Made by a program: the position numbers and the translations under genes
Origin: Candidatus Nitrosopumilus sp.
GTDB lineage: Archaea > Thermoproteota > Nitrososphaeria > Nitrososphaerales > Nitrosopumilaceae
Length of the DNA stretch: 56,217 bases
Reading direction: 5' to 3'
Assembly (NCBI GenBank): GCA_021268355.1
Contig: JAJETY010000005.1
Location: forward strand, 1 to 56,217
The notes under the pieces: generated by a model
Databases searched by the model: none
Told to the model about the DNA's origin: nothing
The model's input: only the letters and a program-made list of their open reading frames with translations
In this document: one piece after another, positions 1-56,217 of the stretch
Numbering within the stretch: the first letter of the stretch is position 1
Layout of the letters: each line of letters begins with the position of its first letter

Positions 1-22
1 GAAGAAAAGAAAAGGGTTTTTT

Positions 23-1588
23 CTATTCGTTGACGTATGCTCTCTCGCCGTGTTGTGCTAAATCGAGACCAATCTCCTCTTCTTTAGGAGTGACTCTGAT
101 TCCGCCAGGCCATACTGCATCCATTATTTTGAGGATTACAATGGTTACACCAAATGCATATCCTATTGAGACTGCAGCTGCAATGATACTGATTGCTTGT
201 TGCTCCATTCCTTCTGGAGTTCCAGTCCATGCACCAATACCGTCTCCGGTATCCCAAATGTGTGGACTTGCTAATGTACCAGTCAAGATTGCACCTGTAA
301 GACCACCCATTCCATGTATTCCCCATACATCTAATGCGTCATCCCACTTTCTTGCGTTCTTGAATGCTACACATGCATAACAAACTGTACCTGCGGCAAT
401 TCCCATAATGATTGCAGCCATTGGACCTACCCAACCTGAAGCTGGAGTGATTGTTACCAATCCTGCTACTGCACCTGATGCTGCACCAACAATACTTGGT
501 TTTCCTGTATGTGCCCATGACATCAAGACCCAAGTAACTGCGGCCATACCAGTTGCGGTATTTGTAACAGTCCATGCGCTGACGGTAATGCCGTCTACCA
601 TTGCTTCACTACCTGCGTTAAAGCCAAACCAGCCAAACCAGAGGATACTTGAACCAAGTACCACCATTGGGATGTTGTGTGGCTCCATTGGCACTTTGCC
701 ATATCCAAGTCTTCTGCCAAGGACTAAGGCTCCAGCCAATGCTGCAAATCCTGAAGAAATGTGTACTACAGTACCACCAGCAAAGTCTAATGCATGCGAT
801 GGAGACAAGTCTGGATCAAGGTCTAATGCCCCGTTTCCTATGAAACCACCTCCCCAGACCCAGTGTGCAATTGGGTCGTAAACGAAGGTACCCCATAAGA
901 GTACGAATATGACTAGTGCACTGAATTTGATTCTATCAATCAAACCACCAATGATAAGAATTGGTGTAATGATGGCAAAAGTTCCTTGGAACATTGCAAA
1001 CATTTGGTGAGGAATAGTTCCTGGCCAACCTTGACTACAATATTCACCATCTACCATCGATTGCATTTGATAGGCTGCTGACCATGTATCACCACATGGA
1101 CCTACTTCACCCAAGGGTGCATAGTGAGAAACCATGTTAAATCCAGCATAATCTAGACTTCCCATGAAATTGTTTGCGCCTTCATCTGCGTTTGGTGCAA
1201 ATGCTAGTGAGTAACCCCATAGTACCCATTGAACTGACATGAGTCCCATAACAATGAGAGTCATACCAAGAACGTTGACGATGTTCTTTGATCTGGCTAA
1301 ACCGCCATAAAAGAAACCGACACCTGGAGACATAAGGAGTACGAATGATGTTGCTGTAAGCATCCAGGCAGTATCACCAGTGTCAATGAGACATGGTAGA
1401 TAAGTGCCATCGCCATTATCAATCCAACATTCGTTAGGGTTACCAGTGTAAATTCCACTGGTTCCTTTTACATATCCGTCCATACCATCTTCAACACTTT
1501 GTGCATATGCCTGAGACATTGCACCTGCTGCTGTGATGGATACTGCGGCTACAAGTAATAGAGCATACTTGTAGTTCCTAGAATTCAT
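23..1588 (-). CDS. amt: Ammonium transporter, Amt/MEP/Rh family
   Basis: This is a membrane channel/transporter that brings ammonium into the cell, the substrate for archaeal ammonia oxidation. The 521-residue protein begins with a signal-like hydrophobic stretch ending in a SQAYAQ-type cleavage site, followed by about 45 extracytoplasmic residues before the first helix (GDTAWMLTATSFVLLMSPGVGFFYGGLARSKN is the usual Amt opening; shown here only as a description of the first helix region, residues about 72-103). The twin pore histidines are visible in GGTVVHISSG and WGIHGMGG. It is about 100 residues longer than typical bacterial Amt, because of the N-terminal segment and an extracellular loop near residues 160-190. 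Each extra region has two cysteines. The ATG has a TATA-like box 20-29 nt upstream, so the mRNA is probably leaderless. Confidence 0.97.
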   Translation of the reverse strand: MNSRNYKYALLLVAAVSITAAGAMSQAYAQSVEDGMDGYVKGTSGIYTGNPNECWIDNGDGTYLPCLIDTGDTAWMLTATSFVLLMSPGVGFFYGGLARSKNIVNVLGMTLIVMGLMSVQWVLWGYSLAFAPNADEGANNFMGSLDYAGFNMVSHYAPLGEVGPCGDTWSAAYQMQSMVDGEYCSQGWPGTIPHQMFAMFQGTFAIITPILIIGGLIDRIKFSALVIFVLLWGTFVYDPIAHWVWGGGFIGNGALDLDPDLSPSHALDFAGGTVVHISSGFAALAGALVLGRRLGYGKVPMEPHNIPMVVLGSSILWFGWFGFNAGSEAMVDGITVSAWTVTNTATGMAAVTWVLMSWAHTGKPSIVGAASGAVAGLVTITPASGWVGPMAAIIMGIAAGTVCYACVAFKNARKWDDALDVWGIHGMGGLTGAILTGTLASPHIWDTGDGIGAWTGTPEGMEQQAISIIAAAVSIGYAFGVTIVILKIMDAVWPGGIRVTPKEEEIGLDLAQHGERAYVNE

Positions 1589-1607
1589 TGAATTTATCGA
1601 AAGTGGA

Positions 1608-1617
1608 TTTTATTTAA
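1608..1617 (-). promoter_or_regulatory. TATA box of amt
   Basis: On the minus strand the sequence CTTAAATAAA is centred about 24 nt upstream of the amt ATG. This is the distance expected for a TATA box driving a leaderless archaeal transcript. The call rests on position and composition only. Confidence 0.55.
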
Positions 1618-1716
1618 GGGTATGAGACAAAAAAATCATTATAAATGAAAATTATTATATTTTAGTATATTCTGATAGTATCATAAAATATAGGAATTAT
1701 GTTATAGGTGTGAATA

Positions 1717-2382
1717 ATGGGTAAGTCAGAAACAAAACTAGCAATTTTTGATACATTCAAGACAAAGGATGAAGAGCTTACAGGAGAGGCACAAAGACAA
1801 AGAGCAATTATTGGAATTCTTGCAAGTGACGCAAATGCTGCTGAAAGAACCAGAACAGGAATTTCACAAAAAATGGCTAAAAAACAAGGTATTCCATGGA
1901 AGAATATCTATTCAGGAATTTTCAGAGACCTAGATGAAATACTTCTACCAATGGAAATAGCTGAAGAAGATGGCAGGTTACCTCTACTTAGAGGTCCCAA
2001 AGCTCTTCAAGAGAAAGGGATTCCATATTATCATCTCACAAAAAAAGGGGTTTTGATCGCTCTTTCAATTAGTGATATCAAAAATAGAGAAAAATTGCTA
2101 AAAGAGTTATTTTCAAAATCAGAATCTGGAGAAAAAGAATTTGAGAAAATCCTATCTAGTCTATTAGAAAATAGTCCAAAATTTGCATACTCTATTTTCC
2201 AAAAATATGTCAAGGCATTTTGTGATAATAAGATCAAGGAATTGCTCCCATTTGATCTCACAAAATTGAGGGATATTTCAGATGAATCACTGGCTATTCA
2301 AAAGGAGATTCTGGTAGCTTTTGTCAAACTCTCAAAGCAAGAAAAAGAAGATGCCATCAAATTTCTGGATAAAATTACCTAG
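1717..2382 (+). CDS. Hypothetical protein, possible winged-helix regulator
   Basis: I do not recognise the family with certainty. The 221-residue protein is soluble and charged. Residues about 25-120 look like a winged-helix arrangement: a helix with RQRAIIGIL, a candidate recognition helix around GISQKMAKKQGIPWKNIYSGIFRDL, and a wing-like strand ending YYHLTKKGVLIAL, a pattern seen at the end of many archaeal wHTH domains. The C-terminal half is helical and Lys/Glu-rich. It is divergent from amt with 128 bp between the two starts. A TATA-like AAATATAG at about 1685-1692 lies some 28 nt before the ATG. Its position next to amt allows a regulatory link, but this is inference only. Confidence 0.75.
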   Translation: MGKSETKLAIFDTFKTKDEELTGEAQRQRAIIGILASDANAAERTRTGISQKMAKKQGIPWKNIYSGIFRDLDEILLPMEIAEEDGRLPLLRGPKALQEKGIPYYHLTKKGVLIALSISDIKNREKLLKELFSKSESGEKEFEKILSSLLENSPKFAYSIFQKYVKAFCDNKIKELLPFDLTKLRDISDESLAIQKEILVAFVKLSKQEKEDAIKFLDKIT

Positions 2383-2441
2383 AATTTGTTCCTGCCTAGA
2401 TCGCCAAACATTAAAATCCGTTACTCTTAAACGATTTTCAA

Positions 2442-3476
2442 ATGGGTAAGAACGTCTACGCATCAGTGAAATCATACAGCCAAAGAGGAAAATTACTCAA
2501 TAGGGCTGATTTTCAGACACTAGCAGAATCAAGAGATCTTGATGAATTTATGACCAGAATAAAAAATACTGTTTACGGAGATTCAATAAATGATGTTCAA
2601 AAACCATACACTTCACAGGGAATAGAATCAGCCCTTAGAGGACAACTAGCCGATGTTCATTACTCCATAGCAAAAACTGCAGGAGACTCTGATATTCTTG
2701 ATGCATATTATATGAAATTCATTATCTCAAATCTAAAATTAATTCTCAAAGGAAAGGTCTTAGGAAAAACACAAGAAGAGATTGAGAGTCACATCAATCT
2801 TCGTGCAGAAGAACTAGTCAAACAAAGAGATGTCATCATCAAATCTCTTGTTGCAAAAGATCTTGAAGAAGCAGTTGCAAGTTTAAACTCAGTTCAATTT
2901 GGAGATGAGATTGCAAAGGCTGCAACACTATACAATGAAACAAAGAACATTCAGGTCTTTGACACATATTTTGATAAAATTTTGTACCAACAATTAGGAC
3001 GTGCTCTAAAGAACACAAGAGACAGAGATGTCATAAAGATAGTTGGAATGGATGTTGACTTTTACAATCTTCTTAGTGTAATTAGAGGAAAATTCTGGGG
3101 ATTAGAAGAATCACAAATTCTAGATTTGATTGTGACTCAAACTCCAACAGTACCAAGAGAACTTCTTGGAAGAATGATGACAACTGGTTCAGTCAGAGAT
3201 GCATTAAATGAGCTTGCCACAACCAAATACAAAGACATGATTCCACAGATGGATAATGAGTTAGATGCAGTTGCCGCATTTGAAAGGGCATTTGAGATGA
3301 GCATTTACCATTCATCTGCTAGAGCATTTACCAAGATGTTTAGTTTTGCAACAATTATTGGAATCACAAAACTAACAGGATTTGAAGTAAGGAATTTGGC
3401 TGCAATTGCATATGCAGTAGAGCAAAAAATCCCTACAGAGACAACAATGTCAAAATTGATTCTTGAAGAAGAATAG
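2442..3476 (+). CDS. atpC: A-type ATP synthase subunit C
   Basis: Subunit C (V-type subunit d homolog) sits at the base of the central stalk and couples the membrane rotor to the A1 catalytic head of the archaeal ATP synthase. The 344-residue length and all-helical, membrane-free composition fit the family. The N-terminus (NVYASVKSYSQRGKLL) and the repeated helical units with GxxxDFYNLLSVIRGKFWGL near residue 205 are typical. Other ATP synthase genes are not adjacent, so the subunit is encoded apart from the main cluster. A small two-helix membrane protein starts 8 nt after its stop and is probably co-transcribed. Confidence 0.9.
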   Translation: MGKNVYASVKSYSQRGKLLNRADFQTLAESRDLDEFMTRIKNTVYGDSINDVQKPYTSQGIESALRGQLADVHYSIAKTAGDSDILDAYYMKFIISNLKLILKGKVLGKTQEEIESHINLRAEELVKQRDVIIKSLVAKDLEEAVASLNSVQFGDEIAKAATLYNETKNIQVFDTYFDKILYQQLGRALKNTRDRDVIKIVGMDVDFYNLLSVIRGKFWGLEESQILDLIVTQTPTVPRELLGRMMTTGSVRDALNELATTKYKDMIPQMDNELDAVAAFERAFEMSIYHSSARAFTKMFSFATIIGITKLTGFEVRNLAAIAYAVEQKIPTETTMSKLILEEE

Positions 3477-3483
3477 AACTAAA

Positions 3484-3720
3484 ATGATTAGATTTCCAAA
3501 GAAGAAAAACGAGATAACAACAGAGACAGTAATCAATACTATTTGGGTTAGTGCATTTATGGCCATGATTTTCTCATTGCCACCTTTAGCACTGTTTTTG
3601 GGAATTTATTTTTGGGCAGGTGAACTAGTCATAGGCGCAGTAGTTGGCTTTGGAGTACATTTTGTAACATTAGCATTTGCAGGTAAAATCTCTAAATTTT
3701 TGACCAACATAATGAGTTAA
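3484..3720 (+). CDS. Small two-helix membrane protein
   Basis: The 78-residue protein has a basic N-terminus (MIRFPKKKNE) and two hydrophobic helices at about residues 20-42 and 46-68. I chose the ATG at 3484. A longer reading from TTG 3463 would overlap the end of atpC by 14 nt and adds only a polar stretch. No family is recognised. It follows atpC immediately, which suggests an accessory or assembly role for the ATP synthase or simple co-transcription. That role is not shown by the sequence. Confidence 0.75.
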   Translation: MIRFPKKKNEITTETVINTIWVSAFMAMIFSLPPLALFLGIYFWAGELVIGAVVGFGVHFVTLAFAGKISKFLTNIMS

Positions 3721-3753
3721 CCTATAAGGATCGAATAATCAAAGTGATATACC

Positions 3754-4401
3754 ATGATGGGAGATAGAGATTTTCGAACAACTATTCAAAACGCCATAAA
3801 ATCAATTGGAAACGAATTAGAAATCGACATAGATTCTAAGAACTTTGAAACTATCCATCTCCAAGAAGTAGTTAGATGTATGAGACGTTCATACTATGAC
3901 AGAGTAGAACCTCTAGAAATTGAAAGGAGAGGATTCAATGAGCTTCTTTCTGGATTATTGAGAAAATTGGAGTATGGTAGCAATCCAAAGGATTTTGAAA
4001 TCAACGAGATCAAACTTCGAGGACAAGCAGATATGATTGTAGATGATGCAATTCTCCTATTCAGATCAGCAACTGAAGAATTGGAAAATCCTCATGCTAG
4101 TGATGTACTTTATCTTAATGCATGCATGTGGATATATGACAAAGAAGATGGAATGGTTGTCTACATCACAGGAGATAGAAAAGAATCAACATTTTCACTA
4201 ACTCGTAACAAAAAGATGTTTGAAGATACTATTCGCAGGGTTCGAGTTTTAAACAATCTTCTCAAAGAGGGAAAAACACCCATCTTAGAGCCATCTGCAG
4301 AATGTACTGAATGTCAATATTATGAGAGATGTTACACAAAGAGAAAAAACACTAAACAGACATCTCTTGCTGAAATGCTAGGACTTGGCAAACAAGACTA
4401 G
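3754..4401 (+). CDS. Cas4/RecB-like PD-(D/E)XK family protein, probably Fe-S, degenerate active site
   Basis: The 215-residue protein has the layout of Cas4-type RecB nucleases: Cys42 in RCMRRSYYDR (compare C-x-R-K-x-Y-Y), Asp93 in GQAD, a helix LNACMWIY in the place of the Q-x-x-x-Y motif, and a C-terminal cluster Cys184-x2-Cys187-x5-Cys193. Together the four cysteines could hold a [4Fe-4S] cluster as in Cas4. The catalytic E-x-K strand that should follow Asp93 reads LLFRSA (residues 101-106), so the acid is missing and Lys is replaced by Arg. No cas genes or CRISPR repeats are nearby. It is either a non-catalytic DNA-binding relative or an enzyme with altered chemistry. Confidence 0.72.
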   Translation: MMGDRDFRTTIQNAIKSIGNELEIDIDSKNFETIHLQEVVRCMRRSYYDRVEPLEIERRGFNELLSGLLRKLEYGSNPKDFEINEIKLRGQADMIVDDAILLFRSATEELENPHASDVLYLNACMWIYDKEDGMVVYITGDRKESTFSLTRNKKMFEDTIRRVRVLNNLLKEGKTPILEPSAECTECQYYERCYTKRKNTKQTSLAEMLGLGKQD

Positions 4402-4444
4402 TTAGATAAATGAAAAATATTGTAAAGGAAAAATTCCTTTTTGT

Positions 4445-4555
4445 TTAATCTAGTGGTTCTGGGTGTCCTTTACCACGAAGAGCGAAACACACTACTGCTA
4501 GTGCTATTGCGACTCCTGCTGCTGCGCCATATGCGGCCATTCCTGCTTCTGCCAT
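4445..4555 (-). CDS. 36-residue single-helix membrane peptide
   Basis: The ATG at 4555 opens a 36-codon frame ending in TAA. The peptide has a short N-terminus (MAEAGMAAYG), one Ala/Val/Leu-rich helix of about 17 residues containing one Cys, then a basic-polar tail RGKGHPEPLD. Composition is clearly protein-like (GC-rich codons for Ala and Gly in an AT-rich genome). A TATA-like TTATAA at about 4579-4584 lies some 26 nt upstream. No family is recognised. It may be a small subunit of a membrane complex, but there is no direct support for a partner. Confidence 0.68.
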   Translation of the reverse strand: MAEAGMAAYGAAAGVAIALAVVCFALRGKGHPEPLD

Positions 4556-4618
4556 TTGATAAAATGAAAATGAAATCGCTTTTATAATTTTGCCAATATT
4601 TTTCTCTTAAAAACAAAA

Positions 4619-4644
4619 TATCATAATTTTGTAATTTTATGATA
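4619..4644. repeat. Inverted repeat between convergent-facing 3' and 5' regions
   Basis: TATCATAA and TTATGATA form perfect 8-bp arms separated by 10 nt. The repeat begins directly after the stop codon of the minus-strand LEA-like gene (4645) and lies 64 nt upstream of the start of the 36-residue peptide. It could be a 3' hairpin/terminator of the former or an operator for the latter. Confidence 0.4.
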
Positions 4645-5199
4645 CTATTGAGTAAACTCGAATACTAGCTCATTTTCCTGACCACTAGTCATTGAACTCA
4701 AATTGTAAAACACAACACCTGAAACTTTCCAAGTATTGGTATTTGATTCAAAATTAGACCATAGTTCAGGAGTGTTTCCAGAATTTCTTAAAACAATCTC
4801 ATCTCGTAAAATGATAGAGTTTCCACCAAGCAGAGTATAGTAATTTGAGCCAAATTCGACCATTCCTTCAGCTCTATGTCCAATTTGTCCACCTCCTAGT
4901 TGTTCAGATTGAGAATATCCTGTTTCATACAATTGGTAATCCATAGTTGTTACAATCATAGAACGATCATTTGGATTTTTTATTTCAAATGCAATATCAA
5001 TTGTTGCTGAACGTTCTGATATTTTTGAGACATTAATTTCTTCTAGTTCAATTTCAATTGGTCTAATTTCTGAAACTTCCGAATTTGCAGAAGGTTGTGT
5101 AGTAGATTCTAGATCAATGGAAGGTCCCATTATCAAAATTCCGCCTAATACTGCGGCAAGAGCAGCTACTGCAACGCCGACGAAAATTTTTGGATTCAT
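4645..5199 (-). CDS. Membrane-anchored LEA/WHy-like protein
   Basis: The 184-residue protein has an N-terminal anchor (MNPKIFVGVAVAALAAVLGG) and an external beta-rich domain. The domain contains the pattern D/I-AFEIKNPNDRSMIVTTMDYQLYE and a hydrophobic-alternating segment, which resembles LEA14/WHy (water stress and hypersensitive response) domains. It is a clear paralog of the protein at 32873-33367, which shares an anchor, FxVKNPSDK...IDYQLF and a C-terminal GxVxxxxLSS-type strand, and a looser relative of the one at 38634. The function is unknown. A cell-surface stabilising or binding role is inferred from the fold only. Confidence 0.75.
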   Translation of the reverse strand: MNPKIFVGVAVAALAAVLGGILIMGPSIDLESTTQPSANSEVSEIRPIEIELEEINVSKISERSATIDIAFEIKNPNDRSMIVTTMDYQLYETGYSQSEQLGGGQIGHRAEGMVEFGSNYYTLLGGNSIILRDEIVLRNSGNTPELWSNFESNTNTWKVSGVVFYNLSSMTSGQENELVFEFTQ

Positions 5200-5268
5200 G
5201 ATTTTTCTATCTCCTTAGATTTCTTAAATGTTGAGATAGTTATTATACCATTGGGGGGGAGAAAAATT

Positions 5269-5619
5269 ATGCAGTATTTCCAAGCAGTTCAACAAGGCAA
5301 ACAAAGAGCAGGCAAGTCTCAAATGAAGATGTTTGAAGTCGCAGGATTTGGAATGTTGACATTGACTACAAAAAAAGTAGATGGTAACTTTCAGCCAGTA
5401 GGGGAAGAGGATTTTACTGCCGTAATCAATTCAGAAGAAGGATTCGTTGCCATAATTGTGGACAAAGATGGATACACAAAAGCTCAATCAAAAGCATTAG
5501 AGAAAGAAGAGGCTCTATCAATTTACAAAAAACTCAGAGAATCAGGAATAGACGAATATGAAGGAAAAGAGATTCAGATCTGGTCTCAAACTAGACCTAC
5601 AATTCAAAATGAATCATAA
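5269..5619 (+). CDS. Hypothetical small soluble protein
   Basis: I do not recognise this family. The chosen ATG gives 116 residues. A longer frame from TTG 5251 would add six residues, two of them from a G-run that looks more like a ribosome-binding region (GGGGGGAG, 8 nt before the ATG). The protein is a compact alpha/beta mix with strands MKMFEVAGFGMLTLTTKKV and EGFVAIIVDKDGYT and a helix KALEKEEALSIYKKLRESG. It has no membrane segment and no cysteines. It is divergent from the LEA-like gene and convergent with the UMP-kinase-like gene, with 2 nt between stops. Confidence 0.75.
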   Translation: MQYFQAVQQGKQRAGKSQMKMFEVAGFGMLTLTTKKVDGNFQPVGEEDFTAVINSEEGFVAIIVDKDGYTKAQSKALEKEEALSIYKKLRESGIDEYEGKEIQIWSQTRPTIQNES

Positions 5620-5621
5620 AA

Positions 5622-6305
5622 TTATTTTGTTGGAATAATTATCTCTGTTCCCAAATTGCCACCTTTGATGGCTTTTTCAATGATTTTAGGACTAGCTTTA
5701 AGAATTCTTGTTTTAATTTTTGAACGCTCAATAATTTTTAGTGCAACAATGTCCATCAGATCATATCCCCCTGCTACTGAATCCTCATGAACCAGCATAT
5801 TTTTGAGATTTTTCAGTTCAATTCGTTTGAATTTTTTTGCATTTTTGAATTTGTTTGGATCCATATCATAAACTCCATCAACATCAGTGGCATTAAGAAA
5901 TTGTTCAGCCCTTACTTTTTCTGCAATTAGTGCAGCAGTCCCATTAGTGCTTTGACCAGGATGAAGTCCTCCAGCAACCACAATTAATCCATCATCAACG
6001 GCATGTCTAACTTCTTGAAGAGTGGTTGGAGGATGAGAATATGCTTTATTTTTTAAGGCATAGATCAATAGTTTTGCATTTAATCTTGAAATCTCAATTC
6101 CTAATTCATCCAAAGTGGACTCATCCGCACCAGAGGATCTTGCGTGATTAATGTAATGCCTGGCAATGTTTCCGCCTCCAGCTACAATTATTGGTTGACA
6201 AACCTTGCTGAGCTTAACCAAAAATTCTGCCCAGTCTTTTAGAAGTTTAACATTATCCATGGCAAAAACTCTACCAGATAATTTGATTACAATTATTTTT
6301 TTCAC
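5622..6305 (-). CDS. pyrH: Amino-acid kinase family, archaeal UMP kinase
   Basis: UMP kinase phosphorylates UMP to UDP in pyrimidine synthesis. The 227-residue protein has the amino-acid-kinase fold markers: IKLSG near residue 8, [15 protein letters not shown] (residues about 39-53), a nucleotide-site segment [22 protein letters not shown], and a C-terminal GxxGTEI. Length fits archaeal UMPK. It is the last gene of a tightly overlapped trio: its ATG overlaps the stop of the HD-domain gene by 4 nt, and the HD gene overlaps tmk in the same way. That grouping supports nucleotide metabolism. Confidence 0.88.
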
Positions 6306-7537
6306 TCTAGTTCACCAATGATTGATTTTGCGGCAATTTCAACTTTTTTTCTATTTTTTTGATGGGTATAGATTCGAAGAATATTCATGAAGCCTGAAAT
6401 TGCCGAAACTACAGGAATTTTAGAAATTGGCATCTCAATTGCCGAAGATTTGCCGCCTTCATGTGTAGTCAAGATAACAGATTTGGACTCGTTTTTTGAA
6501 GGTGCCAGTGGAATTGAGGGAGTTACTGAACTATCAACAAAAATCTCAGTTTCTTCAACTTTAGATTTTTTAGAAATCGCAGTTCTGATTTCATCTGTTT
6601 TTATTTTTTTGAGGTTTTTTCTACTAGTCAAAATACTCTCAAATACACATTTTAACAATTTTCTATTTTGATAGTCTTGTGCAAATTTTCTTGCTTGTTT
6701 TAGTTTGGAGGATTTAGATGAAATTAGGGATGATAGAATGTGTTCATCTGTAAGTTTTACAAATTCATTGAGATTAAAAGTAGAAAATCCAAATTCATCA
6801 TCAGATGATCTTAGTGCTTCAAGTAACATTACTTCTGCAGCTCTAACAGTTTTGTGAAAATACACTGCTTTGAACATTTGATACCTGGAATGCATCATTG
6901 ATTCAAAAGAATAAAGAGCTGAACGCTCTAAAGCAAGTTTCTTTTTATTAACATCAAGGGATTGTGTGATTCTTTTATGATCAATTTTTGCATGTTCTGC
7001 TCCTGTAAAGTAACCATCCCTAAGCAAATAATCCATCATGTCTGCACTAAGTGCGCCTGAAACAATTTCATTTAGGTATTGAAATTTTGATTCTCCGAAT
7101 GCAATTTTCGTAATCAATTTCTTGTCAAAACTATTCTTTTCCAGGATGTCACCAATTTCAGATTTTAAGATAATCTCTTTCCCAAAATCTTCATGAGAGA
7201 TTTTCTTTTCTTGAATGATCTCTTCAAAAAGATGTGAAAATGGACCATGACCAATATCATGTAAGAGTCCTGCTAATCTAAGAATCTCAATATCATAAGA
7301 TTTTACAAATCCTTTTTCACGCAGTGCAATACCTGCCTGGCTGGAAATATGCATGACTCCAAGTGAATGTTCAAATCTTGTATGTTGAGCTGCGGGGTAT
7401 GTTAAATGTGCACCAGATAATTGTCTAATTCTTCTTAATCTCTGAAAAATAGGATTGTCAATGATAGATAATTCATGATCATAGACTCTAATAAAATCAT
7501 GAATCGGATCTATTATGTCTAGATAATTTTTTTTCAT
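6302..7537 (-). CDS. HD-domain phosphohydrolase (SAMHD1/dNTPase-like)
   Basis: The 411-residue protein opens DPIHDFIRV and contains the metal-binding HD signature: His57 in [10 protein letters not shown], His93-Asp94 in [12 protein letters not shown], and a later [14 protein letters not shown] segment. This arrangement is typical of COG1078 enzymes and of SAMHD1, which cleave dNTPs or related nucleotides. The C-terminal 100 residues are less conserved. It sits between thymidylate kinase and UMP kinase with 4-nt overlaps on both sides, so a role in balancing nucleotide pools is a reasonable inference. The actual substrate cannot be read from the sequence. Confidence 0.87.
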
Positions 7538-8115
7538 AATCCTATTTTCTTTGAAAATGTTCTCATAATGTCTTCATGAACATCTACTTTAGATTTTGAT
7601 GCATCAATAATTTTCCAGTGTTTTTTCTTTGCAGTACTTTTATAGATTTTAGAGATCTTTCTGAAAAATTCTTCATTTTTCTCAAATTTATCCCGATTGG
7701 TTTTTTGTCTCTTGAAGGATTCCTTTTGTGTTACATCAAGTAGAATTACAAGATCAGCTTTAGGTAATCCTGCATCTAAATTCTCGAGCCATTTTTCCTT
7801 CATTCCATTTGCTAAACCATAGACTATGTTTGAATGATAATATCTATTCATAATGAGAACAGAATTTTTTTCATGTGCAGCAATTATTTCATCTAGTTTT
7901 TCCCATCTATTTGCAGATAAAAGACAGTGAATCACTTGTGGTGGGAATTTTCTTTCACCATCAAGATATTTCCGAATTTCTTTTCCAACAGGTGTTTTGT
8001 AATCTGGAAAATGAAATAATTTAGTTTTGATTTTCCTTTTTTTGAGTGCTTTTTCTAACATAGTAGATTGGGTTAATTTTCCTGCCTGATCTCCACCTTC
8101 AATTACAATTATCAT
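7534..8115 (-). CDS. tmk: Thymidylate kinase (dTMP kinase) with atypical P-loop
   Basis: This enzyme converts dTMP to dTDP. The 193-residue length and the order of motifs fit: P-loop near residues 7-14, LFHFPDYKTPVGKEI (the F-P phosphate-sensing region), LLSANRWEKLDEI, the nucleoside-site motif near NRYYHSNIVYGLANG, GLPKADLVILLD and a Lys/Arg-rich lid. Two canonical residues differ. The P-loop reads GGDQAGKLT, with Leu where Ser/Thr normally follows the Lys (the Thr is one position later), and DRY is replaced by NRY. It is first in the tmk-HD-pyrH operon. The changes may be clade-specific or may mark altered substrate use. Confidence 0.85.
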   Translation of the reverse strand: MIIVIEGGDQAGKLTQSTMLEKALKKRKIKTKLFHFPDYKTPVGKEIRKYLDGERKFPPQVIHCLLSANRWEKLDEIIAAHEKNSVLIMNRYYHSNIVYGLANGMKEKWLENLDAGLPKADLVILLDVTQKESFKRQKTNRDKFEKNEEFFRKISKIYKSTAKKKHWKIIDASKSKVDVHEDIMRTFSKKIGL

Positions 8116-8213
8116 AAGTTACCAAAACAGAGAAATTAATCGATTAAAAATCTATCAAAATTGTTAATTTGGAATTTACGAATTGTTTAATATCTTCAAA
8201 AAAAAATCAAAAT

Positions 8214-8336
8214 ATGGCTGAAGAATATTCATGTCCTTATTGTGAATCAATTTTTGAGAGCAAAGATGATCTTTCAAAGCATATTGATAGAATTCACGGT
8301 GATTCTGGACTTTTAGAAGGCTCAAGATCATCCTAA
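8214..8336 (+). CDS. 40-residue C2H2 zinc-finger protein
   Basis: A short frame from ATG 8214 encodes 40 residues: CPYC at residues 7-10, a Phe and Leu core, then HIDRIH, giving C-x2-C-x12-H-x4-H. That is a single complete C2H2 finger with almost nothing else. A short Ser/Gly-rich tail follows. It probably binds nucleic acid or a protein partner. It lies between the tmk operon (divergent) and hsp20. No operator or partner gene is evident. Zinc ligands and spacing make a chance frame unlikely. Confidence 0.8.
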   Translation: MAEEYSCPYCESIFESKDDLSKHIDRIHGDSGLLEGSRSS

Positions 8337-8368
8337 ATTTTTTCTTTTTAGGAACAATTCTCTCAAGA

Positions 8369-8375
8369 TTTATAA
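8369..8375 (+). promoter_or_regulatory. TATA box of hsp20
   Basis: TTTATAA centred about 29 nt upstream of the hsp20 ATG fits a leaderless archaeal promoter. Confidence 0.5.
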
Positions 8376-8400
8376 CTAAAAATTTGTCACATAACTCGAA

Positions 8401-8781
8401 ATGGGACTAGTAAAAGAAATGATGAAAGAGATTGGAAATAAATCAAGAGAATTTTACGAGTTTGTTTTACCACCAATGGATATGCATCTTAGTTCAGATC
8501 ATCTCAAAGTAATTATTGACATTCCCGGATTTTCAAAAAAAGATATCAAACTCACGTTAACTGGAGATATTCTTTCAATCCAAGCATGTAAGGAAGTTAA
8601 TGATAAAGAACATCAATCATTAGTATGTAAACAGCGACCAAACATCATTGATAAAAAAATAAGACTTCCAATTGACATTAAACATGGGGAAGAAAAAATA
8701 GATTCAGCAAAATATGAAGATGGTGTTCTAACTCTAATAATTCCCGTTGTTAAGAAGGGAAAAGATATCCCAATAGAATAA
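8401..8781 (+). CDS. Hsp20/alpha-crystallin small heat-shock protein
   Basis: This is an ATP-independent holdase chaperone. The 126-residue protein carries one alpha-crystallin domain: LKVIIDIPGFSKKDIKLTL (residues about 36-54), IRLPIDI, and the hallmark A-x-x-x-D-G-V-L-T-L-x-I-P near residues 103-115. It ends with an I-P-I motif of the I-x-I type used in oligomer contacts. The N-terminal region is short, about 25 residues. Its 3' end is 1 nt from the convergent UbiB-type gene. Confidence 0.92.
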   Translation: MGLVKEMMKEIGNKSREFYEFVLPPMDMHLSSDHLKVIIDIPGFSKKDIKLTLTGDILSIQACKEVNDKEHQSLVCKQRPNIIDKKIRLPIDIKHGEEKIDSAKYEDGVLTLIIPVVKKGKDIPIE

Positions 8782-8782
8782 A

Positions 8783-10327
8783 CTAAGATTTTCTAAAAAT
8801 TGCAGAACAAACCATTATCAAACCAGATGTAATCATTCCAGATATTCCAAATACTTCATTTGTTTGGTATAACCATACTGAGCCAGTAAAAATTGCAGAT
8901 GCAAAAATACTACCGCCAAGAAAAACCATAGGCCTTCTTTTCTGCATGGAAACTCTTGTTTCATCCATGAATCTTTCCATTTCAGGTCCTAATCTTAATG
9001 CAGATTCAATTGACTTTGAAAACTTGTCAAAGGATATCTTTAACTCGTCAACGTAAGCTTTTGGAATCATATTTTCTTCTTGAAGAATATTTTTTAGAAC
9101 TTTGATAAATTTGAAATCAACATCATGTGTTTTGTAAATTCCCTCAATTATTGATGCCATTCTCATGTATAAAGCCAAATTCTTTGGTAAAACAAAAGGA
9201 AATTTGCTCATTGTTTGATTTGCAAGTTCCATTAAGCTTTGAACTTCCATTTCATCAGGCTTTTGTCCATACATTGCACCTATTGATAATTCAATTCCTT
9301 TTTCGATGACTTGACGGTTATATCCAGGAGTGAGCATTCCCAATTCTGCCATTGCATTGACTACCCTTGGAGGATTTCTTTCAACTAGTGCAAGGTAAAG
9401 TCGAATTAGCTTGTATCTAGTTTCATTATTTATTCGTCCAACCATTCCATAATCATATAGAATCAGCTTACCATCATCAGTAACTGATATGTTTCCTGGA
9501 TGAGGGTCTGCATGAAAGAGTGAATTTTTCAAAAGCATTGTAAAAAATACCTTGTGAACATCAATTACGAGTTGTTCCCGATCTACACCTTTCTCATCAA
9601 GTGCTTGAACGTTTGTAACTTTGATTCCAGGGAGGTATTCCATAGTTAGAACATTTTTTGAGGAATAATCATCATAAACTTCTGGAACAATTACTTTATC
9701 ATAATTCTCCATATCTTTTTTGATGGTTTTGAGATTTTCTGATTCATTTCTATAATCCATCTCTTCACGTATGGTTTCAATAAATTGTGAAAGCATTGCC
9801 TTTGCAGAATATCTAAGATTAGGATCAACAAATCTCAGAGCTAACGGTAGAATTCTCTTTAAGACCTTAAGATCTTCGCGTACTACATTTTCAATACCAG
9901 GTCTTTTCACTTTAATGACAATTTGCTGTCCAGAAATGGAGCCACGATATACTTGTCCTAGAGATGCACCAGATATAGAATTTGTATCAATATCATCAAA
10001 TTTTTCATTGATTGGTCCTAGATCTTTTTCAATTATTGGTTTTACCTGCTCAAATGGTGCTGAAGGAACACTGTCTTGTAGTTTGGAAAGTTCTTCAAGA
10101 TATGGTTGAGGAAGAATATCTGCTCGAGAAGATAGCCATTGTCCCAATTTAATATAGACTGGTCCTAAGGAAACAAAAGTATCAAGAGCCCTTCTTGCAT
10201 TTTTTCTGAATTGTTCAGAATCAATTGTGTTTTTTTCTTGTTGTGTCCATTTTTTCCTATCTTTACGTAGAGCCAAAATAGATGGTAAAAGTTTGATCAG
10301 CACATAAATTGTTCTACCAGCAGACAT
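8783..10327 (-). CDS. ABC1/AarF/UbiB family atypical kinase
   Basis: UbiB-like proteins are membrane-associated atypical kinases/ATPases linked to isoprenoid-lipid or quinone metabolism. Markers in the 514-residue protein are the K-x-G-Q motif in PVYIKLGQWLSSRADILP (about residue 57), the Ala-rich loop ISGASLGQVYRG in place of a Gly-rich loop, VIKVKRPG with the catalytic Lys, HADPHPGN and LYDYGMVG (the catalytic DFG-like site). Two C-terminal hydrophobic helices would anchor it. It overlaps nothing but is 3 nt from the upstream small gene at 10331, so the two are probably one operon. Confidence 0.93.
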   Translation of the reverse strand: MSAGRTIYVLIKLLPSILALRKDRKKWTQQEKNTIDSEQFRKNARRALDTFVSLGPVYIKLGQWLSSRADILPQPYLEELSKLQDSVPSAPFEQVKPIIEKDLGPINEKFDDIDTNSISGASLGQVYRGSISGQQIVIKVKRPGIENVVREDLKVLKRILPLALRFVDPNLRYSAKAMLSQFIETIREEMDYRNESENLKTIKKDMENYDKVIVPEVYDDYSSKNVLTMEYLPGIKVTNVQALDEKGVDREQLVIDVHKVFFTMLLKNSLFHADPHPGNISVTDDGKLILYDYGMVGRINNETRYKLIRLYLALVERNPPRVVNAMAELGMLTPGYNRQVIEKGIELSIGAMYGQKPDEMEVQSLMELANQTMSKFPFVLPKNLALYMRMASIIEGIYKTHDVDFKFIKVLKNILQEENMIPKAYVDELKISFDKFSKSIESALRLGPEMERFMDETRVSMQKRRPMVFLGGSIFASAIFTGSVWLYQTNEVFGISGMITSGLIMVCSAIFRKS

Positions 10328-10330
10328 GAG

Positions 10331-10714
10331 TTACTCCAAATAGTCTTTGATCTTTTTTGATGCAATGTATCCAATATATCCTGAAAGAATTGATGAAGTC
10401 AATCCGGATGTTAAAGAGAGTTTTTTTGAATTATTATTTAAAATAGTTCTTGCGATTTTAGAACTACCAAAAATTGCACAAGCTAAACCAATCAAAACTT
10501 CAGGCGCATCAAAAACTAAATGACCAATTGGATCCTTTCTTGGATCAATTCTATCAGTATGGACTAGAAATTTATCATCATATTCTCTAATGTGTAAATT
10601 TCCATAACGATATTGTTTTTGGGCACCATTTTTCTGACCCAGGATTGTTTCTTCAGCTCCTGTAATCATAAATTCACGTAATTCTTTTGGAACTTCAATC
10701 TCTTCACCAGGCAT
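10331..10714 (-). CDS. Hypothetical protein co-transcribed with the UbiB-like kinase
   Basis: I do not recognise the family. The 127-residue protein has a polar N-terminal half (EVPKELREFMITGAEETIL) and a C-terminal half with two weakly hydrophobic helices (APEVLIGLACAIFG and LTSGLTSSILSGYIGYIA). Its stop is 3 nt before the start of the UbiB-like gene, which suggests co-expression and perhaps a membrane partner for it. Confidence 0.75.
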   Translation of the reverse strand: MPGEEIEVPKELREFMITGAEETILGQKNGAQKQYRYGNLHIREYDDKFLVHTDRIDPRKDPIGHLVFDAPEVLIGLACAIFGSSKIARTILNNNSKKLSLTSGLTSSILSGYIGYIASKKIKDYLE

Positions 10715-10769
10715 GATCGCAAGATCGAGTAATTGCTTATATTTTTAGTGTAAAAAATGCAATACTCAA

Positions 10770-10955
10770 TTAATCTTTGAGCCTGTCTTTTGTGAAAATT
10801 ACAAAACTAATTCCAAATGCAATGAGCATGCTGATACCAGTCACATATGCATAATTGAATTCTTCAGGATGTGTTTCTTGATGATAATTATTAATAAAAA
10901 ATGTTACAACTAACAAAATAGATCCAATAATTGTAAGTTTTCTATGAGTTTCCAC
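10770..10955 (-). CDS. Small two-helix membrane protein
   Basis: The 61-residue protein has two hydrophobic helices (LTIIGSILLVVTFFIN and YVTGISMLIAFGISFVIF) joined by a His/Glu-rich loop (NYHQETHPEEFNY), and a basic tail KDRLKD. The family is unknown. It lies 55 nt upstream of the 10331 gene on the same strand and may belong to the UbiB transcription unit. The 150 bp upstream, to 11105, hold no other convincing frame. Confidence 0.65.
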   Translation of the reverse strand: METHRKLTIIGSILLVVTFFINNYHQETHPEEFNYAYVTGISMLIAFGISFVIFTKDRLKD

Positions 10956-11105
10956 TATTCATGATTTTCATAGTTACTATATGAATTTAGAAAAATCAGT
11001 TATGTACTAATTAAACATAGAACAATACTATCTAGAAAAATTACCTTTGGATGGAGTTTCTAATCAATTATGATAAAGGTACAGAAATTAGAGTTAATTT
11101 TGTGA

Positions 11106-11453
11106 TCAAGGATTAGATTCTATTTTAGATAACCTCTGGATAACTTGTTCTAGTTCTTCTTTATTATCATTGATTACACGTTTTACAACTTCTATTTCCT
11201 CATTGATTTGTTCCAATTGTTCATTATCAGAATTTTTAATTTGATTTTCCAGGTCAACAAGAATTTGTTGATTATATTGATTAATTTTTTCTAATTCATT
11301 TTTGTATTTCTCTAATTTGGCATATTGCTGGGAGATATCAGTAATTTCTGAAATTTCTATGGGTTCCTGGTTGATTATAAAACCTGAAATTGCTACAACG
11401 CTTCCAATTATCAAAACTGTTATGACAACAATAATGCTTAATCTCATTTTCAA
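11106..11453 (-). CDS. Membrane-anchored coiled-coil protein
   Basis: The 115-residue protein begins with one hydrophobic anchor (MKMRLSIIVVITVLIIGSVVAISGF) and continues as an almost uninterrupted Glu/Gln/Asn-rich coiled coil (residues about 38-112) with no cysteines. Most of the protein would lie outside the membrane. It follows the ABC-system gene at 11487 by 33 nt on the same strand, so it may be an accessory of that transporter. No catalytic motif is present. Confidence 0.7.
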   Translation of the reverse strand: MKMRLSIIVVITVLIIGSVVAISGFIINQEPIEISEITDISQQYAKLEKYKNELEKINQYNQQILVDLENQIKNSDNEQLEQINEEIEVVKRVINDNKEELEQVIQRLSKIESNP

Positions 11454-11486
11454 ACTACTTTAAATCTCAAATTAAATATTAAAAAT

Positions 11487-12794
11487 TTAATTGCTGGCCT
11501 CAATTGCAGCTTTTTTGCGCTTACGCATAATGTAAATTCCGACACCAATGGCAATTGCAACTGTAATAATTATGACTGTAGAATCGGGTTCAGAATCATC
11601 CTCTTTTTCAGGTTCTGGAACAAAGATTGTTACATCATTTGTTAGAAAGAGTTCGTCTCTGACACCATCTTTGTATCTAATATTGATTGTAATTTCATGT
11701 TCACCATATCTAGGATCTCCATCAAATTCAATTGGAATGTTAAATGGTACAGGTGCATCCACTTCAATTTCGTCAATAAATTGAGTGTTTGATTTTATGT
11801 TCGAATTACCATTTGGTTTAATTGTAACAAATCCAAATAATCCATCCTCATTTCCTTCATTGATTATCTCTCCTACTACCATCTGAGAACCAGATAATTC
11901 AATTACATCAACATTGAAAAGCGTAAGATCGATCAAGCCTTTGATGTAAAAATCAACAATTTTTGAAATTGTTTGTTTATCACCATGAGCATTGTAGTAT
12001 GATATCGAAAGAGGAATTCTAAGAGTGTCATCTTTCAATCCCTCAGGTACATAGACTGTAGCAGTAAGGTACCTAGATGATTTTGGATCAATATTTCCAA
12101 CATCCCAATTAGATTCCAAAATTACAACGTTTTCAACGTTAGTTGTTGATGATGCTGTTGATACACGTTCTGTTTGTGTGTTAGATGAAACAATGTCTAC
12201 ACTGGAAATAGGTGCTGTGCCATCATTTGCAATTTCAATTACTACATTGTTTGTTCTAAGAGATGTAAGAAATGGCTCTAAAGCTCTTACATTTATGACA
12301 CTGTCACCAGTAACTTTGAACTGAAAGTCTTCAAATGCAGTTCGAACACCAGATTCTCTCAATCTCGAATAATCAACTTTTACTGTACCTGGATATTGTT
12401 GAATATTGATATTTTTATCAATATTAACAAAGAATGTTAAATGAAAATTTTTCCCTGCTAAAGAATTTGAATCACTATCAGCTTTGATTATGGAACCTGG
12501 GCCATCAGAACTAGAAAAACCAAATGGCAAAGACAGTTGTCCCTTAATTCCTGTAATATCTTGAGTACCCACATTTGCAAATACAACGGTAAATGGTACA
12601 TTACTATCACCTGCTTCAACTTCAATTTTTTGATCAAGGGTACCAAAGTATGCATCTAAGAATTTGACATCACCAAAGTCTCTTTCAAAGGGAGAATTAC
12701 CAAACCCTCCTGAAACAATTTGACCATAGGAGTTTCCAAAAACAAGTGGAAACAAAGCAATTGCAAACAAAGGTAAAAGTAATTTTGGATTCAT
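11487..12794 (-). CDS. Secreted, C-terminally anchored CARDB/S-layer-like protein of an ABC system
   Basis: The 435-residue protein has a signal peptide (MNPKLLLPLFAIALFPLVFGNSYGQ), several beta-sandwich repeats of the COG1361/CARDB type (for example VPFTVVFANVGTQDITGIKGQLSLP and VVIEIANDGTAPISSVDI), and a C-terminal helix followed by RKRKKA. It is therefore an outside-facing surface protein held by one helix. Its start overlaps the stop of the ABC ATPase gene by 4 nt. The set resembles MacB/LolCDE-type ABC modules with an archaeal extracellular partner. Cargo is unknown. Confidence 0.83.
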   Translation of the reverse strand: MNPKLLLPLFAIALFPLVFGNSYGQIVSGGFGNSPFERDFGDVKFLDAYFGTLDQKIEVEAGDSNVPFTVVFANVGTQDITGIKGQLSLPFGFSSSDGPGSIIKADSDSNSLAGKNFHLTFFVNIDKNINIQQYPGTVKVDYSRLRESGVRTAFEDFQFKVTGDSVINVRALEPFLTSLRTNNVVIEIANDGTAPISSVDIVSSNTQTERVSTASSTTNVENVVILESNWDVGNIDPKSSRYLTATVYVPEGLKDDTLRIPLSISYYNAHGDKQTISKIVDFYIKGLIDLTLFNVDVIELSGSQMVVGEIINEGNEDGLFGFVTIKPNGNSNIKSNTQFIDEIEVDAPVPFNIPIEFDGDPRYGEHEITINIRYKDGVRDELFLTNDVTIFVPEPEKEDDSEPDSTVIIITVAIAIGVGIYIMRKRKKAAIEASN

Positions 12795-13495
12795 TTTGCT
12801 AAGACCTCCATGGATGGTTGATCTCCTTCAAATGCCTTCCCATCTTTAATTGTAATGACTTTATCAACATCTCCAAAATGTTGTCTGTCGTGAGTTACAA
12901 TAATGAATGTTTGATTAAGTCTTTTTGCCATTGATTTCATTAAATGAACAATTGTATCAGATGTAACAGAATCAAGATTTCCAGTTGGCTCATCAGCTAA
13001 AACAATCGAAGGGTTATTGATTAGCCCTCTAGCAATTGCAGCTCTTTGTGCCTGACCTCCTGAGATTTTATTGGCAGGTTTGCTAATCTGATCCTCTAGT
13101 CCAACTGCTTTTAGTAAATCTCTTGCATCTTTTTCAGCTGTTTTGTTTGTACCACCAATCTGTCTTGGCAAAAGAACATTTTCTAAAACTGACAGATCTG
13201 TAAGTAAATTAGAAAATTGAAAGATAAAACCTAATTTCTTATTTCTAAATGAAGATATTTGATTATCATTTAGTTTAGTTGTATCTGTGCCATCAATGAA
13301 GATCTTTCCATTTGTTGGACGATCTAGTAATCCAATCATGTTAAGTAAAGTAGATTTTCCTGAACCTGAACTTCCAACAACTAAAACAAATTCACCTTGA
13401 TTAATTGAAAAGGATACATTATCAAGAGCTTTTACTTTGTTTTCTCCTTCTCCGTAAATCTTGCTAAGATTGTTTATTTCAAGTACTTTAGACAG
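12791..13495 (-). CDS. ABC transporter ATPase (MacB/LolD type), probable CTG start
   Basis: This ATPase drives the FtsX/MacB-type permease encoded upstream. In full it has Walker A (GSSGSGKST), a Q-loop (FIFQFSNLL), signature SGGQAQR, Walker B VLADEPTG and H-loop VTHDR. The first Met (13339) lies after Walker A, so the real start is upstream. Between an in-frame TGA at 13499-13501 and that Met there is no ATG, GTG or TTG. The only near-standard start is CTG at 13493-13495, which overlaps the permease stop and gives a normal 234-residue protein beginning SKVLEINNLSKIYG after the initiator. Translational coupling with the permease is likely. Confidence 0.9.
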   Translation of the reverse strand: MSKVLEINNLSKIYGEGENKVKALDNVSFSINQGEFVLVVGSSGSGKSTLLNMIGLLDRPTNGKIFIDGTDTTKLNDNQISSFRNKKLGFIFQFSNLLTDLSVLENVLLPRQIGGTNKTAEKDARDLLKAVGLEDQISKPANKISGGQAQRAAIARGLINNPSIVLADEPTGNLDSVTSDTIVHLMKSMAKRLNQTFIIVTHDRQHFGDVDKVITIKDGKAFEGDQPSMEVLAK

Positions 13496-14687
13496 ATCTC
13501 ATCGCCTCCACAGGTAGTAACTTCGTTGCTCTGTATGATGGATAAAGGGATGCAATAATTGCTAAAATGAATGATGTTAAGGCAGTTTGAAAAATTTTAG
13601 CCCAATCATAACTAACTTCTAGAGGTAAACTGTTGTTAAATGACATTTTGGTCACATCGGCATAGAAGGTGTAAGATAATCCAGCTGCAGTTCCGGCACA
13701 TGCACCAATTGCTCCAATTATCATACCCTGAAAAATAAAAATTATTAGTATATCTTTTCTTTTTGCACCAATTGATCTCATTACTCCAATCTCTCTGGTT
13801 TTTCCATTAACTAGCATCATCTGTATTGTAACAATTGCAAAAGCAGATGACATCATTCCAAAGTATCCAATCATGTTAATCATTGCAATTCCAGATCTAA
13901 ATCCAGCTAGTTGTTGTTCTGCAGATTCTTCTATAGTTTCAGCTAAAAAGTCATCATTAGGAAAGGAACGTAAGAAAAATTCTTTCACTTCCAATGCCTT
14001 TGATGGATCATTGAGTTTTACCATAAAAGATCCAGTATCGCCCTGTCTTTTCATCATATCACGCAAGGTATCAATGTGAATCACTGCGGTATAATCAAAT
14101 CCTTGTCCTCCAGGGGATTTTGCAATTCCTGAAACAGTAAATCGCCTAACTTGATCTTCTCCATATCTATCTTTAACTAGAACTTTAACACTATCTCCAA
14201 CTTGAGCTCCTCCAAGGTCTCTTGCTACATTAGAACCTAAAACAATTGAATTTCTAGAGAAAACATAAGTTCCATCTGCAACTGTTTCATGAACAGTGGA
14301 TGCTCTAATATCTCTAAATGGATCTACACCAACAATTGGAACCCTGCTTTCTTCAATTAATTTTCCATTTTTTGTCATGTTCATTTCAGCAGTTGATGAA
14401 AGCCGCGGTGTAGCCGCCTCTACATATGGAATTCTTTCAAACCAGGAGACTATGGACAAATCTGATTTATCGATATAGTCTACTTCATCAGTAACAAGAA
14501 TATCACCATTTCTGTAATCACTGATGTCTCTAACAATTGCATCAAACAATCCTTGAAATATTACAAAATTTACATGAATTACTAAAATTCCAATTGTCAC
14601 AGCTAAAACTGCCCCAATAAGACTCCCTTTTTTGTTGAATAGCATTCTTTTTGCTAATCTAAGTCTGTATTCCACAAGAACTATCAA
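13488..14687 (-). CDS. ABC transporter permease, FtsX/MacB type
   Basis: The 399-residue protein has the topology of MacB/LolC permeases: one N-terminal helix (GAVLAVTIGILVIHVNFVIF), a large extracytoplasmic MacB-PCD-like domain (residues about 45-245), and three C-terminal helices with the FtsX-domain coupling segment GKTREIGVMRSIGAKRKDI. The start is TTG 14687 or GTG 14675, and the latter leaves a typical VEYRLRLAKRML opening. It is the first gene of the permease-ATPase-surface protein operon. A TATATA-like element at about 14710-14717 lies between it and the divergent Lrp-like gene. Confidence 0.9.
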   Translation of the reverse strand: MIVLVEYRLRLAKRMLFNKKGSLIGAVLAVTIGILVIHVNFVIFQGLFDAIVRDISDYRNGDILVTDEVDYIDKSDLSIVSWFERIPYVEAATPRLSSTAEMNMTKNGKLIEESRVPIVGVDPFRDIRASTVHETVADGTYVFSRNSIVLGSNVARDLGGAQVGDSVKVLVKDRYGEDQVRRFTVSGIAKSPGGQGFDYTAVIHIDTLRDMMKRQGDTGSFMVKLNDPSKALEVKEFFLRSFPNDDFLAETIEESAEQQLAGFRSGIAMINMIGYFGMMSSAFAIVTIQMMLVNGKTREIGVMRSIGAKRKDILIIFIFQGMIIGAIGACAGTAAGLSYTFYADVTKMSFNNSLPLEVSYDWAKIFQTALTSFILAIIASLYPSYRATKLLPVEAMRSV

Positions 14688-14743
14688 AAAGTCTAATATT
14701 TAATGTCTATTGTATATAGTGGTAACATTACAGACAATTTTAT

Positions 14744-15694
14744 ATGATATCAGTTTTTTATGAATTGCAGAAAAGCGTTGGAGATGATAAATTGGACAAT
14801 TTAGACATGAAAATTTTGAGTAGATTGCTCAATAATTGCAGGGAATCAGACAGACAAATTGGAAAAGAATTAGGAATTTCTGGAGGAGCCGTAAGAGTAA
14901 GAATAAAAAAAATGCAAGAAAGTGGAGTTATTGAAAAATTTTTCCTAAAAATTGAACCCCCTGTTTTAGGAAATGGTGTTTTGTACTTTGTAATATCAGG
15001 AGAAAATATTCAAGAAATTTTAGAACAGGTCAGTTTAGTTGGAGAACCCTACATTGTTGTGCCATGTGTTGGAGGAGTAACAGTTTGTGGCATAGTCATT
15101 AAAGAAAATCTAGATAAAAAAATTGATCTAGCAAAAAAATTAATGAAAGATATTAGAGTATTATCAATTTTTGAAGCTGAAAGTTCAGATTTTAATTCCA
15201 ATTTAACAAAAACTGATTTAGAAATTTTAGAAGAATTAATCAAAGAACCAAGACAAAAAATTGAAAAAATTGCAAAGAGTACAGATCTATCAACTAAAAC
15301 CATTACACGATGTATTGAAAAATTATATGATAATGAAGGTTTTCAATTTACTTTAAATTATGACCCAACAAAAATTGAAGATTTTATTCCACATGCAATA
15401 CTATTATGGATAAATGGAGATTTAAAAGATACATTAAGAAAGTTGAATGATACATTTTCAGATTCATATTTACAAATTCCTTTTATTGCAAAAAATCAAA
15501 TTGTTTTATTTTTGTATAGTGATAGTATATTCAAAATGGATGAATTAACACAAAAAGTAAGAACAACTAAAAATATAAAATCAGCTGATCTTTTTATTCC
15601 TAAAAAAATCTCATTTTATACAAATTGGATTAAAAAACTAATTGAAGAATCTAAAAAATCTCCAAAATTACATCTAACATATCAAACAAATTAA
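14744..15694 (+). CDS. Lrp/AsnC-type transcriptional regulator with two HTH domains
   Basis: The 316-residue protein contains two Lrp-type helix-turn-helix domains: residues about 19-65 (LDMKILSRLLNNCRESDRQIGKELGISGGAVRVRIKKM is the region) and about 162-205 (LEILEELIKEPRQKIEKIAKSTDLSTKTITRCIEKL region). Each is followed by a RAM-like beta region. Duplicated Lrp-like architecture is common in Thaumarchaeota. It is divergent from the ABC permease. A TGTATATAG box lies about 29 nt before the ATG. An autoregulatory or ABC-operon target is possible but not shown. Confidence 0.87.
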   Translation: MISVFYELQKSVGDDKLDNLDMKILSRLLNNCRESDRQIGKELGISGGAVRVRIKKMQESGVIEKFFLKIEPPVLGNGVLYFVISGENIQEILEQVSLVGEPYIVVPCVGGVTVCGIVIKENLDKKIDLAKKLMKDIRVLSIFEAESSDFNSNLTKTDLEILEELIKEPRQKIEKIAKSTDLSTKTITRCIEKLYDNEGFQFTLNYDPTKIEDFIPHAILLWINGDLKDTLRKLNDTFSDSYLQIPFIAKNQIVLFLYSDSIFKMDELTQKVRTTKNIKSADLFIPKKISFYTNWIKKLIEESKKSPKLHLTYQTN

Positions 15695-15719
15695 ATAATA
15701 ATAATTTCTTGAAAATTAT

Positions 15720-16235
15720 ATGAAGAAGAAAAAGATCTATGACGGTAAAATATTAGGTCTTAGTGTTTATGAAGGAAAAATTGAAGGTAGAAAAGTAAAA
15801 CGGGAAATGATAGAACATAGAGGCGCTGCTGCGATGCTTGCTTTTGATGAAGATAAAAAAGTGATTTTAGTTAAACAGCATAGATTTCCGCATGGGTATG
15901 TTCTTGAGATACCAGCAGGAACTCTAGAAAAAGGAGAAGAACCTATCAAGTGTGCATTTAGAGAATTAGAAGAAGAAACAGGATACAGAGCAAAGAAAAT
16001 GACGCCTCTAATCACCTTCTATCCATCAATCGGTTACAATACAGAAATAATACATTGCTTTGTAGCGTCAGGATTGAAGAAAATTGCAGATTTGAAACTT
16101 GATGAAGATGAGATTCTCTCAGTTGAAAAAGTAGATATGAAAAAACTACTCAATATGATAAAATCTGGAAAGATCCAAGATTCAAAGACAATCTGTGCAG
16201 TATTAACATACGCTACAAAAAAGATGACATACTAA
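15720..16235 (+). CDS. Nudix hydrolase (ADP-ribose pyrophosphatase-like)
   Basis: Nudix enzymes cleave nucleoside diphosphates linked to another group. The 171-residue protein has a complete Nudix box, G-x5-E-x7-R-E-x2-E-E-x-G, in the region from GTLEKGEEP to RELEEETGY (residues about 66-88). It also has the N-terminal strand typical of ADP-ribose pyrophosphatases (KVKREMIEHRGAAAMLAF). Its stop is directly next to the stop of the convergent AbrB-PhoU gene, with no intergenic base. Confidence 0.92.
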   Translation: MKKKKIYDGKILGLSVYEGKIEGRKVKREMIEHRGAAAMLAFDEDKKVILVKQHRFPHGYVLEIPAGTLEKGEEPIKCAFRELEEETGYRAKKMTPLITFYPSIGYNTEIIHCFVASGLKKIADLKLDEDEILSVEKVDMKKLLNMIKSGKIQDSKTICAVLTYATKKMTY

Positions 16236-17216
16236 TTATTCATTATATATTGGTTGAACAAGATCTGCAACATCAGCCCAAGATTGAGCAACTCTTTCAA
16301 ACATATACAACATGTCAAGAAAATCTATTGGGATTTCTTTTTTATTACCAAATGATGTTCTGAGTTTTCCAAGTTGTTCTTCAAATTTTTTATGTAATGA
16401 TATGGCCTCAATTGCTAAAAGTCTATCAGGTTTTGTAAAAGCATCAATTGATTTTTCTGCTAATTTATTGAAGTTTTTTACAATATCATAAATTTTTTTA
16501 TATTGTTCTTTTGAGAGTGAAGAATTATAGATAAAATCTGATAATTCCACAATAGAATCTCCAGCATTTTCAAGAAGATTTGCTGCAACTCTATAATCAA
16601 GTACATCAATATTTTCTAAATTGAATACATTTGCCAATCTCCTATCAACAAGAGTACTACGAATTAATCTTACAAGTAAGAAATATTGTCGATTAACTTC
16701 AGCATCACGTTTTGAAATTGTTTGTAAATTTGATTTATCATCTGCAATTAATCCATTAGATGTATCATCATACATTCCAATTGCAATAGAACTCATACGT
16801 TTGAGGATTTTTTCAGGATTAAGTGTAGTGGAATCTAACAGAAACTGCATGTTAATATGAGATGAATCTTCTTCAATTATTTCCATTCCAACAAGTCGTC
16901 TCATAGAATTACGAATTTTTTCTCGGTCTTCACCTGGAATTATTGAATCAGAAGTTATCTCAATAATGTCATATCCCAACAAATATGCTCCTGTGATGTC
17001 AGCTACAATATTTTCTTCTTTAGGTAATGGATATGATATTACAAGTTCTTTTGTTGGACGGGTTTCTTTGTTTGCAGAAATTGAGATGCTGTCCTGACCA
17101 GTTTCAATTTCAACCTGACTGCTTTTGTCTAGTTTGTTTGCATCAACCCATTCCTTTGGGAGAGATACAAGAATACTACTACCAATCCTTTGTAGGCGTC
17201 TAACAAATTTAGTCAA
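16236..17216 (-). CDS. AbrB-PhoU fusion regulator
   Basis: The 326-residue protein has an N-terminal SpoVT/AbrB swapped-hairpin DNA-binding domain (RRLQRIGSSILVSLPKEWV, residues about 6-24) and a C-terminal PhoU-like helical region (residues about 100-326, with AANLLENAGDSIVELSDFIY). Such fusions in archaea are annotated as phosphate-uptake regulators. The start is TTG 17216. A minus-strand GCTTAAATTAAT about 20-25 nt upstream is a plausible TATA box. No phosphate transporter is adjacent, so the target is unknown. Confidence 0.87.
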   Translation of the reverse strand: MTKFVRRLQRIGSSILVSLPKEWVDANKLDKSSQVEIETGQDSISISANKETRPTKELVISYPLPKEENIVADITGAYLLGYDIIEITSDSIIPGEDREKIRNSMRRLVGMEIIEEDSSHINMQFLLDSTTLNPEKILKRMSSIAIGMYDDTSNGLIADDKSNLQTISKRDAEVNRQYFLLVRLIRSTLVDRRLANVFNLENIDVLDYRVAANLLENAGDSIVELSDFIYNSSLSKEQYKKIYDIVKNFNKLAEKSIDAFTKPDRLLAIEAISLHKKFEEQLGKLRTSFGNKKEIPIDFLDMLYMFERVAQSWADVADLVQPIYNE

Positions 17217-17248
17217 TTTATACTAATTTAATTAATTTAAGCCATATT

Positions 17249-17258
17249 CTTATATTTT
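17249..17258 (+). promoter_or_regulatory. TATA box of the CoA operon
   Basis: CTTATATTTT is centred about 28 nt upstream of the pantoate kinase ATG, which fits a leaderless start for the CoA-synthesis operon. Confidence 0.55.
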
Positions 17259-17281
17259 GTGTAAAATTTAAACCCAGATCA

Positions 17282-18193
17282 ATGAAGGGAATGGCTTTTT
17301 GTCCAGCTCACATTACAGGTTTCTTCAAGGCTTATTTGGAGAATAATCAAGATGGTCTAGAAAATTTAGGTTCAATGGGGGCAGGTTTTTCAATCAAACA
17401 AGGTGTAACAACTAGAGTTACAATTGATAAAAAAAGTGATCAAGATTCAAACTTTAGAATAACAACAAAAGGGTATCAGTCTGATAAAACAGATGTTTCA
17501 GAATTTGTATTAAATGAATTTCTAAAAATGGGTAATTTTAAAGATAAATTCTTTGAGATTGAACATGAAATTTCAATTCCTGTAGGATATGGTTTAGGTT
17601 CTAGTAGTGCAGTTGCATTATCACTATCATTTGCACTGGATCAAGCCCTTAATACAAAATTAGATAGAAATACAATTGGAAAAATTGCACATAATGCAGA
17701 AGTAAATTGTAAAACTGGATTAGGGGATGTTTTAGCATCATTTCACGGTGGATTTGAAGTTCGAATTAAACCAGGAGCTCCGGGAATTGGAACAGTTGAA
17801 AAAATTTCTACGGAAAAAATTTCAGTTATTATGATTTGTTTTTCACCAATTTCTACTAATAAATTCATCAAAGAAAGACTATTTCAAATAAACGGTCTTG
17901 GTGGAAAAATGGTTAACAAATTATTGAAATCAAAAGATTATCAACACTTTCAAGATATGTCATTAGAATTTGCAAAGTATGTAGATGTTATGACTCCACG
18001 AATGGAAAAAATAGTTAATGAATTAACTCAAGAAAATATAAAATGTGGAATTGCACTTTTTGGTGAAACAATTTTCTCAATGGGTCCAAAAGAAGACCAA
18101 GATAAAGTATTAGAAATTTTACAAAAATATCCTGATGGAATTATTATTAATTCAGAGTTAGATGATATTGGAGCAAGAGTTCTAAATAACTAA
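17282..18193 (+). CDS. Pantoate kinase (GHMP family)
   Basis: Pantoate kinase phosphorylates pantoate to 4-phosphopantoate, the archaeal route to CoA. The 303-residue protein has GHMP-kinase marks: the N-terminal CPAHITGFF segment, the ATP loop PVGYGLGSSSAVALSLS (residues about 100-116), and a C-terminal GIALFGETIFSMG. The next gene is the enzyme that uses its product, which makes the assignment firm. It is the first gene of the operon. The start is supported by the TATA box at 17249. Confidence 0.93.
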   Translation: MKGMAFCPAHITGFFKAYLENNQDGLENLGSMGAGFSIKQGVTTRVTIDKKSDQDSNFRITTKGYQSDKTDVSEFVLNEFLKMGNFKDKFFEIEHEISIPVGYGLGSSSAVALSLSFALDQALNTKLDRNTIGKIAHNAEVNCKTGLGDVLASFHGGFEVRIKPGAPGIGTVEKISTEKISVIMICFSPISTNKFIKERLFQINGLGGKMVNKLLKSKDYQHFQDMSLEFAKYVDVMTPRMEKIVNELTQENIKCGIALFGETIFSMGPKEDQDKVLEILQKYPDGIIINSELDDIGARVLNN

Positions 18194-18203
18194 TTGAAGC
18201 CTC

Positions 18204-18968
18204 ATGACATTAATTCCAAAGTCACATCCAAGAGCAAAATCACTTTTTATACGTGAAAAACTAGTCAACGGTTTTGAAAAAGGATTGGTAGCTAGGGAGG
18301 GACTTTTGGCTCAAGGAAGAGGAGAAGCATTTGACTATTTGTTAGGAGAAAAGACAAATCAGGCTGCAAAACGTGCCATAAAGGCAGCAGCAGCGCAATT
18401 ACTTCAGGCTCAAAGACCTGTAATCTCTATAAATGGAAATGTAGCAGCCTTATGTCCAAAGGAGATAATAGAATTGTCAGTACACATTAAAGCAAAACTT
18501 GAGGTAAATCTCTTTTATACTAATGAAAAGAGGAAACAAGCTATCATTAAAGTTCTCAAAAAAAATGGTGCGACGGAGATCTTAGGAACAAATCCAAAAA
18601 ATTCTACAAGATTACAAGGAATTGATTCAGCAAGAAGAATTGTAGATAAGAATGGAATTTTTACTGCAGACGTAGTAGTTGTTCCATTAGAAGATGGTGA
18701 TAGAACGATGGCATTAAGAAAAGCAGGAAAAAAAGTCATTACATTTGATCTAAATCCGCTTTCAAGAACTTCACAGACTGCAAACATTACAATTGTAGAT
18801 AATGTTACACGTGCAATAGAACTGCTATCTTCTGAAGTAAAAAAACTAGCAGGTAAAAATGAAAAAAATCTTCAAAAAATAATTTCAGATTTTAATAATA
18901 AAAAAAATCTAACTGAAAATATAATTCAAATTAAAAAGAATCTAACTAGGAGGGCAAAAATTGCATAA
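18204..18968 (+). CDS. 4-phosphopantoate--beta-alanine ligase (archaeal phosphopantothenate synthetase)
   Basis: It joins 4-phosphopantoate with beta-alanine to give 4'-phosphopantothenate. The 254-residue protein opens IPKSHPRAKSLFIREKLVNG and contains the family core VAREGLLAQGRGEAFDYLLGEKT and VISINGNVAALCP, typical of DUF137 enzymes. It lies 10 nt after pantoate kinase and overlaps panB by 8 nt. The C-terminal 40 residues are Lys/Asn-rich and variable. Confidence 0.93.
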   Translation: MTLIPKSHPRAKSLFIREKLVNGFEKGLVAREGLLAQGRGEAFDYLLGEKTNQAAKRAIKAAAAQLLQAQRPVISINGNVAALCPKEIIELSVHIKAKLEVNLFYTNEKRKQAIIKVLKKNGATEILGTNPKNSTRLQGIDSARRIVDKNGIFTADVVVVPLEDGDRTMALRKAGKKVITFDLNPLSRTSQTANITIVDNVTRAIELLSSEVKKLAGKNEKNLQKIISDFNNKKNLTENIIQIKKNLTRRAKIA

Positions 18969-19800
18969 ATCAGTACAAGATATCATTAATATGAAAAAAG
19001 AAAAGAAAAAAGTTTCAGTTATTACTAGTTATGATTACACATTAGCATCACTTTGTGACAGAGCAGGAATTGATATCTTACTAGTTGGAGATAGTGCAGG
19101 GATGGTAATGCTAGGTTATGAGAATACGATTCCAGTATCAATGGATCAAATGTGTATGTTTACTGAAGCAGTTAGTAATGCTCGAAAAAATGCATTACTT
19201 GTTGCAGATTTACCATTTATGTCATATCAGGCAAGTATAGAAGATGCAATTAAGAATTCAGGAAAATTGATCAAGTCAGGTGCTGATGCTGTTAAATTAG
19301 AAGGAGGTTCCATTATGGCTGAAACAATTAGTAGAATTGTTGATGTAGGGATTCCTGTTATGGGGCATATTGGATTACAACCTCAAACCACAATGCTCTC
19401 ACAAGGTTACAAGGTTCAAGGCAGAACAAAAGATTCTGCAATTCAATTAATCCAGGATGCCAAGGCGCTTGAAGAAGCAGGAGTTTTCAGCATTGCATTA
19501 GAAATGGTGAGCCACGAAGTGGCCGAGATAATTTCAGAAACAGTCAGTATTCCTACAATTGGTATCGGCTCAGGAGTAAATTGTGATGGTCAAGTACTAG
19601 TGGTTCAGGATTTACTTGGAATGTATGATAAGATTAAGCCAAAATTTGTCAAAAAATACATGAATCTATCTGAAGATATTGTAAAATCTCTTGAAGATTA
19701 CAAAAATGATGTAGAATCAAGTAAATTTCCAACACAAGAAAATTGGTTTTCAATGGATCCTGAAGAATTAAAAAAATTACGTGAGCAAATTGGCAGTTAA
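18961..19800 (+). CDS. panB: 3-methyl-2-oxobutanoate hydroxymethyltransferase
   Basis: PanB makes ketopantoate from 2-oxoisovalerate and methylene-tetrahydropterin, the first committed step to pantoate. The 279-residue protein shows family motifs: VSVITSYDYTLASL, LLVGDSAGMVMLGYENT, DAVKLEGG, VMGHIGLQPQ and IGIGSGVNCDGQVLV. Metal-binding acidic residues are in place. The start is TTG 18961, preceded by AGGAGG at 18949-18954, a good ribosome-binding site about 6 nt upstream, and inside the 3' end of the previous gene. It overlaps coaBC by 20 nt. Confidence 0.95.
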   Translation: MHKSVQDIINMKKEKKKVSVITSYDYTLASLCDRAGIDILLVGDSAGMVMLGYENTIPVSMDQMCMFTEAVSNARKNALLVADLPFMSYQASIEDAIKNSGKLIKSGADAVKLEGGSIMAETISRIVDVGIPVMGHIGLQPQTTMLSQGYKVQGRTKDSAIQLIQDAKALEEAGVFSIALEMVSHEVAEIISETVSIPTIGIGSGVNCDGQVLVVQDLLGMYDKIKPKFVKKYMNLSEDIVKSLEDYKNDVESSKFPTQENWFSMDPEELKKLREQIGS

Positions 19801-21034
19801 GAAGAAAGCAAATGATCACCCATCATTAGATATTGTGTCTTCACATGGTGTTGAATTAACAGGAAAAAGAATTGTTTTGTGTGTAGCAGGAAGTGTAGCA
19901 GCATACAAAGCAATAGAGCTAGCAAGATTGCTTATGAGACATGGTGCAGATGTAACATGTGTGGCAAGTGGAGCAGTAACAAAACTGATACAACCTGATT
20001 ATTTTAAATGGGCTACAGGAAATGAAGTAATTACAAAACTTACAGGCAAATTAGAACACATAAAATTAGCAGATTACAATCAATCAGATCTACTAATAGT
20101 ATATCCGGCAACTGCAAATACATTAGGAAAACTTGCAAATGGTATTGATGATACTCCAATCTCAACTGTCCTTACTGTAGGATTTGGTTCTAAAATTCCA
20201 ATTTTGATGTGTTTGGCAATGCATGAATCAATGTATGATAATTTAGCTGTTAAAAAAAATATTAAATTTTTAAAAAATAAAATTCAATTTATTTCTCCAC
20301 AAATGATTGAAGGAAAGGCTAAAGCACCAGAACCTGAAGATGTTTTAGATTTTGTATTAAAGAAATTTGGTTTTTCATCAAGATTACAGAATAAAAAAGT
20401 ACTATTGACTGCCGGACCTACAATCGAACATATTGATCCTGTTAGAGTAATAACAAATCTTAGTTCAGGAAAAACAGGAGTATTATTAGCATCAGAATTA
20501 GTAGCGTCAGGTGCTATAGTCACACTAATTTATGGTCCAGGAAGTGAAGAACCGCCTAAAGGTGCTAAAATAATCAACGTAACAACTAGCAAAGAGATGT
20601 TTGATGCAACAAAAAAAGAACTCAAGAAAAAATATGATGTTGTGATTATGGCAGCAGCTGTATCAGATTATAAACCTGAAAAGACATCAAAATCCAAAAT
20701 AAAGAGCAATCAAAGATCACTAACAATTAGGCTTGAAAAAACATCAAAAATCATTGATCAGGTAAAAAAATCTCAAAAAAATACCATATTAGTTGGATTC
20801 AAAGCAGAAGTAAATCTTTCAAAATCAGCCTTGATCAAATCAGCAAGAATAAAATTAAAAGAATCAAATGCGGATTTGATAATTGCAAACGATATTGGAA
20901 ATAAATATCAAAAAAATCCAAATAATAATCAGATCATTATTGTAGATAATAAAAAAGCAGTTTTATCAGGTTGGAAGAAAAAAGAAAAGATTGTAAAAAT
21001 AATTAGAAAAGAAATTGAAATGAAAATGAAATGA
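19781..21034 (+). CDS. coaBC: Bifunctional phosphopantothenoylcysteine synthetase/decarboxylase
   Basis: CoaBC adds Cys to phosphopantothenate and decarboxylates the product to 4'-phosphopantetheine, using FMN. The N-terminal CoaC flavoprotein domain (residues about 25-190) has VCVAGSVAAYKAIEL, YPATANTLGKLANGIDD and the catalytic-region MHESMYDN. The C-terminal CoaB domain has LLTAGPTIEHIDPVRVITNLSSGK and MAAAVSDYKPE. The start is GTG 19781, or TTG 19790. Either lies inside the panB 3' end. The ATG of the following 59-residue gene overlaps its stop. Confidence 0.95.
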   Translation: MSKLAVKKKANDHPSLDIVSSHGVELTGKRIVLCVAGSVAAYKAIELARLLMRHGADVTCVASGAVTKLIQPDYFKWATGNEVITKLTGKLEHIKLADYNQSDLLIVYPATANTLGKLANGIDDTPISTVLTVGFGSKIPILMCLAMHESMYDNLAVKKNIKFLKNKIQFISPQMIEGKAKAPEPEDVLDFVLKKFGFSSRLQNKKVLLTAGPTIEHIDPVRVITNLSSGKTGVLLASELVASGAIVTLIYGPGSEEPPKGAKIINVTTSKEMFDATKKELKKKYDVVIMAAAVSDYKPEKTSKSKIKSNQRSLTIRLEKTSKIIDQVKKSQKNTILVGFKAEVNLSKSALIKSARIKLKESNADLIIANDIGNKYQKNPNNNQIIIVDNKKAVLSGWKKKEKIVKIIRKEIEMKMK

Positions 21035-21210
21035 AAAATTCCGAATTAAGAAAACTTGTATCACAGTATAAGGAAATTAAAAAAAAATTAATAAAAAAAC
21101 ATACTAATAATTTTAAATTAGTTGAAAAACTAAAAGAAATTGAACATAAATATTTTCATGAGACAGGAAGAAGATTAAGTTTAGATCTAAAGGAGTATAA
21201 AGAAAATTGA
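21031..21210 (+). CDS. 59-residue charged helical protein inside the CoA operon
   Basis: ATG 21031 overlaps the coaBC stop (ATGA), and its own TGA overlaps the TTG start of the methyltransferase by 3 nt. The 59-residue product is about 30% Lys/Arg and predicted helical (SELRKLVSQYKEIKKKL ... FKLVEKLKEIEHKYFHETG). No family is recognised. Perfect coupling on both sides argues that it is a real gene and not a chance frame. It may be a small partner of CoaBC or of the methyltransferase. Confidence 0.72.
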   Translation: MKNSELRKLVSQYKEIKKKLIKKHTNNFKLVEKLKEIEHKYFHETGRRLSLDLKEYKEN

Positions 21211-22049
21211 AAGTAAAGTCATTTGAATATAAAAAAAGAAACATATCAGTTTGGAATGAAGTTGCTCCAAGATATCATAAAAGATGGGCAACAGCAAAAA
21301 AGGGACCATTTCAAAGTTCCAAAAAACTTGTTGAGTTAATTAATGTAAAAAAAGGAGATCATGTTCTGGATGTTGCAAGTGGAACAGGAGTAGTGACAAA
21401 ATTATTGAGCCAAAAAGTTGGAAAATCTGGATTTGTGATTGGTGCAGATACTGCAACTACTGCAATTAAAGTCGCCAAAAAATGGAACAATAAATCGTCC
21501 AATTTATTATTTGTAAATGCTGATGCTGAGAATTTTTCATTTATAGAAAAATTTGATATTATAACATGTCAATACGCACTGTTTTTCTTTCCAAATGCCC
21601 AAAAGGCTCTAAAAAATATGAAAGATAGCCTCAAAGAATCAGGAAAATTAGGAATATCGGTACATGGACACCCAGATAAAGTTCCATATTTTGATAGCAT
21701 TTTTGATGCAGTAACAAGGTTTATTCCAAATTATGTTCCACCAGGAACTCCTGATTTTGATAGATTTGGAACAAAAAAGGCACTCAGAGATGAGATAAAA
21801 AAAGCTGGTTTTAGGAAAATCACTGTGAAGGATTACAATTTTCCATATAGTCCAGGTACTTTTGACCAATATTGGAATAATTATCTAAGATATGTAGCAA
21901 CACCAATTAGAAAAAAACTCGATTCATTGGAAAGATCCCAAAGAATAGAGTTAAAACAAATGGTAAAAGAAAATACAGAACCATATACAAAAAGTGATGG
22001 AATTATACAATTTCCTTGGGAAGTTTTAATTTTAACAGCAAAACACTAG
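21207..22049 (+). CDS. SAM-dependent class I methyltransferase (UbiE/MenG-like)
   Basis: The 280-residue protein opens with WNEVAPRYHKRW, then a canonical SAM-binding motif I (DHVLDVASGTGVVTKLL, residues about 51-67), an acidic motif II end (VIGADTA) and NADAENFSF. This combination is typical of UbiE/COQ5-like enzymes acting on quinones or other hydrophobic substrates. The substrate here cannot be told. The start is TTG 21207, coupled to the upstream 59-residue gene. Confidence 0.9.
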   Translation: MKVKSFEYKKRNISVWNEVAPRYHKRWATAKKGPFQSSKKLVELINVKKGDHVLDVASGTGVVTKLLSQKVGKSGFVIGADTATTAIKVAKKWNNKSSNLLFVNADAENFSFIEKFDIITCQYALFFFPNAQKALKNMKDSLKESGKLGISVHGHPDKVPYFDSIFDAVTRFIPNYVPPGTPDFDRFGTKKALRDEIKKAGFRKITVKDYNFPYSPGTFDQYWNNYLRYVATPIRKKLDSLERSQRIELKQMVKENTEPYTKSDGIIQFPWEVLILTAKH

Positions 22050-22064
22050 AAAATTAGGAAAGAA

Positions 22065-22547
22065 ATGGTCAAAGATAAGAAAAAGAAAGACGAAGAGAAA
22101 CCAAAAAAAGCTGGTTTCAAGGCATTTCTTAAAAAAAGAGCACCATTTTATCTTGCAGCAGTTGCGTTGATAGTAATTTCAGCTCAGAGTGTTTTATCGG
22201 AAAAAAATTTTGAGAATAGCATACCTGAATTATCAGATGAAGAACAAATGGTTGTAGATACTTTGTTTAACTATAATGCAGGAGTGGAATCCAAAATGAC
22301 GGTAAAGGAAGTAATCAAAAATCAAATTGATGAAGAGTATCCAGATGAAAAGATTTACGGACATAAGAAGACTGCTCTAGATTTGACAGTTACAAATGTT
22401 AATTCAAATGAATATAATGTAATTTTGAATTTTAAATCTTACAAAGGAGAAATGAATTTTGATTGGAATGTAAATATAGAAAATCAAGAAATTACATCAA
22501 ATAATCCGGAATCAAAATATGTAATTGACGTAGTTACATTTTCTTAG
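22065..22547 (+). CDS. Hypothetical single-span membrane protein
   Basis: The 160-residue protein has a strongly basic N-terminus (KDKKKKDEEKPKK), one helix (APFYLAAVALIVISAQSVL, residues about 29-47) and an external acidic beta-rich domain. The positive-inside rule puts the bulk of the protein outside. No cysteines or known motif are present. It follows the methyltransferase by 15 nt and may be the last gene of the CoA operon. Confidence 0.75.
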   Translation: MVKDKKKKDEEKPKKAGFKAFLKKRAPFYLAAVALIVISAQSVLSEKNFENSIPELSDEEQMVVDTLFNYNAGVESKMTVKEVIKNQIDEEYPDEKIYGHKKTALDLTVTNVNSNEYNVILNFKSYKGEMNFDWNVNIENQEITSNNPESKYVIDVVTFS

Positions 22548-22549
22548 GC

Positions 22550-23620
22550 TCAAATTGTAACTAAATCTTTAGTAAATTTGTGCATTACAATTGGTTTTTT
22601 CTTAACTATGAGAGAATCTTCTATTCTTATTCCAAATTTATTTTCAATATATATTCCAGGTTCAACAGTGATTGCCATATTTTCTTGAAGTTTTGTTTCA
22701 CTTCGATATGAAATTGTAGGGAGTTCATGAACTTCCAATCCAATTCCGTGTCCAGTGGAATGAATAAAGTATTGTCCATAATTTTTATCATCAATGTATT
22801 TTCTGCATGCAAGATCAACATCCTTACAATTAACATTAGGTTTTACGGCTTTTAATCCAAGTTTTTGAGATTCCTTAACAATTTCATATGCTTCTTTTGC
22901 TTCTGATGATATTTTTCCTATTGCAAATGTTCTTGTTGCATCGGAAACATATCCCTTGTATCTAAGAGTAAGATCAGCTACAATTAGATCACCTTTTTTG
23001 AATTTTCTATTTGTAACTTGAGCATGAGGTAAAGCTCCATTTGGACCTCCGGCAATTATCAGAGGATTAAGGGTTGATTTGTATCCAGTGTCAAACATTT
23101 GTTGTTCCATTGCATAAGTCATCAAAATTGTTTGCAATTCTGATTCTTTTTGACCAACTCGGATCTTTTTTGAACAAATCTCAAACATTTCGTCAATGAT
23201 ATTTGATGCCTTTTTGAGAATTTTGATCTCATTTTCATCTTTAATTATACGAGAATTGTAAAATGGTTCCGTAGAGGCTTTTATTTTTGGAATAGATTTT
23301 TTCAAAGATGTAACAGTAGAATAATTTTGGCAATCAGTACAAACCCGATTTTTTTGTATTTTTTTGACCAGTGAGGAAATGAGACCAGTTCCACGTTCCG
23401 CAGTAATTATTTGGCAATCCACAGATTCATCTTTGGCTCTTCCAACCTCTAGTTCTGGAGCAATAATAGTGGTTTTTCCATTTTTTTCTAACAAACCTAT
23501 TGCTTCACCCCAAAACCCAGTCATGTAAAACAGATTTTCAGGCTCAAACGTAACTAGAGTATCGCAATCTATCTTATGAGCATTTTTTAGAAGATTTTTT
23601 CTACGTTGTTTCACAAACAA
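22550..23620 (-). CDS. Xaa-Pro aminopeptidase/dipeptidase, M24 family
   Basis: M24 peptidases remove residues next to proline using two metal ions. The 356-residue protein has an N-terminal creatinase-like domain and a C-terminal pita-bread domain. All five metal ligands can be located: Asp in LIVADLTLRYKGYVSDATRTF (two), His in HSTGHGIGLEVHELP, Glu in VEPGIYI, and Glu in GIRIEDSLIV. Its stop is 2 nt from that of the convergent 22065 gene. Confidence 0.93.
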   Translation of the reverse strand: MFVKQRRKNLLKNAHKIDCDTLVTFEPENLFYMTGFWGEAIGLLEKNGKTTIIAPELEVGRAKDESVDCQIITAERGTGLISSLVKKIQKNRVCTDCQNYSTVTSLKKSIPKIKASTEPFYNSRIIKDENEIKILKKASNIIDEMFEICSKKIRVGQKESELQTILMTYAMEQQMFDTGYKSTLNPLIIAGGPNGALPHAQVTNRKFKKGDLIVADLTLRYKGYVSDATRTFAIGKISSEAKEAYEIVKESQKLGLKAVKPNVNCKDVDLACRKYIDDKNYGQYFIHSTGHGIGLEVHELPTISYRSETKLQENMAITVEPGIYIENKFGIRIEDSLIVKKKPIVMHKFTKDLVTI

Positions 23621-23655
23621 AAATAACTGATTCTCAATTTATGTATGATGCAAAG

Positions 23656-23669
23656 TTTGTATATACAAA
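23656..23669. promoter_or_regulatory. 14-bp perfect palindrome containing a TATA box
   Basis: TTTGTATATACAAA reads identically on both strands. Its centre is about 24 nt before GTG 23686, the position expected for a TATA box of a leaderless mRNA. A symmetrical site here could also bind a dimeric regulator or serve both divergent genes (pepQ-like gene start at 23620). Confidence 0.6.
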
Positions 23670-23675
23670 AATACC

Positions 23676-23698
23676 TTTGTTCGCTGTGAGCGAACAAA
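23676..23698. repeat. Inverted repeat with the GTG start codon in its loop
   Basis: TTTGTTCGCT and AGCGAACAAA form perfect 10-bp arms separated by GTG (23686-23688). The GTG is the likely start codon of the PP-loop gene. The element is a candidate operator or a 5'-end mRNA hairpin. Confidence 0.6.
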
Positions 23699-24699
23699 AA
23701 GAGAAGAAGAAAGTTGTTGCATTATTATCAGGAGGGTTGGATAGTCAATTAGCCGTCAGAATGATGCAAGAACAGGGTTTTGATGTCTCTGCAGTTGCGA
23801 TAAAGACTCCATTTTGTGATTTTGATTGTGGAAGGGGTTGTGGTTTTGAAATTAGAGAAAGAGCAGATGATCTTAGTGTAAATTTGAAAACAGTGTATCT
23901 AGGTGATGAATACATTGAAATGCTAAAAAATCCAAAACACGGAATTGGTGCAGGATTCAATCCATGTGTTGATTGCAGAACTATGATGTTTGAAGCTGCA
24001 AAAAAACACATGGAAGAAATTGGTGCAGAATTTATTGTTTCAGGAGAAGTTTTAGGTCAACGACCAATGAGTCAGCATGCACCATCGTTAAAACTAATTG
24101 AAAAGGAATCAGGGCTAGAAGGGAAAATTGTAAGACCATTATCTGCCAGATTACTACCAGAAACAATTCCTGAAAAAGAAGGATTAATCAAAAGAGAAAA
24201 CCTAGGAATGATTAGAGGTAGAACTAGAAGAAATCAATTAGATATGGCAGAGAAATATGGAATTGAAAATCCACCAAATGCTGGTGGAGGATGTTTACTA
24301 ACAGAGCCTGTATTTGGAATTAAGGCAAAAGATCTTTTTGAACATGTAAAGGATCCAACAATAAATGATATTGATTTGTTAAAGATTGGAAGACATTTTA
24401 GATTAGATGAAGAAACAAAATTAGTTGTTGGAAGAAATAAGGATGAAAATGAAATGATCAAAGCCATTGCTTTACCAAATGATATCTTACTTGAGGCAAA
24501 AGATCATTTTGGACCTACATCTATTCTTAGGGGTAAAAATGCAAAAGAACATACAAAGTTTGCATCTTCAATTACTCTTAGATATTCAGATGCTCCAAAA
24601 AATCAAGAAGAAATTGTGCTAATAATCAATGGAGACAATAGTAAAGAAATTAGTGTTAAAAGTGTAGAAGAAGAAGATTACAATAAATTTAGAATTTAG
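23686..24699 (+). CDS. PP-loop ATPase, MnmA/ThiI-like sulfur-transfer protein
   Basis: The protein has the ATP pyrophosphatase PP-loop VVALLSGGLDSQLA near its N-terminus, as in tRNA thiolation enzymes (MnmA, ThiI). Cysteine-rich segments CDFDCGRGCGF, NPCVDCR and GGGCL could be catalytic or hold a metal cluster. The C-terminal region (FRLDEETKLVVGRNKDEN) resembles the NFACT-R-like/DUF814-type domain of fused MnmA relatives. I favour GTG 23686 (337 residues). ATG 23641 would add 15 residues upstream of the PP-loop that are encoded by the TATA palindrome. The RNA or small-molecule substrate is unknown. Confidence 0.8.
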   Translation: MSEQKEKKKVVALLSGGLDSQLAVRMMQEQGFDVSAVAIKTPFCDFDCGRGCGFEIRERADDLSVNLKTVYLGDEYIEMLKNPKHGIGAGFNPCVDCRTMMFEAAKKHMEEIGAEFIVSGEVLGQRPMSQHAPSLKLIEKESGLEGKIVRPLSARLLPETIPEKEGLIKRENLGMIRGRTRRNQLDMAEKYGIENPPNAGGGCLLTEPVFGIKAKDLFEHVKDPTINDIDLLKIGRHFRLDEETKLVVGRNKDENEMIKAIALPNDILLEAKDHFGPTSILRGKNAKEHTKFASSITLRYSDAPKNQEEIVLIINGDNSKEISVKSVEEEDYNKFRI

Positions 24700-24772
24700 G
24701 CGTGGATTTTTTAAGAAATTAGTTAGAACTAAGGAAGAGTTTTTGAGGGAGTAGATCGCATTTTTAGATAGA

Positions 24773-25051
24773 ATGCAGAAACAAGAAAATACGACATTTC
24801 TGAAGGCGATAACCATCAGAGATATCAGTGATGTACATTCAATTCAGGAAGATATCAAAAAAGAAATGATCTTAATTTTAAGAGTTACACCACTCGCTCA
24901 GAAAGATGTTGAACAACTTCGAAAGGTTGTTGAAGAGTTGTATTCTATTGCAAAAAGTGCTGGTGCAGATATTGCAAGATTGGGTGAAGAAAGAATAATT
25001 GTTGCTCCATCTAATATTAAGATCTGGAAACCAGAATACGATCTAAAATAA
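24773..25051 (+). CDS. sepF: Archaeal SepF-like cell-division protein
   Basis: SepF links FtsZ to the membrane in many archaea. The 92-residue protein matches the SepF core (DUF552): an N-terminal strand FLKAITIRDISDVHSIQEDI, the ILILRVTPLAQKD strand-turn, and the C-terminal GADIARLGEERIIVAPSNIKIW. The usual N-terminal amphipathic membrane-targeting helix is absent, and an in-frame TAG seven codons upstream rules out a simple extension. Thaumarchaeota also divide with Cdv proteins, so the role of this SepF is uncertain. Its 3' end overlaps that of aCPSF1 by 9 nt. Confidence 0.85.
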   Translation: MQKQENTTFLKAITIRDISDVHSIQEDIKKEMILILRVTPLAQKDVEQLRKVVEELYSIAKSAGADIARLGEERIIVAPSNIKIWKPEYDLK

Positions 25052-26998
25052 TTTTATTGCTTCTTGAATTTGAGGATAGTGAGCAGGAACTCTATGCATT
25101 CTTCTAATATTCATTGCAAGATTTTCTGATTTTGATCTTTCACCATGATTAACTAGAACTCTTCGTAATTTTGGTCTCAATCTTTGTACAAATGACATTA
25201 GTTGATTATAATCACTATGACCACTAAATCCATCAAGTTTCTCTACACCACAATTGATAGTTACAACTTCTACTTTTCCTTCTTTTCCCAACATCGTTGC
25301 TTGTTTTGATCCATCAAGAACCCTTCTTCCTAGAGTTCCATTTACTTGATAAGAAACAAAGAGAACTTTACTTTTTTTATCTGGGGCAATATTTTTGAAA
25401 TATTCTAGAACAGGTCCACCTTCTAACATTCCAGATGTTGCTAAAATAATACAAGGTGAATCTTCTCTCATAGGTTCTTCTCTTGCATCTGCATGTTCAA
25501 TATTTGTGAAATATTCAGAATCAAATGGATTATCATCAGTTTCAAGAATTTTTTGTTTTAGTTCACGGGCAAGGTATTCAGGGTATGACTCGTGTATTGC
25601 TGATGCTTCAGAAATCATTCCCTCAGTAAATACTGGAGCCTCAATCATTTCACCAGATTTCATATAATGATCAATTACCATCATAATTTCTTGTGCACGT
25701 CCAACAGCAGGAATTGGTATCAGAACCTTACCGCCATCTGCAAGAGTATTGTTAACTGCATTAATGAAGGCGGATTCAACTTCTTGTCTACTAGGTTGAA
25801 TGTCTTCTTTAAGACCATAAGTACTCTCAATTAGTAATGTCTCAACTCTAGGGAAATTCCAGCTTGCAGCTTCAAACAAAATACTTTTTCCAAATTTGAT
25901 ATCACCAGAATAAACAAAATTATGATCACCATTTCCAATATGAAAGTGACACAGTGCGGAACCTAGAATATGACCTGCATTAGCAAGAACTAATTTAATG
26001 TCAGGAGAGATATCAGTTACTGTTCCATAAGGCAGAGTAATTGTTTGTCTCATGATTTGTTTGACATCACGTTCAGAATAGATAGGAGTTCTTCCTTGAG
26101 CCGCTGCAACTTTGATTGCATCTAATTGTATCAGATTCATCATGGGTAGTGTTGGCTCTGTACAATAGATTGGTCCTTTGTATCCATATTTACATAGTGT
26201 AGGTAAGAAACCAGTGTGATCCAAGTGAGCATGGCCAATCACGATGGCATCAAGATCATCTAGTGTAATATTCAAGGAGTCTAATCTAGGAAATGCATCC
26301 ATTGGAGAACGAGCTCCAGGATTTATTCCGCAATCAATGAGAATTTTACTTTCCGGTGTTGATAATAATAATGAAGAACGTCCAACTTGACCAAATCCTC
26401 CCAGAGTATAAAGTGAAACCTCTGTTCTTTGAGTTAATCTAGGTCTAAAAATTTCATCTCCAACTTGTTTAAGTTGTTTACTTCGTTCAGCAGATGCTTG
26501 TTTGAGAGTGGCATTAATGGTTTGAATAGTACGAGAAGGAACAGTTGTTGCCTTTCTTACACGTATTTTCCAGCCTGTTTTTTCAGTTACTTCAGCATGA
26601 TTGAATTCTTTTGCATTTCTTTGTAGCAACCAAGGTCGTTTTGCTTCAATGGATACTTCACCGGTAGCAGTATCAAAAAGAGTATTCTGTAATTTTGCAT
26701 CTTCAGGTACCATACTGGCAATTATTTTTCTAGCATCATCCTCTGTTTTCCTGATGGATTCATCAGTTCTAACAACAATTCGTTTTTTAATTACACTAAC
26801 AAGATTTGAGATTGTTTCATTATTTTCCATTAAATAGCGAGGAGAATTTGTGTATAGTGCAATTCGAGGTCCCTCATATTCAATTTTTGTAACATTTGCT
26901 TCTTTGGGAATACTTTGCAGTATGGTGGCCATTATATTCTGGCTGCTAGGAAGTAATTCTTTTTGTTGTTTTCTTTGCATTAAATCACTAAAGTTCAA
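25043..26998 (-). CDS. aCPSF1/FttA beta-CASP ribonuclease
   Basis: This archaeal homolog of CPSF73 cleaves RNA 3' ends and acts as the general transcription termination factor. The 651-residue protein has N-terminal KH-type domains (residues about 20-150), a metallo-beta-lactamase domain with HAHLDH at residues 256-261, a beta-CASP domain, and C-terminal metal-site motifs ATSGMLEGGPV, SGHSDYNQL and VNHGE. It overlaps the upstream proteasome gene by 11 nt. Local transcription termination of the many convergent genes here probably depends on it. Confidence 0.95.
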   Translation of the reverse strand: MNFSDLMQRKQQKELLPSSQNIMATILQSIPKEANVTKIEYEGPRIALYTNSPRYLMENNETISNLVSVIKKRIVVRTDESIRKTEDDARKIIASMVPEDAKLQNTLFDTATGEVSIEAKRPWLLQRNAKEFNHAEVTEKTGWKIRVRKATTVPSRTIQTINATLKQASAERSKQLKQVGDEIFRPRLTQRTEVSLYTLGGFGQVGRSSLLLSTPESKILIDCGINPGARSPMDAFPRLDSLNITLDDLDAIVIGHAHLDHTGFLPTLCKYGYKGPIYCTEPTLPMMNLIQLDAIKVAAAQGRTPIYSERDVKQIMRQTITLPYGTVTDISPDIKLVLANAGHILGSALCHFHIGNGDHNFVYSGDIKFGKSILFEAASWNFPRVETLLIESTYGLKEDIQPSRQEVESAFINAVNNTLADGGKVLIPIPAVGRAQEIMMVIDHYMKSGEMIEAPVFTEGMISEASAIHESYPEYLARELKQKILETDDNPFDSEYFTNIEHADAREEPMREDSPCIILATSGMLEGGPVLEYFKNIAPDKKSKVLFVSYQVNGTLGRRVLDGSKQATMLGKEGKVEVVTINCGVEKLDGFSGHSDYNQLMSFVQRLRPKLRRVLVNHGERSKSENLAMNIRRMHRVPAHYPQIQEAIKLF

Positions 26999-27629
26999 TG
27001 ACTGCTTTCTTTTGTTCTTCAGTCAAAAGACGGAATCCATCTTTATCCATAATTGCGATGTTAATTCCATCGCCAGTACCAATGTTTCTAACTATTGCTG
27101 CTTTTACAGCTCTTAAAGCAATTTTTTTTGCTTCTTCTACTGTTAGATCCTCTTTGTATTCTTCTTCAAGCAAACCATAAGCTACAGGGGAACCGCTACC
27201 AGTTGTAACATATGCTTTCTTTTCAACAGAACCAAACATGTCAATATTAAACAAAGCAGGACCTTCTGCATCATAGCCACCAACTAAGATATCAGCCATA
27301 AATGGATAGCCTCTATTTTGATGGAAAATCAATGAACAAAGTCTTGCAAGGGAATGGATTGAGATTGGTCCATGTTTTTCGACCCTATGAAGATTTGAAT
27401 GATAACGTAAAATATCAACAATGTTTTGTGCGTCAGCAACACCACCTGCTAGAGTTAGTCCCGCATGATCATCTATTTTTTGGATTTTCATGGTGTTATT
27501 GTTTGCAATAAAGTATCCAGCACTTGCTCTCATATCGGCGCATAAGACTACACCATCCTTTGCCTTGATACCTACAGTGGTAGTCCCGTGCAGAATTTTT
27601 TCTTCAACATTGTTTGACAAAAAATACAC
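26988..27629 (-). CDS. psmB: Proteasome beta subunit
   Basis: This is the catalytic beta subunit of the archaeal 20S proteasome. The propeptide of 15 residues ends in HG and is removed to expose the catalytic Thr16 (TTTVGIKAKDGVVLCADMRAS). Other family residues (Lys in ...MRAS/AGGVAD region and GSGSPVAYGLLEEEYKED) are present. The 213-residue length is normal. It is co-transcribed with aCPSF1, overlapping it by 11 nt. Confidence 0.96.
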   Translation of the reverse strand: MYFLSNNVEEKILHGTTTVGIKAKDGVVLCADMRASAGYFIANNNTMKIQKIDDHAGLTLAGGVADAQNIVDILRYHSNLHRVEKHGPISIHSLARLCSLIFHQNRGYPFMADILVGGYDAEGPALFNIDMFGSVEKKAYVTTGSGSPVAYGLLEEEYKEDLTVEEAKKIALRAVKAAIVRNIGTGDGINIAIMDKDGFRLLTEEQKKAVIEL

Positions 27630-27697
27630 CTATTAAGATAAAGTAAATGGCATTTCACCCTTTTAAATAACTTTTTGATCTCTGGAAATCATAAATA

Positions 27698-28762
27698 ATG
27701 ACAAAAAATCAAGATCGCATGAAATCACACACAATGGAATTACCTAGGCAGATAGTTGTGGGTGAGAAGAATATTAGCGAATTTGGCGAATTTCTTCATA
27801 ATTTAACAAAACCAAAAAAAATCTCTCTAATTTCAGGAATTCACGTAAAAAAAGTTCTTAAACAGAGAATTGAAAAATCATTGAAAAATAAAAATATCAA
27901 GTTTGTATGGCACACATCAAAGGATAATCAAATCAGTTCTTTAAGTAGAATTGAAAAAGAAGTTAAGAAAGATCATAGCGACATTATTGCTGGAATTGGC
28001 GGCGGAAGATCTGTAGATACCGCAAAACTCATTTCGTTTAATTTAGACATTCCATTTGTCAGTGTTCCAACTGCTGCATCACATGATGGAGTATCAAGTC
28101 CATTTGTTTCAGTAAAAAGTGACAAACCACATTCAATTGTTGCATCTGCACCGCTAGGAGTTTTTGTGGATATAGACATTATCAAAAAAGCACCAACAAG
28201 ATTACTTGCTAGTGGATGTGGAGATTTAATAGCAAATATCATTGCTGTAAAGGATTGGCAATTAGGTCATCAAAAAACTGGTGAATATTATGGAACTTAT
28301 TCAGCAGAATTAGCTATGATGAGTGCAATGATGGTAGTGGATAATGCAAGAAAATATGCAAAAAACGGTTTAGATGCTAGAGTAATAATTGAAGCTCTGA
28401 TTAGTGCAGGTGTCGCATCATGTATTGCAGGTAGTAGTAGACCATGCTCCGGTGCTGAACATCTTTTTTCACATGCGTTAGATAAAATTGCACCAGGTAA
28501 GGGTTTGCATGGAGAAAAATGTGGAATTGGTTCCATTATGATTGCAAAACTTCAAGGGCAGGATTGGAAAAAAATTGTTAGAACACTAAAAGATGTAGGA
28601 GCCCCAACAAAGGCAAAACAAATTGGATTAACAGAAGAACAAGTAGTTGATGCATTAGTTATTGCACAAGATTTGAGACCTGAAAGATACACAATTCTAA
28701 AAGAGATTGAAATGACAGAAAGAAGGGCAAGAAGTCTTGCAATAAGTACTAAAGTAATTTAA
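27698..28762 (+). CDS. egsA: NAD(P)-dependent glycerol-1-phosphate dehydrogenase
   Basis: The enzyme makes sn-glycerol-1-phosphate from DHAP, setting the stereochemistry of archaeal ether lipids. The 354-residue protein has a nucleotide-binding GIGGGRSVDTAK (residues about 97-108), SVPTAASHDGVSSPF, and the Zn ligands in SRPCSGAEHLFSHALD and LHGEKCGIG. Its TAA shares bases with the stop codon of the convergent FKBP gene (TTAA at 28759-28762). Confidence 0.96.
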   Translation: MTKNQDRMKSHTMELPRQIVVGEKNISEFGEFLHNLTKPKKISLISGIHVKKVLKQRIEKSLKNKNIKFVWHTSKDNQISSLSRIEKEVKKDHSDIIAGIGGGRSVDTAKLISFNLDIPFVSVPTAASHDGVSSPFVSVKSDKPHSIVASAPLGVFVDIDIIKKAPTRLLASGCGDLIANIIAVKDWQLGHQKTGEYYGTYSAELAMMSAMMVVDNARKYAKNGLDARVIIEALISAGVASCIAGSSRPCSGAEHLFSHALDKIAPGKGLHGEKCGIGSIMIAKLQGQDWKKIVRTLKDVGAPTKAKQIGLTEEQVVDALVIAQDLRPERYTILKEIEMTERRARSLAISTKVI

Positions 28763-29502
28763 TTTGATTTTTGTTCAGGTTCTGTTTTAGTTTCAGATTT
28801 TTTTTCTTTATTTTGTTTGTTGACATGAGTTTCAACAAAGTTTACTTTTTCCAAAGTAGGAACAAATTTGAAAATATCTAATTGAATAAAGTGTTTCATT
28901 ATTTGTAAGCCATCTGCACGAAGAATTTCTTCAGGGATAGTAATGCTTAGATCTTTATCTTTCAAATCAAATGAAACTTTTGAATCTTCTACAGGTAGTC
29001 TAGTTTTTAAAATACCGTCAACCTTGTCATTTGGTGAATCTAAAGATTTGAGTACATTTACATCAAAAAGTATTGTTTTTCCAGCGTATCTGTGGTTATA
29101 ATCAATCTGAACTCTTCCAGAACCAATAAATCGTATAATTCCACGTTTATTATCAACTTCTATAGTATCTCCAACTGAAACTTTTTCTGCATCCTCACCT
29201 AGTTTCCTAATTGGAATCATTCTGACTTTACCAGAATCTCTTTCACCAAATCCTTTGTCGGGTGTTACTTCAACTGTTAATTTGTCACCAACAGCTGTTT
29301 TTGAAAGTGCCTCATCGAGTCCTTTTAGAACAGGATATGAAACTTCTCCGATTGAAACGAGTTTTGGTTGATATTTCACATTTTCTTCATGAATAGAATA
29401 TTTTTTTGCATCTTCTTCAATTGTTGTGTCAAATACTTCTTCACTATCTTTCACCTTAGCGGTATAATCAACTAGGATGAGTGAACCTTTATCGAAAGTC
29501 AA
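28759..29502 (-). CDS. FKBP-type peptidyl-prolyl isomerase (SlyD-like), long form
   Basis: The 247-residue protein has the SlyD-like FKBP arrangement: LILVDYTAKVKDSEEVFDTT at the start, an insert-in-flap domain near residues 95-140, and the closing NHRYAGKTILFDVNVL. Beyond the about 155-residue FKBP part there is an extra alpha/beta domain (residues about 160-225) and a Lys/Glu-rich tail. It should act as a cytosolic folding helper. It shares TTAA with egsA as overlapping stop codons. Confidence 0.9.
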   Translation of the reverse strand: MTFDKGSLILVDYTAKVKDSEEVFDTTIEEDAKKYSIHEENVKYQPKLVSIGEVSYPVLKGLDEALSKTAVGDKLTVEVTPDKGFGERDSGKVRMIPIRKLGEDAEKVSVGDTIEVDNKRGIIRFIGSGRVQIDYNHRYAGKTILFDVNVLKSLDSPNDKVDGILKTRLPVEDSKVSFDLKDKDLSITIPEEILRADGLQIMKHFIQLDIFKFVPTLEKVNFVETHVNKQNKEKKSETKTEPEQKSN

Positions 29503-29543
29503 TGTGATCGGTCTCGAATTTCCTTATATTAAGTTAACAGGGT

Positions 29544-30689
29544 TTAGAGAGCTTTTAGTTTTTCTTCAGCAACTTTTAGTCCTGCTTGTGGATCTGTATC
29601 ATATCCCATCATTGCCAATGTTGAAGCAATACCAGAGATTGCTCTCATAACATGGTATTGATTTACTTCACCCATACATCCAACTCGGAAAACTTTACCT
29701 TTGAGATTTCCAAAACCACCTGCTACTAAAATTCTAAATTTCTTAGCCAAGGTATCACGGAAGATTTTGTCTTCTAATCCATCTAGATAGTTTAATGCGA
29801 TGACAACTGTAGAGCGGGAATTTTCATCAGCAAATGGAGTTAATCCTATTGCAGATAATCCGGAGTATAATGCATCAGAACAAACTCTGTGACGATGTAT
29901 TCTTTTCTCCATTCCTTCTTCCAAGATAATTCTCATAGCTTCTCTGTAAGCATAAAGTACTGGCAAAGCAGGTGTAAATGGAGTATGTTTTGCTTCATCA
30001 TAATATTTGAAGTATCTTGGTAAATTGAAATACATGGTATTTGGAGGGTTATCTTCCATGTATTTTCTAGTTCTTTTGTTAATACAAATTGGTGAAATTC
30101 CTGGTGGGCATGCAAATGCTTTTTGTGCACCGGTCATTGCAATATCAATTCCCCATTTGTCCATGTGAAGTTCTTCACCACCAACAATTGAAACGCCATC
30201 TAAGACATAGTAAGAATCGTTTCTAGATGTAAGATCCTTAATTTTATCAAGATAGTTCAACATAGTTCCGGTTGAAGTTTCATTCCATACACAATAGAAT
30301 GCCTTGACATCTTTGTTATTATCAAATGCTTCTTTAATTTGATCAAAAGTTGCGTTTACACCAGGTTGAGTTTCAACTCTAATTGCTTCTCCTCCAGCCC
30401 ATTCAATTTGTTGTGCTAAACGACCACTAAATTCACCATTTACTGGAATGATTACTTTATCACCTTTTTTTACTAAATTGACAACTGAGCATTCTGTTGC
30501 ACCAGTACCAGAGGCAGACAGACAAACTGCATCTCCTTCTGTTTCAAAAATTTTCTTTGTATTATTGACACATTCCTCATAAAGTTCTACAAAATCATCA
30601 CTACGATGGTTAATTGAGGGAGTAATCATTGCACGAGTTACTCGTTCTGGGACATTTGTTGGTCCGGGTAGCATTACTAAATATTCCAT
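29544..30689 (-). CDS. Class V aminotransferase (alanine/serine-glyoxylate type)
   Basis: The PLP-dependent enzyme has 381 residues. It opens with LPGPTNVPERVTRAM, the usual start of alanine/serine-glyoxylate aminotransferases, and has the substrate region LSASGTGATECSV, Asp in YYVLDGVSIVGGEELHMD and the Schiff-base Lys in AMTGAQKAFACPPG. The reaction may be serine or alanine with glyoxylate. Its exact partners cannot be told. A clear ribosome-binding site (GGAGAT, about 6 nt before ATG) and a TATA box about 39 nt upstream show that this mRNA has a short leader, unlike most neighbours. Confidence 0.9.
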   Translation of the reverse strand: MEYLVMLPGPTNVPERVTRAMITPSINHRSDDFVELYEECVNNTKKIFETEGDAVCLSASGTGATECSVVNLVKKGDKVIIPVNGEFSGRLAQQIEWAGGEAIRVETQPGVNATFDQIKEAFDNNKDVKAFYCVWNETSTGTMLNYLDKIKDLTSRNDSYYVLDGVSIVGGEELHMDKWGIDIAMTGAQKAFACPPGISPICINKRTRKYMEDNPPNTMYFNLPRYFKYYDEAKHTPFTPALPVLYAYREAMRIILEEGMEKRIHRHRVCSDALYSGLSAIGLTPFADENSRSTVVIALNYLDGLEDKIFRDTLAKKFRILVAGGFGNLKGKVFRVGCMGEVNQYHVMRAISGIASTLAMMGYDTDPQAGLKVAEEKLKAL

Positions 30690-30723
30690 ATATTATCTCC
30701 AGAGAGAGTTTTTGATGGGTCTT

Positions 30724-30733
30724 ATTTATAATT
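30724..30733 (-). promoter_or_regulatory. TATA box of the class V aminotransferase
   Basis: Minus-strand TATAAATAAG about 35-44 nt upstream of ATG 30689 predicts a leader of about 10-15 nt carrying the GGAG ribosome-binding site. The box overlaps the 3' end of nadM. Confidence 0.55.
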
Positions 30734-31226
30734 AAAGAATTTTGAGTCGATCTTTAGTATTTGATTTTTCTAAAAAATTTCTAGTTCCCATAGGTACAAG
30801 ATGTTCCCATTTCTGATCGCTAATAATCAAATCCCTCACATTTGTGCCAGATAATTCATTTCTTTTTAAAAAAGGAATAGGGACAACTTGAGTGTCTCGC
30901 TTTGAGTACAGATGATTTGTAAGCTCATCATTAGAGAAAACAATATCAAATTTCGGTACAATGGTATCAATTTTTTCAATCCATTTTACATGGTTATCTA
31001 GATCAGGGATAAAGTAAATTGAAATTTTTTCCTTCATTGAATCATCTAGTGAGGATAGAATCATTTCTTTCCGTTCTTCGGCAGAAAAGGGATTATTTTT
31101 TTCTGGAGATTTGTTAGAGCTTCCCAATCCTAACCATAATTTGTCAACTTTTGATAAAGCAAATCTTAATGCCTCAAGATGACCTAAATGAAAAGGCTGG
31201 AATCTTCCTATTAACAAACCATTCAT
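30732..31226 (-). CDS. nadM: Nicotinamide-nucleotide adenylyltransferase (NadM)
   Basis: NadM makes NAD from NMN and ATP. The 164-residue protein has the nucleotidyl-transferase opening GLLIGRFQPFHLGHLEAL with the HxGH-type motif, the GSSNKSPEKNNPFSAEER segment and the C-terminal NELSGTNVRDLI with the ATP-binding ISxTxVR-like motif. Length and motif order fit archaeal NadM. It is divergent from rtcA, with 62 nt between starts. Confidence 0.95.
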   Translation of the reverse strand: MNGLLIGRFQPFHLGHLEALRFALSKVDKLWLGLGSSNKSPEKNNPFSAEERKEMILSSLDDSMKEKISIYFIPDLDNHVKWIEKIDTIVPKFDIVFSNDELTNHLYSKRDTQVVPIPFLKRNELSGTNVRDLIISDQKWEHLVPMGTRNFLEKSNTKDRLKIL

Positions 31227-31288
31227 ACAAAATTACAGATAATTTCTTTTTAAAAAACTATCATAAGGAGTTTTACATAGAAAGAATC

Positions 31289-32314
31289 ATGGATTTTCTC
31301 AAAATTAATGGAGCATTTGGTGAAGGAGGAGGTCAGATTATTCGCTCTGCACTAACTATTTCATGCATTACAAAACAACCAGTACATATTGAAAATATTA
31401 GAAAAAATAGAAAGATTCAAGGATTAAAACCACAACATCTTACTGCTATCAAAATTTTAAAAAAAATTTCAGATTCCATAGTTATTGGAGATAAAATTGG
31501 CTCTACTGAATTAAAATTCATTCCAGGAGATATTAAAAGTTCAAAAATATTTGAAGATGTAGGAACTGCAGGAAGTATACCATTAATTCTACAAGTTTTA
31601 ATTCCAATAGTAGCAATTTCACAAAAAAAACTTGAGATCAACATTAGAGGAGGTACAGATGTTTTATGGAGTCCAACAATGAATTTCACTCAACATATTT
31701 TGAAAGAAGTTTATTCAAGAATGGGAATTAATTTTTCATTAGAGATAAAAAAAAGAGGGTATTATCCAAAAGGAGGTGGAGAAATAAATTTAGTCGTTAA
31801 TCCTTCAAAGATAAAATCAATTTTTTTAACAAAAAGAAACACTAATCAAGCTAATATCACATGTACGTTTTCAAATATATCACATGAAAAAATTGAAAAT
31901 GAGATCAATAAGATTAAAGAAAAATTAATTGAAAATAATTTTGTTGTTAAATCAAAAATTCAAGAACAAGAATCACGTGATTCGGGTGCATCTATACTAG
32001 TTTCCAGTATAGATGAGAATTCAATCATAGGAATTGATGGTTTATTTAACAAAAATACGCAGAAATTTGACTTAGATCTTGAGGAATTTTTAGAAAATCA
32101 ATTTTCAGTAGACAAGAATCTAGCAGATATGATTATAGTTCCAGCAAGTTTGGCAAAGGGTAAAACTAGATTTCAAGTAAAAAAAATAACAAAACATTTG
32201 GAAACTAATTTGTTTGTCACTTCAAAGATTTCAGGTTGTAAATACGGAGTTGGAAAAGTTCTTGATGGTTTTGAGATAATAATTGAAGGAATATCATACG
32301 CCAGCATCAAGTAA
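31289..32314 (+). CDS. rtcA: RNA 3'-terminal phosphate cyclase
   Basis: RtcA converts RNA 3'-phosphates to 2',3'-cyclic phosphates using ATP. I chose ATG 31289, which opens MDFLKINGAFGEGGGQIIRSAL exactly as in the family. The longer frame from 31151 overlaps the divergent nadM. Family motifs include GTAGSIPLILQ, the region RGGTDVLWSP and a late LxxKTxxQxxxxTxH-like stretch (VKKITKHLETNL), where the His near the C-terminus is the adenylation site. The 341-residue length is normal. Its 3' end overlaps the next convergent gene by 21 nt. Confidence 0.93.
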   Translation: MDFLKINGAFGEGGGQIIRSALTISCITKQPVHIENIRKNRKIQGLKPQHLTAIKILKKISDSIVIGDKIGSTELKFIPGDIKSSKIFEDVGTAGSIPLILQVLIPIVAISQKKLEINIRGGTDVLWSPTMNFTQHILKEVYSRMGINFSLEIKKRGYYPKGGGEINLVVNPSKIKSIFLTKRNTNQANITCTFSNISHEKIENEINKIKEKLIENNFVVKSKIQEQESRDSGASILVSSIDENSIIGIDGLFNKNTQKFDLDLEEFLENQFSVDKNLADMIIVPASLAKGKTRFQVKKITKHLETNLFVTSKISGCKYGVGKVLDGFEIIIEGISYASIK

Positions 32315-32791
32315 TGCTGCAAAGAACAATATTGCTATCGATATAACTACAGTTATTTCTCCCAGAATAATGATCTTTTTTCTTAATTTTTGAATTTCAG
32401 GTTCTGGCATTTGTTTAGACATTATTTTATCTTCAACATCTTTTCGAATAACTCTAACGTGTACAACATATGTGATGATTAGCGCAATTACAAGAAGTAT
32501 TTTGATAATAAGAAATGTTCCATAACTTGTTGCCACTAAGAGATCTGGTTTGGCTAACAATACATGTGAACTATACAATCCAGTTGCCATTAAAATTATC
32601 AGAGATGGAACAGCTACTTTGTTAAATCTTCTACCAACACGAATCATTATTTGCATCCTTTCTTCAACAGAGTTTGTCATAGTTTTAAGAAGTGGAGAAA
32701 ATACTATACCAATGAATAATGAACCTCCAACCCACATGGCAGCTGCAACAAGATGAATCCAAGTTAGAATTGCTTGTTCTATTGCAGTCAT
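32294..32791 (-). CDS. CopD-like four-helix membrane protein
   Basis: The 165-residue protein has four hydrophobic helices. The first carries a conserved-looking His in AILTWIHLVAAAMWVGGSLF, the pattern of the CopD/DUF2269 membrane family implicated in copper transfer or haem binding. ATGLYSS in helix 2 and a second His in helix 3 (TYVVHVRVIR) also fit. It may help copper handling, which would suit a copper-dependent ammonia oxidiser. This is inference from fold. It overlaps rtcA tail-to-tail by 21 nt. Confidence 0.78.
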   Translation of the reverse strand: MTAIEQAILTWIHLVAAAMWVGGSLFIGIVFSPLLKTMTNSVEERMQIMIRVGRRFNKVAVPSLIILMATGLYSSHVLLAKPDLLVATSYGTFLIIKILLVIALIITYVVHVRVIRKDVEDKIMSKQMPEPEIQKLRKKIIILGEITVVISIAILFFAALLDAGV

Positions 32792-32872
32792 AGTTAATCA
32801 TTGTTTGAGTGAAATATTATGTATTTGCATCTTGACAACCTTTTTTAGTTGTACGCAATTTGATACATTGAA

Positions 32873-33367
32873 ATGGCACTTCAGAGTAGAATGACAGTTT
32901 ATGTTGCCATAGCAGGAGTTCTTGCTTTAATGGGTGGAATTGTTTTCTATGCTAGTTTAGACAATGCTCAGTTGGAACAAGCTGAAATTGAATTGTTCAG
33001 TGTCGAATTGATAAATGTTGATAATGTAAACAACCAAGCAAAGTTTGATGTTACGTTTCTTGTGAAAAATCCCAGTGATAAAGCGTTTACAGTTGGAATT
33101 ATTGATTACCAACTTTTTTCTGATGGAGTTGAATTAGGTTCTGGACAATATTCTGCAATGGATGTTGCGCTTCCGGGAAGAGCAGTATTTTCTTCAGGAG
33201 ATCAAATTCCTTTGAAAAGTATTTTTGTTCTAACAAAATCTGATATAAATCCAGAAATTTACGAAGATATGATTAATGATAAAATCAATAGTTTTTCAGC
33301 AAAGGGTATCCTGACTACTCAAACTTCATGGAGTACTATTGATAAAGAATTCAGCACTGGTTTTTAA
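32873..33367 (+). CDS. Membrane-anchored LEA/WHy-like protein (paralog of 4645 gene)
   Basis: The 164-residue protein has an N-terminal anchor (MTVYVAIAGVLALMGGIVFYASL, residues 7-29) and one external LEA/WHy-like beta domain (AKFDVTFLVKNPSDKAFTVGIIDYQLF). It is a paralog of the 4645-5199 protein, with the same anchor-plus-domain plan and very similar KNP(S/N)D...IDYQL cores. Function is unknown. The tRNA-Val gene starts 9 nt beyond its stop, on the other strand. Confidence 0.75.
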   Translation: MALQSRMTVYVAIAGVLALMGGIVFYASLDNAQLEQAEIELFSVELINVDNVNNQAKFDVTFLVKNPSDKAFTVGIIDYQLFSDGVELGSGQYSAMDVALPGRAVFSSGDQIPLKSIFVLTKSDINPEIYEDMINDKINSFSAKGILTTQTSWSTIDKEFSTGF

Positions 33368-33375
33368 TTAAAAAG

Positions 33376-33449
33376 TGGGCCGAGAGAGATTCGAACTCAC
33401 GATCACCGCCGTGTCGAGGCGGTATCCTAACCAGCTAGACTACCGGCCC
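33376..33449 (-). tRNA. tRNA-Val(GAC), with C at position 33
   Basis: The 74-nt cloverleaf has a 7-bp acceptor stem (GGGCCGG with TCGGCCC, one G-U), discriminator A, D stem GTCT/GGAT, anticodon stem CCGCC/GGCGG, and T loop TTCGAAT. The anticodon loop reads TCGACAC, so the anticodon is GAC (Val). Position 33, almost always T, is C. The T stem has one T-T mismatch. No CCA is encoded and no intron is seen. Confidence 0.9.
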
Positions 33450-33501
33450 ATTGAAATACAAAACTAAATTGTGGCATTATTAACGTTTAACAAATGCGAG
33501 G

Positions 33502-34245
33502 ATGAATAAAAGTAAGAAAGGCGTGGATGTGTTGAAAGATAACTTTACCGAAGAAGAAAAAAGAGGATTCTATAAAGCAATATACTCAAGAAGAGATGTA
33601 AGATCTCATTTTACATCTAAGCCTATAGAAGACGAAATTCTATCAAAAATTCTTCATGCAGCGCACCATGCACCATCTGTAGGATTTTCACAGCCATGGA
33701 ATTTTATACTCATAAAAGATTTTGAAACAAAAAGTAACATCAAAGAATCATTTGAAGAAGAGAAAAATCGTTCCTCACAATTAGTAGAAGAACCAAAGAG
33801 ATCAAAATATCTATCATTCAAGCTAGAAGGAATTTTAGAATCTCCAGTTAATCTATGTGTCACATATGACCCATCAAAATTTGGACCATTTGTAATTGGT
33901 AGATCAAGTATACCTGAAGCAGGATTATACAGTGTATGTTGTGCAATCCAAAATTTGTGGTTAGCTGCAAGAACTGAAGGTATTGGACTTGGGTGGGTGA
34001 GCATTCTATCAAATGAGACTCTTAGAGAAAATTTAGAATTACCAGAGCACGTAGTGCCAGTTGCGTATTTGTGTTTAGGATATGTAGATGATTTTGCAGA
34101 TAAGCCAGATCTTGAAACTGCAGGTTGGTTACCAAGATTAGAACTAAAAGATGTTGTATATTTTGAGAAATGGAATAATCAAGAAAACACTAATTGGAAA
34201 AATATCCAAAAATTGATCAAAGATAATCTTGATACTCTTAAATAA
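33502..34245 (+). CDS. bluB: 5,6-dimethylbenzimidazole synthase
   Basis: BluB fragments FMNH2 with oxygen to make 5,6-dimethylbenzimidazole, the lower ligand of cobalamin. The 247-residue protein matches the Sinorhizobium BluB along its whole length from memory: FYKAIYSRRDVRSHF with the key Asp at residue 32, AAHHAPSVGFSQPWNF, SLKLEG-like YLSFKLEGI, CAIQNLWLAARTEGIGLGWVSI with the Ser in GWVS, and AYLCLGYVD. It is not a generic nitroreductase. An FMN-reductase-like gene follows after a tRNA, which could supply reduced FMN. Start ATG 33502 has little leader. Confidence 0.93.
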   Translation: MNKSKKGVDVLKDNFTEEEKRGFYKAIYSRRDVRSHFTSKPIEDEILSKILHAAHHAPSVGFSQPWNFILIKDFETKSNIKESFEEEKNRSSQLVEEPKRSKYLSFKLEGILESPVNLCVTYDPSKFGPFVIGRSSIPEAGLYSVCCAIQNLWLAARTEGIGLGWVSILSNETLRENLELPEHVVPVAYLCLGYVDDFADKPDLETAGWLPRLELKDVVYFEKWNNQENTNWKNIQKLIKDNLDTLK

Positions 34246-34265
34246 TTAAGAATGTTTTTTTTGCT

Positions 34266-34358
34266 GGGCTTGTGGCGCAGAGTCAATTTGACGCGAAACA
34301 TGGATAGCGTGGTAGCCTCCTAAGTTACAGGTCGAGGGATCGAAGCCCTCCAAGCCCG
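34266..34358 (+). tRNA. tRNA-Arg(CCT) with an enlarged D loop (probable intron)
   Basis: The 93-nt gene folds with acceptor GGGCTTG/CAAGCCC, discriminator G, D stem GCGC/GCGT (34275-34278 with 34307-34310), anticodon stem GTAGC/GTTAC, loop CTCCTAA with anticodon CCT, and T stem GAGGG/CCCTC. The D loop (34279-34306) has 28 nt instead of about 10, so about 18 nt extra are present, including GTCA-ATT-TGAC that can form a hairpin. A noncanonical archaeal tRNA intron is likely, although I could not fit a standard bulge-helix-bulge. The T loop begins A-T-C rather than T-T-C. Confidence 0.85.
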
Positions 34359-34407
34359 TTTTATCTCTTGTATGGAAATTTAAATAGAAAAACAAATGAT
34401 TTGAAAT

Positions 34408-34932
34408 ATGAAAGTTGTAGTTATTTCTGGGAGTCCAAGAAAAAATGCAAATACGCAGATTCTCATGAAATATGTTTATGATTACACTAAATCAAAAAAC
34501 CAAGATACAAAATTTATCAATCTATCAGAAGGTCAAATTGATTGTTACAGAGGACCTGAGGAGGAATACAATGATGCAACAAAGAATGCTGCACAGGATA
34601 TTATGGATGCAGATGTTTGGCTAATAGGCTCACCAATTTACAATTCATTTTTTAGTTCTGCTCTCAAAAATCTCTTTGAGTACGTAAATTACAAAGAAAC
34701 AGAGGGTAAGGTTGCAGGAATGGCAATTCTTGCTGCAGGAAATATTGGATTTACAGACGTACAGACCTTAATTACTCAACTATTATCATATTTCAGAGTG
34801 ATAACGAATCCAAAGGCAGTATTTCTAACTACAGAATCAATTATTGACAATGATATTTCAGATGATGGAAAAAACAGATTAAGAGAAATGGTTGATGAGA
34901 CTTTGAAGTTGGCAAAAAAATTAAGAGATTGA
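34408..34932 (+). CDS. NAD(P)H-dependent FMN reductase/flavodoxin-fold protein
   Basis: The 174-residue protein has the FMN-binding signature ISGSPRKNANTQIL (residues about 5-18) and WLIGSPIYNSFFSSALKNLFEYV, typical of the NADPH-dependent FMN reductase (SsuE/YieF) family. It is a single flavodoxin-like domain with no membrane part. It follows bluB, with only the tRNA-Arg between. An FMNH2-supplying role for BluB is an attractive inference. General quinone or metal reduction is also possible. Confidence 0.88.
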   Translation: MKVVVISGSPRKNANTQILMKYVYDYTKSKNQDTKFINLSEGQIDCYRGPEEEYNDATKNAAQDIMDADVWLIGSPIYNSFFSSALKNLFEYVNYKETEGKVAGMAILAAGNIGFTDVQTLITQLLSYFRVITNPKAVFLTTESIIDNDISDDGKNRLREMVDETLKLAKKLRD

Positions 34933-35139
34933 ATTAGAATTTTTCGGAATTAAGAAAAATCTTCAATATAGCAAAGTCTGATTTGAGAAAAAATTTATTT
35001 TTATTTCAAGTATCAGAAATAATGATTTTCGAGACTTAAAATTTATTTTAGAATTAAACTATTACAAAGTTTATCGAATTTTTAGTTGATGTAAGAACTC
35101 TAAAAAGTCAAATACTAACAAAATATAGAAAATATACAA

Positions 35140-35259
35140 TTGAATCAGAAAAAAGATCCTACTGAGTTATGTTCATGTAAATGTCATTTTGGTGGAGCAG
35201 AAAGCTGTCCAGGTTGTAAAAGCAATCACGGAATTGTGTGTGCACATTGTAAGGATTAA
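35140..35259 (+). CDS. 39-residue cysteine-rich protein
   Basis: A short frame from TTG 35140 encodes 39 residues with seven Cys and two His: CSCKCH, CPGC, CAHC. The spacing suggests two structural zinc sites. An in-frame stop eight codons upstream leaves TTG as the only near-standard start. The 207 bp between the FMN reductase and this gene are AT-rich and contain no other convincing frame. The family is unrecognised. Confidence 0.6.
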   Translation: MNQKKDPTELCSCKCHFGGAESCPGCKSNHGIVCAHCKD

Positions 35260-35267
35260 GTTTTGAA

Positions 35268-35738
35268 TTATTTCTTTTTAGATGCTAACATTTTCAAATT
35301 AGCTAATTCAGTTTTCAGGGATTCAATTTGTACAAGAGTTTGAAGATTGGAAATTTCTTGATTTAATCTTTCAATTTCACTATCTTTGAGTTTTACAGAT
35401 TCTTTTAAATCATTTAATTCAGAAGATAATTCTGCTTGAACCTCTTTAATGTCGGTTACACTCATTTGTGTTGTTTCAGTAGTTGATTCAAAAGTTTGAA
35501 TTGTTTGTCTGCTTCCCATCTTTGGTTGTGGAGAGTGATGAGCGTTTTTGTGTGCATAATCAGCACTTTTTTGGGATAACCAACAAGTAATCACCATGAA
35601 CCAAGTAATTGGTACTGCCATAATGAATACAAAATTCAAAAGTGGTGCAAAGTCTACAAAGTATGGCCATAGTCCAGTGAGGACGGCTGCAAAAACACCT
35701 GTAGTGATAGTTGCCAAATGGTTTCCCAAGTATCCCAT
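35268..35738 (-). CDS. Membrane protein with two helices and a C-terminal coiled coil
   Basis: The 156-residue protein has two N-terminal helices (LATITTGVFAAVLTGLWPYFV and APLLNFVFIMAVPITWFMVITCWL), then a cytoplasmic region with about 60 residues of coiled coil (EVQAELSSELNDLKESVKLKDSEIERLNQEI region). No enzyme motif is present. A minus-strand ATTATAAA (35760-35767) about 25 nt upstream of ATG 35738 fits a leaderless promoter. Confidence 0.78.
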   Translation of the reverse strand: MGYLGNHLATITTGVFAAVLTGLWPYFVDFAPLLNFVFIMAVPITWFMVITCWLSQKSADYAHKNAHHSPQPKMGSRQTIQTFESTTETTQMSVTDIKEVQAELSSELNDLKESVKLKDSEIERLNQEISNLQTLVQIESLKTELANLKMLASKKK

Positions 35739-35822
35739 AATTCATGAGAAAAATTCATTATTTATAATAGTAATGGTGAAATTCAGAGAATAAAAGTAAT
35801 TAAAAAGAAAAAAGAGTCGAAA

Positions 35823-36053
35823 TTACTCGTCTTCTTCAGAAACAGTTGTTGCTTTAGGCATATCAGATTGTAGAATTTGGATTTTTTGTAGTAATTCAGT
35901 TCTTAGATCCCTTGCAACTCTTCTGACAGTAGGTCTTGGAACTCCAAGCTCATCAACAACTTTAGTGTAGATGTCTTGTTTGTCTGTAACCCCTTTGTCA
36001 AGATAAGAATTAATTGCTTCTTTAATGATCGTACTTTGGTTTGTGCGATTCAA
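35823..36053 (-). CDS. Small helix-turn-helix DNA-binding protein
   Basis: The 76-residue protein contains a helix-turn-helix: QDIYTKVVDELGVPRPTVRRVARDL (residues about 26-50), with GVPRPTVRR as the turn and recognition helix. It ends in an acidic tail (VSEEDE). The start is TTG 36053, supported by a TATA box at 36076-36083. Its target is unknown. Similar small HTH proteins with this core are common in Thaumarchaeota. Confidence 0.82.
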   Translation of the reverse strand: MNRTNQSTIIKEAINSYLDKGVTDKQDIYTKVVDELGVPRPTVRRVARDLRTELLQKIQILQSDMPKATTVSEEDE

Positions 36054-36075
36054 CGAATTCTAAATTTTAATTGTT

Positions 36076-36083
36076 CTATATAA
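36076..36083 (-). promoter_or_regulatory. TATA box of the small HTH gene
   Basis: CTATATAA (minus-strand TTATATAG) is centred 26-27 nt upstream of the TTG start at 36053. This supports both that start and a leaderless mRNA. The rest of the 234-bp gap up to cyclophilin (36054-36287) is very AT-rich with no good frame. Confidence 0.6.
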
Positions 36084-36287
36084 CACTATTACTTTTCAAA
36101 TTTGAAAATTATGATTTATGAAAATTTTGATTTTCTCTAACAAAAATTTCTAAGTCTACGAAAATTAAATTTGTCAACGAAAAACGTACTTTGAGATATA
36201 GATTTTTCAAATTTCATATTCAAACTCTAAGAATAATGGTACTGTTTTCACAAAAGACTCTTATGATAATAGTTTAGAGTATTTTTA

Positions 36288-36764
36288 ATGACTACAGCAA
36301 ATATTGAAACAAATTTTGGAAAGATTTCATTTAAACTCTTACCAGATTTAGCTCCTGAAACTGTCAGAAACTTTGAAAAATTAGCTAGAGATGGATTCTA
36401 TGACGGGACTCTTTTCCACAGGGTTATTCCAGGATTTATGATTCAAGGTGGGGATCCAAATACAAAAACTGATAACAAGAATTCATGGGGTATGGGAGGT
36501 CCAGGATATAACGTAAAGGCAGAATTCAGTTCTCGATCTCATTTACGTGGAATTGTTTCAATGGCTAGAGCACAAGACCCAGATAGTGCAGGCTCACAAT
36601 TCTTCATTGTAACTACTGACAGTACATTTCTAGATAGACAATACACGGTTTTTGGTGAAGTGACTGAAGGCATGGATGTAGCAGATAAGATTGTAAATCT
36701 TGATAGAGATGGCAATGATTGTCCTTTGGAAAAGGCTCAAATGATCAATGTTACAGTGAACTAG
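36288..36764 (+). CDS. Cyclophilin-type peptidyl-prolyl isomerase
   Basis: The 158-residue protein is a single cyclophilin domain without signal peptide, so it acts in the cytosol on proline bonds in folding proteins. Active-site motifs are FHRVIPGFMIQGGDP (catalytic Arg in FHRV), GSQFFIVTTD and LDRQYTVFGEV. The following secreted-protein gene starts 3 nt after its stop, so they are probably co-transcribed. It complements the FKBP at 28759. Confidence 0.95.
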   Translation: MTTANIETNFGKISFKLLPDLAPETVRNFEKLARDGFYDGTLFHRVIPGFMIQGGDPNTKTDNKNSWGMGGPGYNVKAEFSSRSHLRGIVSMARAQDPDSAGSQFFIVTTDSTFLDRQYTVFGEVTEGMDVADKIVNLDRDGNDCPLEKAQMINVTVN

Positions 36765-36767
36765 ATA

Positions 36768-37652
36768 ATGAAAAGAATCTTCCTAGGTTTTTTTGTTCTT
36801 ATTTTTCTAATTTTTACACCAGAGGTTTTTGCACAATCATTTGAGGAAATAGAGCAAAAATCAGTAGTAATTATGATTGACATAGATGGCAATGTAAAAG
36901 TAATTCACGAACTTAGAAATTCAAAAGATCCAAAACAATTAACTTTTGTTGAGGGAAATGTTTCTAACGTAAAATTTGTTAAGTTAGGCATTGAAGAATT
37001 GGTTCCAGAAGCTGATGGAGTGAAAAGTATTGTAATTCTTCCTAACCAAGGAGGATTTTATGTTACATATGATCTTAAAGATGGACTATATGAAAAAAAT
37101 AATCTCTGGACATGGAATTTTTTGTATCTTGAATCAACCAGTTTCATTTTACCTGAAGAAGTTGATTTATTATTTGTAAATGAACGACCAGTTTTTCTTA
37201 ATGAACAAAAAGGAATTACATGTCATGGATGTCAAATGCTTTTAGAATATTCTCTTAACGAATCAAAAATTTATGAAAATGTAAAGTGGGAAGAACAAGA
37301 ATTTCTACTAGAGATAAGAAGTCAAAGTGGAATTGAACAATTGATTTTTGATCAGCCTTCAAAAAGTATTACATTTGATACCAAAGGAGAAAATAGATTT
37401 GTTACAACTATAATTCCTTTAGAATTATTGTGGGAACCTTATACAGTTTTTCTCAATGAAGAAGAAATTCCATCTAGGCAACACATCAATAATGGAACAC
37501 ATGTTTGGCTCATTATCAATCCAGATGAATCAGGTCAAGTTAACATAATAGGAACTACAGTAGTGCCAGAATTTCCAATTATTGCACCGTTAGCAATAGG
37601 ATTTTTGATGATTCTGGTATTGCCATTTATGAAAAAATTTAGTCTCCACTAG
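36768..37652 (+). CDS. Secreted surface protein with PEF-CTERM-like anchor
   Basis: The 294-residue protein has a signal peptide (MKRIFLGFFVLIFLIFTPEVFAQS), an extracellular beta-rich body with a CHGC motif (about residues 151-154), and the C-terminal tripartite signal VVPEFP, a hydrophobic helix, and a short basic end (MKKFSLH). This resembles PEF/PEFG-CTERM sorting signals processed by archaeosortases. The last four codons overlap the end of the convergent zinc-ribbon gene. Function is unknown. Confidence 0.83.
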   Translation: MKRIFLGFFVLIFLIFTPEVFAQSFEEIEQKSVVIMIDIDGNVKVIHELRNSKDPKQLTFVEGNVSNVKFVKLGIEELVPEADGVKSIVILPNQGGFYVTYDLKDGLYEKNNLWTWNFLYLESTSFILPEEVDLLFVNERPVFLNEQKGITCHGCQMLLEYSLNESKIYENVKWEEQEFLLEIRSQSGIEQLIFDQPSKSITFDTKGENRFVTTIIPLELLWEPYTVFLNEEEIPSRQHINNGTHVWLIINPDESGQVNIIGTTVVPEFPIIAPLAIGFLMILVLPFMKKFSLH

Positions 37653-37794
37653 ATCCACACGAACAGAACCCATACTCATCAATTCGAACATCACATACAG
37701 GACATTTCTCACCATAATCTACTTCCCAGGGTTCTTTTCCAAATAATCTAAAATGATCATCAATTTCTATTGGGATTTCTCGTTTTTTTTCCAA
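37639..37794 (-). CDS. 51-residue zinc-ribbon protein
   Basis: A minus-strand frame from TTG 37794 encodes 51 residues. The last 20 contain CPVC and CSC separated by nine residues, consistent with a small zinc ribbon. The N-terminal part is charged (EKKREIPIEIDDHFRLFG). It overlaps the 3' end of the surface-protein gene by 14 nt. A TATA-like GTATAG in the shared inverted repeat lies about 26 nt upstream. The family is not recognised. Confidence 0.65.
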   Translation of the reverse strand: MEKKREIPIEIDDHFRLFGKEPWEVDYGEKCPVCDVRIDEYGFCSCGSSGD

Positions 37795-37797
37795 TAA

Positions 37798-37824
37798 TTT
37801 GTATAGGTGTTGTAACTATACAAA
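37798..37824. promoter_or_regulatory. Inverted repeat at a divergent promoter
   Basis: TTTGTATAG and CTATACAAA are perfect 9-bp arms with a 9-nt spacer. Each arm contains a TATA-like core at the right distance from one of the two divergent Cys-rich genes (starts at 37794 minus and 37842 plus). The half-site TTTGTATA also occurs in the palindrome at 23656. Confidence 0.6.
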
Positions 37825-37841
37825 CATTATCTGAGAAAATA

Positions 37842-38030
37842 ATGAAAATTGAATGTGGATGCCATTGTATTAATTGTAAGAGTACAAACTTGGAATCTAA
37901 TAGAATTGGTGAAATAGAAAAAGACGGGTATTTTGATATGCATCATACATGTAATGAATGTAATACACATTTTGATCATTTAGATGGTGAGATCTTTTCA
38001 CATTGTGAAAAATGTAACTTCCCTAGTTAG
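37842..38030 (+). CDS. 62-residue Cys/His-rich small protein
   Basis: ATG 37842 is favoured over an upstream alternative at 37770, which runs back through the promoter and into the divergent gene. The 62-residue product has nine Cys and several His: CGCHCINC near the start, CNEC, and CEKC near the end, so one or two zinc sites are likely. It may bind nucleic acid, metal or protein. The family is unknown. Its stop overlaps the stop region of the convergent gene at 38023. Confidence 0.7.
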   Translation: MKIECGCHCINCKSTNLESNRIGEIEKDGYFDMHHTCNECNTHFDHLDGEIFSHCEKCNFPS

Positions 38031-38502
38031 TTACTAGAGCCTCTTCTACAAAGTAATGAGTCCTATTTTCACTAGAGTTTTTCAAAATTTCTTTGTTTGA
38101 AGCCATTTTTGCCAACGCCTTTGATACATCTAGGGGACTAGTAGACCACCCATATTCACGTAATTGTTCAACAGTTTCTGTAACTGTTCTAGGAGAATCA
38201 AAAAATCTACTCGTTTCCAAAATACGTAATTTTGATTTTACTTCATTTGGACCAATGTATGTAGGTTCATTAAATTCTGGTTCAAAAATTTCTGCATTGT
38301 CAAGTGATTCTAATCCAGATGGGATAGGACTTTCAATGGATGTTTGTACAGATTCAGGTTCATAAACAACTGTGGCATGACTCTCAGGTAAATGATTAGA
38401 CAAACTTTCAATAATTTCTCCTAATGTTTGATTATCAACATAGAAATCTCTAGAATCAACCTCAATCTCATTCTCGCCTAACTTGAGTTTTATTCTAGCC
38501 AT
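38023..38502 (-). CDS. Hypothetical protein with C-terminal winged-helix-like region
   Basis: The 159-residue soluble protein has an N-terminal small beta unit (IKLKLGENEIEVDSRDFYV), an acidic Pro/Ser-rich linker (residues about 48-85), and a C-terminal helical region (SPRTVTETVEQLREYGWSTSPLDVSKALAKMASNKEIL) that looks like a winged helix. It has no cysteines. This plan is common in archaeal proteins of unknown function. It is divergent from the secreted gene at 38634. Confidence 0.75.
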   Translation of the reverse strand: MARIKLKLGENEIEVDSRDFYVDNQTLGEIIESLSNHLPESHATVVYEPESVQTSIESPIPSGLESLDNAEIFEPEFNEPTYIGPNEVKSKLRILETSRFFDSPRTVTETVEQLREYGWSTSPLDVSKALAKMASNKEILKNSSENRTHYFVEEALVTN

Positions 38503-38612
38503 TAAGTAAATACCATAGAATTTTGATTTATTTTGTTAGCTCTAATGAGCTTTAAGAGTAGATCAAAACTTTTACACAATTTATTGGGATTTTTTCCCTT
38601 TTATCTTAAAAT

Positions 38613-38631
38613 GTAATTTTCATAAAATTAC
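38613..38631. repeat. Palindrome directly upstream of the 38634 gene
   Basis: GTAATTTT and AAAATTAC form perfect 8-bp arms around CAT, ending 2 nt before the ATG at 38634. It is a candidate operator or 5' hairpin. Confidence 0.45.
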
Positions 38632-38633
38632 TC

Positions 38634-39083
38634 ATGAATTCATCAAAAAAAGGTGGATTGGTAATTATTCTCATTTTGAGCATGAGTATTTTTGGCTATT
38701 CACAATATGCTTCTGCATCACAAATAGGAGTAAGTATTACGGATAGCAAATTATTGAATGAAAATGAAAGGGGATCAGAATACAACATAGAGTTAAAGTT
38801 TGAAAATCCATCATTACTTATGCTCACGTCAGGAGAAACTGAATTCTTTGTTATTGCTGATGAAGGTTTGGTGGGTAAAGGTCAGTTAGAGGCATTCACT
38901 CTTCACCCTCTAGATAGTAGTTTTGTTAACGCAATTTATCATGAGAATTTAGAGAATGAAAAATCAAAATCAGTAAAAATTACAGGGGTAACAAAGTATG
39001 ATCTAATTATAGCATCAATTGAAATTCCATTTGTATATTATCCAACAGAAGAGCAAGCAAGAGAATTTATACATCAAGATTAA
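38634..39083 (+). CDS. Secreted LEA/WHy-like protein
   Basis: The 149-residue protein has a signal peptide or anchor (GGLVIILILSMSIFGYSQYASAS) followed by one beta-rich domain (YNIELKFENPSLLMLTSGETEFFVIAD). It is the third member in this window of the anchored LEA/WHy-like type (see 4645 and 32873) but is more divergent. The ATG is immediately preceded by a palindrome. Function is unknown. The PfkB-family kinase follows 11 nt downstream. Confidence 0.72.
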   Translation: MNSSKKGGLVIILILSMSIFGYSQYASASQIGVSITDSKLLNENERGSEYNIELKFENPSLLMLTSGETEFFVIADEGLVGKGQLEAFTLHPLDSSFVNAIYHENLENEKSKSVKITGVTKYDLIIASIEIPFVYYPTEEQAREFIHQD

Positions 39084-39094
39084 TTTCTCCACAA

Positions 39095-39988
39095 ATGCTT
39101 ACAGTTTTTGGATCAACTGCACTTGATACAATTAGAACACCTAAAAAAACTCTCAAGAATGTATTAGGAGGAGCTGCAACTTTTGCAGCAATTTCTGCAA
39201 GTAATTTTGTAGATACAGGACTAATTGCTGTAGTGGGAAAAGATTTTCCAAAACAACACCATAAAACACTCTCGAAATATCTTGATTTAGAAGGGCTATC
39301 AATAAAAAATGGAAAAACTTTTCGTTATGATGGAAAGTATGACGATACATTAAGTACAAGATCTACATTAAAAACAGAACTTAATGTTCTGGAAGATTTC
39401 AAACCTGTAGTCCCTGAATCATACAGAAAGTCTCAATTTGTTTATTTGGCAAACAATGACCCAGAGCAAAATACCGGATTAATTAAAGAATTTGATAAAG
39501 TAAAATTTTCTATGTGTGACACAATTGATTTTTGGATTTCTACAAAAAGAGATGCGGTAATTAAGATGATCAAATCAGTTGACGCAGTTGTAATCAACGA
39601 TGAAGAGGCTAAACTCTTGACAAAAGAATTCAACTTGATAAAATGTGCAAAAAAGATGATGCAATGGGGAGCGAAGTATGTTATTATTAAAAAAGGAGAA
39701 CATGGATCTTTAATGTTCTATGATGACGTCATTTTTCCAACAGCAGGGTTCTCATTAGAGGATGTTGTAGACCCTACTGGTGCAGGAGATTCTTTTGCAG
39801 GTGCCATGATTGGTTACCTTGCAAGTAAGAAATCAACTAGTCTCTCAGAAATCAAAAAAGCAGTAGTTTATGGTAATGTTCTAGGTTCATTTGCAGTTGA
39901 AAAATATGGATTAGACGGTTTACTAAAAATCAAAAATGGAGATATCACTAAAAGAATCAAGATGTATGAAAAAATGATTAGATTCTAA
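39095..39988 (+). CDS. PfkB-family carbohydrate/nucleoside kinase
   Basis: The 297-residue protein begins TVFGSTALDTIRTP and carries the ribokinase-family motif near the start (LGGAATFAAISASNF) and the C-terminal PfkB signature with the catalytic Asp in DPTGAGDSFAGAMIG (residues about 228-242). The substrate may be a sugar, nucleoside or sugar phosphate. The sequence does not decide. It is probably co-transcribed with the 38634 gene. Confidence 0.9.
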   Translation: MLTVFGSTALDTIRTPKKTLKNVLGGAATFAAISASNFVDTGLIAVVGKDFPKQHHKTLSKYLDLEGLSIKNGKTFRYDGKYDDTLSTRSTLKTELNVLEDFKPVVPESYRKSQFVYLANNDPEQNTGLIKEFDKVKFSMCDTIDFWISTKRDAVIKMIKSVDAVVINDEEAKLLTKEFNLIKCAKKMMQWGAKYVIIKKGEHGSLMFYDDVIFPTAGFSLEDVVDPTGAGDSFAGAMIGYLASKKSTSLSEIKKAVVYGNVLGSFAVEKYGLDGLLKIKNGDITKRIKMYEKMIRF

Positions 39989-40021
39989 AAAGACTTAAGT
40001 TCAATAATTTCTGAAATTATT

Positions 40022-40375
40022 TTGTCATTGCCACAGAAAGTAAATGAAGATAGATTAGATACTATTTTTCAACTTCAAAAAGGATTGTCTGAAATGATGA
40101 AGTTAGACAGATATCCAAAAGATTCTGAAGGTAGAATTTCTGCATTATCCACTGCCATCATGCATGAAGCAGTTGAATTACAAAGAACCACCAATTGGAA
40201 ATGGTGGAAAACCCCAACAAAATTCAATGAAGTTGAAGCTAGGGAAGAATTAATTGATATTTGGCATTTTGTAGTTCAAGCATCACTGGAATTGCATCTT
40301 ACTCCAGATGATATTGTAGCGGAATATAAAAAGAAAAATCAGATAAATAGAGAAAGACAGAAAAATGGATATTAA
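40022..40375 (+). CDS. Dimeric dUTPase/MazG-like all-alpha NTP pyrophosphohydrolase
   Basis: The 117-residue all-helical protein has the Mg-binding E-x-x-E pattern HEAVELQRTTNWKWWK (residues about 49-64) and the paired E-x-x-D in REELIDIWHF (residues about 79-88). These motifs define the dimeric dUTPase/MazG superfamily that cleaves (d)NTPs to monophosphates. House-cleaning of dUTP is likely. The start is TTG 40022 or TTG 40028. Its TAA shares TTAA with the stop of the convergent MtrA-like gene. Confidence 0.85.
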   Translation: MSLPQKVNEDRLDTIFQLQKGLSEMMKLDRYPKDSEGRISALSTAIMHEAVELQRTTNWKWWKTPTKFNEVEAREELIDIWHFVVQASLELHLTPDDIVAEYKKKNQINRERQKNGY

Positions 40376-40848
40376 GAAATTTTAATTTTATTTTGAAGTA
40401 CTTGAACATCAGTTTCATTAATCAAATCAATTAGGGTAATGTTTTTCTGAAAATAATTTATCATTTCTTTTGAAACTGAGAGATAAGGATTAGGACTTTG
40501 AGAATTTATTATTCTAAAATTTTCATCAATTCCATTTTTATGTAATTGTAATAATGAATGACCAGATTTATGTCCCCATACATCTTTTCCACAAAGAATG
40601 ATTTTTTTTATTTTGTTATTTTGATTAACATATTCAACAATACTATCAATTCCTTTATTTTCTGAAAATAATCTACCAATAATTGCTACTCTAGATAACA
40701 TACCTGAATCTTTCAAATTATCAAGCAATGAAATACTAGATAGCGTACATATTGCAATTTCAGAGTTGGGATTTCCAACGTAAAATTCTTGTTTTATGGG
40801 TAAAACTACCTTACAAATTTCTCCGATAATGTTTCCAAGACTATTCAT
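40372..40848 (-). CDS. Stand-alone MtrA-like corrinoid-binding protein
   Basis: The 158-residue protein matches the soluble domain of MtrA, the corrinoid subunit of the methanogen methyl-H4MPT:coenzyme M methyltransferase. Matching segments are YVGNPNSEIAICTLSS, the block ILCGKDVWGHKSGHSLLQLHKNGID and ENxGIDS. His93 sits where MtrA His84 coordinates cobalt in GH-x-x-G. The C-terminal membrane helix of MtrA is missing, so it is cytosolic. It overlaps the DegT-type aminotransferase gene by 8 nt. A role in corrinoid binding or methyl transfer outside methanogenesis is inferred. Confidence 0.85.
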   Translation of the reverse strand: MNSLGNIIGEICKVVLPIKQEFYVGNPNSEIAICTLSSISLLDNLKDSGMLSRVAIIGRLFSENKGIDSIVEYVNQNNKIKKIILCGKDVWGHKSGHSLLQLHKNGIDENFRIINSQSPNPYLSVSKEMINYFQKNITLIDLINETDVQVLQNKIKIS

Positions 40849-41974
40849 TTAGTAATTCACGCACAGATTTTGCTATATACTCAACATTTTTTCCAGATAC
40901 TTTTGGATGAACCGGTAGTGACATTACGTGTTTTGATGCCCAATCAGTATTATTCAATTTTGATTTTGTAGCATAAATGGGAATTTTATGAACAGGTATT
41001 GGATAATACACTGCAGCACCTATACCTTTTGAATTTAATTTCTTAAGAATTGAATCTCTATTTTTGGTTGCAATAGTGTATAAAGACCAGTTGAATTTTT
41101 CACCATCTGCTTCAATAGGAATTTTTATTTTTGTATCAGATAACAGGTCTGAAAGTATCTTTGCATTTCTTCTTCTAGATTCAATAAATTTAGGTAATTT
41201 TTTCATTTGAATTTTAGCAATTGCCGCGTTAATTTCAGGAAGTCTTAGATTCAATCCAAATACTTTAGAATCATATCCTTTAATCATTCCATGGTTTCTA
41301 ATCATCTGTAATTTTTCAAATAGTTTTTTACTATTTGTGACAATTACTCCACCTTCTCCAGAGGTAATTACTTTTCCAGGATAAAGGCTGTAACAACCAA
41401 CTTCAAAAAAAGTTCCTGTTTGTTTTCCTTTAAAGGAAGAGCCTAAAGATTGTGCTGCATCTTCAACTACTGAAAGATTGTATTTTTTTGCAATATCTCT
41501 AATTTTAGCAATCGAGGATATATGACCATACAAATGTACGGGCATTATTGCTCTAGTTTTTCTTGTAATTTTTTTTTCAATAGATTCAGGATCAATTGTA
41601 AAATTTCCTTTCAATATATCTGCAAAAATAGGTTTTGCTCCAGTAGATGCAACGGCATTTGCGCTAGCAACAAATGTAAAGGATGGAACAATTACCTCAT
41701 CTCCTTTTTTGATATCAAGTGCATAGAGTGCTGCCTGTAATGCTGCAGTTCCAGAATTTACTGATACCGCATATTTTGTTTTTACGAAAGTTCTTACAAG
41801 TTTTTCAAATTCTTGAACATTTTTACCTCCATCTTTTGACGCTGATGTAAGGCCTCCAGATTTTACAACAGAAATTACTGCTGAAAGTTCTTCTTTACCT
41901 AAAATTGGAGTGTTAATTGGAATTTTCACAAATTTTGTCCTAATTACTGCTCTATAAACACAATCACTAGGCAT
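40841..41974 (-). CDS. DegT/DnrJ/EryC1/StrS PLP aminotransferase
   Basis: The 377-residue enzyme belongs to the sugar aminotransferase family. Evidence: VNSGTAALQAALYAL, VIVPSFTFVASANAVASTGAKPIFADI, VEDAAQSLGSSFKGKQTG and the PLP Lys in CYSLYPGKVITSGEGG, with the HGM and LRLPEINAAI segments. Such enzymes transfer an amino group to keto-sugars for glycans or cofactors. It overlaps the MtrA-like gene. It has no glycosyltransferase neighbours, which is unusual for this family. Start ATG 41974. Confidence 0.93.
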   Translation of the reverse strand: MPSDCVYRAVIRTKFVKIPINTPILGKEELSAVISVVKSGGLTSASKDGGKNVQEFEKLVRTFVKTKYAVSVNSGTAALQAALYALDIKKGDEVIVPSFTFVASANAVASTGAKPIFADILKGNFTIDPESIEKKITRKTRAIMPVHLYGHISSIAKIRDIAKKYNLSVVEDAAQSLGSSFKGKQTGTFFEVGCYSLYPGKVITSGEGGVIVTNSKKLFEKLQMIRNHGMIKGYDSKVFGLNLRLPEINAAIAKIQMKKLPKFIESRRRNAKILSDLLSDTKIKIPIEADGEKFNWSLYTIATKNRDSILKKLNSKGIGAAVYYPIPVHKIPIYATKSKLNNTDWASKHVMSLPVHPKVSGKNVEYIAKSVRELLNE

Positions 41975-42009
41975 GAATTTTTATATTTAAAAATTTGGCA
42001 AACGGCATA

Positions 42010-42582
42010 ATGAAATCACGTCATCTGGAGAAAACAGACAAAGGTTACAAAGTTTTTCTTTACATTTTCTATATTTGTGGATTTATAATGTCATCATCAT
42101 TGATTTTCGGAGTTTATGTTACAACGATTGAATGGATGGAAAATGGTACATATGTTATGGGAGAAGCTATACACAATACAACTATTCCATTTGAAAATTT
42201 TGCAAGAGTTTCAACTTGGATATTTTTTTCAACAATAATTGGATGGTATTGTGTTTCTAGAATAGGTTGGAGAAGAACTGCAGGTGATAAAATTATTGGA
42301 ACACGAATGGCATTGCTCCAACTAATGTTATTAGGATTTTCAATTATTACTTTGTTTGAGGTAATGTATAATTTTACTGTCTTAACTGCTCAAATTTCTG
42401 CTGGAATTGTTGATGGTGTACTTCCAGATATAGATAGACTATCAATTGCTTATCCAGATCCAGAAAGGCCATGGAACACCATATTTGCAATCAAAATGTT
42501 TCTAGCAGCATTTATCATTAGTACTCATGCTTTCTATCTTAGTACGAAACCAAGAAAACCATTGGAAGAACCAGAAGTTTAA
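42010..42582 (+). CDS. Hypothetical four-helix membrane protein
   Basis: ATG 42010 gives 190 residues. A TTG at 41995 would add five. Four hydrophobic helices are seen (YIFYICGFIMSSSLIFGVYV, VSTWIFFSTIIGWYC, MALLQLMLLGFSIITLF, and IFAIKMFLAAFIISTHAFYL), with an external loop between helices 3 and 4 and a short charged tail. Scattered His, Trp and Tyr but no known motif. No family is recognised. It is divergent from the DegT gene, with 35 nt between starts. The 181 bp after its stop contain no good frame. Confidence 0.75.
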   Translation: MKSRHLEKTDKGYKVFLYIFYICGFIMSSSLIFGVYVTTIEWMENGTYVMGEAIHNTTIPFENFARVSTWIFFSTIIGWYCVSRIGWRRTAGDKIIGTRMALLQLMLLGFSIITLFEVMYNFTVLTAQISAGIVDGVLPDIDRLSIAYPDPERPWNTIFAIKMFLAAFIISTHAFYLSTKPRKPLEEPEV

Positions 42583-42763
42583 ATTTAATCTAATTTTCTA
42601 CAAAAATAATTTAATTAGAAAAAATTTGAAGGTGCCAAGATTCATAGAATTGAAAATAATCAAGTAAAAACATCTTACATTAAAAGTATCCAGAAAATTT
42701 TGGATGAATTTTAAGTTGTAGATAATTTGAGAAAACTCGGGAAAAATTGTATTTGGTTTTTGA

Positions 42764-42973
42764 TTATTCATTTAGGCCTGATTCGTATTTTGCGGGTCGT
42801 TTAAGCGCTTTTTCAATGGATTCTAAATTTTTTATTTCATTTTTTGAATTCATAGTCAAAGTTTTGACCATTTCTGTGCCTAACTGGACAGATTGTTCAG
42901 GTAAAGTTTCTAAGAATTTCTCAAGACCTTTTTTGTAGTTATCAATTAGCTCTAATCCTTCTTCTAAAGTCAC
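42764..42973 (-). CDS. Hypothetical 69-residue helical protein
   Basis: The 69-residue protein is Glu/Lys/Leu-rich and likely helical (LEEGLELIDNYKKGLEKFLETL). It resembles a short polyhydroxyalkanoate-synthase-subunit or phasin-like helical bundle only in composition, so I make no functional call. ATG 42973 has an AT-rich upstream region shared with tyrS. It stands alone, between a membrane-protein gene and tyrS. Confidence 0.6.
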   Translation of the reverse strand: MTLEEGLELIDNYKKGLEKFLETLPEQSVQLGTEMVKTLTMNSKNEIKNLESIEKALKRPAKYESGLNE

Positions 42974-43030
42974 AAAGATAGTTGATATGTCGGGTATTCA
43001 AAGGTTACAAATTTTTTAAAATTATTTGAA

Positions 43031-43040
43031 TAACTTTATA
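43031..43040 (+). promoter_or_regulatory. TATA box of tyrS
   Basis: TAACTTTATA is centred about 32 nt before the TTG start at 43068, near the expected distance for a leaderless or short-leader mRNA. Confidence 0.4.
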
Positions 43041-43067
43041 CGTTTACTGCTTTGGAGTTGATTTGGT

Positions 43068-44114
43068 TTGGATATTACTGAAAAGGTTGATTTGATTGAG
43101 AGACCACCAACTGAAGAAGTTGTTACACGTGAGGAATTAATTGATTTATTCCAAACAAATTCATCCCCAAAACATTACATTGGTTTGGAAATTTCTGGTT
43201 TTTTGCACCTCGGTAGTTTAATTAGTACAGGATTCAAAATTAATGATTTTGTAAATGCTGGTGTAAAGTGTACAGTTTTTCTTGCAGATTGGCACACATT
43301 AATCAACGATAAATTAGGAGGAGATTGGGAAACTATTTCAAAAGTTTCCAAGTATTATCAAGATGCATTTAAACTGGTTTGTCCTAATGCAGATATTATT
43401 TTAGGTTCTAAACTTTATGAAGAAAAAAATGAATATTGGTCGGAGTTGGTCAAATTTACAAAACACATGTCATTAGCAAGAACAATGAGAACTCTGACAA
43501 TTATGGGAAGATCTGAAAATGAAGAAAAAATTGATGTTGCGAAATTACTTTATCCAGCAATGCAGGCGGTTGATATTCATTCATTAGATGTAGATATTGC
43601 ACATGCAGGAATGGATCAAAGAAAAATCCACATGTTAGTCAGAGAAATATTTCCTAAAATGAAATGGAAGGTACCAGTAGCAGTTCACCACAAATTATTA
43701 CCAGGACTCTCCAAGCCTGCAGACACTAGTGATTCACAAATTTTAGGAAAAATGAGTAAATCTGATCCAAATTCAGGAGTCTTTATCCACAACACAGATG
43801 ATGAAATAAAGAAAAAAATGAATAAAGCGTGGTGTGAAGAAGCAAACATAGAGAATAACCCACTCTTAGAAATTGCAAAAACAGTAATTTTCCACGAATT
43901 TAAAGAGATGAATGTTGAAAGACCTGAAAAGTTTGGGGGAAATGTATCATATCAAAATTATAATCAACTTGAGACGGATTTTGCTGAAAAAAAATTACAT
44001 CCAGGGGATTTGAAACAGACTGTCGGAAATTATTTAGTGAAAATTATATCACCAATTAGAGATAATCTTAATCTAAATGAAGAATTACATGAAGCAATTA
44101 AGAAAAGTTTCTAA
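43068..44114 (+). CDS. tyrS: Tyrosyl-tRNA synthetase
   Basis: This class I synthetase charges tRNA-Tyr. The 348-residue length fits the archaeal type, which lacks the bacterial C-terminal domain. HIGH-like motif: GFLHLG at residues 44-49. KMSKS motif: GKMSKSDPNSG near residue 228. Tyr-site segments include YIGLEISG, LADWHTLIND and AHAGMDQRKIHML. The start is TTG 43068. The stop overlaps that of the convergent cobJ by 4 nt. Confidence 0.95.
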   Translation: MDITEKVDLIERPPTEEVVTREELIDLFQTNSSPKHYIGLEISGFLHLGSLISTGFKINDFVNAGVKCTVFLADWHTLINDKLGGDWETISKVSKYYQDAFKLVCPNADIILGSKLYEEKNEYWSELVKFTKHMSLARTMRTLTIMGRSENEEKIDVAKLLYPAMQAVDIHSLDVDIAHAGMDQRKIHMLVREIFPKMKWKVPVAVHHKLLPGLSKPADTSDSQILGKMSKSDPNSGVFIHNTDDEIKKKMNKAWCEEANIENNPLLEIAKTVIFHEFKEMNVERPEKFGGNVSYQNYNQLETDFAEKKLHPGDLKQTVGNYLVKIISPIRDNLNLNEELHEAIKKSF

Positions 44115-44905
44115 ACTTTGAGATCTGGATTAGTTTGTTCTTCTAAATTGTATTTTGATTTGTATCCTCTTGGATTTATTATCAAATCTTTGTAAGAGTA
44201 TGTTGAAGAATTTCCAACAATCACAGTACTAGTCATTCCTAATTTGTCTGAATGATTTAGTAGATTTTCTAGATCAGTTATTACAATTGATTCGGATTCT
44301 CTATATGCACCAACAATAATTGCAACGGGTGTTGTAGTTTTTCTATATTTTAAGAGAATTTTTCTAGCATCTTGTAGTTGATGAACTCTTTTCTTACTGG
44401 CAGGATTGTAAATCACCAGAACAAAATCGCCTTTTGCAGCAGACTCTACCCTATTTTCAATTACTTCCCATGGAACTAACAAATCACTCATACTAACTAC
44501 TGCAAAATCAGACATTAATGGTGAACCGACAATAGATGCACAAGAGTTTAGTGCAGATACACCTGGAACTACTTCTACTTCTAGTCCATTTTTTGGATCC
44601 CAGCCACCCTCTGCTAAAGTTTCATAGATCAATCCAGCCATTCCATAAATTCCTGGATCTCCGCTAGATACTAGAGATACATTTTTTCCGGACTTTGCAA
44701 GGTCTATGCATTGATGAGCTCTTTCAACCTCTTGAGTCATTGCATAACGATAAACTGTTTTTCCTTCAATTAGATCTGAAACTAGATTTACATATGTTTC
44801 ATAACCAATAATTATATCACTTTCACTTAGTACTTTTTTTGCTCTAAATGTCATGTGATCATTATTTCCAGGACCCACACCGACAATGTTCAATTTTCCA
44901 GTCAA
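44111..44905 (-). CDS. cobJ: Precorrin-3B/cobalt-factor III C17-methyltransferase
   Basis: The enzyme methylates C17 and contracts the corrin ring in cobalamin synthesis. The 264-residue protein is a tetrapyrrole methylase: GVGPGNNDHMT at the N-terminus, SSGDPGIYGMAGLIYE, EVVPGVSALNSCASIVGSPLMSDFAVVSMSDLLVPW (a CobJ-typical region) and VLVIYNPASKKR. No other corrin-ring genes are adjacent, but bluB lies 10 kb away. It overlaps tyrS tail-to-tail by 4 nt (CTAA). Confidence 0.93.
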   Translation of the reverse strand: MTGKLNIVGVGPGNNDHMTFRAKKVLSESDIIIGYETYVNLVSDLIEGKTVYRYAMTQEVERAHQCIDLAKSGKNVSLVSSGDPGIYGMAGLIYETLAEGGWDPKNGLEVEVVPGVSALNSCASIVGSPLMSDFAVVSMSDLLVPWEVIENRVESAAKGDFVLVIYNPASKKRVHQLQDARKILLKYRKTTTPVAIIVGAYRESESIVITDLENLLNHSDKLGMTSTVIVGNSSTYSYKDLIINPRGYKSKYNLEEQTNPDLKV

Positions 44906-44949
44906 ATTTACAACAAATCATCTTGTAAGTAATTTATCCTTTTAGTGAA

Positions 44950-46416
44950 TTATTGAAAGGGATCAATAAATGGACAATTAACTATATGATCACTATTAGT
45001 TGGTCGTGCTATACTGACAGTAATTTGGTCATTTGTTCTGAATGAATCAATATCAGACTTTGTTTCAAGAATTTTTGCGTTTTCTGAATCGTTCCATTCA
45101 ATTAAATATATTCTCCACATTGGACTGTAATTTTCATCACCTAATGCAGCTGAGGCAATTCCAGCTTGAAACCCTAATGGACCTGTTCCCTTAATTCCAT
45201 TTTTGAATTGGAAAAGATCAACTGCACCAGCATGAGCAATTAGATTTGCAGAAGTGGGGGATGAAGTCACACCCATCATCTCTGCAGGTCCAGATGGAGT
45301 AGCATCAGTTACAATATAGTAAATTGTTCTTCCATCAGGACCCCAGCCTCTATGAGCAACAAAGGTGACATTCATTTCTTGTTCATTAATTTCAGTGATT
45401 TGACCTCCACCATAAGGCATATCATCAGTTATTTCTTTATCATCACGCACTTGCATCTGTCCATTAGGCCAAACAATATGTGGAGAATTTACAACAATTC
45501 CTGTTTCATTAAACTCAATTCTTCCACCTTCTTTAGCTGTGATTATATCATTTGCAGATTCAAAGATAATCTCTTTTTGGCCTGTCTTCCAGGTTACTTC
45601 TATTACAGAAGATAATGCACTATATTCTGATTCTTGCTCTGGAGTACTAGAGAATACTTCATTTTGGAATCCATAAAGTCCTTCACCTTTAACTCCATTT
45701 TTAAAAATAAAGATTTTTTGAAGAGCATCTTCTGGAACATTTGCTAGAATAGGTGCAAATTCAACATTCCATTCTTGTTTTTCTGAGATAGTTTTTGCAT
45801 ACTCCTCATCACTACCGTCAGTAATGATGTACAAAATTTTTTCACCATCATAGATTCCTTGATGCATTGGGATTGTAGCTGGAACGTTTGTTCGTGAAAG
45901 TAATGATTTTGGTTCTTCTTTTTCTAATTCAATTTTTTGCATAATGATTTCAGTTGGTTGTCCTCTAATCCATCCATCAACACTAACAGTTGAAATGAAT
46001 GGTTTTGAATTTGGTGAGTGCAATCCAATAGCAGCTCCAGTAAATTCAAAAGAACCTGATTTTTGTTGTAAATCAATTAAAGATAATCCGTAGAGAGTAT
46101 CTCCATCTATACTCCAAGTAGGTTGTCCTTTTGCATCATTTGAGTTAATTTCATGTAAAACAACAATCTGAACATTTTCACTTGAGGTAAATGTCATAGA
46201 ACCATCATAAATTGTTCCTTCATTAGGCGATAAAATCAAAGATAATTGATGATTTTCATGTCCTTGTCCTGGATCCTGAGAAGATGTAAAAGTTTGTGTA
46301 AAATGGATCTTTTTTCTGGAACCTGCATCAGCAAACTGATCTGATAGAGATGAAATACTAACTATACTTGTTACAAAAATTCCAATTATCAATATGGCAA
46401 TTATTTTTTTCAACAA
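44950..46416 (-). CDS. Secreted protein with two copies of a thaumarchaeal beta domain
   Basis: The 488-residue protein has a signal peptide (KKIIAILIIGIFVTSIVSISSLSDQFADA) and no C-terminal anchor. Two halves are related: IYDGEKILYIITDGSDEEYA...FIFKNGVKGEGLYGFQ and GPDGRTIYYIVTDATPSGPAEMM...FQFKNGIKGTGPLGFQ. This is an internal duplication of about 130 residues, of the kind (DUF7482-like) seen in AOA cell-surface and copper-protein contexts. A leading beta domain precedes them. The role may be binding or periplasmic-space electron chemistry, but no metal motif is clear. Confidence 0.82.
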   Translation of the reverse strand: MLKKIIAILIIGIFVTSIVSISSLSDQFADAGSRKKIHFTQTFTSSQDPGQGHENHQLSLILSPNEGTIYDGSMTFTSSENVQIVVLHEINSNDAKGQPTWSIDGDTLYGLSLIDLQQKSGSFEFTGAAIGLHSPNSKPFISTVSVDGWIRGQPTEIIMQKIELEKEEPKSLLSRTNVPATIPMHQGIYDGEKILYIITDGSDEEYAKTISEKQEWNVEFAPILANVPEDALQKIFIFKNGVKGEGLYGFQNEVFSSTPEQESEYSALSSVIEVTWKTGQKEIIFESANDIITAKEGGRIEFNETGIVVNSPHIVWPNGQMQVRDDKEITDDMPYGGGQITEINEQEMNVTFVAHRGWGPDGRTIYYIVTDATPSGPAEMMGVTSSPTSANLIAHAGAVDLFQFKNGIKGTGPLGFQAGIASAALGDENYSPMWRIYLIEWNDSENAKILETKSDIDSFRTNDQITVSIARPTNSDHIVNCPFIDPFQ

Positions 46417-46451
46417 AGTTAATTGAGATTATTCCTTTAAATGATTTTATC

Positions 46452-47855
46452 CTAATTCACTTCATCTAATGCAAATGCATTGTGTAATGCACGAACAGCT
46501 GCATTAGTATCAGAATTTTTAACTACAAATGCCAGATTTAATTCAGATGAACCTTGAGTAATCATCGATACATTTACTTTATTTTTCTCAACTGCACCAA
46601 AAACTTTGGAAGCAACACCAACAGTTCCACGCATTCCGGAACCTATCAATGCTATAATCGCTACATTCGTGGTTACTTCTAGTTTTTTGATAATTTTTCC
46701 TAAAAGTTCCATTTCAAGTGAACTTACAGCTTTGTCTAGATCAGTATTCTTTACTACAATTGTTATACTAGATTCGGATGGATTTTGAGATATCATCATA
46801 ACGTTGATTCCTGCTTTTGCTAGTGTGGCAAAAATTTTTGCTGCAGTACCAGGAGTTCCAACCATACTGCCTCCCTGAATATCTATTAGTCCATTGTTTC
46901 TAACATTACTGACACATTTTACAGTATTTTTAACAGATGATGATGGTGAAGCTGTAACCAAAGTACCTTCATTTTCTACATTGAATGAACTTCTAATCTT
47001 CATTGGAATTTTCTTTGATAATAGAGGTTCAAATGTGCGTGGGTGTATCTGTTTTGCACCAAATAATGCCATTTCAATGGCCTCAACATATGAGACTTCT
47101 TTGAGCAATTTTGCATTCTTGACTATTGTTGGATCTGCAGTCATGAGACCATCAACATCACTCATCAACCAAATTTCATCTGCTTTGATGCAAGTTCCAA
47201 TAATTGTTGCTGAATAATCTGAACCACCTCGACCAAAAGTAGTGATGTGACCATGTTGATCTGCACCAACAAAACCACCCACAACAGGTACCGTTTTCTT
47301 TGAGAAAAGATTATCAACTGTTTTTGATACTCTCAATCTAGTTGTGTCAATTAGTGGTTTAGATTCACCAAAGTTAGAATCAGTTACTATTCCAACCTCT
47401 TTCCCAGTTAGAGGAATTGATTTTCTACCTGAATCGTTTATTGCCATTGAAACAAGTTTTATAGATAGTCTTTCACCAAATGAGAAAAGATAATCCATTG
47501 TTCTAGGAGTCACCTCGCCCAATAGAACCATCCCATCAATCAATGCAACAAGTTCTGAAAAATCGTCATCAAAGTTTTTTAATAATTTTTTTCGTAAATC
47601 ATCTTTTTTGATTGTTTGTTTAGCTAATTGTTTGTGTCTGTTAGTAATCTTTGATGCTAATTGTTCTGCTTTTGATTTATTTTCTTTTTTAATTGATTCA
47701 GAAATTTCTATTAGATCATCTGTTGTTCCACTAGTTGCAGAACATACAACTACAATTTCATTTTTCTTGGATAAGGAATTTAGATGATCAGCTACAGATC
47801 GAATATCTTTTGCAGATGAAATTGAGGTCCCACCATATTTTATTACTAATCTCAT
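46452..47855 (-). CDS. lysC: Aspartate kinase with ACT domains
   Basis: Aspartate kinase begins synthesis of Lys, Thr, Met and Ile. The 467-residue protein has the kinase motif LVIKYGGTSISS at the start, FGERLSIKL, TTFGRGGSDYSATIIG and DVDGLMTADP, then two C-terminal ACT domains (from about residue 310), with INVMMISQNPSESSI and VNVSMITQGSSELNLAFVV. Feedback control by an amino acid is therefore likely. It lies 35 nt downstream of pcn on the same strand. Confidence 0.94.
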   Translation of the reverse strand: MRLVIKYGGTSISSAKDIRSVADHLNSLSKKNEIVVVCSATSGTTDDLIEISESIKKENKSKAEQLASKITNRHKQLAKQTIKKDDLRKKLLKNFDDDFSELVALIDGMVLLGEVTPRTMDYLFSFGERLSIKLVSMAINDSGRKSIPLTGKEVGIVTDSNFGESKPLIDTTRLRVSKTVDNLFSKKTVPVVGGFVGADQHGHITTFGRGGSDYSATIIGTCIKADEIWLMSDVDGLMTADPTIVKNAKLLKEVSYVEAIEMALFGAKQIHPRTFEPLLSKKIPMKIRSSFNVENEGTLVTASPSSSVKNTVKCVSNVRNNGLIDIQGGSMVGTPGTAAKIFATLAKAGINVMMISQNPSESSITIVVKNTDLDKAVSSLEMELLGKIIKKLEVTTNVAIIALIGSGMRGTVGVASKVFGAVEKNKVNVSMITQGSSELNLAFVVKNSDTNAAVRALHNAFALDEVN

Positions 47856-47890
47856 TTCAAAATACCTGAATTGTTTAATCTTTAAATGCT

Positions 47891-48637
47891 TTAACTTTCT
47901 ACGCGTGGAGCTAAGTAGAAGTGAATTCGACCAATGTTAGCTACCTTGAATTCAATTCTTAGGGGTTTTGCGCTTGAAAATTCACATGTAATCAAGCCTG
48001 CGGTTGTCCCTACTGCTTTTACTACTGGATTTAGATATTCTAAGCTGTAGGTCCCAACACTGTCTTCTTTTGAAGAAATCTCTTCAATATCCTCATCATC
48101 TTTATCTAAATCAATGACAACTTCTCCAGAATCTCCTTTTCCTGAAAAGTCACCTTTAGAATCAGATGTATGTATTGTCAAATAGTCAGATACAACTTGG
48201 ACATCACCTAGGATTTTATCAAACTTTGATGAGGACAATATAATTTTAGAATCATATGGGATTTTGGGTAATGGAGTATCTGTTGCAGAACTTTCAATCA
48301 AACGCATTTTGTATTTTTTATTTTTTCCAACTGTAACAAGTAACATGTTTTGTTCAGATATACTAATCTCAATACTATCTTTTTTGTCTGCTCTTTTAAT
48401 GAGTTTTGAGAATTCATCAATTCTTACTCCGAATTTTATATCACTATCACATTCATATTTTTCAAATGCAGAATTTGGCCAAGAGATATCTATGAGAGCA
48501 ACATGTGATGGATCCATTCCTCTAAAAGAAATTCCTTCTGCAGTTGCAACAAAGGTTGCCTCTTCAACAAGTGTTGAAATTGCAGAAATGATTGCTTTTA
48601 GATCATCAGAACCACTTGTTTTTGCTCCAAAAGTCAA
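47891..48637 (-). CDS. pcn: DNA polymerase sliding clamp (PCNA)
   Basis: PCNA forms the trimeric clamp for replicative polymerases and repair enzymes. The 248-residue protein shows FVATAEGISFRGMDPSHVALIDISWPNSAF (canonical PCNA center loop region), the DKKDSIEI inter-domain segment and C-terminal PLRIEFKVANIGRIHFYLAPRVES. Only one PCNA is seen here, consistent with a homotrimer in Thaumarchaeota. It follows tfs and rpoL on the same strand. Confidence 0.97.
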   Translation of the reverse strand: MTFGAKTSGSDDLKAIISAISTLVEEATFVATAEGISFRGMDPSHVALIDISWPNSAFEKYECDSDIKFGVRIDEFSKLIKRADKKDSIEISISEQNMLLVTVGKNKKYKMRLIESSATDTPLPKIPYDSKIILSSSKFDKILGDVQVVSDYLTIHTSDSKGDFSGKGDSGEVVIDLDKDDEDIEEISSKEDSVGTYSLEYLNPVVKAVGTTAGLITCEFSSAKPLRIEFKVANIGRIHFYLAPRVES

Positions 48638-48671
48638 ATCAATTTTGTTGACCTAATGTTCCAGTTAAACG

Positions 48672-48989
48672 TTATGCGTAATTACGCCAAGTATTCTTAC
48701 ATTTAGTGCAACGATAGAACTGTGTTGTTGGTTCATCTGCACTTCTTGTTTGAAGCATCCACCAAACTGCTTCATCATGTCCACATTTCTCACATTCGAT
48801 TTTAATCGTTGGATGAGATTCTTCTCCCTCGTCACCCTCGAAAGCTAAAATAGATTCTTCTGGTTCTACATTTTCAATAATTTTTTTGGTCTGTTTTTCT
48901 TCTTCGCCTTCAATATAACCACATTTTGAGCATTGAAGGCCGGAAGAACCTTTTTTTAATTTGACCTCACATTTGGGGCAAAACTTCAA
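48672..48989 (-). CDS. tfs: Transcription elongation factor TFS
   Basis: TFS (TFIIS-like) stimulates RNA cleavage by stalled archaeal RNA polymerase. The 105-residue protein has an N-terminal zinc ribbon (CPKCEVKLKKGSSGLQCSKCGY) and a C-terminal zinc ribbon with the catalytic RSADEP hairpin in TRSADEPTTQFYRCTKCKNTW. All eight zinc cysteines are present. Its start is 1 nt from the stop of rpoL, so the two form an operon. Confidence 0.97.
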   Translation of the reverse strand: MKFCPKCEVKLKKGSSGLQCSKCGYIEGEEEKQTKKIIENVEPEESILAFEGDEGEESHPTIKIECEKCGHDEAVWWMLQTRSADEPTTQFYRCTKCKNTWRNYA

Positions 48990-48990
48990 T

Positions 48991-49269
48991 CTAATTTACC
49001 TTAAGTTTTGAATTGAATAATTGTTTGAACTCATCTGCCATTTTAATTGCGGAATCGGTTGCTTTCTTAATTTCACCTAAAGGTTTTGAACTAGAATTAA
49101 TTCTCATCCAGCATTCGTTGGTAAGCGGATGTTTGACAATAACGCCTGCAAAATCAATATTTGATTCTTTTAATAGTTCATGTTGAATTAGGTACAAAAT
49201 ACCAATATCGGTTTCAGTGATTGAAAGGTTGATTTCTTTGGCTTCTGAACTGATCACTTGTGCGTTCAT
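48991..49269 (-). CDS. rpoL: RNA polymerase subunit L (Rpb11 type)
   Basis: Subunit L pairs with subunit D to nucleate assembly of archaeal RNA polymerase. The 92-residue length and core (LNLSITETDIGILYLIQHELLKESNIDFAGVIVKHPLTNECWM region, residues about 13-55) fit RpoL/Rpb11. The gene heads the rpoL-tfs-pcn-lysC series on the minus strand. Confidence 0.93.
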   Translation of the reverse strand: MNAQVISSEAKEINLSITETDIGILYLIQHELLKESNIDFAGVIVKHPLTNECWMRINSSSKPLGEIKKATDSAIKMADEFKQLFNSKLKVN

Positions 49270-49320
49270 GTATTCAGAAAAAGCACTTATTGCGGATATA
49301 AATCATTATGAGCAGTAGAA

Positions 49321-49857
49321 ATGGCCGAAAGTAGGATTTCAGACATAGAATTAGCAAAATCTAAGGATGAATACACGTCAGACGAGAATATTGAGATAAA
49401 TGTCCAATTTTCAGTTGAAGGTGACCTTAGAGATGCATTTAACGAGGCAAATTGGACTGAGGCATATAACAAAAACGATGTCTCATTCAAAATGAAATGT
49501 GGTGTAAAATTGACCTCTGGTGGATTCAGGAAAAAGGAAGTGGGTAGGACAATTGATACCTACAGAAAGGCATCCATATTTTGGACAAGAAATCCAAAGC
49601 TTGTCAACCCTATGAAAGATAGAAGAATATGGGTCCAAGTTGCCAAAAATTTTGAACCATTCATAAGACTTACAGAAGAAGAAGTCAGACAAGAAATGTT
49701 TGATTTTAATGAGAAATTCGTTTTCAAGGCAGAAGATTTGGGAAAAGGAACACACAAAATTAGCGCAGAAGCATTTGCATCATGGCAAAAACATGAATTC
49801 ACAGAGCCTGGAAATGTTAAGAATAATTCAAAAGAAATTGAAATAAAAATCAATTAG
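49321..49857 (+). CDS. Hypothetical beta-rich protein heading the micro-protein operon
   Basis: The 178-residue soluble protein has alternating strands with an Ig-like feel (ENIEINVQFSVEGDL and GKGTHKISAEAFASW) and several aromatic residues. No signal peptide, membrane segment or enzyme motif is seen. I do not recognise the family. It is divergent from rpoL, with 51 nt between starts, and is followed after 30 nt and 9 nt by two tiny paralogous genes that are probably co-transcribed. Confidence 0.75.
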   Translation: MAESRISDIELAKSKDEYTSDENIEINVQFSVEGDLRDAFNEANWTEAYNKNDVSFKMKCGVKLTSGGFRKKEVGRTIDTYRKASIFWTRNPKLVNPMKDRRIWVQVAKNFEPFIRLTEEEVRQEMFDFNEKFVFKAEDLGKGTHKISAEAFASWQKHEFTEPGNVKNNSKEIEIKIN

Positions 49858-49887
49858 GGATATAAGGAACTTTTTGATGGAGTCAGT

Positions 49888-50040
49888 ATGGCAAAATACG
49901 ATGGTCTATTAGGACAACCAATTCTTGAAGTTGAGGATCCTGATAAAGAAGGAGGAATTACCTTTATCTTTAAAGACAACAGATTTTTGTTCATCAAAGC
50001 AAGTGATGGAAAAATCGATACCGTATCAATACCAGAATAG
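49888..50040 (+). CDS. 50-residue micro-protein, copy A of a tandem pair
   Basis: ATG 49888 opens a 50-codon frame. The product begins MAKYDGLLGQ and contains EDPDKEGGITFIFKDN and a final IKASDGKIDT. It aligns without gaps to the next gene product, with about 20 identical residues in 44: M-x-K-Y-D, E-D-P-D, G-G-x-T-x-I-F, N, L-x-I-K and D-G-K. Preservation of a protein pattern in two neighbouring frames shows that both are real. It is likely a small beta-hairpin protein. Function is unknown. Confidence 0.82.
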   Translation: MAKYDGLLGQPILEVEDPDKEGGITFIFKDNRFLFIKASDGKIDTVSIPE

Positions 50041-50049
50041 GTGACATAA

Positions 50050-50196
50050 ATGGAAAAATATGATGCAATCAAAATGTTAGAACTTGTAAAGATAGAAGAT
50101 CCTGATTCCGATGGTGGACTTACCATGATATTTCAAGAAAACAAAACCTTGAAAATCAAAATTGTTGATGGAAAATTAGTTTCTGAATTTCTTTAA
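50050..50196 (+). CDS. 48-residue micro-protein, copy B of a tandem pair
   Basis: ATG 50050 starts 9 nt after the stop of copy A and encodes 48 residues, MEKYDAIKML...EDPDSDGGLTMIFQEN...DGKLVSEFL. It is a paralog of copy A and probably arose by tandem duplication. The motif E-D-P-D-x-x-G-G-x-T is a compact acidic turn that could bind calcium or a basic partner. Its stop lies 1 nt before that of the convergent phosphatase gene. Confidence 0.82.
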   Translation: MEKYDAIKMLELVKIEDPDSDGGLTMIFQENKTLKIKIVDGKLVSEFL

Positions 50197-50197
50197 A

Positions 50198-50707
50198 CTA
50201 ATTTTTTACATGTTTTTCATAAAAACCAATAGCTAGTTCTTGTACTTCAGATTGGATTGAACCGGGTCGTTCTTCACGAATTTTCTGAATAGCATTTTCT
50301 GCAGTATATTTTTTGTATTTTATGAAATAACATGCAAGAATTGTTCCAGCTCGGCCCATTCCGGCTGCACAATGAACCATTACTGCTTGATTATTTGTAA
50401 TCTGGTCATGGATAAAATCAACTGCTGAATCAATCTTTTCCATATCTGGTGCAGTAAAATCAGGAGTAGGAACATGAAGATATCCAATATTTTTAACCCA
50501 ATTATCAGGTAGAGCATTTTCAGTCATTGTAACAATTGATTTCACACCTTGATTTACAATCCAATCAAATTCATCAAAACTTGTAGGCATGCCAGAGCCT
50601 GCTAATTTTTCTTCAATTAACCATGAAAAGTTTGTAGGTTTTTTTGTTATCTTACCATGAACTTTTCTCCATAAATTACCAGGCTTACTCATGTAAGATA
50701 TTGACAT
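50198..50707 (-). CDS. Dual-specificity/atypical protein phosphatase
   Basis: The 169-residue protein has the Cys-based phosphatase signature HCAAGMGRAG with Cys113 and Arg119, and a general-acid Asp83 in TPDFTAPD. The leading IEEKLAGSGMPTSFDEFDWIVNQGVKSIV is typical of small archaeal DSPs related to PTP/KAP. Substrates may be phosphoproteins or phosphorylated small molecules. It is cytosolic. Confidence 0.92.
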   Translation of the reverse strand: MSISYMSKPGNLWRKVHGKITKKPTNFSWLIEEKLAGSGMPTSFDEFDWIVNQGVKSIVTMTENALPDNWVKNIGYLHVPTPDFTAPDMEKIDSAVDFIHDQITNNQAVMVHCAAGMGRAGTILACYFIKYKKYTAENAIQKIREERPGSIQSEVQELAIGFYEKHVKN

Positions 50708-50735
50708 TTACCATATTTTTAGCATTACGAAAATT

Positions 50736-51377
50736 TTAGTGTGCAATTGCTCTTACGGGTGAACCGGTTGCATCTTTAAGTTTTAGTGGAAGAATTGTAA
50801 AAATAAATTCCTTTGATTGGATTTTATTCAAGTTTGCCAAGTTTTCTACTATTAAGATATTATTTTTTGATAATATTTGATGAACAATAAAGGAATTATC
50901 TTTTCCAAGATCTATACTAGGTGAATCAATTCCAACAAGATTTATCTTTTTTTGTGCAAGATATTTTGCAGCTGTTAATTCTAATCCGGGATTTTCTAAA
51001 AAATAATTATCTTTTTTTAGATTTTTTTGCCAATCTGTAAAAAAGAAGACTGATGATTTATTAGGAATTTTACCGTTCTCTTTCTCAAATTGAATAATAT
51101 CTGCTTTTGTAATTGAAGAATTTTTTAATTTTTTTATTTTGATTAGAATGGCATTACCCATTAATCTATCTAGAGGAATTTGGTCAATTTTCATTCCACT
51201 TTTAACAAAATGAAAAGGTGCATCAATATGAGTTCCTGTGTGAGAACTAAGAAACAAAAGTTCTAGATTATATCCATCCTCTTTCAGATTTGACCATGAG
51301 ATAAATTGAGGAGCGGGAGAACCAGGAAAACCTGGAATTGATTTTGATATAGTAAGTGTGAGATCTAATGGTTTCAT
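50736..51377 (-). CDS. Cyclase/kynurenine-formamidase-like hydrolase
   Basis: The 213-residue protein carries the metal-binding signature HTGTHIDAPFHF (residues about 46-57) of the cyclase family (Pfam Cyclase), which includes arylformamidases. Other segments, GIDSPSIDLGK and LKDATGSPVRAIA at the C-terminus, match the family. The substrate is unknown. Kynurenine formamidase is the best-known activity. It may be co-transcribed with the phosphatase gene 28 nt downstream. Confidence 0.88.
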   Translation of the reverse strand: MKPLDLTLTISKSIPGFPGSPAPQFISWSNLKEDGYNLELLFLSSHTGTHIDAPFHFVKSGMKIDQIPLDRLMGNAILIKIKKLKNSSITKADIIQFEKENGKIPNKSSVFFFTDWQKNLKKDNYFLENPGLELTAAKYLAQKKINLVGIDSPSIDLGKDNSFIVHQILSKNNILIVENLANLNKIQSKEFIFTILPLKLKDATGSPVRAIAH

Positions 51378-51451
51378 ATCAATACAACAAAATGGTGATT
51401 AATCAATATTGAATTATGAAAAGTTAAATACTCATTGAGTAAAATTTTCGT

Positions 51452-51709
51452 GTGCCTACTGCATATGTTCTATTAAATTCTGATTTAGGATCAGATGAGT
51501 CAATAATCAATGAAGTCAAACAAATCCTTACAGATGAGGATGTAACCTACGAAATTCAAGGAGTTTATGGGGTTTACGATATAGTTTTGAAATTATCATC
51601 AGATGATGCTGAAAAACTACGCTCAATAATTACCAATAAAATTAGAAGGATTACAAAAGTTCAATCTACATTAACGATGATGGTAATAGAAGAACAGGAA
51701 AATCTATAG
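51452..51709 (+). CDS. Lrp/AsnC ligand-binding (RAM) domain protein
   Basis: The 85-residue protein is a single RAM domain without HTH. It opens PTAYVLLNSDLGSDESIINEVKQIL and contains VTYEIQGVYGVYDIVLKLSSDDAEKLRSII, the ferredoxin-like fold that binds amino acids and assembles with Lrp-type regulators. The start is GTG 51452. It may modulate the Lrp-like protein at 14744 or act alone. Its TAG abuts the TAG of the convergent aminotransferase gene (CTATAG). Confidence 0.88.
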   Translation: MPTAYVLLNSDLGSDESIINEVKQILTDEDVTYEIQGVYGVYDIVLKLSSDDAEKLRSIITNKIRRITKVQSTLTMMVIEEQENL

Positions 51710-52849
51710 TTTCTTTATTGCATCAACTACAGACATAATTTCAGATTCTGTATTAAAGAAATGAGGTGACGCTCTTACAATCTTTGTTTCCATGATTTCT
51801 CTGAGAGCCAAGACAATGTTTTGTTTTTCAAGTCTATCAACAACTTCTTGAGAGTCTATTCCACTTATGTTAAAAGATACAATGCTAGTTCTAGAATTAG
51901 GATCGTCTGGACCATACAAAATTATTTTTGGTATTTTTGATAATTCTTCTCTTAGAAGAGTAGACAAGTATTGATTTTTTTCACGGATATTTTTGAGACC
52001 AAATTTAAGCAAGTAATTTGTAGAAGATTCTAATCCGACAATTCCAACATAATTACGAAAACCCGTTTGAAATTTATCAGGAAGTTCTTTGTATGCTAAA
52101 TTAGTTTCATCATAGATAATTGCTGATTCTCCGCCAATATCTTTTGGTTCTAACAAATCACTAGATTTTCTATTACAATAAAACAAACCTGTTCCCATCG
52201 GTCCACAAAGCCATTTTGAACCATTAAAGGACATAAAATTACAATTTATTTTTGAAACATCTACATCTAAACATCCAACAGTTTGTGCACTATCAACAAA
52301 AATCGGGATGTCATTAACGATTTTTCTAATTTTTTCTAAAGGTAGTATAGAACCAGTGTTGTACAAAGCATGACTTAGTGCAATTAATTTGGTGTTATTA
52401 TCAATCAGTGATTCTAAATCTTCAAATTTGAAAAATCCATCTTTGTCAATGTGTAAATTTTTAACAGAAATTTTTTCTTTTAGTTTTAGCCATGGATAAA
52501 AATTAGAATGATGTTCATGAGTCATACCACGAATAATAATATTTGAATTATGATCAAATGTTAGCCCGTTTGAGACAAAATTGATTCCATCGGTAGTACT
52601 TTGAGTTAAAACAATCTCATCAGGTTGGCACGAAATAATTTTTGCGATGGTTTTTCTTACATTTCTTAATTTTTCAGTAACAAATGGTTCAGACTCTTTT
52701 GAATCAGGTCCAATTGAGTTGTAAGATATAAGAAAGTCTTTCATTGCATCAATGCTTTGATTAGGCATCAGAGATACAGATGCATTATTTAGATAGATTT
52801 TATCTGAATTTGGAAAATCATCTGAGATATCTTTCGATACTAAATTCAT
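51704..52849 (-). CDS. Class V aminotransferase/cysteine-desulfurase-like enzyme
   Basis: The 381-residue PLP enzyme opens FPNSDKIYLNNASVSLMP, like SufS/isopenicillin-N-epimerase relatives. It has EIVLTQSTTDGINFVSNGL, RGMTHEHHSNFYPW, IFVDSAQTVGCLDVDVS and the Schiff-base Lys in FMSFNGSKWLCGPMGTGLFY. A catalytic Cys loop characteristic of SufS (R-x-G-x-x-C near the C-terminus) is not clear, since the segment reads IVRASPHFFNTE. Desulfurase activity is therefore uncertain. It may be a Csd-like lyase or epimerase. Confidence 0.87.
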   Translation of the reverse strand: MNLVSKDISDDFPNSDKIYLNNASVSLMPNQSIDAMKDFLISYNSIGPDSKESEPFVTEKLRNVRKTIAKIISCQPDEIVLTQSTTDGINFVSNGLTFDHNSNIIIRGMTHEHHSNFYPWLKLKEKISVKNLHIDKDGFFKFEDLESLIDNNTKLIALSHALYNTGSILPLEKIRKIVNDIPIFVDSAQTVGCLDVDVSKINCNFMSFNGSKWLCGPMGTGLFYCNRKSSDLLEPKDIGGESAIIYDETNLAYKELPDKFQTGFRNYVGIVGLESSTNYLLKFGLKNIREKNQYLSTLLREELSKIPKIILYGPDDPNSRTSIVSFNISGIDSQEVVDRLEKQNIVLALREIMETKIVRASPHFFNTESEIMSVVDAIKKL

Positions 52850-52875
52850 TATTATATCTGTAAAATGCTAATTGG

Positions 52876-53484
52876 TTGTTGGATAAAAGTCCTGAGCAAA
52901 TTTTAGACAATAAAATGACACAGATTCAAAATGAGTTTAACTATAAAATTCCCAATATTGTTCTATGTGTAGAACCATTTCACAAAGCAGAATTTCTCAA
53001 CAAATTAATCAACTCGGTTGAAAAACCAATAATTTTTGTAGATCTAGATTTACTTTATACAGGGTATGTAGAATCAGGAATGATTCAAAAGAAAACCAAT
53101 CTTACATTGTTTCATCCTACAAAAGAAAATTGGCCAGATATTTTTACTGATATTATCTCAAAAGCATCTAAAGAAAACTTTCTTGTCATCATTGATTCAT
53201 TTAATGGAGTATACAATATGTTTGAAGATTTAGAATCTGCTATTTTCATTAATTCATGTATAATGCTACTTTCATCGTTGGTAAAAGACAAAGATTCATC
53301 AGTTATCATAACAGGAATGGCTAGAAAAAAAGAAAATGAAGGTTGGGTTCTTACTCCAGGAGGCAAAAAAATCATAAAATCTGTAAAAACTGGAGTCTAT
53401 TTTTTAAAAAAAGGTGATAGTGGTTTGATTATTCATTCCGTAAATGAGAATTCAATGATTTACAAGATATCAAAAAATACTTGA
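52876..53484 (+). CDS. RecA/KaiC-like fold protein without a P-loop
   Basis: The 202-residue protein has the strand pattern of RecA-fold ATPases: IPNIVLCVEP in the Walker A position, PIIFVDLDLLYTG, NFLVIIDSFNGVYNMF in the Walker B position (IIDS) and VIITGMARKKENEGWVLTPGGKKI. The Gly-Lys-Thr P-loop is absent (VEPFHKAEF instead). It resembles RadB/KaiC or SSB-linked paralogs that have lost ATP binding. The start is TTG 52876, or ATG 52915. Function is unknown. Confidence 0.72.
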   Translation: MLDKSPEQILDNKMTQIQNEFNYKIPNIVLCVEPFHKAEFLNKLINSVEKPIIFVDLDLLYTGYVESGMIQKKTNLTLFHPTKENWPDIFTDIISKASKENFLVIIDSFNGVYNMFEDLESAIFINSCIMLLSSLVKDKDSSVIITGMARKKENEGWVLTPGGKKIIKSVKTGVYFLKKGDSGLIIHSVNENSMIYKISKNT

Positions 53485-53493
53485 AATGCGATC

Positions 53494-53533
53494 AAAATTT
53501 CAAACGCCGTTATAAAATTTCAAACGCCGTTAT
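53494..53533 (+). repeat. Perfect 20-bp tandem direct repeat, two copies
   Basis: AAAATTTCAAACGCCGTTAT occurs twice with no spacer, from 53494 to 53513 and 53514 to 53533. It lies 9 nt after the stop of the previous gene and about 55 nt before the ferredoxin ATG. It is in the promoter region, upstream of the TATATTAATG element, so it could be an activator or repressor site. With two units and no spacer it is not a CRISPR array. Confidence 0.7.
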
Positions 53534-53588
53534 AATAGCTGATTTTTAGGCAAATTATATTAATGTCGAATCAAGATTTTATTTTGTT

Positions 53589-53888
53589 ATGCCAGTAGGA
53601 ATTATTCCAGACATAAGCGAACAAATGTGTATCGGATGTGCACTATGTGTAGAAATCTGTACAACACTTGGTCCAGATGTCCTTAGAGTAAAACCAGTTG
53701 AAGGCTGGAAGAGAGGTAAAGCATTTGTCTTTTACCCAGAGAGATGTATTTCTGATGGTGCATGCATTGGTGTATGCCCAACAAAAGCAATCTTTTGGAT
53801 GAGACCAATGGACTTTACTGTTGGACAACCAGTTCCACTCCACAAAGATTCAGTCTTCGTAAAAGGTTGGACCGAATTAATCGATTAG
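53589..53888 (+). CDS. Ferredoxin, seven-cysteine dicluster type
   Basis: This small electron carrier has 99 residues. The first motif is complete: Cys14-x2-Cys17-x2-Cys20-x3-Cys24. The second reads Cys53-x2-Asp56-x2-Cys59-x3-Cys63-Pro, with Asp in place of the central Cys. That pattern (C-x2-D-x2-C-x3-C-P) is the same as the [3Fe-4S] site of Sulfolobus ferredoxins, so one [4Fe-4S] and one [3Fe-4S] or Asp-ligated cluster are likely. In Sulfolobus the Asp motif comes first. Here it is second. It is a good partner for archaeal 2-oxoacid oxidoreductases. TATA-like TATATTAATG lies about 26 nt upstream. Confidence 0.92.
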   Translation: MPVGIIPDISEQMCIGCALCVEICTTLGPDVLRVKPVEGWKRGKAFVFYPERCISDGACIGVCPTKAIFWMRPMDFTVGQPVPLHKDSVFVKGWTELID

Positions 53889-53920
53889 ATTAGTTCAACT
53901 TTTAATTTCTTTTTATTATT

Positions 53921-54916
53921 TTAGATTTTAACAGCCCCAGGCTTTGTTTCGGGTATATTCGGTTTCTTTTTCAACCAAAGCAATGCAACAATAAACATCA
54001 CAGCAGGAATTAGAATGATGAATATCATTAACTCATAATATGTTGTTAGTCTTTGGGCAGGTTTAATATGATATGTCTCATGTGATGTTTTTTCTGGATT
54101 ATCATAGACGGCAGTAGTAAAGTCAACGGATCTCTGTTCTTTACTTTGTACATCTCCAAATACGGTGACGCTTTCTTCAGCTAAAAGTGAGGGAGTCTGG
54201 ATTCCTTCAATTCTTACAATAATTGAACCGGAATTTGAAAATACGAAATTTCTGTAATCTCCACCAATTTGACTGAGTCCTTCATCTCGAAAAATTTCAT
54301 TTCCATTTTGAAAAATTACAAAGTTGTATTTCATTTCTGCAAGATTAGAATTTGTTTGTGGATCATAGAATTGATATACAAACTGAATTTTTTCATGGGT
54401 TTTGATCACAGGAGGATCCCAAGATAAGTCAACTTCAATAGCTTTATCAGGAGTATATTCTAAAATTGGAAATTGAATTTCTTTACCAGTTGCATCATGG
54501 GGATAATCGGGTATTTCTTTTTCAACAATTATCATTCCATCCATCCATGGATGAATTGTACAAAAATATGAAAATCTACCTGATTCCTCAAATTGATATG
54601 ACCAAGATTCTCCAGGCATAAATCTACCACTATCAAAAATTCCATCAGGGATTCCAAAATTACGGTTATCCATCCAACCAAAACGTCCGGGACCATCTCC
54701 ACTTGTCACGGTATGAGATTCCCTATCATCATTATACCAAGTAATTGTATCCCCCACCACGACATTAATCAATGGAGGATCATACCAGACTTCTGCAGGA
54801 GTATTAAGCTCGGGATTATGTGCTCCAAATGGAATATCAATAATGTATTCATCTCCAAATGCAAAAGAAGTTGAACCTAAAATAACCAGAGTGAAAATCA
54901 ATAATAATAATTTCAT
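53921..54916 (-). CDS. Membrane-anchored blue-copper (plastocyanin-type) protein
   Basis: The 331-residue protein has a signal peptide (KLLLLIFTLVILGSTSFAFG), a cupredoxin domain, a second beta domain (residues about 150-255) and a C-terminal helix (ELMIFIILIPAVMFIVALLWL) followed by a basic tail. Type 1 copper ligands are visible: His68 in ESHTVTSG, and Cys119-x2-His122 with Met125 in FCTIHPWM. Such plastocyanin-like proteins are thought to carry electrons in archaeal ammonia oxidation. It is convergent with the ferredoxin gene. Confidence 0.92.
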   Translation of the reverse strand: MKLLLLIFTLVILGSTSFAFGDEYIIDIPFGAHNPELNTPAEVWYDPPLINVVVGDTITWYNDDRESHTVTSGDGPGRFGWMDNRNFGIPDGIFDSGRFMPGESWSYQFEESGRFSYFCTIHPWMDGMIIVEKEIPDYPHDATGKEIQFPILEYTPDKAIEVDLSWDPPVIKTHEKIQFVYQFYDPQTNSNLAEMKYNFVIFQNGNEIFRDEGLSQIGGDYRNFVFSNSGSIIVRIEGIQTPSLLAEESVTVFGDVQSKEQRSVDFTTAVYDNPEKTSHETYHIKPAQRLTTYYELMIFIILIPAVMFIVALLWLKKKPNIPETKPGAVKI

Positions 54917-55063
54917 GTTTTTTGAGATTTGAGATCATAATTAAATGATGTATCTAATTTTCAATAATAGGAGTAATTATCAATTAACAGGTAACTTTTG
55001 GAGATAACATACTGAAACTTACTAGAAGCTTTGATATTTAGTTAAAAATAACAAATAACAAAA

Positions 55064-56217
55064 ATGACTATCACAATAAATCTTGGGAAAAAACTTGTTT
55101 TGCTTGTTATGCTTGTAACAATGACATCATTAGGAATTACATCATACATGAGTATAGATTATGCTACTGAAACTCTAAAAGAACGAGGAGGAGAGTTATT
55201 ACACGGAGAGTCAGACATTAGAGGAGAATCTTTAAAATTACTTTTTGAAACTAGAATTGAACAAAATAAAGTTCTTGCAAATGATCCTATGATTAAATTT
55301 CTAGTTTCAGAGATGGATGGAATGTCAGGACTAGAATTAAAATCTATGAAAGAAGAAAAACGTAGAGATTTTCTAATTCAAGTACAAGCATTTCAAGAGC
55401 TTGTTGGATTTTCAATTGGATTTGAAGATACTAAAATTATCGGTAATAATGGAAACGTATTTTTTTCATTAGTGGGAATATCTGATAAAAATTATTCTCA
55501 AAATGAATTCTTTGAAAGAGGTTTAAAGGAATCTTTTGTTGATTTTGAACCTTCAGGTGCAGGTAAAAAAATGATTGTCGTCACTCCTATCTATGCAGAA
55601 GATAGTAAAATTGGAGATGATGCCATTGGAGTAATTATATCTAGAATGAGAACTACTGCAATTGACAATATTCTTCTTAATAGAAGCGGACTAGGTGAAA
55701 CAGGTGAGGTCTATATTGTAAACAAAGACATGGTAATGTTATCTGATTCTAGATTTTTTGAAAATGCAGTATTCCAACAATTTGTAGATACAATTGGTGT
55801 CAAAGAATGTTTTTCAAAGAATGAAGAGTATGTTGGAATTTATCCTGATTATAGAGGAATTTCAATATACGGATCATCGTATTGTATGGAAGAATTTGGG
55901 ATTGTTTTGCTTGCAGAAATAGATGAGAAGGAATTGATGGAGCCAATAGAGATTCTTCAAACTAGAATTATTTTGACAAGTTTACTCATAACCATGGCTA
56001 TGGGATTAGTGGCATACTTTGCTGCTGAATCATTATCTCATCCATTACGTGCACTGAAAAAAGCTGCAAATAAAATTGCAGACGGGAATTTTAATGTCAG
56101 AACCAACATCAGAACAAGAGATGAAATTGCAGACTTGTCTTATGCGTTTGATTCAATGGCACAAAAATTACAAGAATCATTAATCGAAATTGAAGAGAAG
56201 AAAAAAGTGATTAGGCA
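55064..56217 (+). CDS. Membrane sensor with Cache-like and HAMP domains, 3' end outside window
   Basis: ATG 55064 starts a frame that stays open to the window edge (384 codons). The product has a signal-anchor helix (VLLVMLVTMTSLGITSYMS), an extracytoplasmic sensor domain of about 270 residues with ATLKERGGELL, SGLGETGEVYIVNKD and CFSKNEEYVGIYPDYRG (dCache-like), a second helix (IILTSLLITMAMGLVAYFAA), and a HAMP domain (LSHPLRALKKAANKIADGNFNVR). The end begins a coiled coil. It is probably a histidine kinase or chemoreceptor. Catalytic domains lie beyond the end. Confidence 0.9.
   Translation, partial: MTITINLGKKLVLLVMLVTMTSLGITSYMSIDYATETLKERGGELLHGESDIRGESLKLLFETRIEQNKVLANDPMIKFLVSEMDGMSGLELKSMKEEKRRDFLIQVQAFQELVGFSIGFEDTKIIGNNGNVFFSLVGISDKNYSQNEFFERGLKESFVDFEPSGAGKKMIVVTPIYAEDSKIGDDAIGVIISRMRTTAIDNILLNRSGLGETGEVYIVNKDMVMLSDSRFFENAVFQQFVDTIGVKECFSKNEEYVGIYPDYRGISIYGSSYCMEEFGIVLLAEIDEKELMEPIEILQTRIILTSLLITMAMGLVAYFAAESLSHPLRALKKAANKIADGNFNVRTNIRTRDEIADLSYAFDSMAQKLQESLIEIEEKKKVIR

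Follow-up and report, generated by a model that had tools for sequence, protein, structure and literature searches.

The window, that is, the whole stretch of 56,217 nucleotides analysed here, contains a gene for a predicted soluble protein of the MtrA domain family and, upstream of it, a gene for a DegT-type aminotransferase (Table 1). The two genes lie on the reverse strand; as the earlier note had described, they overlap by 8 nucleotides. The aminotransferase matches PF01041 with an E-value of 7e-112 and contains the PLP-lysine region SLYPGKVITSGEGG, which places it in the DegT/DnrJ/EryC1/StrS family. The probable start codon is a GTG near 41929, giving about 362 residues, and not the ATG at 41974, because the orthologs begin about 15 residues later than this ATG.

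Two features of the surrounding gene order are shared with relatives. The convergent arrangement of mtrA and the MazG-type gene is common to families f1 and f3 (defined below), and the position of cobJ about 2.1 kb from degT is kept across the Nitrosopumilaceae. In genus g8 of f1, a gene for a luciferase-like (PF00296) monooxygenase, possibly F420-dependent, lies between the CobJ and tRNA synthetase genes (L045:9866-10843, reverse strand).

Table 1. Genes and ligand codons at the mtrA locus, in coordinates of the window
Feature	Position	Strand	Basis and remarks
MazG/dUTPase_2-type protein	40022..40375	+	Convergent with mtrA; 4-nt overlap
Soluble MtrA-domain (PF04208) corrinoid-binding protein, predicted	40372..40848	-	158 aa; Pfam, NCBIfam, PDB matches, fold
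Codon of His93, equivalent of cobalt-ligating His84 of MtrA	40570..40572	-	GHKSG; alignment
Codon of Glu63, equivalent of Glu54	40660..40662	-	Alignment; [ST]EN[KN]G motif
DegT/DnrJ/EryC1/StrS aminotransferase	40841..41974	-	377 aa as ATG ORF; PF01041; upstream neighbour of mtrA
Uncharacterised membrane-protein-like protein	41995..42582	+	Divergent from degT; no Pfam family
CobJ/CbiH precorrin-3B C17-methyltransferase	44111..44905	-	TIGR01466, 307 bits vs 246; about 2.1 kb upstream of degT

A soluble MtrA-type protein and its ligand residues

The 158-residue product matches PF04208 with an E-value of 2.5e-27 (96.1 bits; cut-off 25) and the NCBIfam model NF002126, which already names a soluble-MtrA subfamily, with 170 bits (cut-off 161). 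Its top sequence-based structural relatives are all MtrA (PDB entry 5laa, 2e-21). An AlphaFold2 model (pLDDT 88) has the MtrA-specific Rossmann-type fold, and its PDB matches with E < 0.001 are MtrA structures only, with TM-scores of about 0.73-0.79 (0.78 for cobalamin-bound 5laa), so that the structure prediction proposed in the earlier note bears out the assignment made there. The protein ends after the soluble domain and, as had also been noted, does not contain the C-terminal transmembrane anchor of subunit A of the Mtr complex; with 158 residues and no membrane segment, it fits the limit of < 215 residues for cytoplasmic MtrA homologues (Wagner et al. 2016). It is the single MtrA of the window's genome. 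Sequence and predicted fold thus support its identification as a genuine soluble MtrA-type corrinoid-binding domain protein in a non-methanogenic host. A second Pfam match of the protein, FAINT at 22.2 bits, was judged spurious. Note that the MtrA of PMC4084955 is a response regulator unrelated to the protein discussed here.

In the solved MtrA-cobalamin structure, cobalt is bound by His84, Glu54 hydrogen-bonds His84, and Thr53, Asn55, and Gly57 contact the cofactor (PMC4915002). In the alignment, the equivalents of His84, Glu54, Thr53, Asn55, and Gly57 are His93, Glu63, Ser62, Asn64, and Gly66, respectively. His93, the histidine of the GH-x-x-G motif to which attention had been drawn before, is kept in 77 of the 78 Nitrosopumilaceae sequences, the exception being one MAG with Gln, and the SEN motif that includes Glu63 is found in all 78. 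The His and Glu ligand pair is also present in all aligned MtrA sequences of families f2, f3, and f5, at around 40% identity. The methanogen meander consensus GAIPF-Y/F-xEN (PMC4915002) is replaced by SPNPYL in the window MtrA and by SPDPYL-like sequences in its relatives; we regard this consensus as characteristic of the methanogen proteins rather than of PF04208 in general. The dN/dS of mtrA is about 0.1-0.15, which indicates purifying selection, yet it is above that of the neighbouring genes, i.e., mtrA evolves faster. Because the ligand residues are kept and the selection is purifying, corrinoid binding by the window MtrA is likely.

Two deviating sequences were encountered. The sole sampled Nitrosopumilaceae MtrA with Gln in place of His93 (L160:413-889, forward strand) comes from a locus that is also without DegT. 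In family f19, an MtrA-domain protein (L069:6368-7279, forward strand, genome G012) has neither the cobalt-ligating His nor the supporting Glu, which suggests a non-corrinoid derivative.

MtrA was found, always in single copy, in 188 of 300 genomes of the class, mainly in four family groups of ammonia oxidisers (f1, f2, f3, and f5). Here, f1 is the Nitrosopumilaceae, as judged from named loci; f2 is read as Nitrosocaldaceae, since it has MetE instead of MetH, in line with reports on that family (PMC5817080, PMC7819960); and f3 is taken to be the Nitrososphaeraceae. Kinship with these families leads us to infer an ammonia-oxidising lifestyle for the window's organism. Several ammonia-oxidiser lineages, some of them small-genomed, are without MtrA, and the protein is therefore dispensable. 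It is best read as vertically inherited from the common ancestor of ammonia-oxidising archaea. A longer MtrA of about 255 residues occurs in families f9 and f10, directly behind an ArsP-type permease gene (L066, L067, and L068; genomes G195, G267, and G196, respectively). Where the contig extends far enough, a DUF169 gene is found upstream, and in L066 and L067 an ArsR regulator lies downstream; a metalloid or organometal context is possible for these proteins. G195 also contains MtrH.

Gene neighbourhood in other families and a possible role

In f2, f3, and f5, mtrA lies behind a gene for a 130-residue PPOX/F420-type split-barrel protein (hereafter, PPOX), a protein encoded outside the window. 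PPOX matches the PNPOx-like split-barrel profile PF01243 with an E-value of 9e-19, and among NCBIfam models it comes closest to the F420-dependent PPOX classes, scoring below the equivalog cut-offs. Among the 35 genomes of these families in which both genes could be placed, PPOX directly adjoins mtrA in 28; in several f1 genomes it is located about 7 kb from mtrA. Outside the Nitrosopumilaceae, MazG often follows the PPOX-MtrA pair.

Cobalamin genes are found next to this pair in part of f3. In particular, the gene for CobA (cob(I)yrinic acid a,c-diamide adenosyltransferase) is divergent from the pair in genera g23 and g29 and lies two genes from mtrA in g25, a linkage that represents conserved synteny within one family, not many independent events. 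At these loci metK and cbiD lie downstream, and in g23 cbiG does too. No cobalamin genes adjoining mtrA were seen in f2 and f5. In two other genera of f3 (g24 and g27), the pair is preceded by a protein of about 200 residues with no Pfam or NCBIfam match (L059:7964-8575, reverse strand, and relatives) and by a small membrane-protein-like ORF.

Co-occurrence of PPOX and MtrA is not strict: many Nitrosopumilus genomes contain just one of the two, and PPOX is also found in archaea without MtrA. Co-occurrence as proof of a partnership looked strong in 41 genomes but failed in Nitrosopumilus on 300 genomes, and therefore gene linkage alone was used. One genome (G152, locus L232) has two PPOX copies: the copy beside MtrA contains an in-frame stop, and a different contig carries the intact copy, a picture that would fit a PPOX gene moving away from mtrA.

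The reading that we tentatively prefer, with a confidence somewhat short of even, is that the window MtrA is a stand-alone cytoplasmic corrinoid carrier of B12 metabolism, inherited from the ammonia-oxidiser ancestor, with PPOX as its candidate redox partner and DegT as a separate, later neighbour. Judging from the conserved residues and the neighbourhood, MtrA would bind cobalamin in the base-off/His-on form with the corrin face exposed, would pass the corrinoid, or a reduced or ligand-stripped form of it, to other B12 enzymes, and would serve CobA. PPOX would be the most likely redox partner, reducing Co(II) to Co(I) before adenosylation by CobA or reactivating oxidised cofactor; a precedent elsewhere is CobR, a flavoprotein corrin reductase that acts before adenosylation (PMC4083273). 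DegT would be a separate aminotransferase, probably acting on sugar nucleotides, that a rearrangement in the Nitrosopumilaceae ancestor put upstream of mtrA; the two genes would probably be co-transcribed but not mutually dependent. Several points weigh against a carrier: the His-on, exposed-corrin geometry is equally what a methyl carrier needs, PPOX and MtrA co-occur non-strictly, the CobA synteny is confined to one family, the meander motif is changed, and MtrA is dispensable.

A corrinoid-repair role is also worth considering, because the title of Heal et al. 2018, as cited in PMC7819960, reports that NO2-cobalamin accumulates in ammonia-oxidising archaea. Here the MtrA-fold protein and a PPOX/F420-type reductase would reduce or strip inactive (e.g., nitrite-ligated) cobalamin, which CobA or B12 enzymes would then receive, with no methyl transfer. 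We consider this rather unlikely.

Methyl transfer, loss of function, and the DegT pairing

Alternatively, MtrA could be a methyl carrier, in which case some methyltransferase, or the pterin domain of MetH, would methylate its cob(I)alamin and some further enzyme would use the methyl group. The MtrA fold, with His on the cobalt and the corrin exposed, is the fold of a methyl carrier (PMC4915002), the key ligand residues are all kept, MetH with a pterin domain occurs in most of these genomes, and methanogen MesA methionine synthases are predicted to take the methyl group from MtrA (PMC7857596). The enzyme searches, however, argue in the other direction. MtrH (PF02007) is absent in the window's genome and in all other f1, f2, f3, and f5 genomes searched (39 in all; controls positive), in agreement with the earlier statement that no Mtr partner is present. 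The pterin-binding proteins are solely DHPS and MetH, and f2 keeps MtrA though DHPS is its sole protein of this type; a roughly 290-residue pterin protein, considered as an MtrH-like or AcsE-like partner, scored as DHPS above the cut-off. The searches for MtrH, pterin-binding proteins, and MetH/MetE thus revealed no dedicated methyl donor or acceptor for MtrA, and the folate- or H4MPT-linked methyl chemistry suggested at the outset has no visible donor enzyme.

For methionine synthesis, these genomes have MetH or MetE. The core MetE-type synthase (PF01717) is absent in the window's genome, which has MetH instead, and in most MtrA-bearing relatives. MetH occurs in most genomes, whether or not they contain MtrA, and a MetE-type enzyme (split MetE) in f2 and f5; the use of MetH or MetE by ammonia-oxidising archaea has been described (PMC5817080, PMC7819960). 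Since one or the other is present regardless of MtrA, a role of MtrA as the methyl donor for methionine is not supported. On balance, we find a methyl carrier doubtful. In two Nitrosopumilaceae genomes (G124 and G127), which contain a MetE-type synthase and one pterin-binding protein only, MetE seems to have taken the place of MetH, an enzyme reported to be universal except in Nitrosocaldus (PMC5817080).

We find it improbable that MtrA is a leftover from ancestral methanogenesis that has retained little function. Such remnants are common in archaea (PMC9635834), and mtrA evolves faster than its neighbours and was lost several times. However, the low dN/dS and the almost invariant His93 and Glu63, kept across families down to about 40% identity, speak against decay, as a non-functional protein would not retain the ligand pair.

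The pairing with DegT was surveyed in 80 named Nitrosopumilaceae loci, of which 78 were judgeable and 2 were cut by a contig end. In 72 of the 78, degT lies directly upstream of mtrA, mostly with a 4- or 8-nt overlap, and in the other 6 there is no DegT. This order is conserved across the family and is thus not due to chance, and the selection pressure on the two genes is similar. The survey called for in the earlier note therefore has a divided outcome: the order holds within the Nitrosopumilaceae but fails outside that family, and repeatedly inside it.

In the six genomes without DegT, mtrA is intact and is directly preceded by a gene of the 41995-42582 type; no DegT relative was found elsewhere in these genomes with a query that was positive in 35 of 41 other genomes. 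An in-frame scar of the DegT N- and C-terminal ends remains beside the intact mtrA of L139. Conversely, with DegT intact, mtrA is cleanly deleted in G063 and is a pseudogene full of stops in G086, while G103, G037, and G141 have DegT and no MtrA. On a tree of six neighbouring proteins, these cases represent at least four independent losses of DegT and at least three of MtrA; sampling was by presence of one partner, so that joint losses are under-counted. Mutual dependence of DegT and MtrA is excluded, and the functional coupling that had been proposed is not upheld.

No DegT-MtrA pair was found in f2, f3, and f5, where the DegT ortholog, when present, is located elsewhere. In f3 genus g27 it adjoins genes for glycosyltransferase 2, a nucleotide-sugar dehydrogenase, and a polysaccharide deacetylase; in the immediate neighbourhood of the window locus there is no glycan cluster, as the earlier note had remarked. 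In f3 g23 and f5, a homologue of the 41995-42582 protein is encoded beside or close to the ortholog, and this protein is therefore probably an older neighbour of DegT. The pattern suggests that a block of the 41995-42582-type gene and DegT was joined to mtrA-MazG in the Nitrosopumilaceae ancestor. Because each gene was repeatedly lost without the other, and because mtrA has other neighbours in other families, DegT is probably an upstream neighbour of MtrA rather than its obligate working partner. DegT aminotransferases have no corrinoid requirement. A two-gene module that aminates or methylates a sugar or amine in a corrinoid-linked reaction, which the overlapping order and similar selection would favour, is very improbable. 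The independent losses of each gene without the other largely refute it, and the nonexistence of the pair in f2, f3, and f5, the glycan genes beside DegT in g27, and a DegT family that needs no corrinoid also speak against it.

Significance and comparison with known systems

That MtrA homologues exist outside methanogens was already pointed out in 2016 (PMC4915002). Our literature searches yielded no publication that treats this MtrA in ammonia oxidisers or connects it to PPOX and CobA. Ammonia-oxidising archaea are regarded as major producers of B12 in the ocean. A conserved, uncharacterised, predicted corrinoid protein with genomic links to both a redox-type protein and cobalamin adenosylation offers an entry point to the reduction, protection, and movement of B12 in these aerobes. 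If the corrinoid-repair reading is true, MtrA and PPOX would make up a B12-handling module of a new kind, and MtrA would have a use other than methyl transfer. In this lineage, the annotation 'tetrahydromethanopterin S-methyltransferase subunit A' is misleading.

The window DegT is a full-length member, with the PLP-lysine context, of the DegT/DnrJ/EryC1/StrS sugar aminotransferases (e.g., WbpE, QdtB, and 7b0d), although its locus has no glycan cluster in the immediate neighbourhood. The MtrA subunit of the Na+-pumping Mtr complex has a corrinoid domain homologous to the window protein, which differs in having no C-terminal membrane helix, MtrH, or mtr operon. With the CobR corrin reductase and CobO/CobA step of B12 synthesis, the parallel is that several Nitrososphaeraceae-like (f3) genomes have a redox-protein-type gene (PPOX) as well as CobA next to mtrA; PPOX belongs to a family other than that of CobR, and we know of no MtrA-type carrier in that step. 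Compared with the cytoplasmic MtrA homologues of methanogens, the window protein resides in an aerobic ammonia oxidiser without MtrH and in another gene neighbourhood, and it has about 34% identity to the Methanothermus fervidus-type homologue (5laa), with an altered meander motif. It nevertheless shares with them the fold, the soluble single domain of < 215 residues, and the His ligand with its supporting Glu, Asn, and Thr/Ser residues.
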